From positions 1 through 39,422 of IMG/VR virus record IMGVR_UViG_3300048927_000760: 39,422 nucleotides of DNA; one strand, written 5' to 3'. Within the stretch, counting starts at the first letter, position 1, and each line of letters opens with the position of its first letter. A model generated the notes under the pieces. The model was not told the DNA's origin. It searched no databases and saw only the letters and a list, made by a program, of their open reading frames with translations. This DNA comes from a virus. Below, one piece after another: positions 1 to 39,422 of the stretch. The position numbers and the translations under genes are program-made.

Positions 1-26
1 CTCGTACGCATCACACCGAGACCTAG

Positions 27-944
27 ATGAGCAATGTCACCCCCCTTCGATATCCAGGCGGAAAGGCTAGGCTTTTCAAGTACTTCCACCGACTCGTTAG
101 CCAGAATAGGCTGTACGACTGCAAGTACGTGGAGCCTTTCTGCGGCGGGGCCGGCTTAGCGATAGGGCTCCTTCGCGGATCCGTGGTCGACTCTATTCAC
201 CTCAACGACTTTGACCGTGCCGTTTTTGCCTTTTGGCACTCAGCTGTAGAGGACACCGATCGACTGTGCGCGCGGATCGAGGAGGCGCCCTGCAATATGG
301 AGACGTGGCACCACTGCCGTGAGATCTATCAGGCTTCCGATACCGCGGCAATACATGACCTCGGATTCGCGACTTTTTTTCTCAATAGAACGAATCGGTC
401 CGGGATACTGAAGGCAGGCGTTATCGGCGGTTTGAAGCAAGAGGGTACATGGAAGCTCGATGCGCGCCTGAACAAGAGCGACTTGATAGATCGGATCGAG
501 CGAATCGGGCGCCTGCGTTCCAGGATCACTGTGACGTGTTGGGATGCTATTGATTTGGTCGCGGCATACAGCCAAGAGGCGCGAGCGAACGTACTGATGT
601 ATCTAGATCCGCCATACGTGGATAAGGGGCCAGGCTTGTACCTCAATGCCTACACCTCGGCTGATCACAGAAAGCTCGCGAAGGCTGTAGAGCAACTAAA
701 GTGCAACTGGGTCGTTTCATACGACGATGACCCATTGATACGCGAGCTATACGACCATCACCAAGCAGCTGACCTAGCTCTCCATTACAGCGCCCAAGAA
801 CACAAACGAGTCGGCCGTGAGCGCATCTATTTCAGCCAGAATCTTGTTCAGCCCGACATGGATGGAATCACCTCTAAGTACCGAATGCCATGGGCGGTAG
901 AGCTTGAAGACCAACTTATCTCAGCGACAGTCGAGGCCGCCTAG
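27..944 (+). CDS. D12-class DNA adenine-N6 methyltransferase (Dam-like), left end
   Basis: This 305-residue protein should transfer a methyl group from S-adenosylmethionine to N6 of adenine in DNA. The D12-class layout is visible: an N-terminal RYPGGK motif (residues 8-13), the AdoMet-binding motif VEPFCGGAG (35-43), a helical FFLNRTNRSG segment (117-126) typical of this class, and the catalytic DPPY (194-197). Length is normal for the class, which is mostly 260-310 residues. The gene stands alone on the plus strand at the outer edge of the prophage and its last 24 bases overlap the convergent gene at 921-1544. Its base composition is visibly more AT-rich than the rest of the window, which suggests later acquisition as cargo. 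In a phage it may protect DNA from host restriction or be an orphan regulator. No restriction endonuclease is visible beside it, but only 26 bases lie to its left, so a partner outside the window is possible. Confidence 0.93.
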   Translation: MSNVTPLRYPGGKARLFKYFHRLVSQNRLYDCKYVEPFCGGAGLAIGLLRGSVVDSIHLNDFDRAVFAFWHSAVEDTDRLCARIEEAPCNMETWHHCREIYQASDTAAIHDLGFATFFLNRTNRSGILKAGVIGGLKQEGTWKLDARLNKSDLIDRIERIGRLRSRITVTCWDAIDLVAAYSQEARANVLMYLDPPYVDKGPGLYLNAYTSADHRKLAKAVEQLKCNWVVSYDDDPLIRELYDHHQAADLALHYSAQEHKRVGRERIYFSQNLVQPDMDGITSKYRMPWAVELEDQLISATVEAA

Positions 945-1544
945 GTCCGAGATCTCGGCACGGCCCGGCACAAGCATGCAAGCTAGTAGGCGACCACCAG
1001 CTACCTGCCGCTCGGCCAGCTGATTTAAGTACGATACTTGGCGTTGTCCGGCCTCCCGCACAGCAGCCAGCTCAAAGCTCGCCCGCTGGTCGCGCAATGG
1101 CTCCCCCGGCGATGCCAGCCCCCCTTCCAGCGGCTGGACGGTCACCGGCCCCCCATTGGCGCTCTTCGCGTAGGCAGTGGCCATCATGCGGCCGTTCTTC
1201 GGCGACCAACCCCCCAGAACCAGCTCCGTGTGCAGGACGTCGCTCGGGATGCCGGCCCGGGCGGCCGCGACGATGTATTCCGGCCACAGCTTCTCAATGA
1301 CCAGCCCCATCTCCGCCATCAGCTGCTCCATGGTGAAGTCCGCACGGAAGCTGGCCTGCAGGCTCATCTCGTAGATGCGAAGGAAGAACTGCGCGGAGCC
1401 GCGGCAAGCAAGCACCAGGTTGTGCTGGGGAATCAGTAGGAGTTTCGCGCCGGCCGACGGCTTGCCGGTGACCGCGTCCCGGGCCAGGGTGTCCACTGCA
1501 ACCAGCAGGCGCTCCGGATCCAGCAGGACGTTGAGGATGCTCAT
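921..1544 (-). CDS. phage protein of unknown function, weak Ntn-hydrolase-like look
   Basis: A 207-residue soluble protein with no signal peptide or membrane segment. I do not recognise a named family. The N-terminal pattern of short hydrophobic strands ending in VAVDT (residues 14-18), then a basic/IP turn, then VLACRGS (43-49) and later LVLGGWS (107-113) resembles the stacked-strand pattern of the proteasome/Ntn-hydrolase fold. That is only a visual impression and no catalytic nucleophile can be assigned. The gene lies downstream of the late tail operon on the same strand, separated from it by the SRAP gene region, and converges on the methyltransferase with a 24-base overlap. The ATG at 1544 is preceded by only a weak GGAT ribosome-binding site. 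It may be a late accessory protein. The reading frame itself looks real because codon use and third-position GC match the phage genes nearby. Confidence 0.6.
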   Translation of the reverse strand: MSILNVLLDPERLLVAVDTLARDAVTGKPSAGAKLLLIPQHNLVLACRGSAQFFLRIYEMSLQASFRADFTMEQLMAEMGLVIEKLWPEYIVAAARAGIPSDVLHTELVLGGWSPKNGRMMATAYAKSANGGPVTVQPLEGGLASPGEPLRDQRASFELAAVREAGQRQVSYLNQLAERQVAGGRLLACMLVPGRAEISDLGGLDCR

Positions 1545-1613
1545 GGGACAATCCGATTGGCAGAGCTGAACTATTGCGGAGGCGTCGTCCGCTGTCTATC
1601 GCACCCTCTAGGT

Positions 1614-1997
1614 TCAACGGTGCCGATCGAGCCGCAGAGCTTCCCTCAACCGCCGTTCCTGCTGGGTTTCGGCCGGCTTACGCATGTGCTTGGCCGGTGG
1701 TGCCGCCGGATCGCCGACCAGCTGCGCCACGGCCTCCTTGATCGGCACCCCTTCCAGTACACGAGCGGCACACCATCGCTCGGCGTAACGCTTGCCCTGG
1801 CCAATGCTGGCCGCCCGGACCTGCTTGTCCTGCCAGAGCTTCCTGCAGGCCAAGGTCACGAGAATGCCCTCGGCGCATGGCTGCACGCTGGCGATCTGGC
1901 GGTTTCCCCACCACAGCCCCCAATGCTCACCATGCTGCACCCAGCCTCGTGGCCGGGGCGCAATCATGAACTCGGTGTAGTCGCAGGGTGGGAGCAT
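1614..1997 (-). CDS. small phage protein of unknown function
   Basis: A 127-residue protein, rich in Trp and Arg, not recognised. A shorter start at an in-frame ATG (1967, giving 117 residues beginning MIAPRPRGW) is also possible, and neither start has a strong ribosome-binding site. The N-terminal half (WVQHGEHWGLWW, GNRQIASVQP) reads like a small beta domain. The second half is basic and helical (KLWQDKQVRAA, KRYAERWCAARVLEG) and ends in a charged tail. It lies 69 bases upstream of the gene at 921-1544 on the same strand, so the two may share a transcript. Nothing in the sequence indicates an enzyme or membrane location. Confidence 0.5.
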   Translation of the reverse strand: MLPPCDYTEFMIAPRPRGWVQHGEHWGLWWGNRQIASVQPCAEGILVTLACRKLWQDKQVRAASIGQGKRYAERWCAARVLEGVPIKEAVAQLVGDPAAPPAKHMRKPAETQQERRLREALRLDRHR

Positions 1998-2255
1998 GGC
2001 GCGCAGGATACGGGCCGGGATCTCAGATTCCGCGACTGGACGTAATCAGGCCGCGAAGGTGTCGGCGCGGCGCGGCTCAGGCGCCCCCGGGTTGAGCAGC
2101 CAATGGCCCCGGGTCCGACAGGGATAGGTTGCGCGTTTGCGCCGCCGGATGCCACCGGAGAACCCAGTCCCTGCCCGTAGGTGCCTTCTGGCGCGGCCTG
2201 TCGGGGTGCACGCCGCGCGAAGGTCAGGGACAGCCGCAGGGAGTATGGTTCGGCC

Positions 2256-2921
2256 ATGTGCGGCCGATTCGTCCAGATCCCGATCCGAGATGCCGCCAGC
2301 CTGGGCTTCCCCCAGCTGGTCGGCGACCTGCTGTCCATGCCAGCCAGCTACAACCTGGCGCCGACGCAACTCGCGGCCGTGGTGCTGGACCGCGGCGACG
2401 GCTTGCAGCTGCAGCGTCTGGCTTGGGGCCTGCTGCCGTTCTGGGCAAAGGCAAAGAAGCTGCAGGGCTCGACCATCAATGCCCGCATCGAGACGGTGGA
2501 CACCAAGCCGGCGTTCCGCTCGGCCTTCAAGAAGCACCGGTGTCTGATCCCCATGGCCGGCTACTACGAGTGGTCGGTCAACGCCGAGGACGGGAAGAAG
2601 GATCCGTGGTTCATCCACGCGGCCGGGCCGCTCTGGGCGGCCGGCCTCTGGGAAGACACCAGCCCCCTGCTCGCCCCGGATAACCTGGGCACCTTCACCG
2701 TGATCACGGGCGACAGCAGCGGCGTGTCGGCCGACATCCACGACCGCATGCCGGTGTGGCTAGCGCCTGGCCAAGCCGAAGAATGGATCGCTGCCACCCC
2801 TGATACCGCCATGGCGATGCTGCTGGCCAGCGAGTCACCAGCGATGGAGGCTTACAGAGTGACCCGAGCCGTCAACACGCCCAGAAACAACCGCCCCGAA
2901 CTCCTAGACCCGGCCGCCTAA
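2256..2921 (+). CDS. SRAP-family abasic-site DNA-protein crosslinking protein (YedK/HMCES-like)
   Basis: A 221-residue SOS-response-associated peptidase (SRAP) protein. Members of this family form a covalent thiazolidine bond between Cys2 and abasic sites in single-stranded DNA, shielding the lesion during replication. The start was chosen at the ATG followed directly by TGC, because Cys2 must become N-terminal after Met removal; an in-frame ATG 25 codons upstream would bury it. The key family residues are visible: MCGRF at the start, YNLAPTQ with Asn33, INARIET (74-80), GYYEW with Glu105, and HDRMPVW with His162. The length fits E. coli YedK (about 222). It is monocistronic on the plus strand, facing the end of the tail operon across a gene-free interval. 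Being in the prophage but outside the replication module suggests a lysogen-expressed or moron gene. No LexA-like operator could be recognised upstream. Confidence 0.93.
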   Translation: MCGRFVQIPIRDAASLGFPQLVGDLLSMPASYNLAPTQLAAVVLDRGDGLQLQRLAWGLLPFWAKAKKLQGSTINARIETVDTKPAFRSAFKKHRCLIPMAGYYEWSVNAEDGKKDPWFIHAAGPLWAAGLWEDTSPLLAPDNLGTFTVITGDSSGVSADIHDRMPVWLAPGQAEEWIAATPDTAMAMLLASESPAMEAYRVTRAVNTPRNNRPELLDPAA

Positions 2922-2923
2922 GG

Positions 2924-3299
2924 ACGCTCAACTGGACTTCGCCTTGATGTTCGGGCAGATTTGCTTCGTCTCCCATCAGGGGGAGGCAAAGGAGCCGATT
3001 TTGAAGGGTTTCTTCACCCCCCTACCCGATCCGTGTGTCGTGGCCCGATTTGCGGGCGTTGACCTAAGGGAGCGAAAGAGGATCAAACGATTAACGCGGG
3101 CTGGTTTGCCACCACCCGCCCCCGTGAGGGCCACTCGCGGGTCGGCCGGGCAAGCGCTCCGCCCTTTGGGTGAAGTAAGCGGAAAGGCTTATAACTCGGC
3201 CCGGAGGTCAACCCTTCGGTATCGATAGGATCCGACGGTGTCGGACACCCCTGAGATGCCGCTGTAGTCGGGGAAAGCCGGGCGATTCTCGACTTGAGG
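2924..3299. other. gene-free interval between convergent SRAP gene and tail operon
   Basis: I see no convincing gene in these 376 bases. The open frames on both strands here have no family resemblance and no ribosome-binding site. The stretch holds a short inverted repeat CTCCC/GGGAG at 2970-2985 that could be part of a terminator for the SRAP gene, and two overlapping palindromes around 3231-3250 that could end the late leftward transcript. Neither is followed by a run of T in the relevant direction. Confidence 0.6.
3231..3250. repeat. overlapping palindromes (possible terminator or protein site)
   Basis: TCCGAC-GGT-GTCGGA (3231-3245) is a perfect 6-bp stem with a 3-base loop. It overlaps a second perfect palindrome GGTGTC-G-GACACC (3238-3250). 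They lie about 50 bases beyond the stop of the last tail gene, where the late transcript would end. There is no T-tract, so an intrinsic terminator is not assured. Confidence 0.35.
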
Positions 3300-3533
3300 T
3301 CAAATGCTGACCTCGACCAGCGGCAAGTTGGGGGCGGCCTCAACTACTCGACCGGATCTTAACCAGACGTTGTATGGGATCGCACCACCCAGCACCCCGA
3401 TGGCCCGCATCTGCGCGCCATCGTAGGTGGTCAAGCTGCTGGTTCCATCAGCGTTGTGCGCCGTCACGGTCGCCAGCAGCCTCGGGCTGGCGCTGACCAG
3501 GCCGGCAAATTCGTCCCACAGTTCAGTCCGCAT
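3300..3533 (-). CDS. last gene of the tail operon, small protein of unknown function
   Basis: A 77-residue protein. I chose the ATG at 3533 because it overlaps the stop codon of the upstream tail gene by 11 bases, as do its neighbours. The in-frame start 12 codons earlier would lie deeper inside that gene. The sequence reads as a small beta-rich domain: a helix (ELWDEFAGLV), then TVTAHNADGTSSLTTYDG and a strand carrying VWLRSGRVVEAAP. The N-D-G-T-S pattern resembles small phage tail-tip or baseplate accessory domains that start by binding a user-defined attribute, but no family is assigned. It probably acts with the preceding tail-tip protein in the virion or its assembly. Confidence 0.7.
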   Translation of the reverse strand: MRTELWDEFAGLVSASPRLLATVTAHNADGTSSLTTYDGAQMRAIGVLGGAIPYNVWLRSGRVVEAAPNLPLVEVSI

Positions 3534-5337
3534 CGCTGTAGTGCCTCTCCAGAGTGATGGTCTGCTCAATCACGGCTGCGTTGTCACCGATCCGCGCCTC
3601 GGTCCGCACGGCAGTGCAGAGGCCATGCCAAGTGCCCTCCTCGCCCACGACCTCGATCAGGTCCAAGGGCAGTATCCGGCCAACCTCACCGGCGCGCAGC
3701 GGCCTGGCGAACAGGGGCAGCACCAGATCGATTGCCGCCTGCTCGCCGCGGTCCGCCAAAATGTTGCGCCCACGCTCGGCGGCGACCGCGCTGGTGTTGA
3801 TCAAAGGGCTGCTTACCTGCTGGGCGAACAGCTGGCCGGCCTCGCCGGCGCGGCGCACCTTGCAGGTGACGCCCTTGCCTGCCAGCTCACCGGTGACCAC
3901 CACCGCGTCGTACAGCGGCGCGCTGCGCATCTGCAGGCTCTCGTTGGACACGATGTCCTCTTGAACGACGTGGTCAGGGGTGCGATCGCGCCAGTCCCAA
4001 GGACTGCTTGGATACCGCGCACGTACGCGCAGGCTGGCCTCGGCAGGGTGCGACTGGGCCACCGCCCCGCTCGCCTCGGCGAGCCGGCTGATAGCGTCCA
4101 GCGCGGGCGTGTTGTCGTAGAACCACGCGCCAGGCGGTACCAGCCAATCCACTGTGTCGTAGGTGGACGAGAAGCCGGTATCCGCCAGCTCTTCAGCGAC
4201 CAGCTGGGCGGCGCTGCGGTCCTCGGTGGTGGCTTTCACCCTGCCCGGGGCGTACGGCGCAGCCAGCAGCGCGGTGCGCGACCGGCCACTGAGGGTGACC
4301 CCCGTGCTGCTCCACTCACGGCGACGGCCATAGTTCTCGATCAACGCCGTCCAGACGTAACCGTTGAGCGTGATCTCCACGAGCCGGGGGCCTGCAGCCG
4401 TAGGCTTCAGCAGTCCCAGTTCAGTGGAGTCGGCCAGCTCCAGGTCGAAGCTGCTGCCCCACGCGTCCACGCTGGACGCAATCGAAATGCTCGACACCTG
4501 GATCGGGGCGCGGTCGGGCAGCCTCACCACGGAAATGCTGTTGATCACAATGTAGGTCCTTCGTTGCGGGCGCACCACATAGCAAGCGGCGACACCCAAG
4601 TTCAGGGGAGCAAAGCCGGGCGCCTCCAGGACAGCGCAGCCGAGGTTGAGCTCGATGAAGTTGCCAGGCGGCGCGGGCTGGGGCTCTGGCTCCGGATCTG
4701 GCTTCGACGGCGGCGGCCTCACTATCCAAGGCACGGGCTTTGCTGCACCCCAGGGCAGCACGGCCTGCCGGCGAGATGCGCCAGGGTGCCCCCACCGAAG
4801 ATCGGTTTTCGAGCGTCGCTGCGGCTGTGTTCCCCGCCAGTCGACCGATATCCCGCCACTCGCCTGCGGGCCGCTGGCCCATTTGAGCCCCGCGGCAGCA
4901 CTCGCGTGGGCCAAGGTGGACCGCCACATTGCATCCAACTTGGCCCGCGCAAGCGGCAGGCTTCCCCAACGCAAGGCCGAGGACGCGGCCACGGCCGTTC
5001 GAGCTGGCTTCCATGCGAACGTCACGCGGGACTGGAGCAAGGGCGAGAGCCCCCAATGGAAAGCCCGGCTTTGCGACACTGCGGCAGCCAGCCCCCAACC
5101 CGAAGACGTGGTTTCCCGGAGCGCGACAGACGAGTCCCATTGAATGCGCGCGATCCACCGAGCCCTGGACACCCCACCCCACGACAAGCCGGCGGCGTAT
5201 CGAATGCCGCGAATGACCGGCTCGACGGGGGTGTCATCCCACTCCACGCCAAGGTTGAGCCCCACGAAGCCGCCAGCGGCAGTGCCGAGAGGACCGAGGT
5301 TGAGGCCGACGAAATTGCCTGCAGGCGCTGCCATCAC
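3523..5337 (-). CDS. tail-tip protein: Trp-repeat domain plus baseplate-hub-like C-terminus
   Basis: A 604-residue late protein with three visible parts. Residues 1-250 contain four copies of an LNLG motif (around 12-15, 27-30, 230-233, 245-248). Between them is an array in which Trp recurs every 14-15 residues (Trp 53, 67, 81, 95, 109, 124, 138, 153, 167, 182, 196). A Pro/Glu linker (about 207-225) separates the array from the second LNLG pair. Residues 255-604 have the alternating strand pattern and an SGRSRTA segment seen in baseplate-hub (gp27/late-control-D-like) proteins; this is a fold-level resemblance only. The gene overlaps both neighbours (5334-5337 and 3523-3533). Its position as the last large tail gene suggests it is the hub or the receptor-binding tip, with the Trp repeats as the variable host-contact part. 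Gene-level confidence is high; the domain roles are inferred. Confidence 0.85.
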   Translation of the reverse strand: MMAAPAGNFVGLNLGPLGTAAGGFVGLNLGVEWDDTPVEPVIRGIRYAAGLSWGGVSRARWIARIQWDSSVALRETTSSGWGLAAAVSQSRAFHWGLSPLLQSRVTFAWKPARTAVAASSALRWGSLPLARAKLDAMWRSTLAHASAAAGLKWASGPQASGGISVDWRGTQPQRRSKTDLRWGHPGASRRQAVLPWGAAKPVPWIVRPPPSKPDPEPEPQPAPPGNFIELNLGCAVLEAPGFAPLNLGVAACYVVRPQRRTYIVINSISVVRLPDRAPIQVSSISIASSVDAWGSSFDLELADSTELGLLKPTAAGPRLVEITLNGYVWTALIENYGRRREWSSTGVTLSGRSRTALLAAPYAPGRVKATTEDRSAAQLVAEELADTGFSSTYDTVDWLVPPGAWFYDNTPALDAISRLAEASGAVAQSHPAEASLRVRARYPSSPWDWRDRTPDHVVQEDIVSNESLQMRSAPLYDAVVVTGELAGKGVTCKVRRAGEAGQLFAQQVSSPLINTSAVAAERGRNILADRGEQAAIDLVLPLFARPLRAGEVGRILPLDLIEVVGEEGTWHGLCTAVRTEARIGDNAAVIEQTITLERHYSDAD

Positions 5338-5669
5338 ACCGCCATCGGTGCCGGGCGCACCCAGTCCTGGACGGCGGCGTTCACCTGCCCCCGCTCATCA
5401 AGGCCAAGGACCAGGTAGTCGGTGTCCATCAGGAATTCCACTCGCCAGGTGCCGTCGGACTTCGCTCGAACGTCGGCAACCACCATCATCGAGCGTCGCT
5501 CGAGCACGCGAATGCGGACGGCGCTCGGCTGATTGAGGATTTTTGCCCGACCGTCCGGGCTAGCGGGATCACCCGGAACGGTCGGCGCATCGCCGCCCAA
5601 GTAGAAGTGACCACGAAACAGCTCATGCGGTGATCTCAGCGGACCAAAGAGGATGGATTTCATCGGCAT
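5334..5669 (-). CDS. tail-tip accessory protein with transthyretin-like domain look
   Basis: A 111-residue protein. The ATG at 5669 makes a TGATG overlap with the upstream stop codon; a GTG two codons earlier is less likely. The N-terminus (KSILFGPLRSPHELFRGHFYLGG) is unlike anything I can name. Residues 45-105 form a compact beta pattern (VRIRVLERRSM, MVVADVRAKSDGTWRVEFL, YLVLGLDERGQVNAAVQDWV). It resembles the carboxypeptidase-regulatory/transthyretin-like domain that many phage tail proteins carry, in which a D-G-T-W turn precedes a strand. It overlaps the next gene by four bases (ATGA). It probably decorates or connects tail-tip proteins. Function is inferred only from context. Confidence 0.8.
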   Translation of the reverse strand: MPMKSILFGPLRSPHELFRGHFYLGGDAPTVPGDPASPDGRAKILNQPSAVRIRVLERRSMMVVADVRAKSDGTWRVEFLMDTDYLVLGLDERGQVNAAVQDWVRPAPMAV

Positions 5670-6661
5670 CACCACCTGTTGGTCATGTCGAAGAGCAGTT
5701 GACCCGATTGGGCGGTATAGCTGTCCAACGAACCCGCATTCATGGCGTTGATGACCTTCGCGTAGAGCGTGACGCCAGGGAGCACGGACACATCCTTGAC
5801 CAAGAGCCCGTCAGCGAAAGGGCGACTATGCAGCGGGATGTACACACCTGGCATCTTCCCTCGAACGATGCCCGCAGACTCAAAGATGAGCGGGCGCTCA
5901 AGCAGTAGCGCACCAGAGACCGGGTCCGGATACGCGACGCCTCCACCACCCCAAGCTCGATTGGTTAGACCGTTGCTCGGGAGGGCTCCGTCTGCCGACG
6001 CTGGGCCTGGCAACTGCGTGTAAGACCTAAGCAGATAGCATGCACCCGACACTGTCCCTAAGCCCCAAGAAGCCGCCGGATACATGAAGCCGTTTGCGGT
6101 GGTGTTCGCGAAGGATGCGTGAGTATTGGAGCCAACCATGAACGCGAATTTCTCACCCTCGACATGGCTCTCGATGTCACCCGCAAAATGCGGCAGCGTG
6201 GCCACGCCGATATACGTTCCTGCCGCCGGGAAAACCGTAACAAACAGGTAGATCGCCTGATCGGTCGCAATCGCTTCCCACACTCGTGTGGTTGCGTTCG
6301 CGACACTCGACTTGTACCAGAGTTGGCCGTCCGCACGCTGTGCCGCCGTTGGGCTCGGTCCAGTACCCGCGTCGACGCCAGTCATCGATTCATACGCGCG
6401 CACCCAGCAGACCCTGGGATCGGAGGCCGCATCGTCCACCCGAAGGTAGCCACCGGAGCCCATCAGCCGGTTGTTACGGTACACCCGCTTGTTCGTCCCA
6501 CTGAACTCGCGGGTCCAGCCGGCAGCGGCCTTGAATCCTGCACCTACGCCATAGCCATCAACCAGAACGGCATCGAGCAGGGCGACCATACTCCCGGCCT
6601 GACCGGTTAGCTGAGGGGCGCCAGGATCCGAGCTCTTGTACACGGTTGCGAGGGAAGTCAT
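5669..6661 (-). CDS. tail-tip/baseplate protein of unknown family
   Basis: A 330-residue late protein. The ATG at 6661 forms an ATGA overlap with the stop of the upstream 1201-residue gene; the 31-codon upstream extension would run into that gene and is out of character. The sequence starts MTSLATVYKSSDPGAP and is rich in Gly, aromatic residues and small strands. The middle (QAIYLFVTVFPAAGTYIGV, THASFANTTANGFMYPA) and the end (GVTLYAKVINAMNAGSLDSYTAQSG) look like beta-sandwich structural domains. There is no signal peptide, membrane segment or enzymatic motif. Its place between two large repeat-bearing tail proteins indicates a virion structural role at the tail tip. Confidence 0.85.
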   Translation of the reverse strand: MTSLATVYKSSDPGAPQLTGQAGSMVALLDAVLVDGYGVGAGFKAAAGWTREFSGTNKRVYRNNRLMGSGGYLRVDDAASDPRVCWVRAYESMTGVDAGTGPSPTAAQRADGQLWYKSSVANATTRVWEAIATDQAIYLFVTVFPAAGTYIGVATLPHFAGDIESHVEGEKFAFMVGSNTHASFANTTANGFMYPAASWGLGTVSGACYLLRSYTQLPGPASADGALPSNGLTNRAWGGGGVAYPDPVSGALLLERPLIFESAGIVRGKMPGVYIPLHSRPFADGLLVKDVSVLPGVTLYAKVINAMNAGSLDSYTAQSGQLLFDMTNRW

Positions 6662-9600
6662 TGAGCACCCCCGGCGATGTTGCCAATCACCTCGAACCGG
6701 GTGGAATCGGTTGCTCCATGCGGCGTGCCAGGGAGCGTCGTGCGCACCATCCACACCGGGGCCAAGCCTCCCACGGTGTCAAAGCGCAACGCGTTGTTTA
6801 CCGACCACCCCGACCCCCAGCCCTGACGGCGAAGGGTGAAGTACGGCTGATTGGTACGCGGGTTGATCGGCGCCAGGTCCGTGGTCGTGTTGCCCGCCGC
6901 GATGATGCCAACGGTCTCGCCAATCACCTCGAACGCCGTAGCCGCGGTAAAGCGGATTGCCCAACGCTCGGTAATGGCGTCCGCGTTGGTTAGCACAATC
7001 GGGTAGTCGGTATCGTTGTAGGAGGCCGGGGCCTGGCTGCCGATAGCCTCGTTACTCCAGACGTTGGTCCACGCGGCTTGGTCGAAGAGGTTCAGCACCC
7101 GGGCCTGAAGATCGAGGGAGCCATTCGCTTCGCCCAGGCGCAGCGCCGTACTGATCATGGCCTCCCCGGCCGGGAACTCATGGGTCAGGCCGGTGTTGAT
7201 CTCGATCTCACCGGTGATCTGCGGCTGCACGACCAGGCGGCGATCCTCGACCCGCTCGCGGATCACGATCGGGAGCGTGTATGCAGACAGATTTAGGGGA
7301 TCGCTGAAGGTCAACCGGCCCAAGTCGAGATCGGCTGTGTACCACGCACTCTCCACCGGCACCCCCTTCGCGTCACGAACCTGCACCGCCGCCTGCCGCC
7401 CACGGCCAAAGTTCACGACTTGGCCCGCTGCGGGCGACGCAATCGAATGCTGAGCCGTGTGATGGATCAGCACCGTTTGCCCGGGTTTGAACGCCGGCAC
7501 CCGCCCATCGCTTGGCAGGCGCACCGACTCCAGGCCGATCACCACCGCCGACAGGGGAATAGAGCGGAAGACCACAGCCCCGATGTAGACCGAGCCCGCG
7601 ATGACCAGCGTCGGCTTCCACACCTGGTCGCCCACAACCGCGCCCGGGTCGAACCAGGAGTCGCCCTCGTTGCCGGCGGCCAGCACCATCGAGCCGAACT
7701 CGACCTTGGCGCTACCCGTCTCCCAGTCAACGAGCCCGCGCACCGAGCTCCCGGTGATCACGCCATTGATGTCTGCCACGGCAGTGAGCTGGACCCCGTC
7801 CAAGGTCGTCGCCCGCAGCGTGAAGTTGCCGGGGCGTAGCGGGGATCCGGGCGTGCGGAAGAAGACCGACGCGGTGCCAGGATCGGTGATGCGCGTCAGC
7901 AGCGATTGGATCTGGACCGTGTTGGTTCCACCGGCAATCCACTGGGTCAAGTGGGCCACGCCTGCCGCGTAGTCGATCGCGCCGGCGTACGTTCCCGCGC
8001 CGGAGACCGGGTCGATGGAATGATAAAGTCCACCGTTTCGGTCCACGTAGGTGCGGCCCTTGAAGGTGAATCGCACGCTGCCTGGCACGATGCTATCGCT
8101 GATTGTGGGGGTCAGCAGCAGCTGCACCGCAGGCAGTGCCAGGGATTCATTGGCGGTGGTCTGCGCGTCGCCCACCAGCATCCATCCCATCGAGATCAGG
8201 GTTCCGGCGGAGAACTTGGCCTCCACGTCCGCTCGGTAGTACCCCCTCACCTTCAGGCGCCCATAGCCACCGATCTCGTACAGCGGAATCGAGACCTCAT
8301 GGACCGTGAATCGCCCGGCCTGCAGGTTGATGGCACCGGTCGTGTAGTTGATGGATCCCAGGACGGTGGTGACCGCCTGGCCGCCCACCGATACAGCCAC
8401 GATGTTGCCAAGGCCGTCGTCCTTCGCCACAACTCGCTTGATCTGGGGCGTGCTTGGGAGGCCATCGGGGCCGGCCAGGATCGATATCGTCCAATCCAGC
8501 AGGAGGCTGCCGGCCCTGACCGGACCCTGCGTCACGGAAAAGGCAACGGCACCCGAGCCGTCAGGAACAGGCTGCGCGGTCGCAGCGAGCGCCTGCCCGT
8601 ACTCGTAGGCACAAGCCAGCTGGCTGTCCGCATCGGGTAGCGCCGCTGGTCGAATGGTCACCTCGCCGGTGTTGTACGCGATCGTTCCGCGCAGCACGCC
8701 AGCGATCAGCAGCCCGCCGGCACCGTTGTCGGTGACGGCCACATCGGCGCCTCCCACCCGCAGCGTGAATCTGGCAGTGCCAGGCACGACACCGGCGTTG
8801 CCCAGAATGAAGTGGAGCGCCGGCGGCGCGATCGCGACATCACCTGTCCGCGCCTCAGCGAGCACGGGTGTGCCCCACCCGCTGATCACGCTGCTCTGCA
8901 GATCCGGCAGGGCGCCGGCCGTCATGACGACCGCGCCGGTGGCGTAATTGACCGTGCCGCTACCTTGGCCCGGCTTGCCCACCAGCTGGCCGCGACCGTT
9001 GTCGGTCAGGCGCACCCACTTCCCCAGCGCCCGGTAGTCAATGACGACGGTCCCAGGAGCAGGCAGGGGCTGGATCTGGAACAGCCAGTTGTACCCCTGG
9101 TTGTTCTGCGTCACCGAGATTTCGTCGGTAAAGCCCTGTTCGATGATGGCGCCGGCGGGCGTAGCGGTGATGGTCACGCTGGTGGCGCCAACACCGTTCG
9201 CATTTGCCACGCTGACCGAGCCGGCCAGGTAGTCCACAGTGCCCGACCACGGCGAGGTGATGGCCGACACCAGCTGGCCGCTGCCGTCATCGTTCAACTC
9301 CACATTGCCGGCGAGCACCTTGACCGATGCCAGTGCAAGGGGGCCGCCGAGGAATCGCACCACCGGTACACCAGCGCCAAAAGCGCTGGAGAACGAAAGG
9401 GCCAGCGAGCCGGCCGGGCCCGATGGCACGTAGCTGATGGTACCCAGCCCGGCCAGCACGTCGCTGACGGCCGTCTCCGCCGTCGATGTCGGCACGATGG
9501 TCACGTACGGGGTGTCCACCTGGACCGACAGGTCGCCGGGTCCGGCGGCGGCAGTGAGGCGCTTGACGCTGTGATAGCTGGTCGCGTCCACGATGTTGGT

Positions 9601-10263
9601 GCCGTAGATTCGCGTCGGCGGCTTGGTGTTGGTATACCGCACGACCTCTTGGCCGTAGAAGTTGAACAGCAATGCGTTGACCGTTTCGACCACGATTACA
9701 TCCCGCTCAAACGCGCCCGATTCGTCATAGAAAGTTCCGGAGGTCCGCGACAGGATCCCCTTCACCCTCACGTACTGCTCGGAAGGCGCATACCCAGCGC
9801 CGGTCGTGGCGAGGCACAGGTTGTCGTTGATATCGGGACTGGCCGCATCCTTCATGCAGTAGAACTGCACCGTCATCTGGCCGATGAAGTGGTTTCCAAG
9901 AAGGATGTAGCGGGATTCCGCTCCACGGATGATGTACCCCTCCACACGGTTGCGCGCATCGGCGCGCACGTCGCTGTAGCTGCCCGTTGCAAACATGCTT
10001 ACGGTGACGCGAGGATCTGCCGGCGGATCGACCAACACGCCAATCGCGTCCTTGAGGACGTCGGTGTTGGCCGTATCGATGTGGACGAACATCTTTCGAA
10101 GCGTGGCGCGGCCGGTGGTGCGTTCTTCATCGCCGATGTCCGGGAACAGATTGTTCATCTGCCCGTCCACGATCTCGGCCTGCACCATGCGGCCGCCGCC
10201 GTCCGGGTTGTCGGTCAGGCGCTGGGATTGGCGCATCTTGATGTCGGTTGCAGAAATGGGCAT
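6658..10263 (-). CDS. large tail-tip structural protein with repeated beta modules
   Basis: A 1201-residue protein, the second largest of the prophage. Residues 1-250 appear unique. Residues 270-870 contain repeated modules in which a D-N-G-x-G type turn is followed about 20 residues later by G-[TSAL]-[VI]-x-[YW]-x-[TA]-G. Copies of the second motif sit at 341-348, 436-443, 526-533, 636-643, 761-768 and 843-850, with a degenerate one near 274. Module spacing is 80-125 residues, consistent with tandem immunoglobulin-like or similar beta domains. The C-terminal quarter has more beta structure and no repeat. The gene is separated by three bases from the upstream 138-residue gene and overlaps the downstream gene by ATGA. 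It is probably the main structural component of the tail tip or a central fibre. I cannot name a family. Confidence 0.88.
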   Translation of the reverse strand: MPISATDIKMRQSQRLTDNPDGGGRMVQAEIVDGQMNNLFPDIGDEERTTGRATLRKMFVHIDTANTDVLKDAIGVLVDPPADPRVTVSMFATGSYSDVRADARNRVEGYIIRGAESRYILLGNHFIGQMTVQFYCMKDAASPDINDNLCLATTGAGYAPSEQYVRVKGILSRTSGTFYDESGAFERDVIVVETVNALLFNFYGQEVVRYTNTKPPTRIYGTNIVDATSYHSVKRLTAAAGPGDLSVQVDTPYVTIVPTSTAETAVSDVLAGLGTISYVPSGPAGSLALSFSSAFGAGVPVVRFLGGPLALASVKVLAGNVELNDDGSGQLVSAITSPWSGTVDYLAGSVSVANANGVGATSVTITATPAGAIIEQGFTDEISVTQNNQGYNWLFQIQPLPAPGTVVIDYRALGKWVRLTDNGRGQLVGKPGQGSGTVNYATGAVVMTAGALPDLQSSVISGWGTPVLAEARTGDVAIAPPALHFILGNAGVVPGTARFTLRVGGADVAVTDNGAGGLLIAGVLRGTIAYNTGEVTIRPAALPDADSQLACAYEYGQALAATAQPVPDGSGAVAFSVTQGPVRAGSLLLDWTISILAGPDGLPSTPQIKRVVAKDDGLGNIVAVSVGGQAVTTVLGSINYTTGAINLQAGRFTVHEVSIPLYEIGGYGRLKVRGYYRADVEAKFSAGTLISMGWMLVGDAQTTANESLALPAVQLLLTPTISDSIVPGSVRFTFKGRTYVDRNGGLYHSIDPVSGAGTYAGAIDYAAGVAHLTQWIAGGTNTVQIQSLLTRITDPGTASVFFRTPGSPLRPGNFTLRATTLDGVQLTAVADINGVITGSSVRGLVDWETGSAKVEFGSMVLAAGNEGDSWFDPGAVVGDQVWKPTLVIAGSVYIGAVVFRSIPLSAVVIGLESVRLPSDGRVPAFKPGQTVLIHHTAQHSIASPAAGQVVNFGRGRQAAVQVRDAKGVPVESAWYTADLDLGRLTFSDPLNLSAYTLPIVIRERVEDRRLVVQPQITGEIEINTGLTHEFPAGEAMISTALRLGEANGSLDLQARVLNLFDQAAWTNVWSNEAIGSQAPASYNDTDYPIVLTNADAITERWAIRFTAATAFEVIGETVGIIAAGNTTTDLAPINPRTNQPYFTLRRQGWGSGWSVNNALRFDTVGGLAPVWMVRTTLPGTPHGATDSTRFEVIGNIAGGAQ

Positions 10264-10266
10264 CGG

Positions 10267-10683
10267 TTACACCGTCATGAGTCGAAGGGTGATTGAGTAG
10301 TAGTCGCCATCCAAAGCAGGGACGGCGAAACGGATAGGGGCGGCCTCAATGCCCGGGCCGTCGGTGCGGCGCCAAGCCACCATGAATTCCCGTTCGCCAC
10401 CGTTGTGCGCCGGGAGGATCAGGCGGAGCGGACTGGATCGAGGCTGGTCCTCGCTTGCCTGCAAAGCGCGAAGCACGTCCAGCCGCACTGGCGCCACATA
10501 GGCAGTGCCGTCCTGCTGGGTCTGGAGGGTGATGGGACGGCCAGCCTGCAGGGCGGATTCCTGCACGATGCGAGCGCCGTTCAGCCCGGTCCTGACTGAC
10601 TGCCCCACCCGCCAAGCGGTGAATTCATCGACCCACTGAAGGTCGGCCGGCAACTCAATACCGGCAAAAGACGCGCTGGTCAT
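10267..10683 (-). CDS. tail protein immediately downstream of the tape measure
   Basis: A 138-residue protein translated in overlap with the tape-measure gene (10680-10683, ATGA). In long-tailed phages the gene after the tape measure normally encodes the distal-tail or minor tail protein that caps the tube. The sequence is compatible with that: an N-terminal helix/strand (IELPADLQWVDEFTAWRVG), several strands (PITLQTQQDGTAYVAPVRLD, PLRLILPAHN, EFMVAWRRTDG) and a final ITLRLMTV strand. No catalytic or membrane features are visible. The distal-tail role is inferred from position only. Confidence 0.85.
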   Translation of the reverse strand: MTSASFAGIELPADLQWVDEFTAWRVGQSVRTGLNGARIVQESALQAGRPITLQTQQDGTAYVAPVRLDVLRALQASEDQPRSSPLRLILPAHNGGEREFMVAWRRTDGPGIEAAPIRFAVPALDGDYYSITLRLMTV

Positions 10684-13600
10684 CGGCCACCTCCGGAGCG
10701 GATCGACACACTCTTGCTACGTGCCACCCGCTGAAGCACCAGGGGAGCGACCAGGTCTGCCATCCGCTCGGCCTGCTCACGCTCGGCAGCAGAGGCACTG
10801 GCCACCACGCTGCGGCTGGGCGCGCGCCAGTCGACGATGATGGTGTCGGGCTCTTTCGCACCGCCAGATACCCGCTTGGCATTGGCTTCGTCCTGGGCTT
10901 TTTCCTCGGCCTCAGCCGCTCGCAGGCGATCGTCAATGAGCTTCTTGGCAGCCCGATCGCGCTCCATGCGTTTGGCTTCAATCTGGTTCTCGACCTGCAA
11001 CACACCTTCCAACTCCCCAGGGCCGACCAGGTCGAAGCGGCTCGCGAGCTCCCGGCGCTTCTCCGACAGGTCATCCATTCCTTTGAGGATGGCCTCCTGC
11101 TCTTCCTTGTAGGCCTTGAGGTCTTTTCGCTGCTCGTAAAGCCCGTTCCAGATGTTGGCGAACTGCTGTAAGCCATTCGCACCGTCCATCTGGCTCAGGA
11201 GCTCCCACGTCTTTGCCGAGACCTCCCCCATGTCCAGGGAGAAGCCCTGTGCAGCAGTGGAAGCCTTACTCAGCGTGCCGCCGGCCCGCTCCGCACTATC
11301 GGCTACCTGATCGACTGCCGCTGCAGCAGCCTGCGCGCTGGCACCCACTTCATCGAGAGCCGCGCGCCCCTTGCTCGCCCCATGCTCAATCTGCTGCATG
11401 GAGGCGTTGCCGCTCTTCCCCAGCTCCTTCATCGATTCGTTTGTTCGATAAACGGCGCCCTGCACGTCAAGCTGGGCTTGAACGTGCGCCTGCTTCCATT
11501 GGTCACTATCTGCCACAGCTGCCTTTGCAGCGTCGGCATAGGCTCGAAATGCCCGTCTGACATCCTCCACGCTGGCTTTGCCTTGCGCTGCCCCCTGACG
11601 AATGGCATCGAAAGCGTCTTTCGCCGAGTCGCGGGCGGCATTCAGCGCAGCCTGAGACTGGATGCCAAGCCGACCGAACTCATCGTTCAGCGGATTCATG
11701 GCATTGGTTATCTCGCGGATCCGCGCATTCAGTGCCGATGCGGAGCGAGCGGCTTGGTCGAACCCCAACTTGCCCTGCTGCCCAGCCGCCTCCAGCACGC
11801 CGCCCAGCGCTTTGGCCTCATCCAAGGTAGCCACGTTGCCCAGAGCGGCCTTGAACGCTGACTCGATCTGCGCGCTCGTCGCCAGGGCGTTCTCGGTAAT
11901 GGCTCCGAACGCAGCAACGGTATCCCTGCCGGCAGCAGTGAACCTCAAGCCCATCTGCTCGGCGGATACACCCAGCTTTTGCAGCGCTGCCTGCAGCGTC
12001 TGCTCCAGGATCGTGCTGGTATTCAGAGCCGCGTTGGGTAGGGCATCAAATGCAGCGGTTGCTGCAGCCTGGAACCGGGCAAGTTCCTCGCCACTTAGCT
12101 GCTGAAGCGTCGCCAGTAGTCCGTCACGCACGTTGTTGTTGGCCGCCCCGCCCTGCTCCGCAATGGAGGCAAGCGCTACCCCCACATCGCCAAGGCTGGT
12201 GGTGTCGGCAAAGTTCAAGCCGTCAAACAAGTCACGGATTGATTTGCGGGCTAGCTTCGAATCGCGGTCGATACCTTGCAACTTCTCGACTACCAATTGC
12301 GCAGCAGAGCCGATCCCGTTCCTCAACGCGTCACCGGCCACCTTGGTGCCTTCGGAGATGGCCATGTACCCTTGCCCAACCCCGACCAGAGAGGACCGGA
12401 CAGCCTTGAGCTGCTCGAGCTGTTCGTCAGTTGCAATCCCCAGTTCCTTCTGACGCTCCAAGAACCCGAACTGAGCCGACAGGTATTGCTTCAGGCCGTC
12501 CAAACCAGCAAGGTAAGCTGCTCGCTGGGCGTCGGTCATGGCGGCCACTTCAGCCGAAGTCTTTACGGATACATCGCGGTACTGTGTCAGGGAGTTGGCA
12601 ACCTCCTTTCGCGCCACGGCCTCCTTGTACATTTCCTCCCGCAAACGCCGGCTAAACTCCCCTGCTTCTTTGCTCGCCGCGCTGTTCTTTCCCAGCTCCT
12701 CGCCAAGAGCCTCGCCCATGGACTGCAACCCCTTGGCGGCAAGCTCCAGACCCAAGAGGGCAATGGTGATGGGCACCACGCGCGGAATCGACTTCAGCAC
12801 GTTCCCCAGCGTCAAGGCACTGCGGCCGGCCGCATCGGTCGCGGCAGCGTTGGCGAGCTGCGCCCTGGTTGACGCGACGAGAGCAATCCGCCAGGTATTG
12901 AGCTGGACGATTGCCTTGATGATGGTGAAGGTCGCATAAGCCTTCGCCATCGTGATGATGGCCCCGGAGTGCTCCATCACGAATTGCGTGGCGCCCTTGG
13001 CCGCATTAGCCAAGGTCACGATGCCGTCGGCAGTCTGCTTGGCCCAACGCGTGAGGGTGCCGTCCTTGGCCAGCCGGTCAACGGTGGCGAGCAATTCGTT
13101 CAGCTGTGCCTTGAAGTAATTCAGCACACCCTGATCGGCGACCTCCTGCTTCCAGCCCTTGAATCGCTCGGTGGCGTCCTTCCACAGACCGGCAATGGTC
13201 CCGACCTTGGCCGCGGCTGCGGCACCGCCGTAGGATTCATTGAGCACATCCAGGATGATCGCCTGCGCCTCTGCAACCCGGCCGGTGGCCTCCAGCTGCT
13301 TGATGAGCTGCTTCTGGCTGTCCTCCAGGGTGAAGCCCTGCTTGCTCAGCGACTCCATCGCCTTAGACGGCGTCTGCAACGCCTTGCCCACTACCTCGGC
13401 AGACTGCTCCAAGCTCACGCCAAGCCGCTGCGCCTGGTCAATGGTGATCTGCATCGCGGCGGGGAACTGCTGGCCCACGATGTTCGTATAGGAGAGCAGC
13501 CGCACCTGGGCGGCGGAGATCTGCCCATCATCGAACAAGCCGCCCTGCAGCTCCTTGCGCATCCCTGCGAGCTGGTCGGCCGTAAACTCGCCCTGTCGGC

Positions 13601-14438
13601 CGGTCGCGGCCAAAGCTGCTTCCAGCTGGCCCAGCTCCTGCTCGGCGTCGTTACCTTCGATGACGATGCTCTTGATGCCGTCAACGAGCTTGCCAATACC
13701 GATGAAGCCCAGCGCAGTCGCCGCGATGCCCCTCAGCTTGCCCATGATCGAGCTTGTGACTGCGGCCGCGTCGCCAAGCTCTGTCGTTTCCTTAGCCGCC
13801 TGGCCGGCTCGCTCGCGATACGCCTTCAGCGAATCGGCCGCGGCAGTGCTCGCTTTGGCCTGCGCCCGGAACCCGGCATCGCTTTCTTCGATCTGCTGGT
13901 TCCGGCGCCGGGCTTCCGCCCCAGCTTCAGCCGCTTCCTTGGCTTGATCGGCGAAGGCTTTAGCTGTGCGCGCCGCTTCGTCGCGCAGACGGCGTTGACC
14001 TTCCTCCAGCTGGGCCGTGTTGACGCCCAGCCCACCCAAGGCGGCATCGGCCTTGACCACGGCCTCCCATTGCTTGCTCAGGGATGCTTTCAGCTTGTCG
14101 CCTTCAGCGCGCAAGCTCTTCTGCGCGTTGATTAGGTCCTTGGACGGCGCCTCTGATTCCGCGATCTTCAGGCTCAGCTGATAGGCGGCGCGCTGGTTCG
14201 CGTCGAAGCTTTCTTCCAGCTGCGATAGCGTGCCGAGCATGCCCTCGAACGCATCTGCCTTCTCGGCCGTCGCATTGAGGTCGGCCAGCTTATCGACGAG
14301 CTTGGCCGTATCGGCCATCGCTGATTCGGACGCGACGCCCATTTCGGACAACGCCTGTCGCAGTTCGTCCACGCCTTCGGTACCGCTGGTCTCCAGGACC
14401 AGCCGCAACGCTTCTTCGAATGCCGTGTTGCTCGCCAT
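10680..14438 (-). CDS. tail length tape-measure protein
   Basis: A 1252-residue protein with the character of a siphovirus tape measure. It has an extended alpha-helical N-terminal region rich in Ala, Glu, Lys and Gln (about 1-260), and a conserved central region containing the IVGQQFPAAMQ and AQAIILDVLNESYGGAA segments typical of prophage tape measures. Hydrophobic segments near residues 485-510 and 555-575 could enter the membrane at infection, and a second long coiled-coil C-terminal half follows. I chose the ATG at 14438, which makes a TGATG overlap with the upstream stop, rather than the TTG one codon earlier. Using the usual 1.5 angstrom per residue, the tail would be close to 190 nm long; this is an estimate. 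The tail tube, Z-like and connector genes upstream and the tail-tip genes downstream support the call. Confidence 0.95.
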   Translation of the reverse strand: MASNTAFEEALRLVLETSGTEGVDELRQALSEMGVASESAMADTAKLVDKLADLNATAEKADAFEGMLGTLSQLEESFDANQRAAYQLSLKIAESEAPSKDLINAQKSLRAEGDKLKASLSKQWEAVVKADAALGGLGVNTAQLEEGQRRLRDEAARTAKAFADQAKEAAEAGAEARRRNQQIEESDAGFRAQAKASTAAADSLKAYRERAGQAAKETTELGDAAAVTSSIMGKLRGIAATALGFIGIGKLVDGIKSIVIEGNDAEQELGQLEAALAATGRQGEFTADQLAGMRKELQGGLFDDGQISAAQVRLLSYTNIVGQQFPAAMQITIDQAQRLGVSLEQSAEVVGKALQTPSKAMESLSKQGFTLEDSQKQLIKQLEATGRVAEAQAIILDVLNESYGGAAAAAKVGTIAGLWKDATERFKGWKQEVADQGVLNYFKAQLNELLATVDRLAKDGTLTRWAKQTADGIVTLANAAKGATQFVMEHSGAIITMAKAYATFTIIKAIVQLNTWRIALVASTRAQLANAAATDAAGRSALTLGNVLKSIPRVVPITIALLGLELAAKGLQSMGEALGEELGKNSAASKEAGEFSRRLREEMYKEAVARKEVANSLTQYRDVSVKTSAEVAAMTDAQRAAYLAGLDGLKQYLSAQFGFLERQKELGIATDEQLEQLKAVRSSLVGVGQGYMAISEGTKVAGDALRNGIGSAAQLVVEKLQGIDRDSKLARKSIRDLFDGLNFADTTSLGDVGVALASIAEQGGAANNNVRDGLLATLQQLSGEELARFQAAATAAFDALPNAALNTSTILEQTLQAALQKLGVSAEQMGLRFTAAGRDTVAAFGAITENALATSAQIESAFKAALGNVATLDEAKALGGVLEAAGQQGKLGFDQAARSASALNARIREITNAMNPLNDEFGRLGIQSQAALNAARDSAKDAFDAIRQGAAQGKASVEDVRRAFRAYADAAKAAVADSDQWKQAHVQAQLDVQGAVYRTNESMKELGKSGNASMQQIEHGASKGRAALDEVGASAQAAAAAVDQVADSAERAGGTLSKASTAAQGFSLDMGEVSAKTWELLSQMDGANGLQQFANIWNGLYEQRKDLKAYKEEQEAILKGMDDLSEKRRELASRFDLVGPGELEGVLQVENQIEAKRMERDRAAKKLIDDRLRAAEAEEKAQDEANAKRVSGGAKEPDTIIVDWRAPSRSVVASASAAEREQAERMADLVAPLVLQRVARSKSVSIRSGGGR

Positions 14439-15046
14439 CAACGCTTCCTCTGTCTTGCCAGTTGCAGCTGCCGGATCAGCTCGCTGCTGCGGTACTCATT
14501 CATTTCCCGGGCCAGCCGGGCGGCCGTTACCTCGCCCTCGCCCATCACCATTTGGTAGGCGCTTGGCCCGGTCAGCGTGCGCAGCTTCCTGCGGCCGTCG
14601 CGGCCGGAGGGGGCAGTGGCGTCCCGGGAGAACTGGCGAACCACCATGCGCAACTGTCCACCGACCTTGGCGATGAAGGCCGAGGCGTAGACCTTTCGCC
14701 TACCAATCTGGATACCAGCGGTGGCACCCACCGTCTTTCGCCCTCCCCAGCGGCCACCGAAGCCGATCAACGGCAGCTTCTTCGTGGAGGCGTTCAGGGC
14801 CAGATACTCCCCTCCCGCATCCGCACCGGAGCGCACTGTGAAACGGCCGCCCAGGTCGCTGGCCTTGACGTTGTAGACATCGCGAATCGCCTTCTTCGCG
14901 GCAGGCTCGAACCGCCGGCGGACCGACGCGATCGAACGGGAATCTGCCTTGGCGATAGCAGCAGCACTTACGCCATCCACCTGGGCTGCCAGGCGCGCGA
15001 GCGCCGCTGCGTTCAGTCGAGCAAACGTGTTGACGGACTTGGCCAT
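14438..15046 (-). CDS. minor tail protein, lambda gpZ-like
   Basis: A 202-residue basic protein. The ATG at 15046 has a GGGAG ribosome-binding site eight bases upstream; an in-frame start seven codons earlier has none. The N-terminus (LNAAALARLAAQVDGVSAAAIAKADSRS) is helical and is followed by SVRRRFEPAAKKAIRDVYNVKASDLGG. This is the pattern of the prophage minor tail protein Z family, in which many small helical proteins begin with paired Arg/Lys clusters before a beta segment (here GGRFTVRSG, GEYLALNASTKKLPLIGFGGRWGG). gpZ helps complete the head-proximal end of the tail. The gene lies directly between tail tube and tape measure, where tail-assembly chaperones usually sit. Family assignment is moderate; the tail-module role is well supported by context. 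Confidence 0.82.
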   Translation of the reverse strand: MAKSVNTFARLNAAALARLAAQVDGVSAAAIAKADSRSIASVRRRFEPAAKKAIRDVYNVKASDLGGRFTVRSGADAGGEYLALNASTKKLPLIGFGGRWGGRKTVGATAGIQIGRRKVYASAFIAKVGGQLRMVVRQFSRDATAPSGRDGRRKLRTLTGPSAYQMVMGEGEVTAARLAREMNEYRSSELIRQLQLARQRKR

Positions 15047-15128
15047 AATCAGGCTCCCACCACGCACGAAAGTGACGGCGCCCGTGCGGGCGCCGTCCTA
15101 CGCAGACCGCAATCGGCCTGCAGCCCGA

Positions 15129-15932
15129 TCAACCTGCAGCCTGCCGGTACTCGTTGAACGTGTACAGCTCAGCCTCCTCAGACCGGAAGATCGCAGGCCC
15201 AGTGAGCGTGAGCTGGATTGGCTCGTCGCTGAACCAATCCACGTCGCCATCAACGGTCAAATCCACCTGGGGAATGCGCAGCAGACCTTCATCCCCACTG
15301 ATACGGTCCTGCACGTCGCCCAAGACCATGAAGGACTTAATGGGAACCGCGCCACCGCTGATCGCGGTTTCCAGATAGCCGTCATAGCTGTAGTCAAGCA
15401 GCAGCTCATCACCGTGCTCGATGGAGCCTCCGATCTTGGGAATCAGAAGACCCTGGCGATTGTCGATGGTGTAATCGACGCCGACGACCAAGGTCGTGCC
15501 GCCCCTCTTCACCACAGGCGCAGGCACGGCGAGTACGAACCGGTGCCCGAGCACCACAGGAGCATCCTTGCTGTAAACGGTCACCGAACGGCTGGTAACC
15601 TCGCCCTCGGCGACAGCCGATGTCACCGCACTTCCGTAAAGCATGCGGGCAAGGAATGCGACAGGAACTTCGAGAGCGCCCACTGTCACGTTGGTGGTGC
15701 CCGGATTAGCATCACGGTGGATAATCTGCATATAGCGGTCATCGCGCCGCTTGCTCTTGACCTCGGTTGTGTCGCCAGCCTCATAGCTGAACGTCAAAGA
15801 GCTCTGCTCGAGCGGCTTGTTGCCGAACTTGTCGTCCGGGTCGGGAATCAGCGGAGCGCGGTCCGCACCGACGCCGATCTCGTAGAAACGAAGGTCGCCG
15901 GCATACTTGCGGACCTTGGGCTGTTGGGCCAT
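15129..15932 (-). CDS. major tail tube protein
   Basis: A 267-residue beta-rich protein placed between the tail terminator candidate and the tape-measure block, as expected for the tail tube subunit. The N-terminal strand (RKYAGDLRFYEIGVG) and the pattern SSLTFSYEAGDTTEVKSKRRD are characteristic of phage tube proteins. A central insert (GVDYTIDNRQGLLIPKIGG, ELLLDYSYDGYLE) is typical of the larger members. It ends in the usual strand-turn-strand DLTVDGDVDWFSDEPIQLTLTG. Length is within the usual 150-280 range. The protein should polymerise around the tape measure to form the non-contractile tube. An 82-base gap follows before the Z-like gene, and an 11-base spacer precedes it. Confidence 0.9.
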   Translation of the reverse strand: MAQQPKVRKYAGDLRFYEIGVGADRAPLIPDPDDKFGNKPLEQSSLTFSYEAGDTTEVKSKRRDDRYMQIIHRDANPGTTNVTVGALEVPVAFLARMLYGSAVTSAVAEGEVTSRSVTVYSKDAPVVLGHRFVLAVPAPVVKRGGTTLVVGVDYTIDNRQGLLIPKIGGSIEHGDELLLDYSYDGYLETAISGGAVPIKSFMVLGDVQDRISGDEGLLRIPQVDLTVDGDVDWFSDEPIQLTLTGPAIFRSEEAELYTFNEYRQAAG

Positions 15933-15942
15933 GGGGGTTCTC

Positions 15943-16425
15943 CTAGGGATTGGACACGGGCTGGAAAATCTCGGTCAGACCGGCCCGCGCGGTGATCTGA
16001 GCGACAACACTGGAATGGCCCGCGTCATCGATGACCGGGACCAGCTGCGAATCGATAAGCTCAAACTTGGTCAGACCCAGCGGCAGGCTGCGGGGATCGA
16101 ACGTCAGCACGCGCACGAGGTCGTGCCGGGCACGATGGACAAGCCGATTGGGCCGCTGCTCGTCTTCATGACGTGGAACGCTGAATTCAATCGTTACCCC
16201 CACATCGGAGCTGGACTGCGCACGGCTTCCCGCGCTGAAGGTGATGCGGTCACAAACGATGGCGGTGGCGGCGCCGGCAAATTCCCCGGGCGCGTCCTCG
16301 TCATCCAGCAGAATCAAGCCGGCCCCGATATCGGTGTAGAAGCCCGCAGCGCGGCTAATCAGGCGCACGCGTGCCGCCAAAAACTCAAGCAGTTCCCAGC
16401 TGGCGGGTTCGGCCAGATCAGGCAC
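15943..16425 (-). CDS. tail terminator/tail completion protein candidate (gpU-like)
   Basis: A 160-residue protein lying immediately upstream of the tail tube gene and overlapping the connector gene before it (16418-16425). In the lambda order this is the place of the tail terminator that stops tube growth and joins the head. The sequence begins with a helix (SWELLEFLAARVRLISRAA) and a strand (AGLILLDDED), then ATAIVCDRITFSAGSRA and GVTIEFSVPRHEDEQRPNRLVHRARHDLVRVLTFDP. This resembles the helix-strand arrangement of gpU/minor-capsid completion proteins. No family can be assigned with certainty from motifs alone. It is predicted to be a ring protein at the head-tail interface. Confidence 0.78.
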   Translation of the reverse strand: MPDLAEPASWELLEFLAARVRLISRAAGFYTDIGAGLILLDDEDAPGEFAGAATAIVCDRITFSAGSRAQSSSDVGVTIEFSVPRHEDEQRPNRLVHRARHDLVRVLTFDPRSLPLGLTKFELIDSQLVPVIDDAGHSSVVAQITARAGLTEIFQPVSNP

Positions 16426-16741
16426 GACGCACCAGCCACCGGCTCACCGAGCCGTCATCAGAGAGAGGTTCGGAGTTGATGTAGGTATCGCCATCGACAA
16501 GGACCCGGCCCTTCTGCACCGGCAGGAAGCCAGCTCTACAGACGTAGGCGATTTCGACTCGGCCAGCCACGAACCGCTTGAGACCGCCAATCATTTCGCA
16601 GTCGCGGTCCACGTAGACCTGGCACGGCACGGCGGCGCCACCCTCCGGCAGCGTGTACGCCCCCGAGTCAGCCATGCCCGCCGCGGCGAAGCTGGCATGC
16701 AGGCTGGCGTCAAGCCCGGCAAGGAATTCCCGTTGGCTCAT
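16418..16741 (-). CDS. head-tail joining protein candidate
   Basis: A 107-residue protein. The ATG at 16741 (MSQREFLAG) forms a TAATG overlap with the stop of the small membrane peptide upstream; the longer in-frame start lies inside the upstream genes. The sequence has an N-terminal helix (FLAGLDASLHASFAAAG) then a series of short strands (VPCQVYVDRD, RVEIAYVCRAG, GRVLVDGDTYINSEPLSDDGSVSRWLVRR). This is the layout of the small FII-like head-tail joining proteins, where a helix precedes a compact beta barrel and a D-G-D-x-Y turn is common. It overlaps the tail terminator candidate by eight bases. Confidence 0.78.
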   Translation of the reverse strand: MSQREFLAGLDASLHASFAAAGMADSGAYTLPEGGAAVPCQVYVDRDCEMIGGLKRFVAGRVEIAYVCRAGFLPVQKGRVLVDGDTYINSEPLSDDGSVSRWLVRRA

Positions 16742-16827
16742 TACCGGCGGTCCTCCCGGCGGCTGGTGACGCACAACGCTAGGACCACGCACAGGACGAC
16801 CACCGCAAAGGCCAGCAGCGTGCTCAC
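16741..16827 (-). CDS. 28-residue single-span membrane peptide in the lysis cassette
   Basis: A tiny gene. It starts with GTG at 16827, in GTGA overlap with the Rz1 stop, and stops with TAA in a TAATG overlap with the next connector gene. The product begins STLLAFAVVVLCVVLALCV and ends TSRREDRR. It is one hydrophobic span of about 17 residues followed by a positively charged tail, so an inner-membrane N-out/C-in orientation is predicted. The double overlap on both sides is hard to explain unless the gene is translated. It could be a small holin/antiholin modulator or simply a coupling peptide that lets ribosomes pass from Rz1 to the connector gene. No family is recognised. Confidence 0.6.
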   Translation of the reverse strand: MSTLLAFAVVVLCVVLALCVTSRREDRR

Positions 16828-17120
16828 GGCTTCACCTCGGTTCCTTGGATGGCGCGGACCTGTTCGGCCCGTCCGTTGAGACGCTCGATGACGGCGCGGC
16901 GGTGCGCGGCAACGTCGAAGCACTGTGCGATGGGACCCTCGGGGACTGCCTCGGTGCGGGTGAGCGCCGCCGGAATGGCGACGTACACTCGGCGCTCAAC
17001 CACGACCGGCTGAGGGGCCACTGCGCACTGCGCAGGGCCCGCCTCCGGCTTGGTGCGACCGCAGGACGCGAGCAACGCGGCCATCGCCGCGATCATCAGT
17101 AGCCGGAGAATGCTGGGCAT
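16824..17120 (-). CDS. Rz1-like outer-membrane spanin lipoprotein
   Basis: A 98-residue predicted lipoprotein. Residues 1-19 are a signal peptide and LAS-C (17-20) is a canonical lipobox with Cys20 as the lipidated residue. The mature part is short and carries Pro and Ala-rich segments, as Rz1 proteins do. The start lies inside the 3' end of the Rz gene in another frame (overlap 17096-17120), the typical nested/overlapping spanin arrangement. In the family, Rz1 sits in the outer membrane and binds Rz across the periplasm, fusing the two membranes at the last lysis step. It is longer than lambda Rz1 (60 precursor residues), which is usual for overlapping rather than fully nested pairs. Confidence 0.85.
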   Translation of the reverse strand: MPSILRLLMIAAMAALLASCGRTKPEAGPAQCAVAPQPVVVERRVYVAIPAALTRTEAVPEGPIAQCFDVAAHRRAVIERLNGRAEQVRAIQGTEVKP

Positions 17121-17542
17121 GATGCCTCTACCTCGGTAAGGGCCAGCGCGCAGCGCGTTTCACGCGCCTGACCGGCATAGCGATTCATGAATTGCCTCAA
17201 GGTCTGGTTCGCGTCAGCCTCGCGGGCCTCGGCCGCAGCGAGGGCCGAATCACTTTGTTGCTTGAGGGTCACCACCTGGCCCTGCGCCGCGCGCAGCTCC
17301 GCTTGGAGCACCTCAACCGTGCGGCTGTATCCGGCGTTGGCAGTGGTCAGCTCAGTCACGCGCGTGGTGGCGCCACCCTTTTCAGCGGTGCATGCGACGG
17401 CAGCGCCTTCATACGTGGCGGCATCTGCGGCCGCAGCTGCCCGCGTGACAAATAGGCTGACCGACAGCGCGATCACGACCACAGCCAAGGCACCGATCGT
17501 CCACAGCAGCGGCTTCACCGTGAGCGCTGAGGGCAGCTTCAT
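17096..17542 (-). CDS. Rz-like inner-membrane spanin
   Basis: A 148-residue protein with one N-terminal transmembrane span (about residues 13-33: LWTIGALAVVVIALSVSLFV) and a periplasmic domain. That domain is largely helical and coiled-coil-like (TVEVLQAELRAAQGQVVTLKQQ, DSALAAAEAREADANQTLRQF). This matches the i-spanin Rz. The start overlaps the lysozyme stop (ATGA at 17539-17542) and its 3' end contains the start of Rz1, which supports the pair. Two Cys residues near the end (ETRCALALTEVEASC) may form disulfides with Rz1 or between subunits. It acts after the endolysin by disrupting the outer membrane. Confidence 0.85.
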   Translation of the reverse strand: MKLPSALTVKPLLWTIGALAVVVIALSVSLFVTRAAAAADAATYEGAAVACTAEKGGATTRVTELTTANAGYSRTVEVLQAELRAAQGQVVTLKQQSDSALAAAEAREADANQTLRQFMNRYAGQARETRCALALTEVEASCPAFSGY

Positions 17543-18387
17543 CGGGCACGCTCCGTCAAGCCTGCTTCGTCCTCACGCCGGCCGCAGAGGCCAGCCTCCA
17601 GATTGGTCCCGCGCCACAGGCGGCACATCTGACGAATCTGACCGGCGACGCAGTGAACGTCGGATCCAGGCAGGCAGGTATCACGGATGGCGCGCATCTC
17701 CGTGCGAGCTGGGCCGGTCATCGACGCGCCACGGTTGTAGACCAGGGAGACAAGCGCACCTTGGGCGTCGGCGGGAAGAGCATCGAAGGGCTCTACGCCG
17801 AAGGCGCGGCGTGCGCTGGCGCGGTAGCGCGGCAGCGATGCCAGCGCGAAAACGTCGCTGGCCATCCCGAACGGCACAGTCACGTCGCGCAGGTCCCGCA
17901 CAAGCGGCTGCGCCGCTTCGCCCGTGATTCCTGCCGTTGCCTGAAGCCGAGAGGCCGCATCGTGGGCTGACCAGTCCAGGCCGATCTGCTGCCGGGTCTG
18001 GTGACCGCCGTCATACCCGATGCCCCATGTGACGCCAGAAGCACCACCCGGCCAGATCGGCGCCTGGTAGCGGCGAGCGTATCGGGATGCGCTGCCAACC
18101 TCCCAGCGCACAATCAGCGCCACGGCGGCAGGCGAGATGGCGGACGCTGCTGGCGCGGCGTTGACCGATGGCGGCGCCACGTCCTGCACGATCTCCTGCA
18201 GGGCGACAATAGCCGGTACCACTGCCGAGGCGGTGGCTTCCTGGACCGAGCCAACCACCGGGCTCGTAGCTTGGGCCACCTCGGCCCGCGCCTCGACCAT
18301 TGCCGAGGGCGGCGCTGCCGCCGCAGGCAACTGCCCGCAACCGGCCATCGCCAAGGCCAGCAGGACACACGACAGACGGGCGGTCAT
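17539..18387 (-). CDS. phage lysozyme (endolysin) with lipoprotein-like N-terminus
   Basis: A 282-residue muramidase-type endolysin. The ATG at 18387 was chosen because it makes an ATGA overlap with the holin candidate. The N-terminus (TARLSCVLLALAMAGCG) is a hydrophobic export signal ending in AMAGC, so Cys17 may be lipidated; it could alternatively act as a weak signal-anchor. A long Ala/Val/Pro-rich linker follows (18-88). The catalytic domain starts near WEVG with Glu96 and continues with VTWGIGYDGG (119-128, Thr120 and Asp126). That arrangement resembles the Glu...Thr active site of T4-type/GH24-like lysozymes, but with longer spacing than T4. ALVSLVYNRG later in the domain is a typical helix of these enzymes. 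Several Cys at the C-terminus may form disulfides. It cleaves peptidoglycan once exported or released. Confidence 0.85.
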   Translation of the reverse strand: MTARLSCVLLALAMAGCGQLPAAAAPPSAMVEARAEVAQATSPVVGSVQEATASAVVPAIVALQEIVQDVAPPSVNAAPAASAISPAAVALIVRWEVGSASRYARRYQAPIWPGGASGVTWGIGYDGGHQTRQQIGLDWSAHDAASRLQATAGITGEAAQPLVRDLRDVTVPFGMASDVFALASLPRYRASARRAFGVEPFDALPADAQGALVSLVYNRGASMTGPARTEMRAIRDTCLPGSDVHCVAGQIRQMCRLWRGTNLEAGLCGRREDEAGLTERAR

Positions 18388-18746
18388 CGGGCGATCCAGA
18401 AGAATGCAACGAACAGACCGACCAGGCAGAACCACTCCGCTCGGTCGAGCAGCAGCATCCGCCAGGCCGATGCGTCACCCCCTCGGGCCGCGTCGTGGAG
18501 CCTCTGTTCCTCGGCGACGTTCAGGTCATACAGATAGGTCCGCTTGAACAGCCAGGCCCCCGCACATGCGGTTGCCAGGTACGCGGCAGTGATCGGCAGC
18601 TGCAGGAGCTGCGCCAGCACGTCGGCGCCGATGGTGCGATCAAGCGCGCCCAGCAGGATCCATCCGAGCAATGCCAGGAAGACCAGCACCGGCAGCCAGA
18701 CGACGAATTCCTGCCAGCGATTGAAGAAGGTGAGGATGCGATTCAT
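18384..18746 (-). CDS. holin candidate, three transmembrane segments
   Basis: A 120-residue membrane protein between the TM/coiled-coil protein and the lysozyme, each overlapping by ATGA. Predicted spans are FVVWLPVLVFLALLGWILLGAL (about 14-35), ITAAYLATACAGAWLF (about 52-67) and WFCLVGLFVAFFWIA (about 105-119). A charged cytosolic or periplasmic loop (DLNVAEEQRLHDAARGGD) lies before the last span. Number of spans, length and position directly upstream of the endolysin fit a class I holin. I do not recognise a named holin family. It would form lesions in the inner membrane at the programmed lysis time. Confidence 0.72.
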   Translation of the reverse strand: MNRILTFFNRWQEFVVWLPVLVFLALLGWILLGALDRTIGADVLAQLLQLPITAAYLATACAGAWLFKRTYLYDLNVAEEQRLHDAARGGDASAWRMLLLDRAEWFCLVGLFVAFFWIAR

Positions 18747-19039
18747 GGTGTCTTCTGCGCCTGTTCGACAGTGTTGAGACGACGCTCCAGCTCGGCGATC
18801 CGCCAGATCACGCCGTTATCCAGCTTTGCGTTGACCACCTGCACGTCGCTGGTTACCTGCTGGAGCCCTTTGCCCTGCTCTGCCTGGATGCTGCGGATGT
18901 CGTTGAGCATCCAGCTCACCACGCTGCCTGCGATGGTCAGCACGAACGGCAGCGCGTAGATGGCGACCTTGAGCGCCACCGAGGCAAACTTTCCATTCAT
19001 TGCCCGATCCAGCTGGGCGTTTGCATCAGTGGTGCTCAT
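18743..19039 (-). CDS. single-span protein with coiled coil, lysis-cassette opener
   Basis: A 98-residue protein. The ATG at 19039 is preceded by AGGGGGAT, a strong ribosome-binding site that fits a first gene of a translational block. It has one membrane span (about 21-45: VALKVAIYALPFVLTIAGSVVSWML). A C-terminal heptad-like helix follows (IRSIQAEQGKGLQQVTSDVQVVNAKLDNGVIWRIAELERRLNTVEQ). Phage holin-like and hemolysin XhlA-like proteins have related one-span plus coiled-coil layouts, usually with the coil first. It may be a holin partner, antiholin, or a second holin; sequence alone does not decide. It overlaps the three-span gene by ATGA. Confidence 0.72.
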   Translation of the reverse strand: MSTTDANAQLDRAMNGKFASVALKVAIYALPFVLTIAGSVVSWMLNDIRSIQAEQGKGLQQVTSDVQVVNAKLDNGVIWRIAELERRLNTVEQAQKTP

Positions 19040-19068
19040 CGATCCCCCTGTGTAGATAGAAGCTCCAC

Positions 19069-19103
19069 CACCGCACACGACACCCGGGCATATGTGTGCG
19101 GTG
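19069..19103 (-). terminator. strong hairpin between head and lysis genes
   Basis: CACCGCACAC (19069-19078) and GTGTGCGGTG (19094-19103) form a perfect 10-bp stem, extendable by CCA/TGG after one mismatch, with a 15-base loop. It lies in the intergenic space between the DUF2190 gene and the lysis cassette. No U-tract follows on the transcribed strand, so it may attenuate or process the late mRNA rather than terminate it. Confidence 0.45.
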
Positions 19104-19115
19104 ATGGGCTAACCC

Positions 19116-19478
19116 TTATGCGTCGCCGGTACCGGCCGCTGCGGTGCCCGGCGTCAGGCGAACCAGCACCTCAGCGTCACCATTCGCTGCCGGCTCCACG
19201 GCGTAGCCGAAGCCGTTGAAGTCCGCGGCGCCGCCAGCTGCGACGATCACCCGCTCGTCAGCGCTCGACCAGTTGACCGCCGCGCCGTTGGCAACGACTG
19301 CGGTCGCCAGTTTCGGAAGGCGGAAGACGCCCTCCACATGGACCGCGATGCGGTCGCCGATTCCGCCGTCGGTGACGGCGACACCGAACAGCTTGCCCTT
19401 CGCGACGACACCGCCGCTCTTGACCGCCTTGTCCAGCACCACGTCCAGCACGCGGCCGTCCTGATGTGCGTTCTTCAT
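19116..19478 (-). CDS. DUF2190-family capsid decoration/cement protein
   Basis: A 120-residue protein with the pattern of the DUF2190 (phage head cement) family: an N-terminal GRVLDVVLDKAVKSGGVVAKGKLFGVAVTD strand series, a central GVFRLPKLA, and a final beta segment. It has the usual small, Gly/Ala/Val-rich composition and length. Family members sit next to the major capsid gene and bind the outer capsid surface to stabilise it. The gene starts at ATG 19478, preceded by GAGG eight bases upstream, and follows the protease-capsid gene by 77 bases. It is therefore translated from its own site rather than by coupling. Confidence 0.88.
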   Translation of the reverse strand: MKNAHQDGRVLDVVLDKAVKSGGVVAKGKLFGVAVTDGGIGDRIAVHVEGVFRLPKLATAVVANGAAVNWSSADERVIVAAGGAADFNGFGYAVEPAANGDAEVLVRLTPGTAAAGTGDA

Positions 19479-19513
19479 GACTGTTTCCTCAAATCGAAAG
19501 TGATATCGCTTGG

Positions 19514-19538
19514 GCGCGAACCGGCAACCCGGCCGCGC
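19514..19538 (-). terminator. hairpin between capsid gene and decoration gene
   Basis: GCGCG (19514-19518) pairs with CGCGC (19534-19538), and inside it CCGG (19521-19524) pairs with CCGG (19529-19532) around a CAAC loop. The structure lies in the 77-base gap after the capsid stop codon. It may protect the upstream 3' end or tune the ratio of capsid to decoration protein. No T-tract is present. Confidence 0.35.
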
Positions 19539-19555
19539 TCAAAATTGGCGGAGGC

Positions 19556-21805
19556 TCAGGTCGGATTGCCCGGGTTCTTGTAGATGCCGCGGTAGTCGGC
19601 GATCGCCGGCGCAGCGTCGAGGCGGACCTTCCAGGCCACGCCATCAACCGTGAAGCCCTGCTCCTGCTCCAGATACGGGGTCTGGTTGCCATCCAGGTAG
19701 CCGACGACGATGCCGTCAACGAACGCGGGGTTCGCCAGGCCATACCACGCCTTCGGATCCTTCTCGTCCAGACGACCGTGATCCCAGACTTCGAAGGTGT
19801 TGCGGACGGTGTTCGGGTCTTTGTCCCCCGTGCCAGCACCGACGGCGTACTCGGCCTCGCGTACGGCCCGCGCCAGCAGGTTCAGCGCGACCGGGGTCAG
19901 CAGCCCCTTCATGGGCACCTGGATCAGGTTGCCGCTCTTGTCCTTCTGCAGGCGCATGGCCGACTGCATGGCCCCGACGCTCGCCGTGCTGATCAGGGCA
20001 GCCGGCAGCAGATTGCCGTGTTCAGCGCTGAAGAGACGCTTGCCATCGGCCAAGATGGGGTTGCTGTTGATCAGCTCGAACACGGCCTTCGCCAGCGTGC
20101 GGCGAGCGGCCTGACCCATCTTGCGCGGCACGTCACTGAAGATGCCCAGGTCATCATTGATGATGGCTTGGCGGGTGATGGTGAACAGCTTGCCGTAGGT
20201 AACGATCTTCATCGCCTGCGACTGCTCGCTGAAGGTGCCCTGCTTGTACTCGCCGCCTTCCGGCACGATGTCCAGGTCCGAGAACGCACCCAGGCCGACC
20301 AGGTTGGTCGCCTTGAAATCCGGCACGTTCACCGGACGGGTGAACTGGTCGAAGTTCTCCTCCGCTTCCTGGTAGCCCTGCGCCACGGCGCGGCGGGAAG
20401 CGTCGCCCAGCAGCGACGGGAAGTCCGAGCTGCTGTGCGTGAACGCCATGCCGACGATCTGCATGCGGTCCATCCCGGCGACGTTGGTGCCGGTTGCCTG
20501 GACGCAGGCACGCGCGATTTCGCCCATGGTCATGCCACGGAACGGATTGCCATCGGTGGCCTGCACCAGGCCGGCGCGGGCCTCAATGGCGTTCGACATA
20601 GCGGCCCGGGTCAGGTCGCGCTGATCACCGCCCGGAACGATTCCAGCGTTTCCGTTGAGCGGCTGCCCGTTGGAGCCTAGCAGCGCCAGGATGTGGCGGC
20701 CGGCATTGTCGGCGGTCACACTGATGTCTGCCGCGGCGATGATGCCATTGACGTACTCGGCCACGGCCGGGATGCCCATGTGCGACTGCGCAATCGCCTG
20801 AATCTCGGTGTTCCGCGTCCGCAGCGCGGTCATCGCTGCCACTACCGGATCTGCCGCAGGAGCGGCGGCCGTGACTGGCGCAGGGGCAGCGGGAGCTGCG
20901 GGAACTACGGCCGGAGTTGCGGTATTGCCCGCCGCTGCGGCGGTCGCGAGACCGGCACTGGCGAGGATGGCGGCGTACTGCTGTTTCATGGTGGGATCCT
21001 CGATATGGCCGATCACGGCCGACTGGCTTACCTCAGGGAGTGAGGCGAAGGTTTGCGGGGAGAGGCTGGCAACGATGTGGCGACGCAGCTGGGCGGTCAC
21101 CGGCGCCCCAGCCCCCTCGATTGCTTGGAGATAGCCGGTAACGGCGACCGCCGAGGCGGCCTGCCAGCGGGCGCTGGCACCAGGATCGGCATCCACCACC
21201 ACGTCGGCCAGGCCGGCCTCGATCGCCTGCGGACCCGAGTACCAGTGATCGGCGTCATCGGTGAGCAGCCGCTCCATGTCCTCACGGCGGCCCGAGCGAG
21301 ATGCATACGCCTCAAGCATCGCGGCCGCATGGGCGTCCAACGCCTCAGCGTTCTGACGGAAGGTCGTGGCAGTGCCAGCCGCGACGGTGCGCGGCCCATG
21401 CACCATCACCAGCGAGCTTGCGAACACGCGGCGCTCATCGCCCGCCTGGAGGACCAGCGACGCAATGGAAGCGGCCTGACCCTCAACCGTCACCACGATG
21501 CGGGCCGAATGGGACTTCAGAGCGTTGTAGATCGCCATACCGTCGGTGACGACGCCACCAACGCTATTCAGGCGGACGTGGATGGTCGAGGCGGTGATCT
21601 GCCCGATATGCTCCACCAGATCCAGCGCGGACACCGATTCCTCGAAGAGGTAGCCGCCGATGGCGCCATAGATCATGACTTCGGCACTGTCAGCCTCGGC
21701 GTGCACCTGAAAGAGACACGGCCCCAGCTGGCAGTCCGGGCCAGCGTCGGCGGTGATGGAAAGGTTGATGGCGCTTGCCAACAGGCTCACTCCACGCATG
21801 GTCAT
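19556..21805 (-). CDS. ClpP-like prohead protease fused to major capsid protein
   Basis: A 749-residue fusion of a capsid maturation protease, a linker/scaffold and the major capsid protein. The N-terminal domain (about 30-205) is ClpP/S14-like: GQAASIA with Ser113, MVHGP with His136, and DHWYSGPQAIEAGLAD, where Asp186 aligns with the catalytic Asp of ClpP. Residues 205-400 form an Ala/Pro-rich, low-complexity region (290-325) that probably acts as scaffold. The C-terminal capsid domain (about 410-749) contains DLDIVPEGGEYKQ, AMKIVTYGKLFTITRQAIINDDLG and a final AWKVRLDAAPAIADYRG. Such protease-capsid fusions are a recognised family. The gene starts in ATGA overlap with the portal stop; a second ATG two codons later is better spaced from AGGAG. 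An internal in-frame ATG with its own ribosome-binding site is described separately. Confidence 0.93.
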   Translation of the reverse strand: MTMRGVSLLASAINLSITADAGPDCQLGPCLFQVHAEADSAEVMIYGAIGGYLFEESVSALDLVEHIGQITASTIHVRLNSVGGVVTDGMAIYNALKSHSARIVVTVEGQAASIASLVLQAGDERRVFASSLVMVHGPRTVAAGTATTFRQNAEALDAHAAAMLEAYASRSGRREDMERLLTDDADHWYSGPQAIEAGLADVVVDADPGASARWQAASAVAVTGYLQAIEGAGAPVTAQLRRHIVASLSPQTFASLPEVSQSAVIGHIEDPTMKQQYAAILASAGLATAAAAGNTATPAVVPAAPAAPAPVTAAAPAADPVVAAMTALRTRNTEIQAIAQSHMGIPAVAEYVNGIIAAADISVTADNAGRHILALLGSNGQPLNGNAGIVPGGDQRDLTRAAMSNAIEARAGLVQATDGNPFRGMTMGEIARACVQATGTNVAGMDRMQIVGMAFTHSSSDFPSLLGDASRRAVAQGYQEAEENFDQFTRPVNVPDFKATNLVGLGAFSDLDIVPEGGEYKQGTFSEQSQAMKIVTYGKLFTITRQAIINDDLGIFSDVPRKMGQAARRTLAKAVFELINSNPILADGKRLFSAEHGNLLPAALISTASVGAMQSAMRLQKDKSGNLIQVPMKGLLTPVALNLLARAVREAEYAVGAGTGDKDPNTVRNTFEVWDHGRLDEKDPKAWYGLANPAFVDGIVVGYLDGNQTPYLEQEQGFTVDGVAWKVRLDAAPAIADYRGIYKNPGNPT
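20987..21001 (-). promoter_or_regulatory. internal ribosome-binding site and ATG within protease-capsid gene
   Basis: The codon for Met273 (20989-20987) is preceded, after eight bases, by GAGG (21001-20998). This is as good as the ribosome-binding sites of other late genes here. Starting at this site would give a 477-residue product beginning MKQQYAAILAS that contains scaffold plus capsid but no protease. Lambda Nu3 within C is the established precedent for nested internal starts in head protease genes. Use of this site is inferred. Confidence 0.5.
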
Positions 21806-23331
21806 TCGCTCCTGGAAAGATCGCGCGTCAGCGAGCCGAGCACTTGTGCTCGGGCCTCTGCGCTGGTACTGGGCGCCGTCGGCGCGATTTCGGCGGCCTG
21901 CTGCTGCCAGTCTTCTCGCTGGCGCAGCACGTCGGTCGGGTTGTTTCCGTACTGCAGGATGTTCTGCTGCGGGCTGACCCAGCCCCGGTCCTCGGCCTCA
22001 CCCTTGGCATAGGCTTCTTTCAGCGGGTCGATCCATGGCATGACAGGCCGCACGTAGGTGGACGCGGCCAAGTGGCGCAGCGTCCAGCCACGCGGCAACT
22101 TGACCTTGCCTGCCAGCACGCACGCTTCAATGAAGCGCTGCCGCTGTGGGCGAATGCTCATCGCGATGAAACGCTCGGCGAGCATCAGGTAGCTGCCCCA
22201 CTTCTCCACCAGCTCCTGTCGCTGAGCCGAGTACGTGCCGTTGTAGTCCAGCGAGAGGCTGGAATAGCTCACACCGATACCGCCGGCGGCGGCGCGCAAC
22301 TGCTCTTTGCGCCAGGTTGCGGCATTCGGGTTGGGCCGATCGGTACCGAGGCTCTCGATCGATTCGCCCGGCAGCAGATCGTCGAAGATCGCGCCAGGTG
22401 CCATGCGGAGTTCGCGAACCGGAGAACCCTCCTGCATCAGCACACGACCACCGAGCCCGTCAGCGCCGCCGAACATGCTGCCCTCACCCTTCTTGATCTG
22501 GAAGGTCATCGACGCAGCAACCTTGGCCGCAATCCGCTCCGACTCTTCGTAGTCCTTCACGTCCTCAAAGCGGGACATGGAGCTGGCGAACACGCTGAGT
22601 CCGCGCACCTGGTGCAGACGGCTCAGGTTGGCGATGCAGTGCATGAAGTCGGCGGACACACGCTTCGTCTCAAGCCGGTTGCCAAAGGGGTCGCCTGGAT
22701 GCTGCTTATAGACGTGGAACGCGACAGGGCGACCCCAGGCGTTCTTCTCTACACCCTGCAGGATGTTTCGGGAGGGGTCAGTGAACTCCAGCGGGACGAG
22801 ATCCGCCTCAAGCATCTCGATGCTGTAAGGGACGCCGCTCCCATGAACCAAGCCCGGCACGAAACCGATCAGGTCCTGATAGAAGACATCGCCGTCGCGG
22901 AACCAGCTACGCGCCAGTAGCTGCTGACAGGCGCCGTAATCGTGCGTCTGAGTGACCTCCGGGCGGTCCCACCATTCGTCCCACAGGTCGTCAAGCTGCA
23001 AGGCCAAGTCACGGTTGATCGCCTGGCCCGGCAAGCGCGGGGAAGCGAGGACATCGATGCCCGAACCGACGGTGTTCTGCACCAGCACATTCAGGGCATT
23101 GGTCGCCAGATCCAGATCACGATCTAGGTGCCGCGCCTGATCCCTCAGCTGACGGGCATCCATGCCGGCAATGGCGCCGCCACTACCCCAGTCACGGGCG
23201 AGCTTCCGGCTGCGCGACGGACGGGTCACCTCGTGTGCACGGGCCTCAACGGGGGCCGCCGCCTGGGCGCGTGCGCGATCTTCGGCTGTGGTGGTCAGCA
23301 GGCGCTGGCGGGCGATCGATGCGGATGCCAT
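21802..23331 (-). CDS. portal protein, lambda (gpB) family
   Basis: A 509-residue portal protein of the lambda family. The dodecameric ring formed by this protein sits at one capsid vertex and is the channel through which terminase pumps DNA. Typical segments are RARARDLDRDL-like helices early (DARQLRDQARHLDRDLDLATNALNVLVQNTVGSGID, with the family NxVG-GI motif), HVYKQHPGDPFG, DFMHCIANLSRLHQVRGLSVFAS and GESIESLGTDRPNPNAATWRKEQLRAAAGGIGVSYSSLSLDYNGTYSAQRQ. These match the conserved stem and wing regions of the family. Length is normal (about 480-540). It starts in a TGATG overlap with the gpW stop and ends in an ATGA overlap with the protease-capsid gene. Confidence 0.96.
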   Translation of the reverse strand: MASASIARQRLLTTTAEDRARAQAAAPVEARAHEVTRPSRSRKLARDWGSGGAIAGMDARQLRDQARHLDRDLDLATNALNVLVQNTVGSGIDVLASPRLPGQAINRDLALQLDDLWDEWWDRPEVTQTHDYGACQQLLARSWFRDGDVFYQDLIGFVPGLVHGSGVPYSIEMLEADLVPLEFTDPSRNILQGVEKNAWGRPVAFHVYKQHPGDPFGNRLETKRVSADFMHCIANLSRLHQVRGLSVFASSMSRFEDVKDYEESERIAAKVAASMTFQIKKGEGSMFGGADGLGGRVLMQEGSPVRELRMAPGAIFDDLLPGESIESLGTDRPNPNAATWRKEQLRAAAGGIGVSYSSLSLDYNGTYSAQRQELVEKWGSYLMLAERFIAMSIRPQRQRFIEACVLAGKVKLPRGWTLRHLAASTYVRPVMPWIDPLKEAYAKGEAEDRGWVSPQQNILQYGNNPTDVLRQREDWQQQAAEIAPTAPSTSAEARAQVLGSLTRDLSRSE

Positions 23332-23552
23332 CAGGTGGAACCGCCGAAGTCCGCTGTAGCCCAGCCTGCCCGACGGCGGCGGCCCCCGTTTGCCTCACGG
23401 TCAACAACCGCTTGCCACTCAGCACGGCCCTTTCGAATTTCTGCTAGGTCCGCGTGCGTCAGCTGCCGCTCACCAAAGCGAACGCTCTGCCCCTTCAGCA
23501 CTGCGATCTCCGCCTGTGCGTAGTGTTCGAGCATTTGCTGTGCAGTTGTCAT
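23331..23552 (-). CDS. head-to-tail connector gpW
   Basis: A 73-residue protein similar in length and design to lambda gpW (68). It has two helices (AQQMLEHYAQAEIAVLKG and HADLAEIRKGRAEWQAVVDRE) joined by a short strand pair around VRFGERQL, then a basic tail (NGGRRRRAGWAT). gpW binds beneath the portal after packaging to keep DNA in and provide a site for tail attachment. I chose the ATG at 23552 to match the family N-terminus; an upstream GTG at 23582 would add ten unrelated residues. The ribosome-binding site is weak. It sits directly before portal, in the standard lambda order. Confidence 0.88.
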   Translation of the reverse strand: MTTAQQMLEHYAQAEIAVLKGQSVRFGERQLTHADLAEIRKGRAEWQAVVDREANGGRRRRAGWATADFGGST

Positions 23553-23643
23553 GCTGCATAGGCTAGGGATGTCGGTGTCCACGAACTAAACAAAGTCGTG
23601 GACACCCCCTCATGTAACTAATTGTTTTCAAAGGACCGAAAAA

Positions 23644-23976
23644 CTAATTTGTCTCCACTTTCACTGAAACCGTGGACACGCCCGCATTTGAGGGCTTCGG
23701 AAGCCCTCCAGGGAACAGCTCATGCAGCTTTGAGCGCGATACCTCAAACTCAGCCATCACTTTTTTCACTGAATTTCCCCGCTCCAATGCGCTCTTGATC
23801 AGAGCCAATGGGTAGCTTCGCTGGGCGGCGGGAAAATAGGGCTGTTCACCTGCGAAGCAACGCATCACTGATTCCACGAACGGTCGCGCCATAGCCTCGC
23901 TGATCCCGATGTCCTCGCGCATCTTGCCCAGGATACGCGCGCGCAGCTGCTCTTCTGTTTCCTTTCGCCGGGCCAT
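23644..23976 (-). CDS. helix-turn-helix protein between terL and gpW
   Basis: A 110-residue protein starting at ATG 23976 in TGATG overlap with the terL stop. The N-terminal half is helical and charged (ARRKETEEQLRARILGKMREDIGI). Residues 45-90 carry a helix-turn-helix-like pattern (LALIKSALERGNSVKKVMAEFEVSRSKLHELFPGG), in which GNSVKKVMAEFEVSRSKLHEL fits turn and recognition helix. It is broadly similar to Mor-type late activators, but I cannot claim that family. It may be a DNA-binding packaging accessory or a late regulator made with the terminase. About 60 noncoding bases separate its stop from the gpW start. Confidence 0.7.
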   Translation of the reverse strand: MARRKETEEQLRARILGKMREDIGISEAMARPFVESVMRCFAGEQPYFPAAQRSYPLALIKSALERGNSVKKVMAEFEVSRSKLHELFPGGLPKPSNAGVSTVSVKVETN

Positions 23977-26060
23977 CAGAACCCCCATCCATCGCGCGCC
24001 GCGATGCCTGCCGATCGCGGCGGAGTCACAGACGCCTGCGGCTTGGCCGGGGCAACAGGAATAGAGCCGGCCACCAATGTTTCACGGGAATCCGAAGTCT
24101 GATCAAAGAGCCCTTGCGACACCGGGTGATACTGTTCCTCGAGCGCAGCCCATTGCGAGTCGCGAATCACGTCCGCCTTCACCGCCGGCGCGAGCGAGGC
24201 CCAGATGGCATAGACGACGGTATCCAGCTCTTCGTTCCTTGCTCCCTTCGGCTTGATCCATGCACCCGCGTCCTGATCGAAGTACTCCACCGTCAAGCCC
24301 TTGAAGTAGCGGGCCGGCAACGCGCCCGGATCGGGGTTAAGCGGGTCGTGCACTTCATCGCCCCGGCCACCAGGGAAGCGCAGCATACGCACCGAGAGGT
24401 TTTCGTCTGCCCCTTCCCGCTCCGCCTCATCCTTTGCACCCAGCGCGGCCGTCAGCCAGCCGTAGACCATGTGTTTAAGCACGGACGTGCCGACACCCCA
24501 CACACCAATGCTGCGGGCGACGGTCTTTTCGCGGTGGTTGACCTCGGTTTTAGCTGGGCGGTAGACGGCGCGATCCGATTTCTTCTCGGCGCGACCACGC
24601 ACCAAGTAGACGGCCTGCTTGATGAAGCCAAGCGGAGTTTCGATCATTCGGTTGGAGCCAGAGTTGCCCACCACCTTCTTGACGAACTGCGCCACGGTCT
24701 CGGTCCAGTTACCGCCGTCCAGTGCTGCCGCAGAAATGCCCATCTCAATTCCTTTCACTGTGCGCCACGTTCCCTTCAGGTATTCATCCAGCGCGTCATA
24801 CGTTTCCAGGATCGTTGGATCCAAGTCGATTACCGCGTAGTCCACAACCCAACGCCGCTGTCCGCGACCGGTGGCGATCACCTGGACCTCAGCGCGGTCG
24901 TGCTGGAAGTCCACGCCAGCCGTGAGCACCAGTCCACCAGTCGGCACGATGCCCCTGTGCACACCCGGCTCGGCCAGCTTCGCTACCTCCTCAGAATCCT
25001 GCTGCTGCCGCTCGCCTTCGAAGGGGAGACCCAGTTTGAGGTTGTAGAAGCCAGCCATCTTGTTCGGATCGCGATCGGCCTCCGCCTTCGCGTCAGCCAG
25101 ATCCTTCCACGACGGCCCCAGACCCAAGGGCGCATAAGCGGCCCATGCGTGGAAGCTGCGGTGATAGGGGTCGGCCGCAGGGTTCGTCGGCTTCCAGTAC
25201 GCGGTGCCGCCGAAACCCCGCTCCGCCAGCATGGTGTCCTTGTGATGCTCTTGGATCACACAGCCGCTCACCTCGCAGGCGAACGTCCCGTCAGGCTGCA
25301 GGCGCTCCACGTCGAGCGTCTGCTCACCGCCACATTCAGGACACTGGACAACGTAGACGCACATGTCTCCTGCTTGGTAACCGGCCTCAATGGCGCTGGC
25401 ACCTGCGATCGTCGGGGTGCAGGCGCGATAGACCTTGCCGCGGTCGCCGTAGGAGCTAGCGCGCGCCTCCAACTGTTGATCGGCCGGCCCCTGTCCGCCC
25501 AGGTCCTTCGGGTATTCGTCCACCTCATCCATGAAGATGTAGCGAGCGGTGCGCTGGCGCAGCTGGTTGCTGGAGTTGGCCCAGATTGCCCACAGCGTGC
25601 CACCTGGGAAGTGCTTCTCCAGGGTGTTGTCTGTAGCGAACTTGGCGCGCAGCTCGGGCATTTCTTGCACCGCCGGATCAAACTTCGACAGCACCCAGCT
25701 GCGGGCAAGGTCTTTTACTGGCTGCGCCACAATCATCGAGTCTGAGCCGCGATCAACCACATACCCGGTCCAGTTGATGCCGATCTCAGTGGCACCGATC
25801 TGGGCTGACTTCATGAAGTCGACGATGCGGACCGGCGAATGGTCGCTCAGGCAATCCATGATCTCGCGGAGGATCGGGTTGCGAGCCGTGCGCCACTCAC
25901 CGGGCTCGGCGCCCGCGCCCTTGGCGATGACCCGGTTTGCGTCGGCCCATTCGCTGACCGTCTGCCGCGGCGGCAGGGTCCAGGCCTTCTCCCAAGCGGA
26001 GCAAACGACGCTCTGCGGGTCTGCGAGCACCACATCATGCGCAATCAGGCCCAGGCTCAT
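23976..26060 (-). CDS. terL: terminase large subunit, GpA family
   Basis: A 694-residue DNA-packaging motor ATPase and nuclease. The N-terminal ATPase has the lambda GpA-type P-loop variant KSAQIGATE (84-92), a Walker B/catalytic YIFMDEVDEYP (174-184), and QLRQRTARYIF preceding it as usual. A zinc-binding insert has paired Cys (Cys241, Cys244, Cys263, Cys268). The nuclease domain begins around TAGVDFQHDRAEVQVIATG, with acidic residues placed as in the family. Length is close to lambda gpA (641) and its relatives. It overlaps terS by ATGA and the HTH gene by TGATG. GpA-type terminases generally act at cos sites, giving cohesive ends. Confidence 0.97.
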   Translation of the reverse strand: MSLGLIAHDVVLADPQSVVCSAWEKAWTLPPRQTVSEWADANRVIAKGAGAEPGEWRTARNPILREIMDCLSDHSPVRIVDFMKSAQIGATEIGINWTGYVVDRGSDSMIVAQPVKDLARSWVLSKFDPAVQEMPELRAKFATDNTLEKHFPGGTLWAIWANSSNQLRQRTARYIFMDEVDEYPKDLGGQGPADQQLEARASSYGDRGKVYRACTPTIAGASAIEAGYQAGDMCVYVVQCPECGGEQTLDVERLQPDGTFACEVSGCVIQEHHKDTMLAERGFGGTAYWKPTNPAADPYHRSFHAWAAYAPLGLGPSWKDLADAKAEADRDPNKMAGFYNLKLGLPFEGERQQQDSEEVAKLAEPGVHRGIVPTGGLVLTAGVDFQHDRAEVQVIATGRGQRRWVVDYAVIDLDPTILETYDALDEYLKGTWRTVKGIEMGISAAALDGGNWTETVAQFVKKVVGNSGSNRMIETPLGFIKQAVYLVRGRAEKKSDRAVYRPAKTEVNHREKTVARSIGVWGVGTSVLKHMVYGWLTAALGAKDEAEREGADENLSVRMLRFPGGRGDEVHDPLNPDPGALPARYFKGLTVEYFDQDAGAWIKPKGARNEELDTVVYAIWASLAPAVKADVIRDSQWAALEEQYHPVSQGLFDQTSDSRETLVAGSIPVAPAKPQASVTPPRSAGIAARDGWGF

Positions 26061-26626
26061 TCGGCGGCCTGCTGCTGCGGGGCGGACTCAGCCGAGGCCC
26101 CAGTTACAAGCGCCTGGGCATCCTTCTGCATCTTCTCGGCGATCTTGCGAATCTCATCCTCTAGCATCGCCTCTACCTTGCGAGGCTCGCTCTCTGCGGC
26201 CAGCTGCGACCGCAGCCTGCTCGGCAGGTTCATCATGCTGTTGAGCGCCTGGCGCACCAAGGTGAACACAGCGCGCTCCACGCCCTTCGTGCGTGTCAGC
26301 TCGTTCGTTTGCTCGCCCAGCTCCAGCTCTGCCAACCGTGCTCGCGCCAGCCGTTCGCGGCGCACCGCTTCCTGCACGCTCGGACCGCCGGAGGCGGGAA
26401 AAGCGCCACCAGTAGGGGCAGTTGGGCTTTCGACGCCGGGCGTACGATCACCGCCACGCAGCGGGTGGGTCAGATCATTCAGCAGGGCGTCGCTTGCCTG
26501 GACGCGGATCGCCTTGCCATCGCAGATCAACTTGCCCTCACGGCGCATCCGGCGGATGTACGAATCGCTGACCTTGCGGTGCACCGCGTACTCGGCGACG
26601 GACATCAGGTCGGTTCCGGAACTCAT
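26057..26626 (-). CDS. terS: terminase small subunit (Nu1-like)
   Basis: A 189-residue DNA-recognition subunit for packaging. The ATG at 26626 has a strong GGAGG ribosome-binding site six bases upstream, so the longer 215-residue reading is rejected. Residues 5-45 form a winged-helix pattern (DLMSVAEYAVHRKVSDSYIRRMRREGKL, then CDGKAIRVQ), like the Nu1 DNA-binding domain. A Pro/Gly-rich linker follows (55-85). The C-terminal half is a charged helical assembly domain (EAVRRERLARARLAELELGE, VFTLVRQALNSMMNLPSRLRSQL) that should bind TerL. It is the first gene of the late operon. Upstream repeats at 26612-26665 and 26835-27050 are candidate binding sites for it. Confidence 0.9.
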   Translation of the reverse strand: MSSGTDLMSVAEYAVHRKVSDSYIRRMRREGKLICDGKAIRVQASDALLNDLTHPLRGGDRTPGVESPTAPTGGAFPASGGPSVQEAVRRERLARARLAELELGEQTNELTRTKGVERAVFTLVRQALNSMMNLPSRLRSQLAAESEPRKVEAMLEDEIRKIAEKMQKDAQALVTGASAESAPQQQAAE

Positions 26627-26665
26627 TCGGAACCTCCGTGTTCCATCGGAACCAAACTTGGAACC
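26612..26665. repeat. GGAAC/GTTCC repeat cluster over the terS start
   Basis: Six copies of a five-base core in both orientations lie within 54 bases: GGTTCC 26612-26617, GGAAC 26618-26622, GGAACC 26629-26634, GTTCC 26640-26644, GGAACC 26648-26653 and GGAACC 26660-26665. They cover the terS ribosome-binding site and first codons. Possible roles are an operator for terS/late expression or a TerS binding site. Confidence 0.55.
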
Positions 26666-27046
26666 CGAAACATGCACGAGCATTGCGCGCTTGGTTGCCC
26701 GCAATTCCCAAGGTCCAGGAGGACCCGCGCCGAGGCGGCCTGACCGCGGGCCCCGCGCCCGGCTGCCGGCCCGATGCCGTGTGGATTCGCGTGGAACATC
26801 CCGCCCGTCCTTACCGTCCCGACCATCGATGGGAGGTCTGGACAGCGCGAACCCTTGGGGCTGTTGAGTTGTCCTAAATGTCCAGACTGTCCATACCTGT
26901 TGAGAGGTTTTGAGATTGGTTTGATGGGGTGGTCTTCCATGTACACGCGCGCGAAAAGGTCTGGACAGTCGGGACGGCCTTGCGTCGCAAGGGGCGAGGT
27001 CTGGTCAATGGTTAGGACAGGTCCGGACGATCCTGCCGAGGTCTGG
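26627..27046. other. noncoding interval upstream of terS, candidate cos region
   Basis: No convincing gene occupies these 420 bases. They separate the early VapE gene from terS, the position of cos in lambdoid phages. The stretch contains phased repeats of TG(T/A)CCAGACC (26835-27050), the GGAAC cluster at its left edge, and a perfect 7-1-7 dyad CCTTGCG-T-CGCAAGG (26978-26992) that could be a cleavage site. A relatively AT-rich portion (about 26895-26940) lies between the repeats. The promoter for the late operon is probably here too, but no good -35/-10 pair stands out. An open frame on the minus strand crosses it, but it lacks a ribosome-binding site and has a low-complexity product. Confidence 0.55.
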
Positions 27047-27050
27047 TCAG
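26835..27050. repeat. phased TG(T/A)CCAGACC repeats
   Basis: Read on the minus strand, TGTCCAGACC or TGACCAGACC occurs at 27050-27040, 27007-26998, 26967-26958 and 26845-26835. An inverted copy lies at 26879-26892 and a weaker relative (GTCCGGACC/TGTCC) at 27015-27028. Direct-copy spacings are about 42, 40 and 123 bases, i.e. one, one and three times about 41. Such phasing places copies on the same face of the helix. The last repeat touches the very end of the VapE gene. Confidence 0.6.
26978..26992. repeat. perfect 15-base dyad in candidate cos region
   Basis: CCTTGCG (26978-26984) and CGCAAGG (26986-26992) are exact inverted repeats around a single T. With a central spacer of one base this is a protein-binding or cleavage dyad rather than a stable RNA hairpin. 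In lambda-like cos sites the nicking site (cosN) has rotational symmetry and is flanked by terminase-binding repeats, as seen here. The assignment is only a candidate. Confidence 0.4.
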
Positions 27051-28471
27051 AAGTCAGGGCCATCGCCCACCTCCGCATGCTTGCCCTGGCTGCCGCCCGC
27101 CTTGCCTTGGCTGGCGCTCGCCATCCAGTCATCGACAGATTCGCCAACCCGAAACCATCGGGGCTCACGTCCACCCTCGGGCCAGCGCCGCCTGGCGCTC
27201 TCCCAACCCAGCGTTTTCATGATTGCCGCCACACGCATCTGCTCAGGCCTGCCGTGCTTACCTGCATCCAGCCCAATCGCGAAGGTCAACAGGTCATCGG
27301 TGGTAGCCCAGCCGAGCCTCGTAGCCATTTGCAGGCGTGTCGGATACTTGGACGTATCGGCTCGCATCTCCACCCACGCCTCCACCCTGCCCTCCCAGCT
27401 GTCGCCTACGTACCGCGCGGCCTGCTCTTCCTTGGCGTCCTCGGGCAGCACCCAGAAGTCGAAGCCACCCTCAAACAGTTGGACGGCCTCAGCCCACAGC
27501 TGATCGCGCTGTTCGGTAATCAAGTCGATGCGCACTTGCCCCTCCGTCCTGACCGGCAGGAAGCGCCGGCCACCCGTCGGATCGCGCAGATACTGATGTT
27601 CATTGGTCGTACCGGTGAGTACGCACTCGCGCCTGTACGAGCGAGGGACGCGGTCGTATGGCGCTCTGAACTTGTCGACGCGCCTGGTGATGGCGGTCTT
27701 TACGCTGGTCACGTCCGCCTTGGAGAAGGAGTCCATCTCGCCGATCTCCACCCCCCAAGCGCCTTGGATCACCTGGTAGAAGTCCTTTCCGCTGGGCGAC
27801 TCGCTGGTCTCGACGAACCACTGGCTCCCGAAGATTGCCCGCAAGCCGCTGGACTTCTGCTTGCCCTGCTCGCCTTCGAGCACCAGCATGAAGTCAACCT
27901 GCGCGCCGACAAATGGCTGCTTCGGATCTACCCAGAGCAACCGCGCCACGGCACTCGCCATGAAACACTGCGCTGCGCGCCGGCTATATGCATTGTCCGG
28001 CGCACCGAACATAGCCGTGAGCATCTGCTCAACGCGAGGCACTCCATCCCACTCAAGTGCGATGAGGTATTCACGGATGGGATGGCGCCTGTAGCGCCGC
28101 GCCACAGCGATCACCGCCTTGAGCACTAGGTCGTCGCTGCACTTCATCCGGTACCGATCCGGGTGCTGCAGCCACGCGGAGAGCTCATACGCATCCGTGT
28201 CAATGAACTCTTCCCGGCTACCCCCACTCCACGGCGGATCCCGCTCAAGCTTCACCTGGTTGCTGGAGTCGTTGAGCCAGAACAGTTTTGCCAGGCGCTC
28301 ATCGTTCTCCATGATCAGGATCAGGTTGTGGAGCGTCCCCTCAACGTTATGGTCGCGGTTGAACGTCAGGTTGTCCTTCCATGCTTCCGGATCCACCCCA
28401 CCACCGCCTGGCGGCGGCGCACCGCGGCCACCATCGACCACGGTCAATCTCTTACGCTTGGGCTCTGTCAT
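27047..28471 (-). CDS. VapE-family P-loop replication ATPase
   Basis: A 474-residue protein of the virulence-associated-E family, phage/satellite ATPases that act as replicative helicases or helicase-like initiators. A Walker A GEQGKQKS (200-207) and Walker B region VEIGEMD (241-247) are visible. They are followed by the family segment VTSVKTAITRRVDKFRAPYDRVPRSYRRECVLTGTTNE, where the TGTTNE sensor motif and Arg residues are typical. A RFLPVRTEG strand comes next. The N-terminal 30 residues are a Gly/Pro tail of no known role. It begins in ATGA overlap with a 61-residue gene and lies directly downstream of the primase, so primase and ATPase probably work together in phage DNA replication. Confidence 0.92.
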   Translation of the reverse strand: MTEPKRKRLTVVDGGRGAPPPGGGGVDPEAWKDNLTFNRDHNVEGTLHNLILIMENDERLAKLFWLNDSSNQVKLERDPPWSGGSREEFIDTDAYELSAWLQHPDRYRMKCSDDLVLKAVIAVARRYRRHPIREYLIALEWDGVPRVEQMLTAMFGAPDNAYSRRAAQCFMASAVARLLWVDPKQPFVGAQVDFMLVLEGEQGKQKSSGLRAIFGSQWFVETSESPSGKDFYQVIQGAWGVEIGEMDSFSKADVTSVKTAITRRVDKFRAPYDRVPRSYRRECVLTGTTNEHQYLRDPTGGRRFLPVRTEGQVRIDLITEQRDQLWAEAVQLFEGGFDFWVLPEDAKEEQAARYVGDSWEGRVEAWVEMRADTSKYPTRLQMATRLGWATTDDLLTFAIGLDAGKHGRPEQMRVAAIMKTLGWESARRRWPEGGREPRWFRVGESVDDWMASASQGKAGGSQGKHAEVGDGPDF

Positions 28472-28653
28472 CCCCGTACTGCCTTTTCATGTCCTCGCGC
28501 GATGCGCAGGTACGCCTTCGCACGCTCGCGGCGAATAGCGCGCGAGGATTCGTAAGGGTTCTCGATGGCCGCTTTAGCAGCGAGGCGATATAGCCGTGCC
28601 AGCTCCCGATCTGAGTATTTGATGCGTTCCAACAGGCGGCCGTTACGTGACAT
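28468..28653 (-). CDS. small helical basic protein of the replication operon
   Basis: A 61-residue, strongly basic and helical protein (NGRLLERIKYSDRELARLYRLAAKAAIENPYESSRAIRRERAKAYLRIARG). The ATG at 28653 lies inside the last 11 bases of the primase gene and the stop overlaps the VapE start (ATGA), so it is bracketed by coupled genes. No domain is recognised. Its charge suggests nucleic-acid binding, and its position suggests an accessory role in replication. Confidence 0.68.
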   Translation of the reverse strand: MSRNGRLLERIKYSDRELARLYRLAAKAAIENPYESSRAIRRERAKAYLRIARGHEKAVRG

Positions 28654-29701
28654 CGGGTGCCACCACATTCAGTTCGACGACTCGGTTGGCCGCCCACGCT
28701 GCGAGCTGCCGCGGCGTCCATTTGTCCAGCTCGAGTGCGTCAGCGATATCCCAACCGTCGGGCTGCCCGCTTACGTCGATCATCCGGATCGACTTCGCCC
28801 CAGCGCGTGCGCAGAGCTGCGCCACGCCCGGGACATAGTGGCCAGCGTCGTTGTGCCAGCCAAGCATTGCCTTCCGGCCTGCCGGGTCTGCGTCGGGCCA
28901 CAGCACGACATCGCGGCCTGCCACTGGCGACCAATCGGACTTGCCGACGGCGTTTCCGCCGCCGGCCCAGGTCACTGCGGCGTACCCCGCCCACGCGCCA
29001 GCGCCAGCCGCGCGACATTTTTCGCCTTCAGGGATCAGTACTGGCGCATCCGGCTTGGCCGCAAGCGCGTCCAGACCGCACAGAGGGCGCGGTGTTGGGA
29101 ACTTGACCAGGCACCACTGCTGCTGCCCGTCAGGACCGACACACCACGTCACCTGCGGCGTCCACTTCTTGAGCTTCTGCGAAGACTGCTCGACGAACTC
29201 GCAGCGCAGAACGTACCCAAGCAGGCGCCCTTCGGCGTCGCGGTAGGCGTCCACCCGCGTCGGCTTCATTCGGCGGAGCTTCCCGTTCTTCGGGTTCCAG
29301 ATCGGTACAGTCCATTCCTCGCCGACCATCAGCGGCGGCACGGCTTCCGGGACCGGCAGGAGGGGCACCCAGTTCACCTGCAGAGGCTGTTCCACCGCCT
29401 TTCGGACGCCCGGAGAGGCGGGCGCGAACTCATTGCCGCCCAGCTGCGCACACGCTTCCTTGAAATCGAGACCCGTGATCTTCTGGATGAAACCAATGGC
29501 GTCACCGTGTGCGCCGCAGCCGAAGCAATGGAAGAAGCCCTTGAGAGGGTTGACGGTGAAGCTGGGCGATCCTTCCTCGTGAAAAGGGCACAAGCCAGTG
29601 AATTCCCGGCCCGCTCGTCGCAGTTTGACGTAACGGCCGACTACTTCATCCAGCTCAACAGAATTCTTGATTTTGTCCACGTCGATTGTGCGAGTGCTCA
29701 C
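28643..29701 (-). CDS. phage DNA primase: CHC2 zinc finger plus TOPRIM
   Basis: A 352-residue protein that should synthesise RNA primers for phage replication. The N-terminal CHC2-type zinc finger is complete: CPFHEEGSPSF with Cys38 and His41, then CFGCGAHGD with Cys59 and Cys62. A TOPRIM domain follows, with the Glu motif IPEGEK (223-228, Glu225) and the D-x-D motif WPDADPAG (268-275, Asp270, Asp272). The start is the GTG at 29701, which forms a GTGA overlap with the upstream 70-residue gene; the ATG 15 codons upstream lies inside that gene. No helicase domain is fused, and that function is probably supplied by the VapE-type ATPase just downstream. Confidence 0.93.
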   Translation of the reverse strand: MSTRTIDVDKIKNSVELDEVVGRYVKLRRAGREFTGLCPFHEEGSPSFTVNPLKGFFHCFGCGAHGDAIGFIQKITGLDFKEACAQLGGNEFAPASPGVRKAVEQPLQVNWVPLLPVPEAVPPLMVGEEWTVPIWNPKNGKLRRMKPTRVDAYRDAEGRLLGYVLRCEFVEQSSQKLKKWTPQVTWCVGPDGQQQWCLVKFPTPRPLCGLDALAAKPDAPVLIPEGEKCRAAGAGAWAGYAAVTWAGGGNAVGKSDWSPVAGRDVVLWPDADPAGRKAMLGWHNDAGHYVPGVAQLCARAGAKSIRMIDVSGQPDGWDIADALELDKWTPRQLAAWAANRVVELNVVAPDVT

Positions 29702-29910
29702 CGGCGCCCGCCCTCGCTCGGGGCACGCCGAGCCATCATGTTCCACTGCATGCGCAAGTAGTCAGCAATGCGCTCGCGGCAACCGACGCCGCCAGTGCAT
29801 ATACCGACATTCGGGCACTCAACTGGCAGTGCGTCGATCGCGGGCTTCCATTCGTGACGGGGTTTACGGCCAATTTCGATAGCCTGAAGAAGGCAGCAGC
29901 TCACGCCCAT
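29698..29910 (-). CDS. small Cys-rich protein of unknown function
   Basis: A 70-residue early protein. Cys residues at CPNVGIC and CRERI, plus CC near the N-terminus, suggest a possible small metal site, but the arrangement does not match a named zinc finger. A helical basic tail (RERIADYLRMQWNMMARRAPSEGGRR) follows. It overlaps the upstream gene by ten bases and the primase by GTGA, so it is clearly within the replication operon. No function can be given. Confidence 0.65.
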   Translation of the reverse strand: MGVSCCLLQAIEIGRKPRHEWKPAIDALPVECPNVGICTGGVGCRERIADYLRMQWNMMARRAPSEGGRR

Positions 29911-30077
29911 GACTTCCCCCCCAACTCCAGCTCGCGCTGGGCTGACGCCCTCAGTTCGTCCTCAAGGCGCAGGCGCTCACGCTCTGCCATCGCTTCATCT
30001 CCGACCAGGGCGGGCACAGCATCGGTAAGAGCCCGAGCTGCCTCTTCCATCGCACAACGGGCGGCAGCACTCATCAT
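29901..30077 (-). CDS. small helical protein of unknown function
   Basis: A 58-residue highly helical protein (AAARCAMEEAARALTDAVPALVGDEAMAERERLRLEDELRASAQREL). The tandem ATG at 30077/30074 follows GGAG, giving the best start. A GTG at 30131 overlapping the CII-like stop would give 76 residues and cannot be excluded. The product has a helix-turn-helix-free, coiled-coil-like composition. It overlaps the next gene by ten bases. Confidence 0.6.
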   Translation of the reverse strand: MMSAAARCAMEEAARALTDAVPALVGDEAMAERERLRLEDELRASAQRELELGGKSWA

Positions 30078-30123
30078 CCCTCTCCGCCTATTCCGTGCCC
30101 GGGACGTGTGAAAGGTAGCCACG

Positions 30124-30654
30124 TCATTCACGGCTCACCGCTTTCTTTGCCGCCCTGCAAGCGTTACGTTCCAAGCGGAAGCAAAGCGTGCGAATACTGC
30201 GCGCGAGGTCCTGCATTTCGTCGGCCTCGCTCACGCTGAGGTCGCCATCGGCCACGGCCGCCAGCGTCGTACCAGAAAGCCTTCCGGTCATCGCATGCAA
30301 CTGCAGCAGCTTGTTCTGCAAGGCGGCCAGTTCATTGGGCCAGCCGCCCTCCGGCGGCGGCGGAACGAAATCCACCATCAGGTTGAACTGACCGCCAAGC
30401 GAGGCGATCCAGTCGGTGGCAAGTTCGACGGTGTCGACGAACTGCTGCAGATACTCTGTAAGCATCTCCGCCATTTCCATCGATAGGGATTCGCCGGACA
30501 GGCCGCGTAGCTTCTTACGCAGGCTCTCGCCGGTGATGCTCTTGCCGCGGCGATCACTGAGGTAAGCCGCAGCTGCCTGGACATTGCCTGGTGCCAGGGA
30601 CACGGCGTTGTACATCGCATCCCGCCAGTAGAGGTCAGATCGCTGGCACGTCAT
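30124..30654 (-). CDS. phage regulatory protein CII (CP76) family
   Basis: A 176-residue DNA-binding regulator. The N-terminal segment (NAVSLAPGNVQAAAAYLSDRRGKSITGESLRKKLRGL) matches the pattern of the phage regulatory CII (CP76-like) family, in which a helix-turn-helix recognises DNA in the control region. SMEMAEMLTEYLQ follows, as in the family. The C-terminal half is helical and rich in Leu and charged residues and should oligomerise. A shorter start at Met14 is possible. It lies in the early leftward operon downstream of cro, the position of cII in lambda. It probably activates lysogeny or late functions; the direction of its effect is inferred. Confidence 0.8.
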   Translation of the reverse strand: MTCQRSDLYWRDAMYNAVSLAPGNVQAAAAYLSDRRGKSITGESLRKKLRGLSGESLSMEMAEMLTEYLQQFVDTVELATDWIASLGGQFNLMVDFVPPPPEGGWPNELAALQNKLLQLHAMTGRLSGTTLAAVADGDLSVSEADEMQDLARSIRTLCFRLERNACRAAKKAVSRE

Positions 30655-30842
30655 GCATCACCCCGAAATAGGCTGCATTTCATCGTTTCGCCATGCCCAG
30701 GGGCTGCAACAAGATGCAGGCCATGAGCGAAATCATCCTGTTCCAGCAACGCATGCGCTTCACCGCGCTGCGTACCTTCGACGCACAGCGGGGGTGCGGA
30801 GGGGTGGTGGCCGTCTTCTTCACGCCCGAGTGCCCTACCCAT
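30651..30842 (-). CDS. possible small gene between cro-operon ORF and CII-like gene
   Basis: A 63-codon frame that overlaps the preceding 64-residue gene by eight bases (ATGGGTAG) and the CII-like start by ATGA, the same coupling seen throughout this operon. The product (GREEDGHHPSAPPLCVEG and so on) is His/Gly-rich with no recognisable fold, and there is no ribosome-binding site of its own. An opposite-strand frame also covers the stretch. It may be real only as a translational bridge. Confidence 0.3.
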   Translation of the reverse strand: MGRALGREEDGHHPSAPPLCVEGTQRGEAHALLEQDDFAHGLHLVAAPGHGETMKCSLFRGDA

Positions 30843-31029
30843 GGGTCGCCACCTCCCACCAATGAAGCGGTCGCCCTGAGGCTTGTCTCTGCTGACGAAC
30901 CTGAGCCCAGGCCTCGGCGCTCAGCTCAGCGCCATCCGGGTGGCGGGTGACCAGGTCGTCAACCATGACCAACTCACCCACCTCGCCGTTCGTAAGGTCC
31001 GGATCCAGAGGAATTGATGTGCGGGTCAT
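30835..31029 (-). CDS. small acidic early protein of unknown function
   Basis: A 64-residue protein starting in ATGA overlap with the Cro-like stop. The N-terminal half is acidic and beta-like (TSIPLDPDLTNGEVGELVMVDDLVT). The second half is a helix (GAELSAEAWAQVRQQRQAS) followed by WWEV. No motif is recognised. Being the second gene of the leftward early operon suggests a role just after induction or infection. Confidence 0.62.
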   Translation of the reverse strand: MTRTSIPLDPDLTNGEVGELVMVDDLVTRHPDGAELSAEAWAQVRQQRQASGRPLHWWEVATHG

Positions 31030-31265
31030 GCCGCCTCTCCTGGCGGCCAGATGTCCGGGCGCAAGTCGCGGCGGGATACACCGCCGATGGCGGAATCCAT
31101 GGCAATTTTCGTTGACTCACGCTCGATGCTCTGCGCCAAAGCAGGGCTTGGCCTCTTGCCACGCCACCCCGTTGCGCATTGCCACAGGTAGCCCTCGGAT
31201 GCGCCGGTCAGTGCAGCCAGTCGGCGCTTCCGCTCAGGATCTGAAATGAAGGTTAGGAGGTCCAT
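31026..31265 (-). CDS. Cro-like regulator (YdaS/Cro type helix-turn-helix)
   Basis: A 79-residue DNA-binding protein. It has the short Cro/YdaS pattern: LLTFISDPERKRRLAALTGASEGYLWQCATGWRGKRPSPALAQSIERES. LAALTGASEGYLWQCAT forms the helix-turn-helix and the P-S-P-A-L-A-Q-S-I-E helix completes the fold. It is the first gene of the leftward early operon, divergent from the repressor. The ATG at 31265 is only seven bases from the end of the predicted -10 box and no ribosome-binding site is visible, so the message is probably leaderless. It should antagonise the repressor at the shared operators. Confidence 0.85.
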   Translation of the reverse strand: MDLLTFISDPERKRRLAALTGASEGYLWQCATGWRGKRPSPALAQSIERESTKIAMDSAIGGVSRRDLRPDIWPPGEAA

Positions 31266-31271
31266 GCGGGT

Positions 31272-31301
31272 ATTTAGCCCCGAGCTAAACCTTCCTGTCA
31301 A
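31272..31301 (-). promoter_or_regulatory. leftward early promoter (cro promoter)
   Basis: On the minus strand a perfect TTGACA -35 box (31301-31296) is followed after exactly 17 bases by GCTAAA (31278-31273) and then TACCC. The -10 box is weak relative to consensus but coincides with half of operator O1. Transcription would begin at or within a base or two of the cro ATG. Confidence 0.65.
31273..31289. promoter_or_regulatory. repressor operator O1
   Basis: TTTAGC-CCCGA-GCTAAA is a perfect inverted repeat with 6-bp arms and a 5-base spacer. It covers the -10 box of the leftward promoter, so bound repressor would block cro transcription. The same geometry recurs three more times in the control region. 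Confidence 0.75.
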
Positions 31302-31322
31302 GCTGGCAGCGAAACATAGCTG

Positions 31323-31339
31323 TTTAGCCGCTAGCTACG
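31323..31339. promoter_or_regulatory. repressor operator O2
   Basis: TTTAGC-CGCTA-GCTACG keeps one perfect arm and four of six bases in the second, with the same 5-base spacer. It lies nine bases upstream of the repressor ATG, and its centre is 50 bases from that of O1. It may be an autoregulatory site for the repressor gene. Confidence 0.6.
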
Positions 31340-31347
31340 CTTGCACC

Positions 31348-31899
31348 ATGGACGTAACCAGCACACGCCAGCGAAATCTCCGGACCCTCGTAGAGGGCCT
31401 GTCCGCCAATCTTGGCACCCAGAAGGCTGTCGCCATTCGGCTGGACATGGCTCCCTCCTACCTGAACCAGTTGCTCGGCGGGAAGAAAATGGGCGACGAC
31501 GTGGCGCGCAAGATCGAGCGTCAAGCCGAGCTAAGCCATGGGTGGATGGACGTGGCGCACGATGCGCCAGGCGTAGCCACACCGCAGAGCGGCCCATCTC
31601 ATTCCCTGCGAATCGACCCTGAGATCATCGCGTCCGCACTCAGGTTGTTGCGGCTGACCTTTGCCAACCTCGGCATCGATGACTTCGATAACGAGCAGGA
31701 TGGAACGCCACTCGCTTACGCATACGAGTATTTGCTTAAGCGGGGCGAACTAGTGGTCACTCCTGACAACCTGATCGACTTCAGCAAAGCGCTAGCGGAG
31801 CGACTCAGGGAGAAGAATGGAAACGAAGACGAAGGTGCCCGAGCCCGGGACTATGGAAGCATTGGCGGCGGTAATCGCCCAGCGCGTCGGAAAGCATAA
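31348..31899 (+). CDS. CI-like repressor without peptidase domain
   Basis: A 183-residue regulator divergent from the Cro-like gene. The N-terminal 65 residues form a lambda-repressor-type helix-turn-helix domain: TQKAVAIRLDMAPSYLNQLLGG, with AIRLDMAPSYLNQLL spanning turn and recognition helix, then DDVARKIERQAELSHGWMD. This is the usual start of phage CI/S24 repressors. The C-terminal part (LRIDPEIIASALRLLRLTFANLG and TPDNLIDFSKALAERL) is helical and lacks the Ala-Gly cleavage site and the Ser/Lys dyad of LexA-type peptidases, so it is probably only an oligomerisation domain. The ATG at 31348 was chosen because longer in-frame starts would include the operators. It should bind the TTTAGC-N5-GCTAAA sites. 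Confidence 0.85.
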   Translation: MDVTSTRQRNLRTLVEGLSANLGTQKAVAIRLDMAPSYLNQLLGGKKMGDDVARKIERQAELSHGWMDVAHDAPGVATPQSGPSHSLRIDPEIIASALRLLRLTFANLGIDDFDNEQDGTPLAYAYEYLLKRGELVVTPDNLIDFSKALAERLREKNGNEDEGARARDYGSIGGGNRPARRKA

Positions 31900-32179
31900 G
31901 CAGCAGCCGAAGCTACGGGTCATTGCGACCCCCAGACCTAGTGTCATTGACTCCATCACCCGCGACTGTATCCTCCGCCGCATTCGTTGGCTCAGGGATC
32001 AGTACAACCTCGGCTGCCTAATCGAACAGGCGACGTTCAATTTACCCGGCGTCGATTGCCTTGAAGACGCTGAATTGATGCAACTTCATCGGGAAATGGA
32101 GGACGCCCGCGAGTGTTGTATCGAAGGCGTTTCGATCGAGGAAGCCGGCTTTATCCGAAACGTGGCCATCCCGGAATGA
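31817..32179 (+). CDS. small protein co-transcribed with the repressor
   Basis: A 120-residue protein whose ATG follows AGGGAG at good spacing and lies 83 bases inside the repressor gene in another frame. The N-terminal part is basic (AQRVGKHKQQPKLRVIATPRPS). The C-terminal half is acidic and helical (FNLPGVDCLEDAELMQLHREMEDARECCIEGVSIEEAGF). Because it would be expressed with the repressor in the lysogen, candidate roles are superinfection immunity or repressor modulation. No family is recognised. Confidence 0.68.
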   Translation: METKTKVPEPGTMEALAAVIAQRVGKHKQQPKLRVIATPRPSVIDSITRDCILRRIRWLRDQYNLGCLIEQATFNLPGVDCLEDAELMQLHREMEDARECCIEGVSIEEAGFIRNVAIPE

Positions 32180-32183
32180 AGGG

Positions 32184-32210
32184 TGACCGGCGCGCCTAGC
32201 GCGCCGGTCA
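32184..32210. terminator. bidirectional hairpin between convergent genes
   Basis: TGACCGGCGCGC (32184-32195) and GCGCGCCGGTCA (32199-32210) form a perfect 12-bp stem with a 3-base loop. It lies between the convergent repressor transcript and the secreted-protein gene. It is symmetric and would fold in both RNAs. Confidence 0.65.
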
Positions 32211-32217
32211 GAGGCAC

Positions 32218-32763
32218 CTAAGGGCTATCGCCCTTGTACTTTTTTTCGATGGCTGCTTGCTTGTCACGCCTTTCATCGGCACATCGCTGCCTCGCTTGGC
32301 TCATGCTCGCATCCGCAGCCTGTCGCTCAGAAGAAATGGACTGCTGAAGAGCAGCCAGCTGAGTACGAATCCCGGATTCATAGGTCGCGCCGGCAAGGTT
32401 ATTTTTCGCGAGTGATGCAGCAGCGTTCAGTTCGGCAATCTGCCGCTGGTAGCCAGAAATGCGCGAATCGACCGGGGAGTAGATGCTTGACCGTGACGAT
32501 GCGACGCAGTTCCTCTCAGCGATTGACGCGTCTGAAAGATCCGTGGATCGAAACACCGTACTGCGATTAGCCGCTTCGCCAGCGGACACGCTCGCCGCCT
32601 TGGTAGAGCGAACAATCAACTCTTGGGACTGGGGGCCACATGGTCTCTGCGAGTACACCGCCTCCCCGCTTGCACCCTTGCACTTGTAGACCTGTGCAGT
32701 GGCCGGAGAGCACAAGCTCAATGCAGCCGTCCCGATTGTGAGCGCGATCGTCTTCCTCAGCAT
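32218..32763 (-). CDS. secreted DUF4124-like moron protein
   Basis: A 181-residue protein with a clear Sec signal peptide (MLRKTIALTIGTAALSLCSPATAQ, cleavage after ATA-Q likely). The mature N-terminus VYKCKGASGEAVYSQRPCG matches the short DUF4124 pattern, with two Cys framing a Y-S-x-x-P-C turn. The rest (about 70-175) is helical and coiled-coil-like (ISGYQRQIAELNAAASLAKNN, IRTQLAALQQSISSERQAADASMSQARQR). It is the only periplasmic candidate in the lysogeny region. It stands alone on the minus strand against the surrounding plus-strand genes, the usual form of a moron. It may alter the host envelope, for example in superinfection exclusion, but this is inferred from location only. Confidence 0.8.
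   Translation of the reverse strand: MLRKTIALTIGTAALSLCSPATAQVYKCKGASGEAVYSQRPCGPQSQELIVRSTKAASVSAGEAANRSTVFRSTDLSDASIAERNCVASSRSSIYSPVDSRISGYQRQIAELNAAASLAKNNLAGATYESGIRTQLAALQQSISSERQAADASMSQARQRCADERRDKQAAIEKKYKGDSP
32220..32246 (+). terminator. intrinsic terminator for the rightward repressor transcript
   Basis: AAGGGC-TATC-GCCCTT (32220-32235) is followed closely by TTTTTTT (32240-32246) on the plus strand. This hairpin plus T-tract ends transcripts coming from the repressor gene. It overlaps the last codons of the opposite-strand gene. Confidence 0.6.
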
Positions 32764-32839
32764 CCGTACAAATCCTTTGTCTCCGGTCTTGGCTGATTAT
32801 CGAGCATCCAAGGGGTGCCTCCTACCCGATCGTCAATAA

Positions 32840-32856
32840 TTTAGCTGACAGCTATT
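32840..32856. promoter_or_regulatory. repressor operator O3
   Basis: TTTAGC-TGACA-GCTATT has the same 6-5-6 geometry as O1, with four of six bases in the second arm. It overlaps the upstream edge of the rightward promoter's -35 box. Confidence 0.6.
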
Positions 32857-32883
32857 GCACTCAGAATTTAGCTGTGGGATAAA
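32855..32883 (+). promoter_or_regulatory. rightward early promoter
   Basis: TTGCAC (32855-32860) and GATAAA (32878-32883) are separated by exactly 17 bases, and TACCCC follows. The layout (17-base spacer, -10 box formed by the second operator arm, then TACCC) is the same as in the cro promoter. It would start transcription near 32890. Confidence 0.6.
32867..32883. promoter_or_regulatory. repressor operator O4
   Basis: TTTAGC-TGTGG-GATAAA differs from a perfect 6-5-6 repeat at only one base. It overlaps the -10 box of the rightward promoter in the same way that O1 overlaps that of the leftward promoter. Its centre is 27 bases from that of O3. Confidence 0.68.
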
Positions 32884-32886
32884 TAC

Positions 32887-33018
32887 CCCGTCGGCGCCCC
32901 AGCCGACGGGCGACCGGCGGGCCGCCCCTATCGGCCCAGCCCCTCCCCTGCTGAGTCGATAGGTGCCAATCCCCAGGCAACAGGCCCGCCGGCGCCCTCC
33001 TTCCAAACGGAGAGCGCC
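32887..33018 (+). ncRNA. structured 5' leader of the rightward operon
   Basis: The 132 bases between promoter and first gene contain five possible stems. P1 is CCCGTCGGC/GCCGACGGG (32887-32895/32902-32910). P2 is CCGGCGGGCC/GGCCCGCCGG (32914-32923/32983-32992), enclosing P3 (32927-32935/32955-32963, nine pairs with one G-U) and P4 TGCC/GGCA (32964-32967/32976-32979). P5 (32991-33000/33009-33018, nine pairs and one mismatch) places the ribosome-binding site GGAG (33009-33012) in a helix. P2 and P5 share bases 32991-32992, so the two compete at that point. The arrangement resembles a translational switch. GC-rich DNA makes chance stems likely, so this needs testing. No known riboswitch class is recognised. 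Confidence 0.45.
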
Positions 33019-33249
33019 ATGTCTTACCGAACCGCTGCCGACTCCCAGCCTTGGGCACCCCTGCCGCTGCGAGCGGCCACCTGCCTGTTGGCGCAGGCCG
33101 CTCGCGACCACACACGGGCCAACGTCCTGCGCGCCAGGAGCGCGGGCGAGCACAGCCGCAACCAACTGCGCCGCTCGCGCCGTATGGGGGTCCAGAGCCG
33201 ACGAGTTGAGGCCGAGTCCCGGGACATGGCAGCTGAGGTGCGGGCATGA
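33019..33249 (+). CDS. small basic protein, first gene of rightward operon
   Basis: A 76-residue, Arg-rich, probably helical protein (RAATCLLAQAARDHTRANVLRARSAGEHSRNQLRRSRR). GGAG six bases upstream of the ATG is a good ribosome-binding site but can be paired in the leader structure. It ends in ATGA overlap with the next gene. Not recognised; nucleic-acid binding is plausible from charge. Confidence 0.65.
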   Translation: MSYRTAADSQPWAPLPLRAATCLLAQAARDHTRANVLRARSAGEHSRNQLRRSRRMGVQSRRVEAESRDMAAEVRA

Positions 33250-33515
33250 GCGCCCCCTCCAAGATCGCAGCTATCCGCCAAGCCGTGAGCGCGCTGCACG
33301 GCGCCGCTGACGATGGTGCCGACACGCGCCGCTACGCCGACGCATTGCAGGAAGCCGGCGCTGCCATTGACGCGCTGATCGAGGCCGACGCCGAGTGGCA
33401 CGGCCTCATGGCGCGGATGCGTGCCAACCCCTCCACGATGCTTGACCGCGAAATCAGGAAAGCTGAGCGCCGCGCAGCTGCCGCCCTCGCTCGCGTCAAA
33501 GGCGGTGCCGCATGA
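33246..33515 (+). CDS. small helical protein of unknown function
   Basis: An 89-residue protein predicted to be almost entirely helical (KIAAIRQAVSALHGAADDG, RYADALQEAGAAIDALIEADAEWHGLMARM, LDREIRKAERRAAAALARV). ATGA overlaps at both ends tie it to its neighbours. No motif indicates a function. Confidence 0.68.
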   Translation: MSAPSKIAAIRQAVSALHGAADDGADTRRYADALQEAGAAIDALIEADAEWHGLMARMRANPSTMLDREIRKAERRAAAALARVKGGAA

Positions 33516-33661
33516 AGCGCCGACACCAAGCCGCGTGGGCCCTGCTCGCCTTGGTCGCCGCCATCGTGGTGCCGCTGCGCCTTGTGGAGATCAGCCAGGC
33601 CCACGCCGATCGAGATACCGCCAAGGCCCGTATCGCCTCGTCCTCGACGGTTCGAGGGTAA
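33512..33661 (+). CDS. 49-residue single-span membrane protein
   Basis: A short gene starting in ATGA overlap and ending with TAA at 33659-33661. The product begins MKRRHQAAWALLALVAAIVV, with one hydrophobic span at about residues 8-24 after a basic N-terminus (inside-positive), then a polar tail (LVEISQAHADRDTAKARIASSS). The N-terminus could also be a signal sequence with AHA as a possible cleavage site. Small phage membrane proteins in early operons often affect superinfection or host envelope function, but this one is unassigned. Confidence 0.6.
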   Translation: MKRRHQAAWALLALVAAIVVPLRLVEISQAHADRDTAKARIASSSTVRG

Positions 33662-33666
33662 AGGCC

Positions 33667-33963
33667 ATGCAGACCGCGCGCCCTGCCCCCGCATCGATTC
33701 CGCTGTGCCGGCCCGGCCATCGGCCGCAAATCGTGACGACCACTGGCGCCCCGACCGGGCACCAGGTGGGCGCGCCGTGCCCGGCATTGGTCCATTTCGA
33801 GTGCCACCTGTGCCAGCGCGCAACGGTTCCGAGCGTCTCGCTCGCGATCGCCGAGCTGCGCTGGACCGATCCGGATCTGGCGCATCAGCTGATCCCCATT
33901 TCCCACCTTGCCCGCGCTCGCGGCGCCGTCGTGGCGCGCCAGCCGACCCAACATGCAGCCTGA
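33667..33963 (+). CDS. small protein with possible zinc site
   Basis: A 98-residue protein starting at ATG 33667, five bases after the previous stop and with only a short AAGG upstream. Cys at CPALVHFECHLCQ give a CxxC and a nearby Cys/His that could bind zinc. The rest has short strands (PQIVTTTGAPTG) and a helix (VSLAIAELRWTDPDLAHQLIPISHLARARG). No family is recognised. Confidence 0.6.
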   Translation: MQTARPAPASIPLCRPGHRPQIVTTTGAPTGHQVGAPCPALVHFECHLCQRATVPSVSLAIAELRWTDPDLAHQLIPISHLARARGAVVARQPTQHAA

Positions 33964-33976
33964 CCAGGAGCCCGCA

Positions 33977-34249
33977 ATGGCCGCACCTCTCAAGCGCCTC
34001 GAACGCGCCGCACTCATCACCGCCAGCGGCGCCGCCGGGCACGCGCTCAAGCGCACCCGTGGAGGCTTCTACTCGCCCAAGCAGCCCGCCAACGTGTTCA
34101 CCCGCCGCGTCATGAACTGGCTCTACGAACGGGCCCTGATCGACTACGACGACCCGAACTTCCCCACGCTGGCCAAGCTGACCAAGTCCGGGATGGTGCA
34201 AGCCGCCGCGCTGATCAAGCAGGCACGCATCGGCGTGGGCGCCCCGTGA
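33977..34249 (+). CDS. small basic phage protein of unknown function
   Basis: A 90-residue protein. AGGAG six bases before the ATG at 33977 favours this start over an upstream ATG at 33953. The sequence (LKRLERAALITASGAAGHALKRTRGGFYSPKQPANVFTRRVMNWLYERALIDYDD, then FPTLAKLTKSGMVQAAALIKQA) suggests a small winged-helix-like domain in which NVFTRRVMNWLYERALIDYDD is the helix leading to the wing. It may bind DNA. It overlaps the next gene by GTGA. Confidence 0.66.
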   Translation: MAAPLKRLERAALITASGAAGHALKRTRGGFYSPKQPANVFTRRVMNWLYERALIDYDDPNFPTLAKLTKSGMVQAAALIKQARIGVGAP

Positions 34250-34437
34250 CCCGCGACTACTTCCTCAAGGTCGCCGAGGCCAAGGCGGGCTATGCCGAGG
34301 CGCTGCGCATGGAGGCCGATGCCGAGGACATGGTCGGCCATGAAGAGCAGGCGGCGACATTCCGGCGCTTCGCTTCGCAATGGGATGCGCTCGCCGCCTC
34401 CTACCGCGCCTCGGCAGACCAGGCGGACGCCGCATGA
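34246..34437 (+). CDS. small helical protein of unknown function
   Basis: A 63-residue protein with a GTG start in GTGA overlap with the upstream gene and ATGA at its own end. It is Ala/Glu-rich and helical (YFLKVAEAKAGYAEALRMEADAEDMVGHEEQAATFRRFASQWDALAASYRASADQA). It has the periodicity of a helical hairpin. Not recognised. Confidence 0.62.
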   Translation: MTRDYFLKVAEAKAGYAEALRMEADAEDMVGHEEQAATFRRFASQWDALAASYRASADQADAA

Positions 34438-34730
34438 CGGCTCAGGCACTGCCCGTTGAGCATTCGTTCCCGACTGGCAGCCACGGGACGACGCTGGTGC
34501 TGATGGTCTGCGCGGGCTGGCTGTGGGCCGGGCTCTATGCCAGCCCCTTCAGCGCCACCCCGACAGAGGTATCGGCCGCCACGGGGCGCACGGCCACCGT
34601 ACGAGGCCGTCAGCTGCGGATCGCCGCGGGCCACTACTCCCTTTCTCAAAAGTCGCTGCAGGCGGCGCGTCGTTGGCTTGATCGCCAGGGCGTGACCGTG
34701 CGCGACCAGACTCCCAAGGAAATTGCATGA
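34434..34730 (+). CDS. single-span membrane protein of unknown function
   Basis: A 98-residue protein with one predicted span (about 19-35: TTLVLMVCAGWLWAGLYAS) and a basic C-terminal domain (RTATVRGRQLRIAAGHYSLSQKSLQAARRWLDRQG). It is coupled by ATGA to the genes on both sides. With the 49-residue membrane protein upstream this makes two small membrane proteins in the operon. No family is recognised. Confidence 0.65.
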   Translation: MTAQALPVEHSFPTGSHGTTLVLMVCAGWLWAGLYASPFSATPTEVSAATGRTATVRGRQLRIAAGHYSLSQKSLQAARRWLDRQGVTVRDQTPKEIA

Positions 34731-35230
34731 CCGCCAAGATTCAACGCCATGGCCGCGCCGCCGCGATCCGAGCGCTTCTTCTCGAACGCCCGGCTGGCGC
34801 AACCGCCGAACAGCTTCTGGCAACAGGCATCGACTGCTCGCTTAAGCAACTCAACAACTCGCTGGGCGCGATGCACGACGCCGACCAGGTGCGTGCAAGC
34901 ACCACCACCGGCAACAAGGTGTGGTTCCTCACCACCGCAATGCGAAAGCTGATGCGGGGCATTGATGACCAAGCCGCACCACCGGTGGCCGCCGCTGCCC
35001 GCTTGGAGCGCTCAACGCCCACCGGCAGCAACAACAGCACGACCGTGCTGCACAAGGATCAGGAACGCCAGGAGCTGGCGCGGTTGATGGCTGATTTCCG
35101 CAAGCGCGGTGGCGCCATCCAGGTCCTCGGGACCACTGCTATCCGCCCCAGCCTGACCCGCCGCCAGATCAACGAAGCGAACGCCGAAGCGCGCAACAGG
35201 CGCCTCAGCACAAACGGAGCAGCCGCATGA
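34727..35230 (+). CDS. winged-helix-like DNA-binding protein candidate
   Basis: A 167-residue protein. Residues 8-70 read as a winged helix: GRAAAIRALLLERPAGATAEQLLATGIDCSLKQLNNSLGAMHDADQVRASTTTGNKVWFL. There is a helix, a T-A-E-Q-L-L helix, a recognition helix around SLKQLNNSLGAM, and a wing before VWFL. The remainder is a linker and a basic helix (LTRRQINEANAEARNRRL). It could regulate the operon. It is tied by ATGA overlap to the acidic gene downstream. Confidence 0.65.
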   Translation: MTAKIQRHGRAAAIRALLLERPAGATAEQLLATGIDCSLKQLNNSLGAMHDADQVRASTTTGNKVWFLTTAMRKLMRGIDDQAAPPVAAAARLERSTPTGSNNSTTVLHKDQERQELARLMADFRKRGGAIQVLGTTAIRPSLTRRQINEANAEARNRRLSTNGAAA

Positions 35231-35562
35231 CCAACGAACAGCACGCATCCACCGCCACCCTATCGACGGAGATCCGCATCTGGGAAGTCAGCGACTGCGA
35301 ATGGTTCGCCGGGGCCGGGGACGGCGCTGCGATCTTGTCTGCCTACATGGATCACACCGGCCTGGACGAAGAAGAAGCCACCTCCGACGGCCAGTACCCG
35401 CGCCTGCTCACCGATTCCGAGCTGGACGGAATGACCTACACGTACACCGACGGGGACGAGCTCCCCACCGGGGAAGCCACCTTCCGCGAGGCGCTGGCGC
35501 GCGCGATCGCCGACGGTGAGGCAACCGAGACACCCTCCCTCTTCGCCACGACGGAGTTCTGA
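35227..35562 (+). CDS. small acidic phage protein of a widespread uncharacterised type
   Basis: A 111-residue strongly acidic protein. The layout (IWEVSDCEWFAGAGDGAAILSAYMDHTGLDEEEA, then ELDGMTYTYTDGDELPTGEATFREALARAI, then SLFATTEF) resembles a family of small acidic proteins seen in many prophages. Its members are not functionally known to me. Charge and size are compatible with a DNA mimic or inhibitor, but this is speculation. Start in ATGA overlap with the upstream gene. Confidence 0.72.
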   Translation: MTNEQHASTATLSTEIRIWEVSDCEWFAGAGDGAAILSAYMDHTGLDEEEATSDGQYPRLLTDSELDGMTYTYTDGDELPTGEATFREALARAIADGEATETPSLFATTEF

Positions 35563-35585
35563 GGATGCAGATCGCAAGTACCCAA

Positions 35586-35873
35586 TTAGGACCGCGGCGG
35601 GCCCAGCAGCTCCAGAATTCGGGCTTCGAGCCAGAGCCGCGCTTCTTCGCGGGAAGCTACTTTGGCCCCCAGATCCCATTGGGTCGGGCCCCTATCCATG
35701 CTGTACCGCAGGAGCTCGCCACCACCGCGGCCGTCGACGTCCACCCTGACCGTTACTGCACGGCCTCGGATCTCGAAGACCCAATTCTCTTTCTCGAACA
35801 CATCACGCCTTTGGTCATCGGTCCGCTCGATGCGGATCGTGGCAATTTTGCTACCCCTACACCGCCCTCGCAA
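35586..35873 (-). CDS. minus-strand gene inside the rightward operon, unknown function
   Basis: A 95-residue reading starting with TTG at 35873; the true start may be a little downstream (for example near residue 10), and no strong ribosome-binding site decides. The product (RDVFEKENWVFEIRGRAVTVRVDVDG, LLRYSMDRGPTQWDLGAK, SREEARLWLEARILELL) has a convincing strand-strand-helix composition. That is a better protein than the plus-strand frame of the same stretch, which is Pro-rich and structureless. It lies opposite to all its neighbours. Function unknown. Confidence 0.5.
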   Translation of the reverse strand: MRGRCRGSKIATIRIERTDDQRRDVFEKENWVFEIRGRAVTVRVDVDGRGGGELLRYSMDRGPTQWDLGAKVASREEARLWLEARILELLGPPRS

Positions 35874-35937
35874 TCACGTTCTACGCCTGCAGCGGTCCAT
35901 CACCGCGATGGCTATACCGCCACGGAGGCAACGGCCA

Positions 35938-36312
35938 ATGGCTGATATCGAACAGCAGGTGGCGCCGAACCCGTATTCCGATGGCCCCATCTGGAATGCG
36001 TTCGGGCTGGGCCGCGCCGCTTACCTGGTGGTGCCGCGCCGCACGTTGCAGTCCATGCCGCTCGACTGGCAGGAGAGGTTCGTTGCACTGATGGATGAGG
36101 CGCAAGAGCAGCTGCCGGCCGAGGCCTTCCCCGAATACTCCGTGCAGCGCAAGGAGGGTGGCCGGTTCGTTGCCGACCCGCTGCGGGACTACAGACACAC
36201 CGGTCCCATCGCCCCGAATCCGCCCGTCACCCTGGCCACCGTCAAGCCGCCGCGCAACATGCGCGTGCGCGTGCCTGCCGTCGCAGAAATCAAGGAATGC
36301 ACCAATGAGTGA
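35938..36312 (+). CDS. phage protein of unknown function
   Basis: A 124-residue protein. The ATG at 35938 has GGAGG nine bases upstream. The N-terminal half (SDGPIWNAFGLGRAAYLVVPRRTLQSMPLDWQERFVALMDEAQEQL) is helical with a Trp-containing core. The second half carries YSVQRKEGGRFVADPLRDYRHTG and a Pro/Val-rich tail. This layout is common in small phage proteins without known function. Its stop overlaps a short plus-strand frame starting at 36305 that appears to have been interrupted. Confidence 0.72.
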   Translation: MADIEQQVAPNPYSDGPIWNAFGLGRAAYLVVPRRTLQSMPLDWQERFVALMDEAQEQLPAEAFPEYSVQRKEGGRFVADPLRDYRHTGPIAPNPPVTLATVKPPRNMRVRVPAVAEIKECTNE

Positions 36313-36343
36313 CAGTTACAACGAGTGCCTCCGGTTCCGCAGG
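36305..36343 (+). pseudogene. possible 5' remnant of an interrupted operon gene
   Basis: The ATG at 36305 overlaps the previous stop in the manner of this operon (ATGAGTGA) and encodes a phage-like start (MSDSYNECLRFRR). After about 13 codons the frame runs antisense to the minus-strand membrane-protein gene, and it reaches a stop at 37010-37012 in perfect ATGA overlap with the methyltransferase. The simplest reading is that an operon gene here was replaced or interrupted by the minus-strand cassette. The open frame through the whole stretch makes this uncertain. Confidence 0.3.
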
Positions 36344-36958
36344 CTACTTCGAAACCTGTCTTTCAAGATACTCGCGAGCGGCCTCATCGCTGAGCTGCTT
36401 CGCCAGCACCTCAGCTTGTTCCTCCACTGCCTCCAAGGTATGTCCGCCCCCCACCGCACGGGACAACGATCCACGTGCCTCTTCCAGACTGGTGAGCATG
36501 CTCTGGTAAAACACCCTCGTCCCTTGTGGATCAACGGCCCCGATTCCCGCGAAGTCCTGAACGCGGCTGAGGTTACGTACACCCAAGCCGATGTTTGCAA
36601 TTACATCGCCGAGCGGAGCCTCGAGATCCTTTGGAAGGCAGTCAAGGTACGGGACGACTCGCCTGCAACTCTCAGCATCCAGGACGCTGAACTGGGAGGC
36701 AGCTTTCCGGTAGAGATACACCGCCACAGAGTTCTCCTTCATCAGGTGCAGCGCGGCGGCAACGTGAAGTGCCTGGAGCGTCAAGTCAGACGCGGCAACC
36801 CTGGCTTCGGCCCTGCCAATGCGTGCTCGCTGCGACTTCGCCCAAAGCAATGGGAGCACTCCGACAAACAACGCCACAAGACTTGCGAACAGGGTCGACC
36901 AAACTGCCAAATCGACGCTGCTGGCAGCCGCCTTCCCTACGTGAACCACAACGCTCAT
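36344..36958 (-). CDS. minus-strand membrane-anchored moron protein
   Basis: A 204-residue protein starting at ATG 36958 with an AGGGAGAA ribosome-binding site seven bases upstream. One N-terminal span (about 17-40: LAVWSTLFASLVALFVGVLPLLWA) anchors a cytoplasmic helical domain (ARIGRAEARVAASDLTLQALHVAAALHLMKENSVAVYLYRKAASQF, then EEARGSLSRAVGGGHTLEAVEEQAEVLAKQLSDEAAREYLERQ). It lies opposite to the surrounding operon and has its own translation signals, which is typical of morons. Phage-encoded membrane-anchored helical proteins can act in superinfection exclusion or abortive infection, but there is no motif to confirm this. Confidence 0.8.
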   Translation of the reverse strand: MSVVVHVGKAAASSVDLAVWSTLFASLVALFVGVLPLLWAKSQRARIGRAEARVAASDLTLQALHVAAALHLMKENSVAVYLYRKAASQFSVLDAESCRRVVPYLDCLPKDLEAPLGDVIANIGLGVRNLSRVQDFAGIGAVDPQGTRVFYQSMLTSLEEARGSLSRAVGGGHTLEAVEEQAEVLAKQLSDEAAREYLERQVSK

Positions 36959-37008
36959 TCGATATTCTCCCTGTCGGCTTGTCGGCATTCTGCCACGGCG
37001 GTGACAGC

Positions 37009-37860
37009 ATGATTACGGCACCGGCGTTCCGCTACCACGGCGGCAAGTTCCGGCTTTCGCCCTGGGTGCACCAGCACCTGCCGGCGCATCGCACCTACGT
37101 CGAGCCTTACGGAGGCGCGGCCGGCGTTCTGCTCACCAAGCCCCGCAGCTACGCGGAGGTCTACAACGACCTCGATGGTGACGTGGTCAACTTCTTCCGA
37201 GTGCTTCAGGATCCAGCACAGCGCGATCGCCTGTCTGAAGCCTGCGCACTGACGCCCTATGCCCGTGCCGAGTTCGAACAGGCGTGGGAATTGACGCCAG
37301 ATCCCGTTGAGCGGGCTCGCCGGCTGTTGATCAGGGCACAGATGGGGTTCGGCTCTGCCGGCGCCACCAAGGGGAAGACGGGCTTTCGCATCGACTCTCA
37401 GCGCGCCTACGGGACCGCGCAGCACCACTGGGCGCGCTTCCCTGACGGCCTAGCCGCGATCGCGGAGCGTTTCTCCGGGGTGCTCGTCGAGAACCGGCCG
37501 GCGATCGAGGTAATGCTCCAGCACGACGGCGCCCAAACCCTGCACTACGTGGATCCGCCGTACGTACACAGCACGCGGGTAATGCAGGCGGGCAAGGCGG
37601 GCTATTACCGGCATGAGATGACAGAGGCCGACCACCAGGTGCTGCTGGATTGCCTCAACGGATTGCGAGGGATGGTCGTTGTGTCCGGCTACCGGACGGA
37701 CCTGTACGACACAGCCCTGCAGGACTGGCGCCGGGTGGAGACCCGAGCGCGGATCAGCGCCGGCCGAGGCTGCACAGTGCGGACTGAGTGCCTGTGGATC
37801 AGCCCGACTGCCGCCACTGCTGGCCACCAACAGGGCCTGGACCTGGAACACGTCGCATGA
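37009..37860 (+). CDS. D12-class DNA adenine methyltransferase, early operon
   Basis: A 283-residue adenine-N6 methyltransferase. It has FRYHGGK (7-13), the AdoMet motif VEPYGGAAG (31-39), NDLDGDVVNFFRVL (53-66) and the catalytic DPPY (182-185). The start is the ATG at 37009; the in-frame extension 80 codons upstream is antisense to another gene. Compared with the enzyme at the left end it lacks the FFLNRTNRSG block and has a different insert (QMGFGSAGATKGKTGFRI), so the two are distinct lineages with probably different target sites. Its place in the early operon suggests methylation of phage DNA soon after infection, protecting against restriction. Confidence 0.93.
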   Translation: MITAPAFRYHGGKFRLSPWVHQHLPAHRTYVEPYGGAAGVLLTKPRSYAEVYNDLDGDVVNFFRVLQDPAQRDRLSEACALTPYARAEFEQAWELTPDPVERARRLLIRAQMGFGSAGATKGKTGFRIDSQRAYGTAQHHWARFPDGLAAIAERFSGVLVENRPAIEVMLQHDGAQTLHYVDPPYVHSTRVMQAGKAGYYRHEMTEADHQVLLDCLNGLRGMVVVSGYRTDLYDTALQDWRRVETRARISAGRGCTVRTECLWISPTAATAGHQQGLDLEHVA

Positions 37861-37889
37861 AACCCATCGATCTGGAGATCACCCCATGA
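37857..37889 (+). CDS. ten-codon minicistron linking two genes
   Basis: A frame MKPIDLEITP starts in ATGA overlap with the methyltransferase stop and ends in ATGA overlap with the next gene's ATG. Its length is too short for a folded protein. It contains GGAG, which serves as the ribosome-binding site of the next gene, and may simply pass ribosomes along. Confidence 0.35.
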   Translation: MKPIDLEITP

Positions 37890-38182
37890 CCCAGCGACAC
37901 ATCAGCCACCCCGAGGGGCTGCCGGCCTGCACCGCCGGACACAGCGCGCGCCACATCCACGACCTGCGCGGCGTCGACCGCGGCGGCGGCCACCTGGTCG
38001 AGTGCAAATGCAGGATGACCAGCAAGCACGCCGAGCCGGATGCCGCGCTCGCCGAATGGCGCCGCATCAACCGCCCCGCCCGCGGCGCGCGAAAGGTGCT
38101 GCCCGCGATCGCGGCGCCGGCCGACAACGTTATCCAGATGCACCTGCAGATGCCTGGCGAAGGGCGGGTGGCCAGTGGCTGA
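37886..38182 (+). CDS. small phage protein with possible Cys/His metal site
   Basis: A 98-residue protein starting at ATG 37886 with GGAG eight bases upstream. Cys/His residues in the first half (HPEGLPACTAGHSARHIHDLRG and HLVECKCRMTS) could bind zinc and resemble short phage zinc-finger proteins. AALAEWRRINRPARG then forms a helix and the end is hydrophobic/polar (NVIQMHLQMPGEG). No family can be named. Confidence 0.68.
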   Translation: MTQRHISHPEGLPACTAGHSARHIHDLRGVDRGGGHLVECKCRMTSKHAEPDAALAEWRRINRPARGARKVLPAIAAPADNVIQMHLQMPGEGRVASG

Positions 38183-38183
38183 C

Positions 38184-38381
38184 ATGTTCCTATCACGCGA
38201 TGAGATCGTCAGCCTGTGCCGCACGCCGCAGCGCGCACGCCAAGCTGCCTTTCTTCGCAAGAACGGGATCAAGCACTACCTGGACGCGCACGACTGGCCT
38301 GTCGTGTTGCGCTCCAGCGTTGAAGGAACGAGCGCGGGCGCCAAGCAGGCGCTGACATGGACCCCGAGCAAGGTTGCGTAA
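38184..38381 (+). CDS. DUF4224-like excisionase/integrase accessory protein
   Basis: A 65-residue protein whose stop immediately precedes the integrase ATG. The pattern MFLSRDEIVSLCRTPQRARQAAFLRKNGIKHYLDAHDWPVVLR is that of the DUF4224 family: a helix-turn-helix-like D-E-I-x-x-L, a Gln/Arg-rich second helix with a Leu-Arg-x-Asn-Gly turn, and a strand with P-V-V-L-R. Members commonly sit directly upstream of phage integrases, so a role as recombination directionality factor is plausible. A GTG three codons earlier (38175) is an alternative start. Confidence 0.8.
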   Translation: MFLSRDEIVSLCRTPQRARQAAFLRKNGIKHYLDAHDWPVVLRSSVEGTSAGAKQALTWTPSKVA

Positions 38382-39422
38382 ATGGGAAGGAAGCCGAACA
38401 AGCCGGGGGCCATCCCCCGGTTCCGCGCACGCCGGCAGAAGTCCGGCGTGGTGCACTACTACTATGATCACGGCGGCAGGCCACGGAAGGAGACTCCCCT
38501 CGGGAGCGACTACGGCGTAGCCATCAAGAAGTGGGCGGAGTTCGAACATGCGAACACTATCCCGGCCGCCGCCGTCGTGACCTTCCGCCACGTCGCGCAG
38601 CGCTACCAGGCCGAGGTCGTGCCCACCAAGGCAGTGACGACCCAGCGCCTCAACAATCGCTGCATCACCGCGCTGCTCAGCTTCTTCGATGCGCCACCTG
38701 CGCCATTCGAAGCAATCCGACCGATCAACATTAGGCAGTACCTGGACTGGCGCCTATCGAAGGTCATCGCCAACCGGGAAGTATCCCTGTTCTCGCACAT
38801 TTGGAACTGGGCACGCGGCAAAGGGGTCACGGACCTGCCGAACCCGTGTGAGGGCATTCGGCGTAACAAGGAATCCGGCCGTGGTGTGTACGTGGAGGAC
38901 GAGGTGTTCCAGGCGGTCTACCAGCACGCCGACGCCTCCCTGCGGGACGCCATGGACCTTGCCTACCTGACAGGCCAGCGCGTCGGCGACGTCTGGTCGA
39001 TGGACCTCCGGCAGGTCACACCCCGTGGCCTGGCTATCACGCAGGCGAAGTCCACGAACAAGGTCCTCATGGAGATCACGGGTGAACTGGCGACGCTGCT
39101 GGACAGGATCGCCAGGCGGAAGAGCGAGAAGCTGCCCAACGGCAGATCAAAGCCATACAGCACGCGCTTGATCGTAGACGACAGCGGGCTGGCACTTGGC
39201 CGGGCCGCACTGCGCTACCGGTTTGACAAGGCGCGCGAAGACGCCGGCATTGCAAAGGGGGAGTTTCAGTTCCGCGACCTGCGCGCGAAGGCAGGCACGG
39301 ACAAGGCCGATTCGGCCAATGACATTCGCGAAGCGCAGGCCCAGCTCGGGCACTCATCGGTCACGACAACCGAGATTTACGTGCGAAAGAAGAGGGGTTC
39401 GAAAGCAACGCCCACGAGATAG
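38382..39422 (+). CDS. int: tyrosine-recombinase integrase
   Basis: A 346-residue site-specific recombinase that integrates and excises the prophage at att. The N-terminal region has an arm-type DNA-binding look (RARRQKSGVVHYYYDHGGRPRKETPLG). A core-binding domain follows (FRHVAQRYQAEVVPT to LFSHIWNWARGKG) and then the catalytic domain. Catalytic residues can be placed: Arg200 (LTGQR), a Lys in the beta-hairpin around QAKSTNK, box II FRDLR (Arg298 in the usual His position and Arg301), His324 (QLGHSS) and Tyr333 (TEIYVRK). The final base of the stop codon is the last base of the window. Transcription reads outward, so the attachment site probably lies just to the right. Confidence 0.95.
   Translation: MGRKPNKPGAIPRFRARRQKSGVVHYYYDHGGRPRKETPLGSDYGVAIKKWAEFEHANTIPAAAVVTFRHVAQRYQAEVVPTKAVTTQRLNNRCITALLSFFDAPPAPFEAIRPINIRQYLDWRLSKVIANREVSLFSHIWNWARGKGVTDLPNPCEGIRRNKESGRGVYVEDEVFQAVYQHADASLRDAMDLAYLTGQRVGDVWSMDLRQVTPRGLAITQAKSTNKVLMEITGELATLLDRIARRKSEKLPNGRSKPYSTRLIVDDSGLALGRAALRYRFDKAREDAGIAKGEFQFRDLRAKAGTDKADSANDIREAQAQLGHSSVTTTEIYVRKKRGSKATPTR

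Follow-up and report, generated by a model that had tools for sequence, protein, structure and literature searches.

The sequence is a 39,422-nt temperate-phage record (IMG/VR IMGVR_UViG_3300048927_000760), the full stretch of which is referred to as the window. Within it, the leader at positions 32887-33018 is placed between a CI/Cro-type immunity region and a rightward operon that ends at the integrase. A preliminary description had proposed that this space follows a repressor-controlled promoter, that it holds several hairpins, the last of which pairs the ribosome-binding site (RBS), and that it could act as a translational switch, possibly by sensing a protein or a small molecule.

Promoter and folded leader

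The features of the locus are collected in Table 1. The operator-like palindrome TTAGCTGACAGCTA has two near copies (31274-31287 and 31324-31337) in the interval that separates the cro-like gene from the cI-like one, and operator-like sites number nine, against 1.06 expected. Given these near copies and the promoter directly upstream, the leader can be regarded as the 5′ untranslated region (UTR) of a repressor-controlled early transcript, which supports the repressor control that had been proposed. The 132 bases after the promoter do hold the elements described, but the RNA probably does not begin at 32887. Since the -10 box occupies 32878-32883, the usual transcript start is probably about G32890, the likely canonical +1. 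The bottom pairs of hairpin P1 are formed by CCC 32887-32889 and GGG 32908-32910, and these first three base pairs may be absent from the RNA. The distance between promoter and leader is fixed among 76 relatives, in all of which the base equivalent to G32890 lies 7-9 nt past the -10 box.

All the hairpins named in the preliminary description are present, both in the sequence and in the computed fold. The minimum free energy (MFE) of the leader is -79.3 kcal/mol, compared with -52.4 ± 3.6 kcal/mol for 200 dinucleotide shuffles, none of which is as good (z -7.4); shuffled sequences fold far worse, so the proposed structure withstands this comparison. The reverse strand of the leader folds too, less markedly (z -4.5). 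In the RBS hairpin, GGAG 33009-33012 pairs with CUCC 32997-33000, and bases 32991-32992 are common to this hairpin and to the closing stem P2. In the full-length form, the Shine-Dalgarno sequence (SD) has a predicted probability of 0.002 of being free. A coding function of the leader, on either strand, was rejected, as leader lengths modulo 3 take all three values and the internal AUG is not conserved. In Stenotrophomonas phage S1 (L276, EU849489, 35911-37312), gp39-gp41 are annotated on the wrong strand where the early operon begins; gp41, a "putative MSF protein", is an antisense ORF over the leader, and the true strand carries no annotation for either the leader or the first gene.

Table 1. 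Position and nature of the features of the locus in the window
Feature	Position	Strand	Details	Basis
Operator-like palindrome TTAGCTGACAGCTA	32841-32854	+	Rightward early promoter	0 mismatches to pattern
Promoter	32855-32883	+	-35 TTGCAC 32855-32860, 17-nt spacer, -10 GATAAA 32878-32883	Read from sequence
Hairpin P1, 9 bp	32887-32910	+	32887-32895 with 32902-32910	Fold and covariation
Junction GGGCGA	32908-32913	+	5′ strand of the extended closing stem	Conserved pairing, computed energies
Closing stem P2, 10 bp, CCGGCGGGCC/GGCCCGCCGG	32914-32992	+	32914-32923 with 32983-32992, encloses two inner hairpins	
Inner hairpin PA	32927-32963	+	C-rich loop CUCCCC	Fold; 3 significantly covarying pairs
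Inner hairpin PB	32964-32979	+	C-rich loop AAUCCCCA	Fold; covarying pairs
RBS hairpin GGCGC-C-CUCC / GGAG-A-GCGCC	32991-33018	+	Hides Shine-Dalgarno 33009-33012	
First gene	33019-33249	+	76-aa Arg-rich protein, phrog_16412, unknown function	
Operon gene, phrog_27259	33977-34249	+	90 aa, winged-helix-like	Sequence inspection only

Distribution and covariation

Relatives of the leader were sought in three ways, by BLAST, by protein homology with the first-gene product and with a DNA pattern, and a covariance model was applied to the loci. BLAST gave one isolated phage with the leader, Stenotrophomonas phage S1. The protein searches gave 21 and then 65 IMG/VR loci, and the model detects the leader at 86/86 protein-found loci, 85 of them complete. 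The exception (L213, 1-1104) is a remnant in which the last 33 nt are kept before the gene and the upstream sequence is unrelated, possibly a natural deletion of the leader. The DNA pattern matched 90 viral stretches and about 17 genomic ones (Stenotrophomonas, Xanthomonas, Pseudoxanthomonas, Luteimonas and one MAG), giving 93 distinct leaders together; since part of the closing stem is prescribed by this pattern, invariance has to be assessed from the protein-found set (A1) and the model-found genomes. Within the host family, model R2 places the leader in 18 of 395 genomes, and the class-level search of sampled Gammaproteobacteria gave no match besides Stenotrophomonas maltophilia D457 (G001), its search centre.

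Neither the window nor other phages contain a second copy of the leader above noise, and the weak minus-strand matches are the reverse of the same leader stems. A comparison of twelve leader-bearing phages across 20 kb shows a terminase of the lambda-gpA type in all of them and one small operon gene in most, so these phages constitute one lineage. At the gathering threshold, Rfam 15 has no match in the window, and at E<=10 the region 32700-33300 gives chance hits only (E ~3); the earlier statement that no known riboswitch class is matched therefore holds. The leader has the general character of a structured cis-regulatory leader, that is, a 5′ UTR with covarying structure that pairs the RBS, and it represents a real and new cis-regulatory RNA family, specific to S1-like temperate phages of the Xanthomonadaceae.

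What surrounds the leader is variable. Upstream operators and promoters differ among relatives (TTTAGCTG, TTCGTTTA, TATAAGTG and TAAAGC types), and the first gene belongs to at least three unrelated kinds: a 72-80-aa Arg-rich protein, an Lcl_C-domain protein or a small membrane protein. The leader itself is retained up to the start codon across these unrelated genes, including the spacer between SD and AUG, which is conserved and paired. Its persistence through exchanges of promoter, repressor and first gene makes it probable that it controls some general aspect of the early operon. The inner region comprises exactly two hairpins in 89/93 leaders; these differ in length and sequence, and one is missing in L044, L187-L189 and L242-L244.

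Several observations concern the neighbouring genes. The gene of phrog_27259 is found in 12/13 leader-bearing phages compared, and its product is a candidate partner or regulator of the leader. Lcl_C-domain genes sit exactly between the leader and the small gene (L019, 2558-2968; also L071, L135, L171 and L199); they end in GFALAVRRAGQ or similar, preceded by variable sequence, and their products appear to resemble the variable proteins of diversity-generating retroelements. A D12-class adenine DNA methyltransferase is encoded in the same early operon of the window (37006-37860). Phages with a related second gene (L038-L043, L025, L029 and L030) carry quite different short leaders, some of them also with a hairpin just 5′ of the SD.

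The structure is supported by the pattern of substitutions. Among 24 leaders located by protein homology, the proportion of paired cells is 92.9%, against 30-47% in slid controls, and the covariation score is 0.113 compared with 0.085 after shuffling (0/500). Double changes affect 31/41 pairs in a set of 41 diverse leaders, with a score of 0.291 against 0.108 for shuffles (0/500), although this alignment was fitted to the model and its score leans towards it. A tree-based null was therefore built in the manner of R-scape, by moving substitutions among columns along the tree. With 69 leaders, it yielded six significant pairs among about 8,256; with 76 leaders, more simulations and a stricter limit, four. 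Every significant column pair is a proposed base pair, belonging to P1, PA or PB; in P1, UA/CG and GC/AU/CG exchanges are seen at several pairs.

P2 and the RBS hairpin vary little, which leaves covariation thin there and the one-set test not significant for them. The changes that do occur retain pairing. In P2, compensatory changes are represented by CCAGCGGGUC/GAUCCGCUGG (L184) and CCGGCAGGUC/GACCUGCCGG (L198), with CCAGCGGGUC/GACCCGCUGG in another lineage (L245, L246). The RBS hairpin keeps its pairing with altered sequence, through double-change events, in L182 (GCGCUCUC/GAGAGCGC), L185 (GCCUCUAUC/GAUGGAGGC), L186 (GCUUUCAUC/GAUGGAGGC), L196 and L198 (CGCCUCCU/AGGAGGCG). The search for compensatory changes in homologous leaders, suggested with the original description, has thus found them, and the reading is not refuted.

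Alternative folds and the 5′ end of the RNA

The preliminary description saw a conflict between P2 and the RBS hairpin in the two bases that they share. These bases are indeed shared, but they do not make the real switch, as the competition is far larger and involves an extended closing stem. The GGGCG of the junction is complementary to CGCCC 32993-32997, the part of the RBS hairpin 5′ strand that follows P2, with the A bulged. The product, P2ext, is GGGCG[A]CCGGCGGGYC/GRCCCGCCGGCGCCC, one 15-bp helix with one bulged A, and this larger exchange of strands branches at the overlap, 32991-32992. P1 and P2 alone are insufficient to explain the invariant GGGCGA junction. P2ext can pair in 76/76 leaders, with all five added pairs in 75, although most members are so constant that its conservation there is not independent evidence. 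Where both strands have changed, the pairing is kept: GGCGGC/GCCGCC in L185, GGCGAC/GUCGUC in L196 (a double change relative to L185) and AGCGGC/GCCGCU in L186.

The computed energies are consistent with two competing states, which are predicted to lie close together. The P2ext fold has a median energy 3.3 kcal/mol above the MFE, and among 70 leaders it is the most favourable RBS-open structure in 94%. When the junction is replaced by A, the RBS becomes harder to open, and the median cost goes up from 6.7 to 12.2 kcal/mol. In 72/76 leaders, the predicted MFE of the nascent chain passes through P2ext before the SD-side strand emerges. Two folds of the 5′ UTR of this repressor-controlled early (PL-like) operon can thus be envisaged. 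In the closed one, P1 would be complete, P2 formed, and the RBS hairpin would pair the SD and the spacer up to the start codon. In the open one, the junction GGGCG would leave P1 and join CGCCC, P2 would grow to 15 bp, and the RBS hairpin would lose its 5′ strand, leaving a 4-bp CUCC/GGAG remnant in which the SD is still mostly paired (median unpaired 0.12). The choice between these folds would control translation of the first gene. From the energies, tens- to hundreds-fold regulation is conceivable. Against a switch of this kind, strand exchange through a 4-bp toehold could allow fast equilibration.

Two simpler arrangements were considered and rejected. A swap of strands between P1 and P2 is impossible in the group of the window, because P1 differs there. 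The local hairpin P2* (GCGACC-GGCG-GGUCGC) is conserved in most leaders and is not a required element, since an A-C mismatch breaks it in the window, L117 and L138.

The modelled folds suggest that the leader is most likely a bistable translational leader. The translational switch proposed earlier stands to the extent that a conserved leader pairs the RBS and shows compensatory changes, but the mutually exclusive element is the extended closing stem. The full reading, a leader of the early operon alternating between RBS-closed and RBS-open states, with the RNA 5′ end as a less certain trigger, is the one we favour and appears rather probable. Against it must be weighed a plain structural leader without switching, in which hairpins protect the mRNA, the RBS is ordinary and the alternative stem is a by-product of high GC content, which is about 75%. 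The cost of opening the start region in the window is 8.2 kcal/mol, close to the median of 8.0 among 24 genes of the same phage; this is ordinary for a phage RBS, so the leader need not lock translation. The constancy of most members also favours this view. It leaves aside, however, that junction and anti-SD strand are still complementary where both have changed (L185, L186, L196, L198), that everything 5′ of the start codon is conserved and paired in front of unrelated first genes, and that the promoter lies at a fixed distance. We regard a purely structural leader as unlikely, though deserving serious consideration.

For the bistable leader, the geometry of the start site points to the RNA 5′ end as one candidate trigger. 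In the window, an RNA starting at C32887 is predicted to adopt mainly the closed fold, with a P2ext probability of 0.006, whereas a start at G32890 gives 0.97. Across 76 leaders, moving the start 3 nt on raises the median P2ext probability from 0.08 to 0.86, with values above 0.5 in 66/76, and at no other offset is the RBS cheaper to open (median 5.9, window 4.9 kcal/mol). The shift persists under another dangle setting and at 28 °C. Changing CCC 32887-32889 to AAA likewise gives a predicted P2ext probability of 0.97. The base at this offset is G in 71/76 leaders and is preceded by a pyrimidine run; it lies 7, 8 or 9 nt past the -10 box in 43, 30 and 3 leaders, respectively. A C start would keep the bottom of P1 intact and the leader closed, while a G start, 3 nt shorter, would remove it and leave the leader open. 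That the 5′ end sets the fold state is inferred with less certainty than that the two folds control translation, as the pyrimidine run could merely reflect promoter preference. A specific version, in which the choice of polymerase between C and G acts via the GGG of P1 and the strand exchange, so that nucleotide pools set early translation, is tentative and on balance unlikely. If true, nucleotide pools at prophage induction would set the translation of early genes.

Other functions and comparison with known systems

A different function, processive antitermination, would have the leader act on the polymerase from the outset of early transcription, as do HK022 put and lambda nutL. Like putL, the leader is a structured RNA that immediately follows an early promoter of the phage (PMC9378689). 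It is also independent of the first gene, which often encodes a small Arg-rich helical protein loosely resembling lambda N (in the window, a single long helix is predicted, pLDDT 86). However, put consists of two stem-loops of about 70 nt, present in two copies per phage (PL and PR), whereas the leader has five helices in 102-139 nt and a single copy, with none at the leftward operon, and its conservation reaches the start codon, RBS included. No intrinsic terminator-like site is found on the + strand within the operon. The Arg-rich segment shows no conservation in Xanthomonas phages, where the RNA is kept, and for this reason the first-gene product was rejected as a cognate RNA-binding protein; the gene is also missing within 4 kb in L049 (whose locus ends early), L119, L149 and L153. 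Antitermination is improbable on these grounds.

A trans-acting or sponge RNA, whose C-rich loops would pair with G-rich ribosome-binding sites, is slightly less probable still. Of 93 leaders, 85 have CCC and 76 have CCCC in both inner loops; among 23 dissimilar representatives, the frequency of CCC in both is 74%, against 9.7% in their shuffles. The Xanthomonas sRNA sX13, from the same bacterial family, likewise has hairpins with CCCC-type loops and works through 4C/5C loops (PMC3771888). But sX13 is a free sRNA, whereas the leader forms the untranslated beginning of an operon mRNA and includes a conserved RBS hairpin, and no terminator-like + strand site lies between leader and gene that would be a sign of free RNA. 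A sponge would have no need to conserve an RBS hairpin or a precise join to the start codon, and the 4G motifs near phage S1 starts (11/42) are expected from G-rich SD sequences.

Least probable is a ligand-sensing riboswitch or an RNA thermometer: alternative folds that govern an RBS are typical of both, but the leader has no Rfam match, its closed-to-open gap of 5.3 kcal at 15 °C still amounts to 2.1 kcal at 50 °C, and the small-molecule sensing that had been suggested finds no support in inner hairpins that vary, may be lost and form no conserved internal pocket.

Among the closest parallels to the bistable leader is start-site switching in pyrimidine genes. In pyrC, the extra 5′ bases form a hairpin directly with the SD, whereas the extra bases of the phage leader would only complete an upstream hairpin and act via strand exchange about 80 nt away. 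The precedent comes from the pyrC and pyrD leaders of E. coli and Salmonella (Wilson et al. 1992; Sorensen et al. 1993, both listed in PMC5730371). The phage leader shares with both a pyrimidine run followed by G near the start, and here too the C-started RNA is predicted to hide the SD and the G-started RNA to expose it, apart from the 4-bp remnant. The gene controlled differs, being a phage gene and not one of pyrimidine synthesis, and start-site switching in the phage is hypothesised from sequence.

Among phages, the lambda cIII leader also belongs to an early-operon mRNA with alternative folds, one of them inhibitory for translation, and involves RNase III (PMC2777011). Sequence, position and architecture are all unlike those of the present leader, and the involvement of RNase III belongs to the cIII leader. 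Folding kinetics have been described for the leader of the MS2 maturation gene, in papers cited in PMC6071253. The C-started phage leader would be similar in that its nascent fold is predicted to be open and its final fold closed; MS2 is, however, an RNA phage with an unrelated structure, and the kinetic parallel derives from predicted folds. Beside these systems, the present leader would stand as a compact bistable RNA and possibly as a phage case of start-site-dependent translation.
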